From assembly GCA_019246375.1 (NCBI GenBank), contig JAFAQO010000626.1, positions 1 through 11,813 of the forward strand: a stretch of DNA of 11,813 nucleotides. Reading direction: 5' to 3'. The stretch comes from Mycobacterium sp. (lineage in GTDB: Bacteria; Actinomycetota; Actinomycetes; Mycobacteriales; Mycobacteriaceae). The notes beneath the pieces were generated by a model. The model was not told where the DNA came from and ran no database searches. It saw nothing but the letters and a program-made list of their open reading frames with translations. Every line of letters starts with the position of its first letter. Position 1 is the stretch's first letter. This document shows, piece by piece, positions 1-11,813 of this stretch. A program made the position numbers and the translations under genes.

Positions 1-1595
1 GCGTCACGTCCACCGAGCTCGGTGGCGATTTCGTCGAGCATCCGCTCGCCGCGCTCGACACCGCGGACCAGGCCGACGACCGACCGGTCGGCCTGATACT
101 GGGCGAAAGACTGTTCCAGCAAGCGGTGTGCGTCGTCGGGCCCCATCCGGTGCACCAGATTGATCGTCATGTTGTACGACGGCGCGAACGAGCTGCGTAA
201 TGGGAACGTGCGGGTGGAAGCCAAGCCGGCGACTTCGGCGGGCTCGACATCCGGGTGCCAGATCACCACGGCGTGGCCTTCGACGTCGATGCCACGCCTG
301 CCGGCGCGGCCGGTCAGTTGCGTGTATTCCCCCGGAGTCAGCGGAAGGTGCTGCTCCCCGTTGAACTTCACCAGCCGTTCCAGCACCACCGTGCGCGCGG
401 GCATGTTGATGCCCAAGGCCAAGGTCTCGGTGGCGAACACGGCCTTGATCAGCCCGGCGGTGAACAGCTCTTCGACCGTGTGCCGGAAAGCCGGCAAAAG
501 TCCGGCGTGGTGGGCGGCCAACCCGCGCAACAGGCCCTCCCGCCACTCGTAGTAGCCGAGCACGGCCAGGTCGGAGTCGGCAAGGTCACCGCAACGGTGG
601 TCGATCACCTCGGCGATCCGTGCCCGCTCTTCTTCGCTGGTCAGCCGCAAAGAGGAGCGCAGGCACTGCTTGACCGCTGCGTCGCACCCGGCCCGAGAGA
701 ACACGAACGTGATCGCGGGCAGCAGCGCTTCGCGGTCCAGCGCATGGATGACGTCCGGTCGGGACGGCGGCCGGTACATAGTGGGCCGTCCGGGGCCTCC
801 TCTTCCCGGCTGGCGCCGAGGGCCTCGCCAGTCGGCCAGTCGATCGGCCTCCCGGCGATGCGTGATGTGGCGCACCAGATCCGGGTCGACTCGCGGCCGG
901 CGCTTGGCATCGGCCGATTCGGCCAGCGAATCGGCCCGGTAGTCGAACAAGTCGAAGAGTCGCTTGCCGACCAGCACGTGCTGCCACAGGGGTATCGGCC
1001 GGTGTTCGTCGACCACCACAGTCGTGTCGCCACGCACGGTCTGGATCCAGCCGCCGAACTCCTCGGCGTTGCTCACCGTCGCCGATAGGCTGACCAACCG
1101 CACCTCGTCGGGCAGATGCAAGATGACCTCTTCCCACACCGCGCCGCGCATCCGGTCCGCGAGGAAATGCACCTCGTCCATCACGACGTAGGAAAGCCCT
1201 TGTAGCACAGCAGAATCGGCGTAGAGCATGTTGCGCAGCACTTCGGTGGTCATCACCACCACCGGCGCGTTGGCGTTGACCGACAAGTCGCCGGTGAGCA
1301 GTCCGATCCGGTCCTTGCCGTAGCGGGCCACAAAATCGGTGTGCTTTTGGTTGCTCAGGGCCTTCAGCGGGGTGGTGTAGAAGCATTTGCCGCCGGCGGC
1401 CAGTGCCAGGTGCACCGCAAACTCGCCGACGACCGTCTTGCCGGCGCCGGTCGGCGCGCACACCAGCACACCGTGACCATGTTCGAGCGCCGCGGATGCA
1501 CGCTGCTGAAAACCGTCCAGCGCGAAGGGCAATTCGGCGGTGAACCGAGCCAGTTCGGACCCGTCCGCGAACTTCGGCTCAGGTGACGTCGTCAT
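1..1595 (-). CDS. helY: HelY, Ski2/Mtr4-like DEAD/H-box RNA helicase (N-terminal 531 codons; C-terminus outside window)
   Basis: ATP-dependent superfamily 2 helicase of the Ski2/Mtr4/HelY group, expected to act on RNA. The frame read from ATG at 1595 stays open to the window edge; the M. tuberculosis protein is about 906 residues, so roughly 58% is present. Seen: Walker A APTGAGKT (residues 47-54), DEVH box (140-143), SAT motif (171-173) and motif VI GRAGRRG (429-435). A Gly/Arg/Pro-rich low-complexity stretch lies near residues 250-272, between the two RecA-like domains. The start overlaps the end of tatC by 17 nt in another frame and has no strong Shine-Dalgarno, which suggests translational coupling to tatC. 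Spot checks at the start, in the low-complexity stretch (about 770-870) and at the left edge stay in one frame, so no frameshift is apparent. Last gene of the pafA-helY run. Confidence 0.95.
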
Positions 1596-2508
1596 GAGGT
1601 CCGGCGATGCGCGACGGTGTGGCTACCGGCGACGGCGCGTCGATGGGCGACGCTTCGTCGTCGGGAACCTCGGCTTGGCGCTTGGCCTTTCGTTTGTCGT
1701 GGAACCGGGCGATCTGGATGGCCAACTCGAGCAGCAGGGTCAGCGCCAGGCCGAGCGCGACCATCGAGAACGGATCGGACCCCGGGGTGAACACCGCCGC
1801 GAACACGAACATCGCGAAGATCAAGCCGCGGCGCCACGACTTCAGCCGTTGATAGGTCAGCAGCCCGGCCAGGTTGAGCATGACGATCAGCAACGGGAAC
1901 TCGAAGCTGATCCCGAAAACCAGCAGCAGGTTGATCAGGAAACCGAAATACCGGTCGCCGGAGAGCGCGGTCACCTGGACGTCGCTGCCGACGGTCAACA
2001 GGAACCGCAACGCCTTGGACAGCACCAGATAGGCGAGCACCGCGCCGGTGACGAACAACGCCGCCGCAGGGACGACGAAAGCTACCGCGAAACGGCGCTC
2101 CTTTTTGTACAGCCCGGGCGTGATGAACGCCCAAAGCTGATAGAGCCACATCGGGCAGGCCAGCACCAGGCCCGCGGTCAAACCGACCTTCAGCCGCAGC
2201 ATGAACTGGTCGAACGGTGCGGTCGCCAACAGCCGGCATTGGCCATCGGCGCTGATCTCCGCGCGTGCCGACGGCGGCAGCGAGCAGTACGGATGCCGTA
2301 ACCACTCACCGAGGCTTTCCAGGCCGAAGAACGAATGCGCGTACCAGGCGAAGCCTATTGCTGTGGTGAGGATGATCGTCGCCAGCGAAATCAACAGCCG
2401 AGTGCGCAGTTCGGTGAGGTGGTCGACCAGCGACATCGTGCCGTCGGGATTGGTGCGGCTGCGACGAAGGCGCGGGTCGAAGCGCCGGAAGAGAGCTGTA
2501 GTGCGCAC
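1579..2508 (-). CDS. tatC: TatC, twin-arginine translocase receptor subunit
   Basis: Polytopic membrane protein of the Tat pathway. With TatB it binds the twin-arginine signal peptide and recruits TatA to export folded proteins. 309 residues, close to the 308 of M. tuberculosis. The conserved amino-terminal segment [13 protein letters not shown] (26-38) precedes six hydrophobic stretches (about 36-57, 105-127, 139-164, 187-210, 228-243, 248-266). Also seen are GLYKKERR (132-139, with the conserved Glu137), SFEFPLL (201-207) and TPGSDPF (241-247), all typical TatC positions. The carboxy-terminal tail is cytoplasmic, charged and Pro/Ala-rich. The start is GTG; the family's conserved region begins about 25 residues in, as in M. 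tuberculosis TatC. It lies 40 nt after tatA and overlaps the helY start, so tatA-tatC-helY are probably co-transcribed. Confidence 0.97.
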
Positions 2509-2548
2509 AGTCAGTTAGGCGCGTGAGCGCCGCGATGGCGGTGCCAGG

Positions 2549-2809
2549 CTAGGCCGGCCGTGCGTCGGTGTGATCCTGCCCAGGCGCCGCAGGCGGGTCG
2601 ACCCGTTCCGACTGCACGGGAGCGGTCGCCGCAGGAGGCGCGACAGGCGGGCTCGGCTTGTTCTCGCTCTGCAGTTCACGGACCTCAGACTTGAAAATTC
2701 GCAACGACTTGCCCAGCGAACGTGCCGCGTCGGGGAGCCTCTTGGCGCCGAACAGAACGATCACCACGACCGCAACGATCGCCAAGTGACCCGGAGTAAG
2801 AGCGTTCAC
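2549..2809 (-). CDS. tatA: TatA, twin-arginine translocase pore-forming subunit
   Basis: Small single-span membrane protein that oligomerises to form the Tat translocation path. 86 residues, like the 83 of M. tuberculosis. One hydrophobic helix (about residues 8-21) is followed by the [20 protein letters not shown] hinge and amphipathic helix (20-39), the hallmark of TatA, then an acidic Pro/Ala-rich tail. The start is GTG (2809-2807). An ACCTCC stretch on the plus strand (2818-2823) gives a GGAGGT ribosome site about 9 nt upstream, which supports this start over internal codons. It sits 50 nt downstream of pafC and 40 nt upstream of tatC. TatB is normally encoded elsewhere in mycobacteria and is not in this window. 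Confidence 0.97.
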
Positions 2810-2817
2810 TTTTGATT

Positions 2818-2823
2818 ACCTCC
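2818..2823 (-). promoter_or_regulatory. Ribosome binding site of tatA (GGAGGT)
   Basis: The minus strand reads GGAGGT 8 nt before the GTG start of tatA. It is a near-perfect anti-16S match, stronger than at neighbouring genes, and it fixes the GTG at 2809 as the tatA start. Confidence 0.75.
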
Positions 2824-2859
2824 AGACGTCCTCCCGATGCTACCGCAGCCCGGGGTCCC

Positions 2860-3828
2860 CTACTCTGAACGCGCCGCGGCCTGGTAAAGGTCCAGCGCCG
2901 CCGCGGCGGCGTCCCGCACCCGTCGCGCCAGCGACTCGGGCGCCAGCACCTGCACCGCCGACCCGAAGCCCAGCACCAGCCGCGTCATCCAGTCGTCGGA
3001 GGCGTAGGTCATCGCCGCCTCGCAGTAGCCGTCGGGCAGCTCGCGCAGCAGGCGCATCGGATAGTACTCGAACATCCACGACGCGGACGGGGCCAGCCGC
3101 AGGGTCGCCGAGGGTAGCGAGGGATCCGCGTCGAACAGCGAGGTGTCTGGCGGGGCCTGGACCGCCGGTTCGGGCGGCGCGGACGGCTCGTCGAGCACCT
3201 GCGCGTCGACGATCCGGTCGAACCGGAACAGCCGCACCCCTTCGGCCTCACGCGACCACGCCTCCAGATAGCTGTGGTCACCGACCAGCACCACCGTGAT
3301 CGGGTCCACGACGCGGCTGGACAGCGTGTCGTGTGACGCCGAATAGTAATCGATCGCCAGGGCACGGTTAGACCGCACCGCAGTGCGCACCGCCGCGGCG
3401 GCGTCGCTTTCAGCGGGCGCCGGCTCTTCGACCGCGGCCGCCGAGCCGTGAGTGGCGGCACCGGCCGCCGATTCGATTTTGGCGATCGCGCTGCGCGCCG
3501 CCTCGGGATCCAGCACACCGGGGATGTCCGCCAGCGCCCGTAACGCCGCCAGCAAGCCGGTGGCCTCCGGCGAGGTCAGCTGAAGCGGCCGGTCGATGCC
3601 CGCCGAGAACGTCACCTCGATGGTGTCACCGGAGAACTCGAAGTCGATCAGATCGCCGGGGCCGTAGCCGGGCAGGCCGCACAGCCACAGCTGGTTGAGG
3701 TCGTCGTCGAGCTGCTCCAAAGACACACCCAGGTCCGTCGCGGCCTCGGCACGGGTGATCCGGGGGTTGGCTTGGAAATACGGCACCATATTGAGCAGTC
3801 GCACGAGGCGGGTGGAGACGGGAGTCAT
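2860..3828 (-). CDS. pafC: PafC, WYL-domain transcriptional regulator
   Basis: Partner of PafB. In mycobacteria the PafB-PafC complex activates many DNA-repair genes independently of LexA/RecA. 322 residues (316 in M. tuberculosis). Seen: an amino-terminal winged-helix region (about 5-60, with ITRAEAATDLGVSLEQLDDD at 24-43), a middle helical linker ending in an Ala/Glu-rich stretch (120-147), a WYL-type domain (about 148-210, with DYYSASHDTLSSRVVDP and VGDHSYLEAW; the usual W-Y-L core is HSYLEAW here), and a WCX-like carboxy-terminal region (about 241-305). The ATG at 3828 lies inside the ATGA at the end of the MIRU copies. An AGGAGG inside the adjacent MIRU copy lies about 10 nt upstream. 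Originally pafB and pafC probably overlapped directly; two 53-bp units now separate them. Confidence 0.96.
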   Translation of the reverse strand: MTPVSTRLVRLLNMVPYFQANPRITRAEAATDLGVSLEQLDDDLNQLWLCGLPGYGPGDLIDFEFSGDTIEVTFSAGIDRPLQLTSPEATGLLAALRALADIPGVLDPEAARSAIAKIESAAGAATHGSAAAVEEPAPAESDAAAAVRTAVRSNRALAIDYYSASHDTLSSRVVDPITVVLVGDHSYLEAWSREAEGVRLFRFDRIVDAQVLDEPSAPPEPAVQAPPDTSLFDADPSLPSATLRLAPSASWMFEYYPMRLLRELPDGYCEAAMTYASDDWMTRLVLGFGSAVQVLAPESLARRVRDAAAAALDLYQAAARSE

Positions 3829-3881
3829 AGGCGCCGCTCCTCCTCATCGCTGCGCTCTGCATCGTCGCCGGCGCGGGTCAT
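3825..3881 (-). CDS. MIRU micro-ORF 2, 18 residues
   Basis: Second copy of the repeat-encoded micro-ORF, reading MTRAGDDAERSDEEERRL. It differs from the first by Arg for Gly at residue 10. Its ATG overlaps the stop of micro-ORF 1, and its own TGA overlaps the pafC ATG. The chain pafB, micro-ORF 1, micro-ORF 2, pafC is therefore linked by three ATGA junctions. No function beyond translational coupling is evident. Confidence 0.35.
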   Translation of the reverse strand: MTRAGDDAERSDEEERRL

Positions 3882-3934
3882 AGGCGCCGCTCCTCCTCAT
3901 CGCTGCCCTCTGCATCGTCGCCGGCGCGGGTCAT
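3878..3934 (-). CDS. MIRU micro-ORF 1, 18 residues
   Basis: ATG at 3934-3932 overlaps the TGA stop of pafB in an ATGA. The frame reads MTRAGDDAEGSDEEERRL and stops at a TGA that overlaps the next ATG. It is a very acidic and basic, Gly-poor peptide with no recognised domain. Its likely role, if translated, is to keep ribosomes moving from pafB to pafC rather than to make a functional peptide. Translation itself is inferred from the overlapping stop/start arrangement. Confidence 0.35.
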   Translation of the reverse strand: MTRAGDDAEGSDEEERRL

Positions 3935-4923
3935 AGGCGCGATACCTCAGCCTGGCCGCGCAACCGGGTCAACACATCCTCGCGCAGGGTCGCTGGTTCG
4001 AGCACGACGGCGTCAGCGCCGTAGCCGGTGATTTCGCGCACCAGCCGGTCGGTGGATCCGATGTCGAGTTCGATCACCTCGCCGGCGCGGCCGGCCAACT
4101 GCCGCGGGCCGATCGATCTTCCGGCGCGCCGCAGCGCGGTGACCCGTCCGTCGGCCACCCACACTGTGGCCTGCTGGCCGGTGGGCACCTCGGCGACGGC
4201 CTCGGCCACGATCTTGCGCAGATCCACGCCCTCGGGCCGGGTCACGGCGGCGGCCGGACCGATCGGTGTCACTTCGGCGCCGATCCGGGAGAGCCGGAAC
4301 ACGCGGGTGGCGTCGCGGTCGCGGTCGTGTCCGACCAGGTACCAGCGGCCCCGCTCGGTGAGCACTCCCCACGGTTCGACGGTGCGTGTGGTGTAGGGCT
4401 CGGTGCGCGAGGGCCGGTGCGGAAATTGCACCGCCTGGCCGGATTGGATGGCGGCCAGAAGCTTTCCGAGATTGCCTTCTGAGCCGCGCAGTCCCGGCTG
4501 GCCCGCCGGCGAGGCGAAGGTGACCGGGGCGTCCGGGTCGACGTCCACCCCGGCCGCCCGCAGCTTCAGCAGCGCGCCCTGGGTGGCGGTGATCAGTTCA
4601 GGCGACTCCCACAGCTGGGTGGCGACGGCGACCGCGGCCGCCTCGTCCGGGTTCAGCTCGACCGGTGGAAGCGCATAGGCGTCGCGGTTGATGCGATAGC
4701 CCTCGGTGGGCTCGAACGACGACACCCTGCCGGTCTCCAGCGGGATGCCGAGGTCGCGAAGCTCGTTCTTGTCACGCTCGAACATCCGGGAGAACGACTC
4801 GTCGGTCGGACTGTCGGAATAGCCCGCCACGCTGGCCCGGATCTTCTCTGCGGTGATGTAGCCGCGGGTGGACAGCAAGGCGATGACGAGGTTCATCAGC
4901 CGTTCGACTTTGGAGGTCGCCAT
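3931..4923 (-). CDS. pafB: PafB, WYL-domain transcriptional regulator
   Basis: Works with PafC as a DNA-damage-responsive transcription activator; WYL domains are proposed to sense single-stranded nucleic acid. 330 residues, about the family length. Seen: amino-terminal winged helix-turn-helix (about 4-80, with RLMNLVIALLSTRGYITAEK and ERDKNELRDLGIPL), a linker domain, a WYL domain (about 152-220) with the eponymous Trp194-Tyr195-Leu196 in RGRWYLVGHD and the downstream RVFRLSRI, and a WCX-like carboxy-terminal domain (about 253-328). ATG start at 4923, 16 nt after the pafA stop. The last codons (GCG-CCT-ATGA region) match the start of the MIRU unit, so the extreme carboxy-terminus may be repeat-derived. 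Part of the pafA-pafB-pafC operon. Confidence 0.97.
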   Translation of the reverse strand: MATSKVERLMNLVIALLSTRGYITAEKIRASVAGYSDSPTDESFSRMFERDKNELRDLGIPLETGRVSSFEPTEGYRINRDAYALPPVELNPDEAAAVAVATQLWESPELITATQGALLKLRAAGVDVDPDAPVTFASPAGQPGLRGSEGNLGKLLAAIQSGQAVQFPHRPSRTEPYTTRTVEPWGVLTERGRWYLVGHDRDRDATRVFRLSRIGAEVTPIGPAAAVTRPEGVDLRKIVAEAVAEVPTGQQATVWVADGRVTALRRAGRSIGPRQLAGRAGEVIELDIGSTDRLVREITGYGADAVVLEPATLREDVLTRLRGQAEVSRL

Positions 4924-4939
4924 CCGGCAAGCCTAGGGG

Positions 4940-6298
4940 CTACATGCTGGCGATCAGCCGTTTGACCCGCTCGTCGACCGACCGGAACGGGTCTTTGCAC
5001 AACACGGTGCGCTGAGCCTGGTCGTTGAGCTTCAGGTGCACCCAGTCGACGGTGAAATCGCGGCCGGCGGCCTGGGCGGCGCTGATGAATTCGCCGCGCA
5101 ACCGGGCGCGGGTGGTCTGCGGCGGATGGTCGACGGCCTCTTCGATTTCTTCGTCGGTGGTGATCCGCGATGCCAGGCCCTTGCGCTGCAGCAGGTCGAA
5201 TACGCCGCGACCGCGCTTGATGTCGTGGTAGGCCAGATCCAATTGGGCGATTTTGGGGTCGGACAGCTCCATGTTGTAGCGGTCCTGGTAACGCTGGAAC
5301 AGCTTGCGCTTGATCACCCAGTCGATCTCGGTGTCGACCTTGGCGAAGTCCTGGCTTTCCACGGCGTCGAGCTGACGGCCCCACAGGTCGACGACCTGCT
5401 CGATCTGCGCGTTGGGCTCACGGGTCTGCAGGTGCTCGACGGCGCGCGCGTAGTACTCCCGCTGGATGTCCAGCGCACTGGCCTGACGGCCGCCGGCCAG
5501 CCGCACCGGGCGGCGGCCGGTGACGTCGTGGCTGACCTCGCGGATCGCGCGAATCGGGTTGTCCAGCGAGAAATCGCGGAATGCCACGCCCGCTTCGACC
5601 ATCTCCAGTACCAGCGCGGCGGTACCCACCTTGAGCATGGTGGTGGTCTCGCACATGTTGGAGTCGCCGACGATGACGTGCAAGCGCCGGTATTTCTCGG
5701 CGTCGGCGTGCGGTTCGTCGCGGGTATTGATGATCGGGCGGCTGCGGGTGGTTGCCGAGGAGACACCTTCCCAAATGTGCTCAGCTCGCTGCGAAAGGCA
5801 GAAGGTGGCGGCCTTGGGGGTCTGCAACACCTTGCCGGCGCCGCAGATCAGCTGACGGGTCACCAGGAAGGGCAGCAGCACATCGGAAATGCGGGAAAAC
5901 TCGCCCGCCCGCACGATCAGGTAGTTCTCGTGACAGCCATACGAGTTGCCCGCCGAGTCGGTGTTGTTCTTGAACAGATAGATGTCGCCGCCGATGCCCT
6001 CGTCGGCAAGCCGCTGCTCGGCGTCGACCAGCAGATCTTCCAGCACCCGCTCGCCGGCGCGGTCGTGGGTGACCAGCTGGACCAGGCTGTCGCATTCGGC
6101 GGTCGCATACTCGGGATGGCTGCCCACGTCGAGGTAAAGCCGCGCGCCATTGCGCAGGAAAACATTCGAGCTGCGACCCCAGGAGACCACCCGGCGGAAC
6201 AAGTAGCGAGCCACCTCGTCCGGGCTGAGACGGCGGTGACCATGAAAAGTGCAGGTAACACCGAACTCGGTCTCGATGCCCATGATTCGTCGCTGCAC
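4940..6298 (-). CDS. pafA: PafA, Pup-protein ligase
   Basis: Joins the side-chain carboxylate of Pup's carboxy-terminal glutamate to a lysine of the target protein, using ATP, and so marks proteins for the proteasome. 452 residues, the same as M. tuberculosis PafA. It is a glutamine-synthetase-like carboxylate-amine ligase. Seen: MGIETEFG (residues 6-13, containing the Mg/ATP-ligand Glu9) and [12 protein letters not shown] (53-64, with the catalytic base Asp57). Further typical stretches are [17 protein letters not shown] (110-126) and [13 protein letters not shown] (187-199). The carboxy-terminal Pup-binding region ends [18 protein letters not shown]. The start is GTG at 6298, giving the family-standard amino-terminus, and it may be leaderless. 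It is separated from pup-prcB-prcA by the 3.6-kb accessory segment, so here it needs its own promoter. Confidence 0.98.
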
Positions 6299-6305
6299 GA
6301 GATCG

Positions 6306-6311
6306 AGCGTA
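6306..6311 (-). promoter_or_regulatory. Possible -10 element (TACGCT) for a leaderless pafA transcript
   Basis: On the minus strand TACGCT, matching the mycobacterial TANNNT -10 pattern, is followed by 7 nt and then the GTG start of pafA. No Shine-Dalgarno lies before this GTG. That spacing is typical of leaderless mycobacterial transcripts whose first base is the start codon. No convincing -35 was seen. Inference from pattern only. Confidence 0.4.
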
Positions 6312-6526
6312 CTGGCTGTCGGCGCGACTGGTGCGGAACCCCACTGTGGAGAATGTCGACGGGCCAGTGCTCTGACCTGCCGGGGTGGGGCGCTGGCGGG
6401 CCAACGTTAGACCGCACGTCGATGGGCGCGAGCCGGCAATTCATTCGGTCTGCCCTGAATAGTGCGGTAGAGTCGACGTTGCTCGTTGCCGCGAGCACAT
6501 TCGTAAGAAAGGCGTTTCCAACAACC
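6312..6526. other. Divergent intergenic region between pafA and the phosphodiesterase gene
   Basis: No gene is evident on either strand. It should hold the promoters of both flanking genes. For the plus-strand phosphodiesterase, TTCGGT (6444-6449), an 18-nt gap and TAGAGT (6468-6473) form a weak promoter candidate that would give a leader of roughly 45 nt. An in-frame ATG at 6422 could extend the phosphodiesterase by 35 residues but is disfavoured. No repeat or insertion-sequence end was recognised. Confidence 0.4.
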
Positions 6527-7447
6527 GTGGATAAACCCAGGGTCGCGGAGAATCCGCGGCCGGACCACGTAATCGCACACATCAGCGACACTCACCTCAT
6601 AGCCGGCGACGGCGAACTGTACGCAGCTGTCGACGCCGACGCCCGATTATCCGAGATGCTTGAGCGGCTCGAGAGTTCGCAAACGCGCCCCGACGCATTG
6701 ATCTTTACCGGCGACCTCGCCGACACCGGCCATCCAGACGCTTATCGCAAGCTGCGTGGACTGGTCGAGCCCTTGGCCGATCGCCTCGGTGCTCAGGTCA
6801 TCTGGGTGATGGGTAACCACGACAACCGAGCGGCGTTGGGCGAACATCTGCTGCGCGAGGCGCCGACGATGGCCCCGTTGGACCGGGTGCACGATGTCGC
6901 CGGCTTACGTGTCATCGTCTTGGACACCTCCGTTCCCGGCCACCACCACGGGGAGATCACGATCGAGCAGCTGCAGTGGCTCGCTGCGCAACTCGCCGAA
7001 CCCGCCCCCTTCGGCACCATCCTGGCGATGCACCACCCGCCGATTCCCAGCGTGCAGGACCTCGCCGTCATGGTGGAGCTGCGCGACCAAGCCCGACTGG
7101 CACAGGTCCTACGCGGCACCGACGTCCGCAGCATCCTCGCCGGGCACCTGCACTACTCCACCACGGCCACCTTCGCCGGCATCCCCGTCTCAGTGGCCTC
7201 GGCCAGCTGCTATACCCAGGACCTGCTGACGCCTGGAACCCGAGGTCACGATCGTGCACAAGCGTTCAACCTCGTGCACTGCTATCCAGAAACGGTTGTG
7301 CACACCGTCATACCGTTGGCCTCCGGCCCTACCGTGGGTCGGTTCGTCCCGCCTGAGGCCGTGCAGCGTGAACTGGCCGGTGCCGGCGTGAGCATCGTGC
7401 CCGCGAGCCGGATACCGCGCATCCCACGGCAGCTCGCGCGCACTTAG
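6527..7447 (+). CDS. Class III cyclic-nucleotide phosphodiesterase (Rv0805-like metallophosphoesterase)
   Basis: Binuclear-metal phosphoesterase of the CpdA/Rv0805 group, expected to hydrolyse cyclic nucleotides (Rv0805 acts on 3',5'-cAMP and better on 2',3'-cAMP). 306 residues; Rv0805 has 318. With GTG at 6527 as start, the metal ligands fall at the numbers known for Rv0805: Asp21 and His23 (SDTHL), Asp63 (TGDLAD), Asn97 and His98 (GNHD), His169 (AMHHPP), His207 and His209 (GHLHYS). The fold hallmarks [13 protein letters not shown] and [12 protein letters not shown] are also present. A purine-rich AGAAAGG about 14 nt upstream is a mediocre ribosome site. The carboxy-terminus is shorter and different from Rv0805's. 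It converges on the Stealth gene with a 3-nt gap, as Rv0805 does with cpsY in M. tuberculosis. Unusual location: between pafA and prcA. Confidence 0.93.
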
Positions 7448-7450
7448 GCT

Positions 7451-8950
7451 TCACGCGTCACCGGCTGTGCGCTCCCACGGCGCCGGAACCGGGAAGTAGC
7501 TCTCCAGGAACTCGCCAACCGTGCGTGCGCGCTCGGCCGCGTCCACCTCGGGGAAGCTGCCGTCGTTGAGGCAGAAGAAGTCGAACTTACGCTTCTTCAG
7601 CAACTCCGGCAGTTTCGCCAGCCCGGACCGCAATGTGGTGTCCACGTAGAGCACCTTCGCGGACTCATTCTGCACCGCCCGCCCAGTCATCAAGGCGTAG
7701 TAGTGGTACAGCGAGTTGGTCACCGAGATATCGGTGCTCGCGCGGAAGCGGCTCGCCTGAGTGCGCGCGAAGTCGTCCGGGAACTCACGTTCGAGTTCCA
7801 GCAGCACGCTCTTACGCAGCGGAGCAGCGGTGTGCTCGAGGTGGCGGGTGATGATCTTCCCGAACCTCTCCCGCAGCAGTTGCCGGTTGACGCGTGCCGC
7901 GTTCTCGAAGCCGCTGCGCTCGGGGTTGTTGCTCCCGAGACCGATGCGGGTACCAGCTTCGATGAACTTGGTGACCCCGCCGGGTGAGAAGAACATCGTC
8001 GGCACGAGCGACCGGCCGAAGAACATGTCGTCGTTGGAGTAGAGGAAATGTTCTGCCAGACCGGGGATGTGATGCAGCTGGGCCTCCACCGCGTGGCTGT
8101 TGTACACCGGCAGCGCGGACAGGTCGGTGAAGTGGTCCTCGGCGCGCACTATGGTGATCTTTGGGTGCGGAGCGAGCCATTCCGGCACAGGGGAATCGGT
8201 TGCGAGGAAAATCCGCCGCAGCCACGGCGCGAACACGTGCACTGAACGCAGGGCGTACTTCAGCTCGTCGATCTGGCGGACCCGCGCGTCGGCGTCATCC
8301 CCTTCGCCGACAACGTGATTCGCCATGTACGCCGCGCGTTGTGCGCGGAACTCCGGATCGTTGCCATCAACCCAAGAGAACACCATGTCGATGTCGAATG
8401 TGACGTCGCTTGCGTGTGGGGTGAACATCCCGGCGATGGTCGGCCACACGTGTCCGTGCAGTTCGACACTGCTGTGCACAACCTCGCTCAGCGGCAATGC
8501 CTTTCGGGTCAGCGAGTTCTCGATCGGGCAGATCGCCTGTTGCCCGTCGAACACCCAGAACTGCAGCTCCACCCCGGCAGAAGCGCCGAAACGCATGCCC
8601 GAACGCGGGCATTCGCGCTTACGGAACACACGCAGCAGTCGCGGGTCCGGCTCCGCCGACAACAAACCGTCACCGAGGTACACCGAGCGGCGCCTGGTCC
8701 CGTCGAGGACCTTGGCGTGCAGCGGCACTTCGAGGCATGCGGCCATCAAGGCGTTGGCAACTCGGCCGCGCAGGCCAATGTCCACGACGAGCGCCGGGCG
8801 CCCGTCCGCACCACGGATGAGCAAAAACGGAATGCCCGCCATGTCCAGCTCCGCGCGGACAAACAACAAGTCCTCGACCATCGCCTCATACGGGGTCAGG
8901 CGCGGCCCAAGGCTTGAGCCGAAGACGGGGACGTCGATCGTGCTGGTCAT
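7451..8950 (-). CDS. Stealth-family sugar-phosphate transferase (CpsY/Rv0806c-like)
   Basis: Stealth proteins are predicted or shown hexose-1-phosphate transferases that build phosphodiester-linked polysaccharides; GlcNAc-1-phosphotransferase is the eukaryotic relative. 499 residues. An amino-terminal accessory domain (about 1-170) is followed by the four conserved regions. CR1 is DIDMVFSWVDGNDPEF (186-201). CR2 runs from DELKYALRSV (228) to HFLYSNDDMFF (301-311). CR3 lies around ITRHLEHTAAPLRK to TNSLYHYYALMTGRA (367-425). CR4 lies around FFCLNDGSF to ESYFPVPAPWE (458-493). ATG at 8950 is chosen because an AGGTG lies 5 nt upstream and because the M-box leader sits just before it; the frame is open further up to 9103, but that start would fall inside the riboswitch. 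No signal peptide or membrane span is evident. Expression is probably set by the upstream Mg2+ riboswitch. M. tuberculosis cpsY has 532 residues and the same convergent neighbour. Confidence 0.93.
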   Translation of the reverse strand: MTSTIDVPVFGSSLGPRLTPYEAMVEDLLFVRAELDMAGIPFLLIRGADGRPALVVDIGLRGRVANALMAACLEVPLHAKVLDGTRRRSVYLGDGLLSAEPDPRLLRVFRKRECPRSGMRFGASAGVELQFWVFDGQQAICPIENSLTRKALPLSEVVHSSVELHGHVWPTIAGMFTPHASDVTFDIDMVFSWVDGNDPEFRAQRAAYMANHVVGEGDDADARVRQIDELKYALRSVHVFAPWLRRIFLATDSPVPEWLAPHPKITIVRAEDHFTDLSALPVYNSHAVEAQLHHIPGLAEHFLYSNDDMFFGRSLVPTMFFSPGGVTKFIEAGTRIGLGSNNPERSGFENAARVNRQLLRERFGKIITRHLEHTAAPLRKSVLLELEREFPDDFARTQASRFRASTDISVTNSLYHYYALMTGRAVQNESAKVLYVDTTLRSGLAKLPELLKKRKFDFFCLNDGSFPEVDAAERARTVGEFLESYFPVPAPWERTAGDA

Positions 8951-8966
8951 GGGAACACCTGCCTTC

Positions 8967-9005
8967 CACCCTCGATGTCGGTTCGAGACGCGCACGAAGA
9001 GGGTG
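8967..9005 (-). promoter_or_regulatory. Possible expression-platform hairpin of the M-box leader
   Basis: Between the M-box aptamer and the Stealth start, CACCCTC (9005-8999) can pair with GAGGGTG (8973-8967) as a perfect 7-bp stem. Its 3' arm abuts the GGAAGG/AGGTG ribosome-site region. An overlapping alternative pairs GGGCACC (about 9008-9002) with GGTG and CCC (8959-8951), which would cover the ribosome site directly. No U-tract follows, so translational control is more likely than intrinsic termination. This is inferred by eye, without energy calculation. Confidence 0.45.
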
Positions 9006-9034
9006 CCCGCGAAGCGGTGAAGCGGCGACGATGC

Positions 9035-9197
9035 CCTCACACGTTGAGCTTTGGCACTGGGCGACGTATCCCCGGCAGAGCCGGGAAAGCCACTTGGGAT
9101 CACCCCTTAAGCCGGGAAGATCTGTCCTGATCTTGGGCGTCTCTCGACGTCGTGAGATCAGTGGCCTATGTTCGTTCCGAAGCCTCGCCTAACGAGG
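9035..9197 (-). ncRNA. M-box (ykoK leader) magnesium riboswitch
   Basis: The minus strand matches the M-box aptamer consensus throughout its length, compared with the recalled B. subtilis mgtE leader. The closing helix P1 pairs CCTCGTT (9197-9191) with AACG-TGT-GAGG (9045-9035), including the bulge at the same place as in B. subtilis. In order follow GTTAGGCGAGGCT, a short hairpin TTCG-GAA-CGAA, ATAGGCCACT, and a TGATCT/AGATCA helix enclosing the conserved GAGACGCCCAA. Then come ACAGATC with TTAAGGGGTGATC, a perfect CCCGGC-TCT-GCCGGG hairpin (9085-9071), and the invariant CAGTGCCAAAGCTCAACG. M-boxes bind Mg2+ and turn expression down when it is plentiful; in M. tuberculosis they are known before Rv1535 and PE20. 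Here it precedes a Stealth gene by about 84 nt. Confidence 0.93.
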
Positions 9198-9206
9198 TGC
9201 TCACGC

Positions 9207-9235
9207 AGGATAGCTCGGGTTCGAACTCCCGGCAA
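9207..9235 (-). promoter_or_regulatory. SigA-type promoter for the M-box/Stealth transcript
   Basis: Minus strand: TTGCCG (-35, 9235-9230), a 17-nt spacer, then TATCCT (-10, 9212-9207). The predicted first transcribed base is about 9200, three bases before the M-box P1 helix begins. Correct spacing, both hexamers near consensus and the position relative to the riboswitch support it together. The spacer contains a TTCGAA palindrome of unknown meaning. Confidence 0.7.
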
Positions 9236-9378
9236 CCATGCTGGGCCGCAGCAAAACGGCAGCAACATGCTGAAAGCGGAAATTGACCCCTGCGCAGGTG
9301 GCTGCCACCGATAAATGATCGAATTGGCACGCCATCAATGGTTTCACCGGCGCCGTCACAGGTGGGCAACGGCCAATG
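9236..9378. other. Intergenic tail between the Stealth promoter and the NADAR gene; no gene seen
   Basis: The whole 428-bp gap 8951-9378 is accounted for on its left side by leader, M-box and promoter. The remaining 143 bp carry no recognisable coding sequence. The only structure noted is a perfect inverted repeat GGTGGC-T-GCCACC (9297-9309), possibly an operator. Composition is slightly less GC-rich than the flanking genes. Confidence 0.4.
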
Positions 9379-9849
9379 TCAGCAACCCAGGGCCGTCAGC
9401 CGTAGTCGAGCGGCCATCAGGATGACGCCGAGCGCGTTTGCGCCGGGAATATCGCAATGCTCGTCGCAGCTACACGAACCCCAGGTTTGGTCATGCCAGG
9501 TGTTTCCTTCCACCAGCAGCGACCCTTCAGTGGCAAGCAAGCGGCGAGCCAGCTCGGCGTTGTGATCGAACTTCGCGCGAACCACCTCTTCCATCGCCAC
9601 GAATTTGGCGCCGGCTTCCCAGCCGTCGACCAAAGGCGCGGCCCGGCCGATTCGCTTGGCCTGCGCCGGATCGTCGGTGTCACGGATCGCGGCGATGGCT
9701 GATGCATCTCGCGTCTTGGCCGCGGCGAAGGCGTGCTCGCTCGTCGCGTATAGCCAACCTCTATGCGGGGTGGGAGCTGCAGCAAAATTCGAAAGAAACA
9801 AGTAGTCACCCGAAAAGGTGTCGATGACCGGAATATGAAGCGCGTTAAT
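9379..9849 (-). CDS. NADAR-domain protein (YbiA-like), apparent ATT start
   Basis: NADAR proteins act on ADP-ribose-type N-glycosides; some are antitoxins removing ADP-ribose from guanine in DNA, others (YbiA) process riboflavin-pathway intermediates. From ATT at 9849 the product is 156 residues, the usual domain length. Seen: DTFSGDYLFLSNF (10-22), the conserved YATSEHAF with Glu38 (34-41), KTRD, KRIGRAAPLVDGW (65-77), AMEEVVRAKFDHN (85-97), LLATEGSLLVEGNTWHDQTWG (104-124), a Cys cluster CSCDEHC (126-132) and GANALGVILMAAR (136-148). The frame is open from 9888 with no ATG or GTG. The only usual-type start, TTG at 9801, would cut off the conserved DTFSGDY. GGAGG at 9860-9856 sits 6 nt before the ATT. 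Same strand as prcA, 100 nt downstream. No DarT-type toxin is nearby. Confidence 0.85.
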   Translation of the reverse strand: MNALHIPVIDTFSGDYLFLSNFAAAPTPHRGWLYATSEHAFAAAKTRDASAIAAIRDTDDPAQAKRIGRAAPLVDGWEAGAKFVAMEEVVRAKFDHNAELARRLLATEGSLLVEGNTWHDQTWGSCSCDEHCDIPGANALGVILMAARLRLTALGC

Positions 9850-9853
9850 CGGG

Positions 9854-9860
9854 CACCTCC
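9854..9860 (-). promoter_or_regulatory. Strong ribosome binding site (GGAGGTG) before the NADAR ATT codon
   Basis: GGAGG lies 6 nt upstream of ATT at 9849-9847. It decides the start: the GTG within GGAGGTG reads only two further codons before TAA in another frame, and no other start codon is suitably placed. Confidence 0.6.
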
Positions 9861-9949
9861 GCAGCTTGCACTTCCACTGTGCGCCAAGCTACGCGAGACG
9901 CCGGACAGACGTCGGCGCGAAAACGTGTGGCGGAACCCGAGCCCCTGAA

Positions 9950-10705
9950 CTACTTCGACGACTTGCCGCTACCCGAGCCGGAGCCGCTGGGTTTCGGCAG
10001 CAGTGAATCCAGCGCGGACCCGGTGATGCGCCGAAACGCGCGCCGCGGCCGCTTTGCGTCGAGGATGGCCACCTCCAAGGAGGACACCCCCAGGCTGGGC
10101 TGATCGCTGCCGGAACCGGAGCTCTCGCTGCTGCCTGCGCGCAGCGCCTCGACCGCGATTCGGACCGCGTCGGTCAGGTCGGCGTTTTCGGCGTAGGAGT
10201 CTTTGAGCGCGGTGGTGATCGGCTCGGTTGTACCGCCCATCACGACGAAATGCGGCTCGTCGGCGATCGACCCGTCGTAGGTGATCCGGTACAGCTCCGG
10301 CGGTTTCGTCTCGCCGTAGTGAGCGACCTCGGCCACGCACAATTCAACCTCGTAGGGCTTGGCCTGTTCGGTGAAGATGGTGCCCAGCGTCTGGGCGTAC
10401 ACGTTGGCCAGCTGCCGGCCGGTGACGTCGCGGCGGTCATAGGCGTAGCCGCGGGTATCGGCGAACTGGATCCCGCCGCGGCGCAGGTTGTCGAACTCGT
10501 TAAACTTGCCCGCCGCAGCGAAGCCGACACGGTCGTAGAGCTCGCTGATCTTCTGCAGTGACCGCGACGGGTTCTCGGCGACGAACAGAACGCCGCCGGC
10601 GTAAGCCAGCGCGACCACGCTGCGGCCCCGCGCGATGCCCTTGCGCGCGAGCTCGCTGCGCTCGCGCATCGCCTGCTCGGGCGAAATGAAGTACGGAAAG
10701 CTCAC
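9950..10705 (-). CDS. prcA: PrcA, proteasome 20S alpha subunit
   Basis: Forms the two outer rings of the 20S core and gates substrate entry; the regulators Mpa and Bpa dock on it. 251 residues (248 in M. tuberculosis). Starts [23 protein letters not shown], the gating amino-terminus, followed by the alpha-type fold with [37 protein letters not shown] and [19 protein letters not shown]. The region ahead of the carboxy-terminus ends [15 protein letters not shown]. The tail then turns into a Gly/Ser repeat with basic end ([15 protein letters not shown]), unlike the acidic Gln/Ser-rich tail recalled for M. tuberculosis. A second Ser/Gly run lies at about 199-207. It overlaps prcB by GTGA, so the two subunits are translationally coupled. 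Confidence 0.97.
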
Positions 10706-11604
10706 GAGTCACCCCGCGACCGCTCGGCATCGGGCCCGAACGTATCGCTTCGCGACCGGCGTTCGATGACCTCGCGCGCCAACTCCGCGATGCGCTGCTC
10801 GGGCACGTCGACCGCGCCGTCCACGCCGATGGTGACCGCGGTCGGGTAGATGCCGCGAACCAGATCCGGCCCGCCGGTGGCCGAATCGTCGTCGGCGGCG
10901 TCGTAGAGCGCTTCTATGGCTACCCGCAGCCCTGAATCGGCATCCGTCACTTGCGAGTAGAGCTTCTTCACCGACGACTTGGCGAAGATCGACCCCGAAC
11001 CCACGGCCTGGTAGCCCTCTTCTTCGATGTTCCAGCCGCCGGCGGCGTCGAACGACACGATGCGGCCCGCCTTCTGCGGGTCCGGGTCGTCGATGTCGAA
11101 GCCGACCAGCAGCGGTAGCGCGACCAAGCCCTGCATCGCCGCGCCCAGGTTGCCGCGAACCATGATCGCGAGCCGGTTGACCTTGCCGGCAAACGTCATC
11201 GGTACGCCTTCGAGCTTCTCGTAGTGCTCGAGTTCGACCGCGTAGAGCCGGGCGAACTCAACGGCGATCGCCGCAGTGCCGGCGATGCCGGTCGCTGTGT
11301 AGTCGTCGGTGATGTAGACCTTCTGCATGTCGCGCCCGGCAATCATGTTGCCCTGGGTCGAGCGCCGGTCGCCGGCGATGACGACACCGCCTGGGTATTT
11401 CAGAGCCACGATCGTGGTGCCGTGCGGTAGTTGGGCACCGGGCGCTATGCTGCCGGGCGCTACGCCGCCACCCGTGGCCACCGGCAATAGCTCCGGCGCC
11501 TGGCGGCGCAGGAAGTCAGTGAACGAGGACAGGTCTACAGGGCTAGCTGGGGCTCCGGGGAATGCTGAGTTAGTGGCCAGGTGATCGCGGAACGGCCAGG
11601 TCAC
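10702..11604 (-). CDS. prcB: PrcB, proteasome 20S beta subunit (threonine protease)
   Basis: Catalytic subunit of the inner rings. 300 residues (291 in M. tuberculosis). A propeptide of 62 residues ends in QLPHG, and autocleavage before Thr63 ([17 protein letters not shown]) exposes the active-site threonine. Lys95 of the conserved GRDMQKVY and the [10 protein letters not shown] and [20 protein letters not shown] stretches are typical of the family. The propeptide is about 5 residues longer than the 57 of M. tuberculosis, mostly from a Gly/Ala/Pro-rich stretch at 42-58. Its GTG start lies in a GTGA overlap with the pup stop, and its stop overlaps the prcA start the same way. Confidence 0.98.
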
Positions 11605-11795
11605 TGTCCGCCCTTTTGGACGTACGCGCGGACGAAGTCCTCGGCATTCTCCTCGAGCACGTCGTCGATCTCGTCGAGCAGATCGTCGGTTTCCTCGGTC
11701 AGCTTCTCGCGACGCTCTTGGCCCGCGGCGGCGTTGGCGGCGAATTCGTCCTCTTCGCCGCCGCCACCGCCACGCTTGGTCTGCTCCTGCGCCAT
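11601..11795 (-). CDS. pup: Pup, prokaryotic ubiquitin-like protein
   Basis: Intrinsically disordered protein tag that PafA attaches to lysines and that the ATPase Mpa recognises to feed targets into the proteasome. 64 residues, exactly the M. tuberculosis length. Seen: an amino-terminal basic/Gly-rich stretch ([17 protein letters not shown]), the Mpa-binding helical segment rich in Glu/Asp/Leu (about 21-51, [19 protein letters not shown]) and the carboxy-terminal GGQ. The terminal Gln must be deamidated by Dop before ligation. The dop gene is expected just upstream, outside the window. Stop codon overlaps the prcB GTG. Confidence 0.99.
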
Positions 11796-11800
11796 CGCCG

Positions 11801-11806
11801 CCTCCT
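11801..11806 (-). promoter_or_regulatory. Ribosome binding site of pup (AGGAGG)
   Basis: AGGAGG lies 5 nt before the pup ATG. A near-ideal site suits a highly expressed protein tag at the head of the coupled pup-prcB-prcA run. Confidence 0.75.
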
Positions 11807-11813
11807 GCTTGCT

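Follow-up and report, generated by a model that had tools for sequence, protein, structure and literature searches.

An M-box riboswitch lies directly upstream of a Stealth-family sugar-phosphate transferase gene in the 11,813-nucleotide stretch of Mycobacterium sp. DNA analysed here (contig JAFAQO010000626.1, in the following the window). With a probability of roughly 75% we propose that the riboswitch acts as a Mg2+ OFF-switch on translation and directly controls this single gene, the product of which is expected to serve a phosphate-containing surface glycan. The link between riboswitch and Stealth gene as such is regarded as highly probable, and a switch acting on translation as the somewhat favored platform. 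That Mg2+ is the ligand, that it turns the gene off, that two pairings alternate and that such a polymer is made are inferences. The occurrence of an M-box in front of a Stealth gene, initially described in a first-pass annotation of the sequence, is confirmed, and the interpretation given there is partly supported.

M-box, promoter and Stealth gene

The M-box (ykoK) aptamer occupies positions 9029–9203 of the minus strand and matches Rfam model RF00380 over its full length (model positions 1–169 of 169) with 126.7 bits and an E value of 9e-29, compared to a gathering score of 44 bits. It is the sole Rfam match at E ≤ 1 in the window, both strands being scanned. The segments GACGCCCAA, AAGGGGTGATC and CAGTGCCAAAGCTC, which had been named as marks of a full M-box, are all located inside the matched stretch, so that this assignment holds. 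Five pair positions are non-standard in the RF00380 alignment, mostly in P1 and P2. Of the bounds given initially, 9035 and 9235, the upper one coincides with the first base of the −35 box, and the aptamer runs six bases past the lower one, to 9029.

The −35 box TTGCCG (9230–9235, minus strand) is kept in 10/10 mycobacterial orthologs and reads TTGCGC in Segniliparus rugosus. The −10 box TATCCT (9207–9212, minus strand) follows after 17 nt, and TAnnnT with the 17-nt spacing is found in all 11 distinct leaders compared in this study. The well-spaced SigA-type promoter proposed at the 5' edge is thereby corroborated, since hexamers and spacing are kept in all ten mycobacteria, although a strict consensus promoter scan found none at the window leader. 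The distance from the promoter end to the P1 5' strand (GCACC) amounts to 6 nt in the ten mycobacteria and 7 nt in S. rugosus; transcription presumably starts at about the first bases of P1. In each of the 11 distinct leaders, promoter hexamers, aptamer and ATG follow one another with no gene between.

The downstream gene (7451–8950, minus strand, 499 aa) exhibits the Stealth regions CR1 to CR4 (PF17101, PF11380, PF17102 and PF17103), each above its Pfam cut-off; an NCBIfam search of the protein gave no match. Its best start is the ATG at 8950, the protein beginning with MTSTIDV. With this start and no intervening gene, the position of a Stealth gene downstream of the M-box, as suggested previously, is verified. 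Longer reading frames from GTG 9103, which would start within the aptamer, or from GTG 9040 were rejected due to ortholog distances that are out of frame: among the orthologs the Stealth ATG lies 73, 74, 82, 83 or 143 nt beyond the P1 3' strand, and because these distances keep no single frame, an N-terminal extension into the aptamer was dismissed. A mini-ORF over the start codon (GTG TTC CCA TGA) was rejected as well, its frame being changed in orthologs with one extra base.

Similar to CpsY of M. tuberculosis, a member of the same family, the window protein contains CR1 to CR4 and the same Asp and Arg ligand positions. Comparison with the CpsY crystal chain 8j2n gave an E value of 8e-169, and the Asp of CR2 and the Arg of CR3 are kept as D308 and R403 (counted from the 8j2n alignment). 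In the model of PMC10668966 these residues contact Mg2+ and phosphate; CpsY is described there as needing magnesium or manganese, and capsule polysaccharides of its kind as having phosphodiester-linked repeats. The expected role of the Stealth product is to synthesize or lengthen a surface glycan that contains phosphate. A second, CpsY-type Stealth gene of the same genome (locus L178, G000 contig C301, 12–1130, plus strand) is cut off, leader included, by the contig end.

On the minus strand, open reading frames and Pfam matches reveal the order prcB, prcA, NADAR gene, promoter, M-box and Stealth gene. Past the latter, a convergent metallophosphoesterase gene is followed by minus-strand pafA, pafB, pafC, tatC and a helicase gene. 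The names prcA/prcB, paf and tatC are those we assume from the Pfam matches and general knowledge, and the metallophosphoesterase gene is presumably Rv0805-like. The Stealth gene is directly downstream of the M-box and its sole co-directional target, the next gene being convergent. A metal transporter, for Mg2+ or another metal, is the typical, though not strictly defining, output of an M-box; the target found here is a Stealth protein.

Several further features were observed in this region. The NADAR-domain gene (9379–9801, minus strand) is located between prcA and the M-box promoter in 4/10 genomes (the window genome, G234, G368 and G060) and scores under the NCBIfam cut-offs for both the N-glycosidase and the anti-phage models. 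Between it and the promoter a weak terminator-like hairpin occurs (9272–9260, minus strand; one found vs. 0.4 expected by chance). A 53-bp tandem repeat at 3824–3940 (2.2 copies, 98% matches) marks the junction of two WYL-domain genes, the start of pafC and the end of pafB. In 10/10 mycobacteria of the group the pair of Stealth and metallophosphoesterase genes is flanked by prcBA, which code for the proteasome, on one side and by pafA, the Pup ligase gene, on the other (window 4940–11604). Convergent orientation of the metallophosphoesterase gene (6458–7447, plus strand) to the Stealth gene (7451–8950, minus strand) was observed in 29 of 32 loci, four of which duplicate others (window, L019–L022, L058–L073, L128 and L168–L178). 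It spans Arthrobacter and Williamsia to Mycobacterium, with one intervening gene in S. rugosus, and is absent from L177, L178 and L072, the last two being at contig ends. This gene pair appears to be ancient, and a functional link between its members is conceivable.

Distribution and descent of the pairing

To search for related leaders, the 301-nt leader was compared with the DNA of 396 genomes of the genus, the window genome included, and some match was obtained in 199. Among the matches listed, the leader was matched nearly over its full length (277–301 nt) in ten genomes including that of the window, and the other listed matches cover the aptamer part alone; a leader with a spacer as diverged as that of Segniliparus could escape this search. 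When named genomes were searched at the protein level and the best 80 loci kept, the five closest loci belong to Mycobacterium sp. SM1, two MAGs, M. kyorinense and Segniliparus rugosus, and all five carry an M-box before the Stealth gene. Four of them are the same records as G131, G196, G299 and G367, with identical leaders, so that the distinct set comprises 11 leaders, from ten mycobacteria (window included) and S. rugosus.

The ten mycobacteria share the order prcB, prcA, M-box, Stealth gene, convergent metallophosphoesterase gene and pafA, with the NADAR gene inserted in 4/10. In S. rugosus the pairing is found at a different locus, where a TetR gene and, in divergent orientation, a VIT1 gene are located upstream and the Stealth and metallophosphoesterase genes are separated by a gene for a methyltransferase; this genome has one M-box and one Stealth gene, and the two are paired together. 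The VIT1-family gene (metal transport; L062, 3815–4543, minus strand) shares its upstream region with the M-box. A single Stealth_CR2 match, the M-box-linked gene, is present in 7/9 of the other group mycobacteria and in S. rugosus. Two matches are present in G060, G196 and the window genome, the second copies being CpsY-type in the tree. Between two and six M-boxes per genome were found in the nine other group mycobacteria. The comparison shows that M-box, conserved promoter and Stealth gene are kept together as a unit.

From a search of 119 relatives, 20 of 23 Stealth loci were scanned with Rfam, and the one with an M-box is the ortholog in G060. Scans of 11 of the best 80 named Stealth loci gave five with and six without M-box; none was detected by Rfam before the Stealth genes of M. 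szulgai, Mycobacterium sp. E787, M. leprae, M. simiae, a Microbacteriaceae MAG and Williamsia. The expectation that the same leader precedes other mycobacterial Stealth genes was thus borne out for the nine other group mycobacteria but not for the CpsY-type genes examined, that of M. leprae included. In an order-wide sample of 348 genomes, 49 gave a Stealth match, the window genome among them. An M-box search with stricter filters in the other 48 found M-boxes in nine, none adjoining a Stealth gene; where both share a contig, at least 33 kb separate them, the distance being undefined where the two are on different contigs. Within the 119 relatives, a set overlapping the 348-genome sample, 14 besides the window genome and G060 have both elements (one Stealth match being weak), and none are adjacent by coordinates.

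A tree of 32 Stealth proteins unites the 11 M-box-associated genes with the M-box-free gene of a second Segniliparus genome (G445) in one clade with a support of 100/100. Its sister is a mycobacterial CpsY-type clade, M-box-free in the leaders examined; both types are present in the window genome, G060 and G196. An earlier tree of 38 proteins, in which G445 was not included, also placed the 11 M-box-linked proteins in one clade (100/100). For G445 no M-box over threshold was found, and none turned up at its Stealth locus in a permissive Rfam scan either. There, a TetR-like stretch directly precedes the Stealth gene (L196), and since similarity to the S. rugosus leader starts only downstream of the aptamer, aptamer and VIT1 gene were probably lost together; gain of the aptamer in S. 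rugosus is conceivable as an alternative.

The aptamers themselves were compared in a tree of 63 sequences, namely those extracted by a motif scan from the loci supplied. The 11 Stealth-linked aptamers group apart from the remaining 52 (SH-aLRT 90.8, bootstrap 91). Eleven alignment columns nearly always differ between both groups, and eight of these fall within or beside the P1 3' strand, which is proposed below to pair with the spacer.

Identity to the window was determined for the ten other leaders and amounts to 0.89–0.94 in the aptamer, 0.50–0.77 in the promoter stretch, 0.23–0.89 in the spacer and 0.15–0.34 in the 110 nt further upstream. In comparison, identity to the window at fourfold-degenerate sites is 0.45–0.63 over the first 1200 nt of the ten orthologous Stealth genes. 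The aptamer is conserved far above neighboring silent sites. These values bear on the possibility that the aptamer is a relic or a chance neighbor without effect on the Stealth gene, as might be suspected from the window copy scoring lowest of the five M-boxes in its genome and from one Segniliparus genome that keeps the gene without the aptamer. An aptamer identity of 89–94% to ten orthologs against 45–63% at fourfold sites, the fixed promoter spacing and the retention of the pairing at two different loci all speak against a relic, which we consider very improbable.

Spacer and proposed switch

The spacer between aptamer and Stealth gene is variable in the ten mycobacterial leaders apart from a few stretches. 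The stretch CCCTCTnnGTGC is invariant at 10/12 positions compared to 10/53 (Fisher p 5e-5, a post hoc value for a segment chosen after seeing the alignment). The strand CCCUCU (8998–9003, minus strand), invariant in 10/10 mycobacterial leaders, is proposed to be shared by two pairings. Its CCCUC is complementary to GAGGG in the P1 3' strand (9034–9038, minus strand), which is found in nine of ten mycobacterial leaders and is GGGGG in one, the pairing being kept in all ten. CCUCUUC is complementary to parts of GGAAGGCAGG, the region for ribosome binding in front of the Stealth gene (8958–8967, minus strand; GGAAGGC invariant in 10/10 mycobacterial leaders), with two bases of GGAAGGCAGG bulged.

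From these complementarities a two-state mechanism can be sketched. Transcription would start at the foot of P1. With ample Mg2+ the aptamer would fold and hold the P1 3' strand (GUGAGGG), leaving the spacer CCCUCU free to pair with GGAAGGCAGG, and the Stealth gene would be off. When Mg2+ falls, P1 would open and GAGGG would pair with CCCUC, whereby the ribosome-binding region would be freed and the enzyme made. Loss of translation may additionally bring about Rho-dependent termination, as published for the pe20 leader.

The pairings were scored in the ten mycobacterial leaders, the S. rugosus spacer being too diverged for this comparison, and both structures were derived from the same sequences that were used for scoring. 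The anti-P1 pairing, together with a second, weaker helix CGUGU-GCGCG, holds in 99.0% of 96 cells and the ribosome-site pairing in 95.7% of 70 cells, the latter helix being mismatched in 3/10 leaders. Controls slid by 1–3 columns reached at most 83.9% and 75.7%, respectively. Two-sided pair changes were found in neither helix among the ten leaders, and the covariation of the slid controls was equal or higher (0.093 vs. 0.091, and 0.143, with one two-sided pair, vs. 0.105). Duplex energies in 11 leaders were no better than those of dinucleotide shuffles (mean z 0.01 and 0.21). When folded as a single sequence, the complete leader was no more stable than its shuffled versions, 88/200 of which fold at least as well, and the minimum-energy form is not the aptamer fold. 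A further perfect pairing, that of CACCCUC with GAGGGUG immediately ahead of the ribosome-binding site, was discarded because M. kyorinense carries GAGCGUG at this position.

The missing covariation support for the two states also fits a switch in which the same M-box acts mainly on transcription, CCCUCUUCG being a Rho-loading site or part of a termination element exposed on Mg2+ binding, and masking of the ribosome-binding site being secondary. The conserved spacer stretch is pyrimidine-rich, and for the pe20 leader Rho-dependent termination upstream of uORF2 was described by authors who leave the transcriptional reading open (PMC12810186). On the other hand, the conservation is consistent with complementarity to two G-rich strands, including the ribosome-binding region, and a scan that is blind to Rho sites revealed no terminator-like site in the stretch from aptamer to gene. 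We regard a mainly transcriptional switch as rather unlikely and prefer translational control.

A different ligand would leave this architecture unchanged: the switch could work as described while responding in the cell to Mn2+ or a further divalent metal, or to more than one metal. According to work cited in PMC12810186 the rv1535 M-box was suggested to associate with other divalent cations, one M-box of the window genome precedes an Nramp-family gene, and CpsY requires Mg2+ or Mn2+ (PMC10668966). Against this stand the full-length match of the aptamer to the Mg2+ M-box model and the response of the pe20 leader to Mg2+ (as cited in PMC12810186), which make a different cellular ligand improbable and leave Mg2+ as the preferred one.

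Relation to known M-boxes and biological meaning

The closest comparison is offered by the pe20 M-box of M. tuberculosis (Rv1805A-pe20 operon), a platform that controls uORF2 in a layout supported by reporter tests (PMC12810186). Both belong to the same RNA family and, as we propose for the Stealth leader, combine a G-rich strand at the aptamer end, a pyrimidine-rich strand in the middle and a ribosome-binding region. The regulated start is similarly far from the aptamer: the Stealth ATG is at offset 253 from the aptamer start, and the uORF2-type starts of the four other M-boxes in the window genome are at 255–267. Each of these four has a 26-codon uORF2-type ORF with Pro at position 7 (4/4); one precedes PE/PPE genes and one the Nramp-family gene. 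In contrast, no uORF2 (Rv1805A-like, Pro at position 7) occurs behind the window aptamer, and the Stealth start (MTSTIDV) takes its place. The target is a glycan phosphotransferase instead of PE/PPE-mgtC, and the Stealth aptamers form a group separate from the other aptamers compared (11 vs. 52).

M-boxes are also found in divergent arrangement in these genomes. At L179 (2448–3131) of the window genome two of them are located about 350 nt apart, one directed towards PE and PPE genes and the other towards an Nramp-family gene. Divergent pairs within about 1.1 kb occur in G060, G234, G368, G298 and G131 as well.

Similar to the Bacillus subtilis ykoK (mgtE) M-box, the Stealth leader carries a full-length RF00380 aptamer and is presumed to be a Mg2+ OFF-switch; ykoK, however, combines an intrinsic terminator with a Mg2+ transporter (PMC12810186), whereas here no terminator-like site was found by scan and the target is not a transporter. 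Four classes of mycobacterial M-boxes were described from nine genomes, namely pe20, Mn-type, rv1535 and mgtE (PMC12810186). The main text of that paper does not contain the words Stealth, cps, capsul, polysaccharide, kyorinense or Segniliparus. It mentions "various transferases" near rv1535-type elements, and as these are unnamed in the main text some overlap with the pairing reported here is possible. In other reports, M. avium has M-boxes ahead of genes for a PE protein, a hypothetical protein and a manganese/iron transporter (PMC3774663), and M. abscessus has one ahead of mgtE (PMC4974804). In the open-licence literature no description of an M-box-Stealth pairing was found, in line with the initial remark that none was known.

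Two physiological readings can be considered. An anionic polymer could retain Mg2+ at the envelope, by analogy with teichoic acids, or extra enzyme could offset the activity lost when its own Mg2+ cofactor becomes scarce. Envelope remodelling inside host cells had been suggested in the first-pass annotation; since the window genome is an assembly of 736 contigs and MAGs are the source of two named orthologs, life in host cells does not follow from their origin. Tentatively, and with the odds somewhat against it, the Stealth-linked elements may represent a fifth mycobacterial M-box class, in which Mg2+ shortage would induce an anionic, teichoic-acid-like coat that buffers envelope Mg2+ by means of a dedicated low-Mg2+ Stealth enzyme, distinct from the M-box-free CpsY.

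M-boxes are mainly regarded as switches of metal uptake. Here, an RNA sensor for Mg2+ is tied to a glycan phosphotransferase of the capsule-polymer kind in two bacterial families, which suggests that Mg2+ shortage may switch on the synthesis of a phosphate-containing surface polymer, beyond metal uptake. If Mg2+ control is confirmed, the switch would reveal a condition under which the polymer made by Stealth/CpsY enzymes is wanted and thereby offer a simple way into the purpose of this polymer. It would also mean that anionic surface polymers can belong to the programmed response of actinobacteria to Mg2+ shortage.
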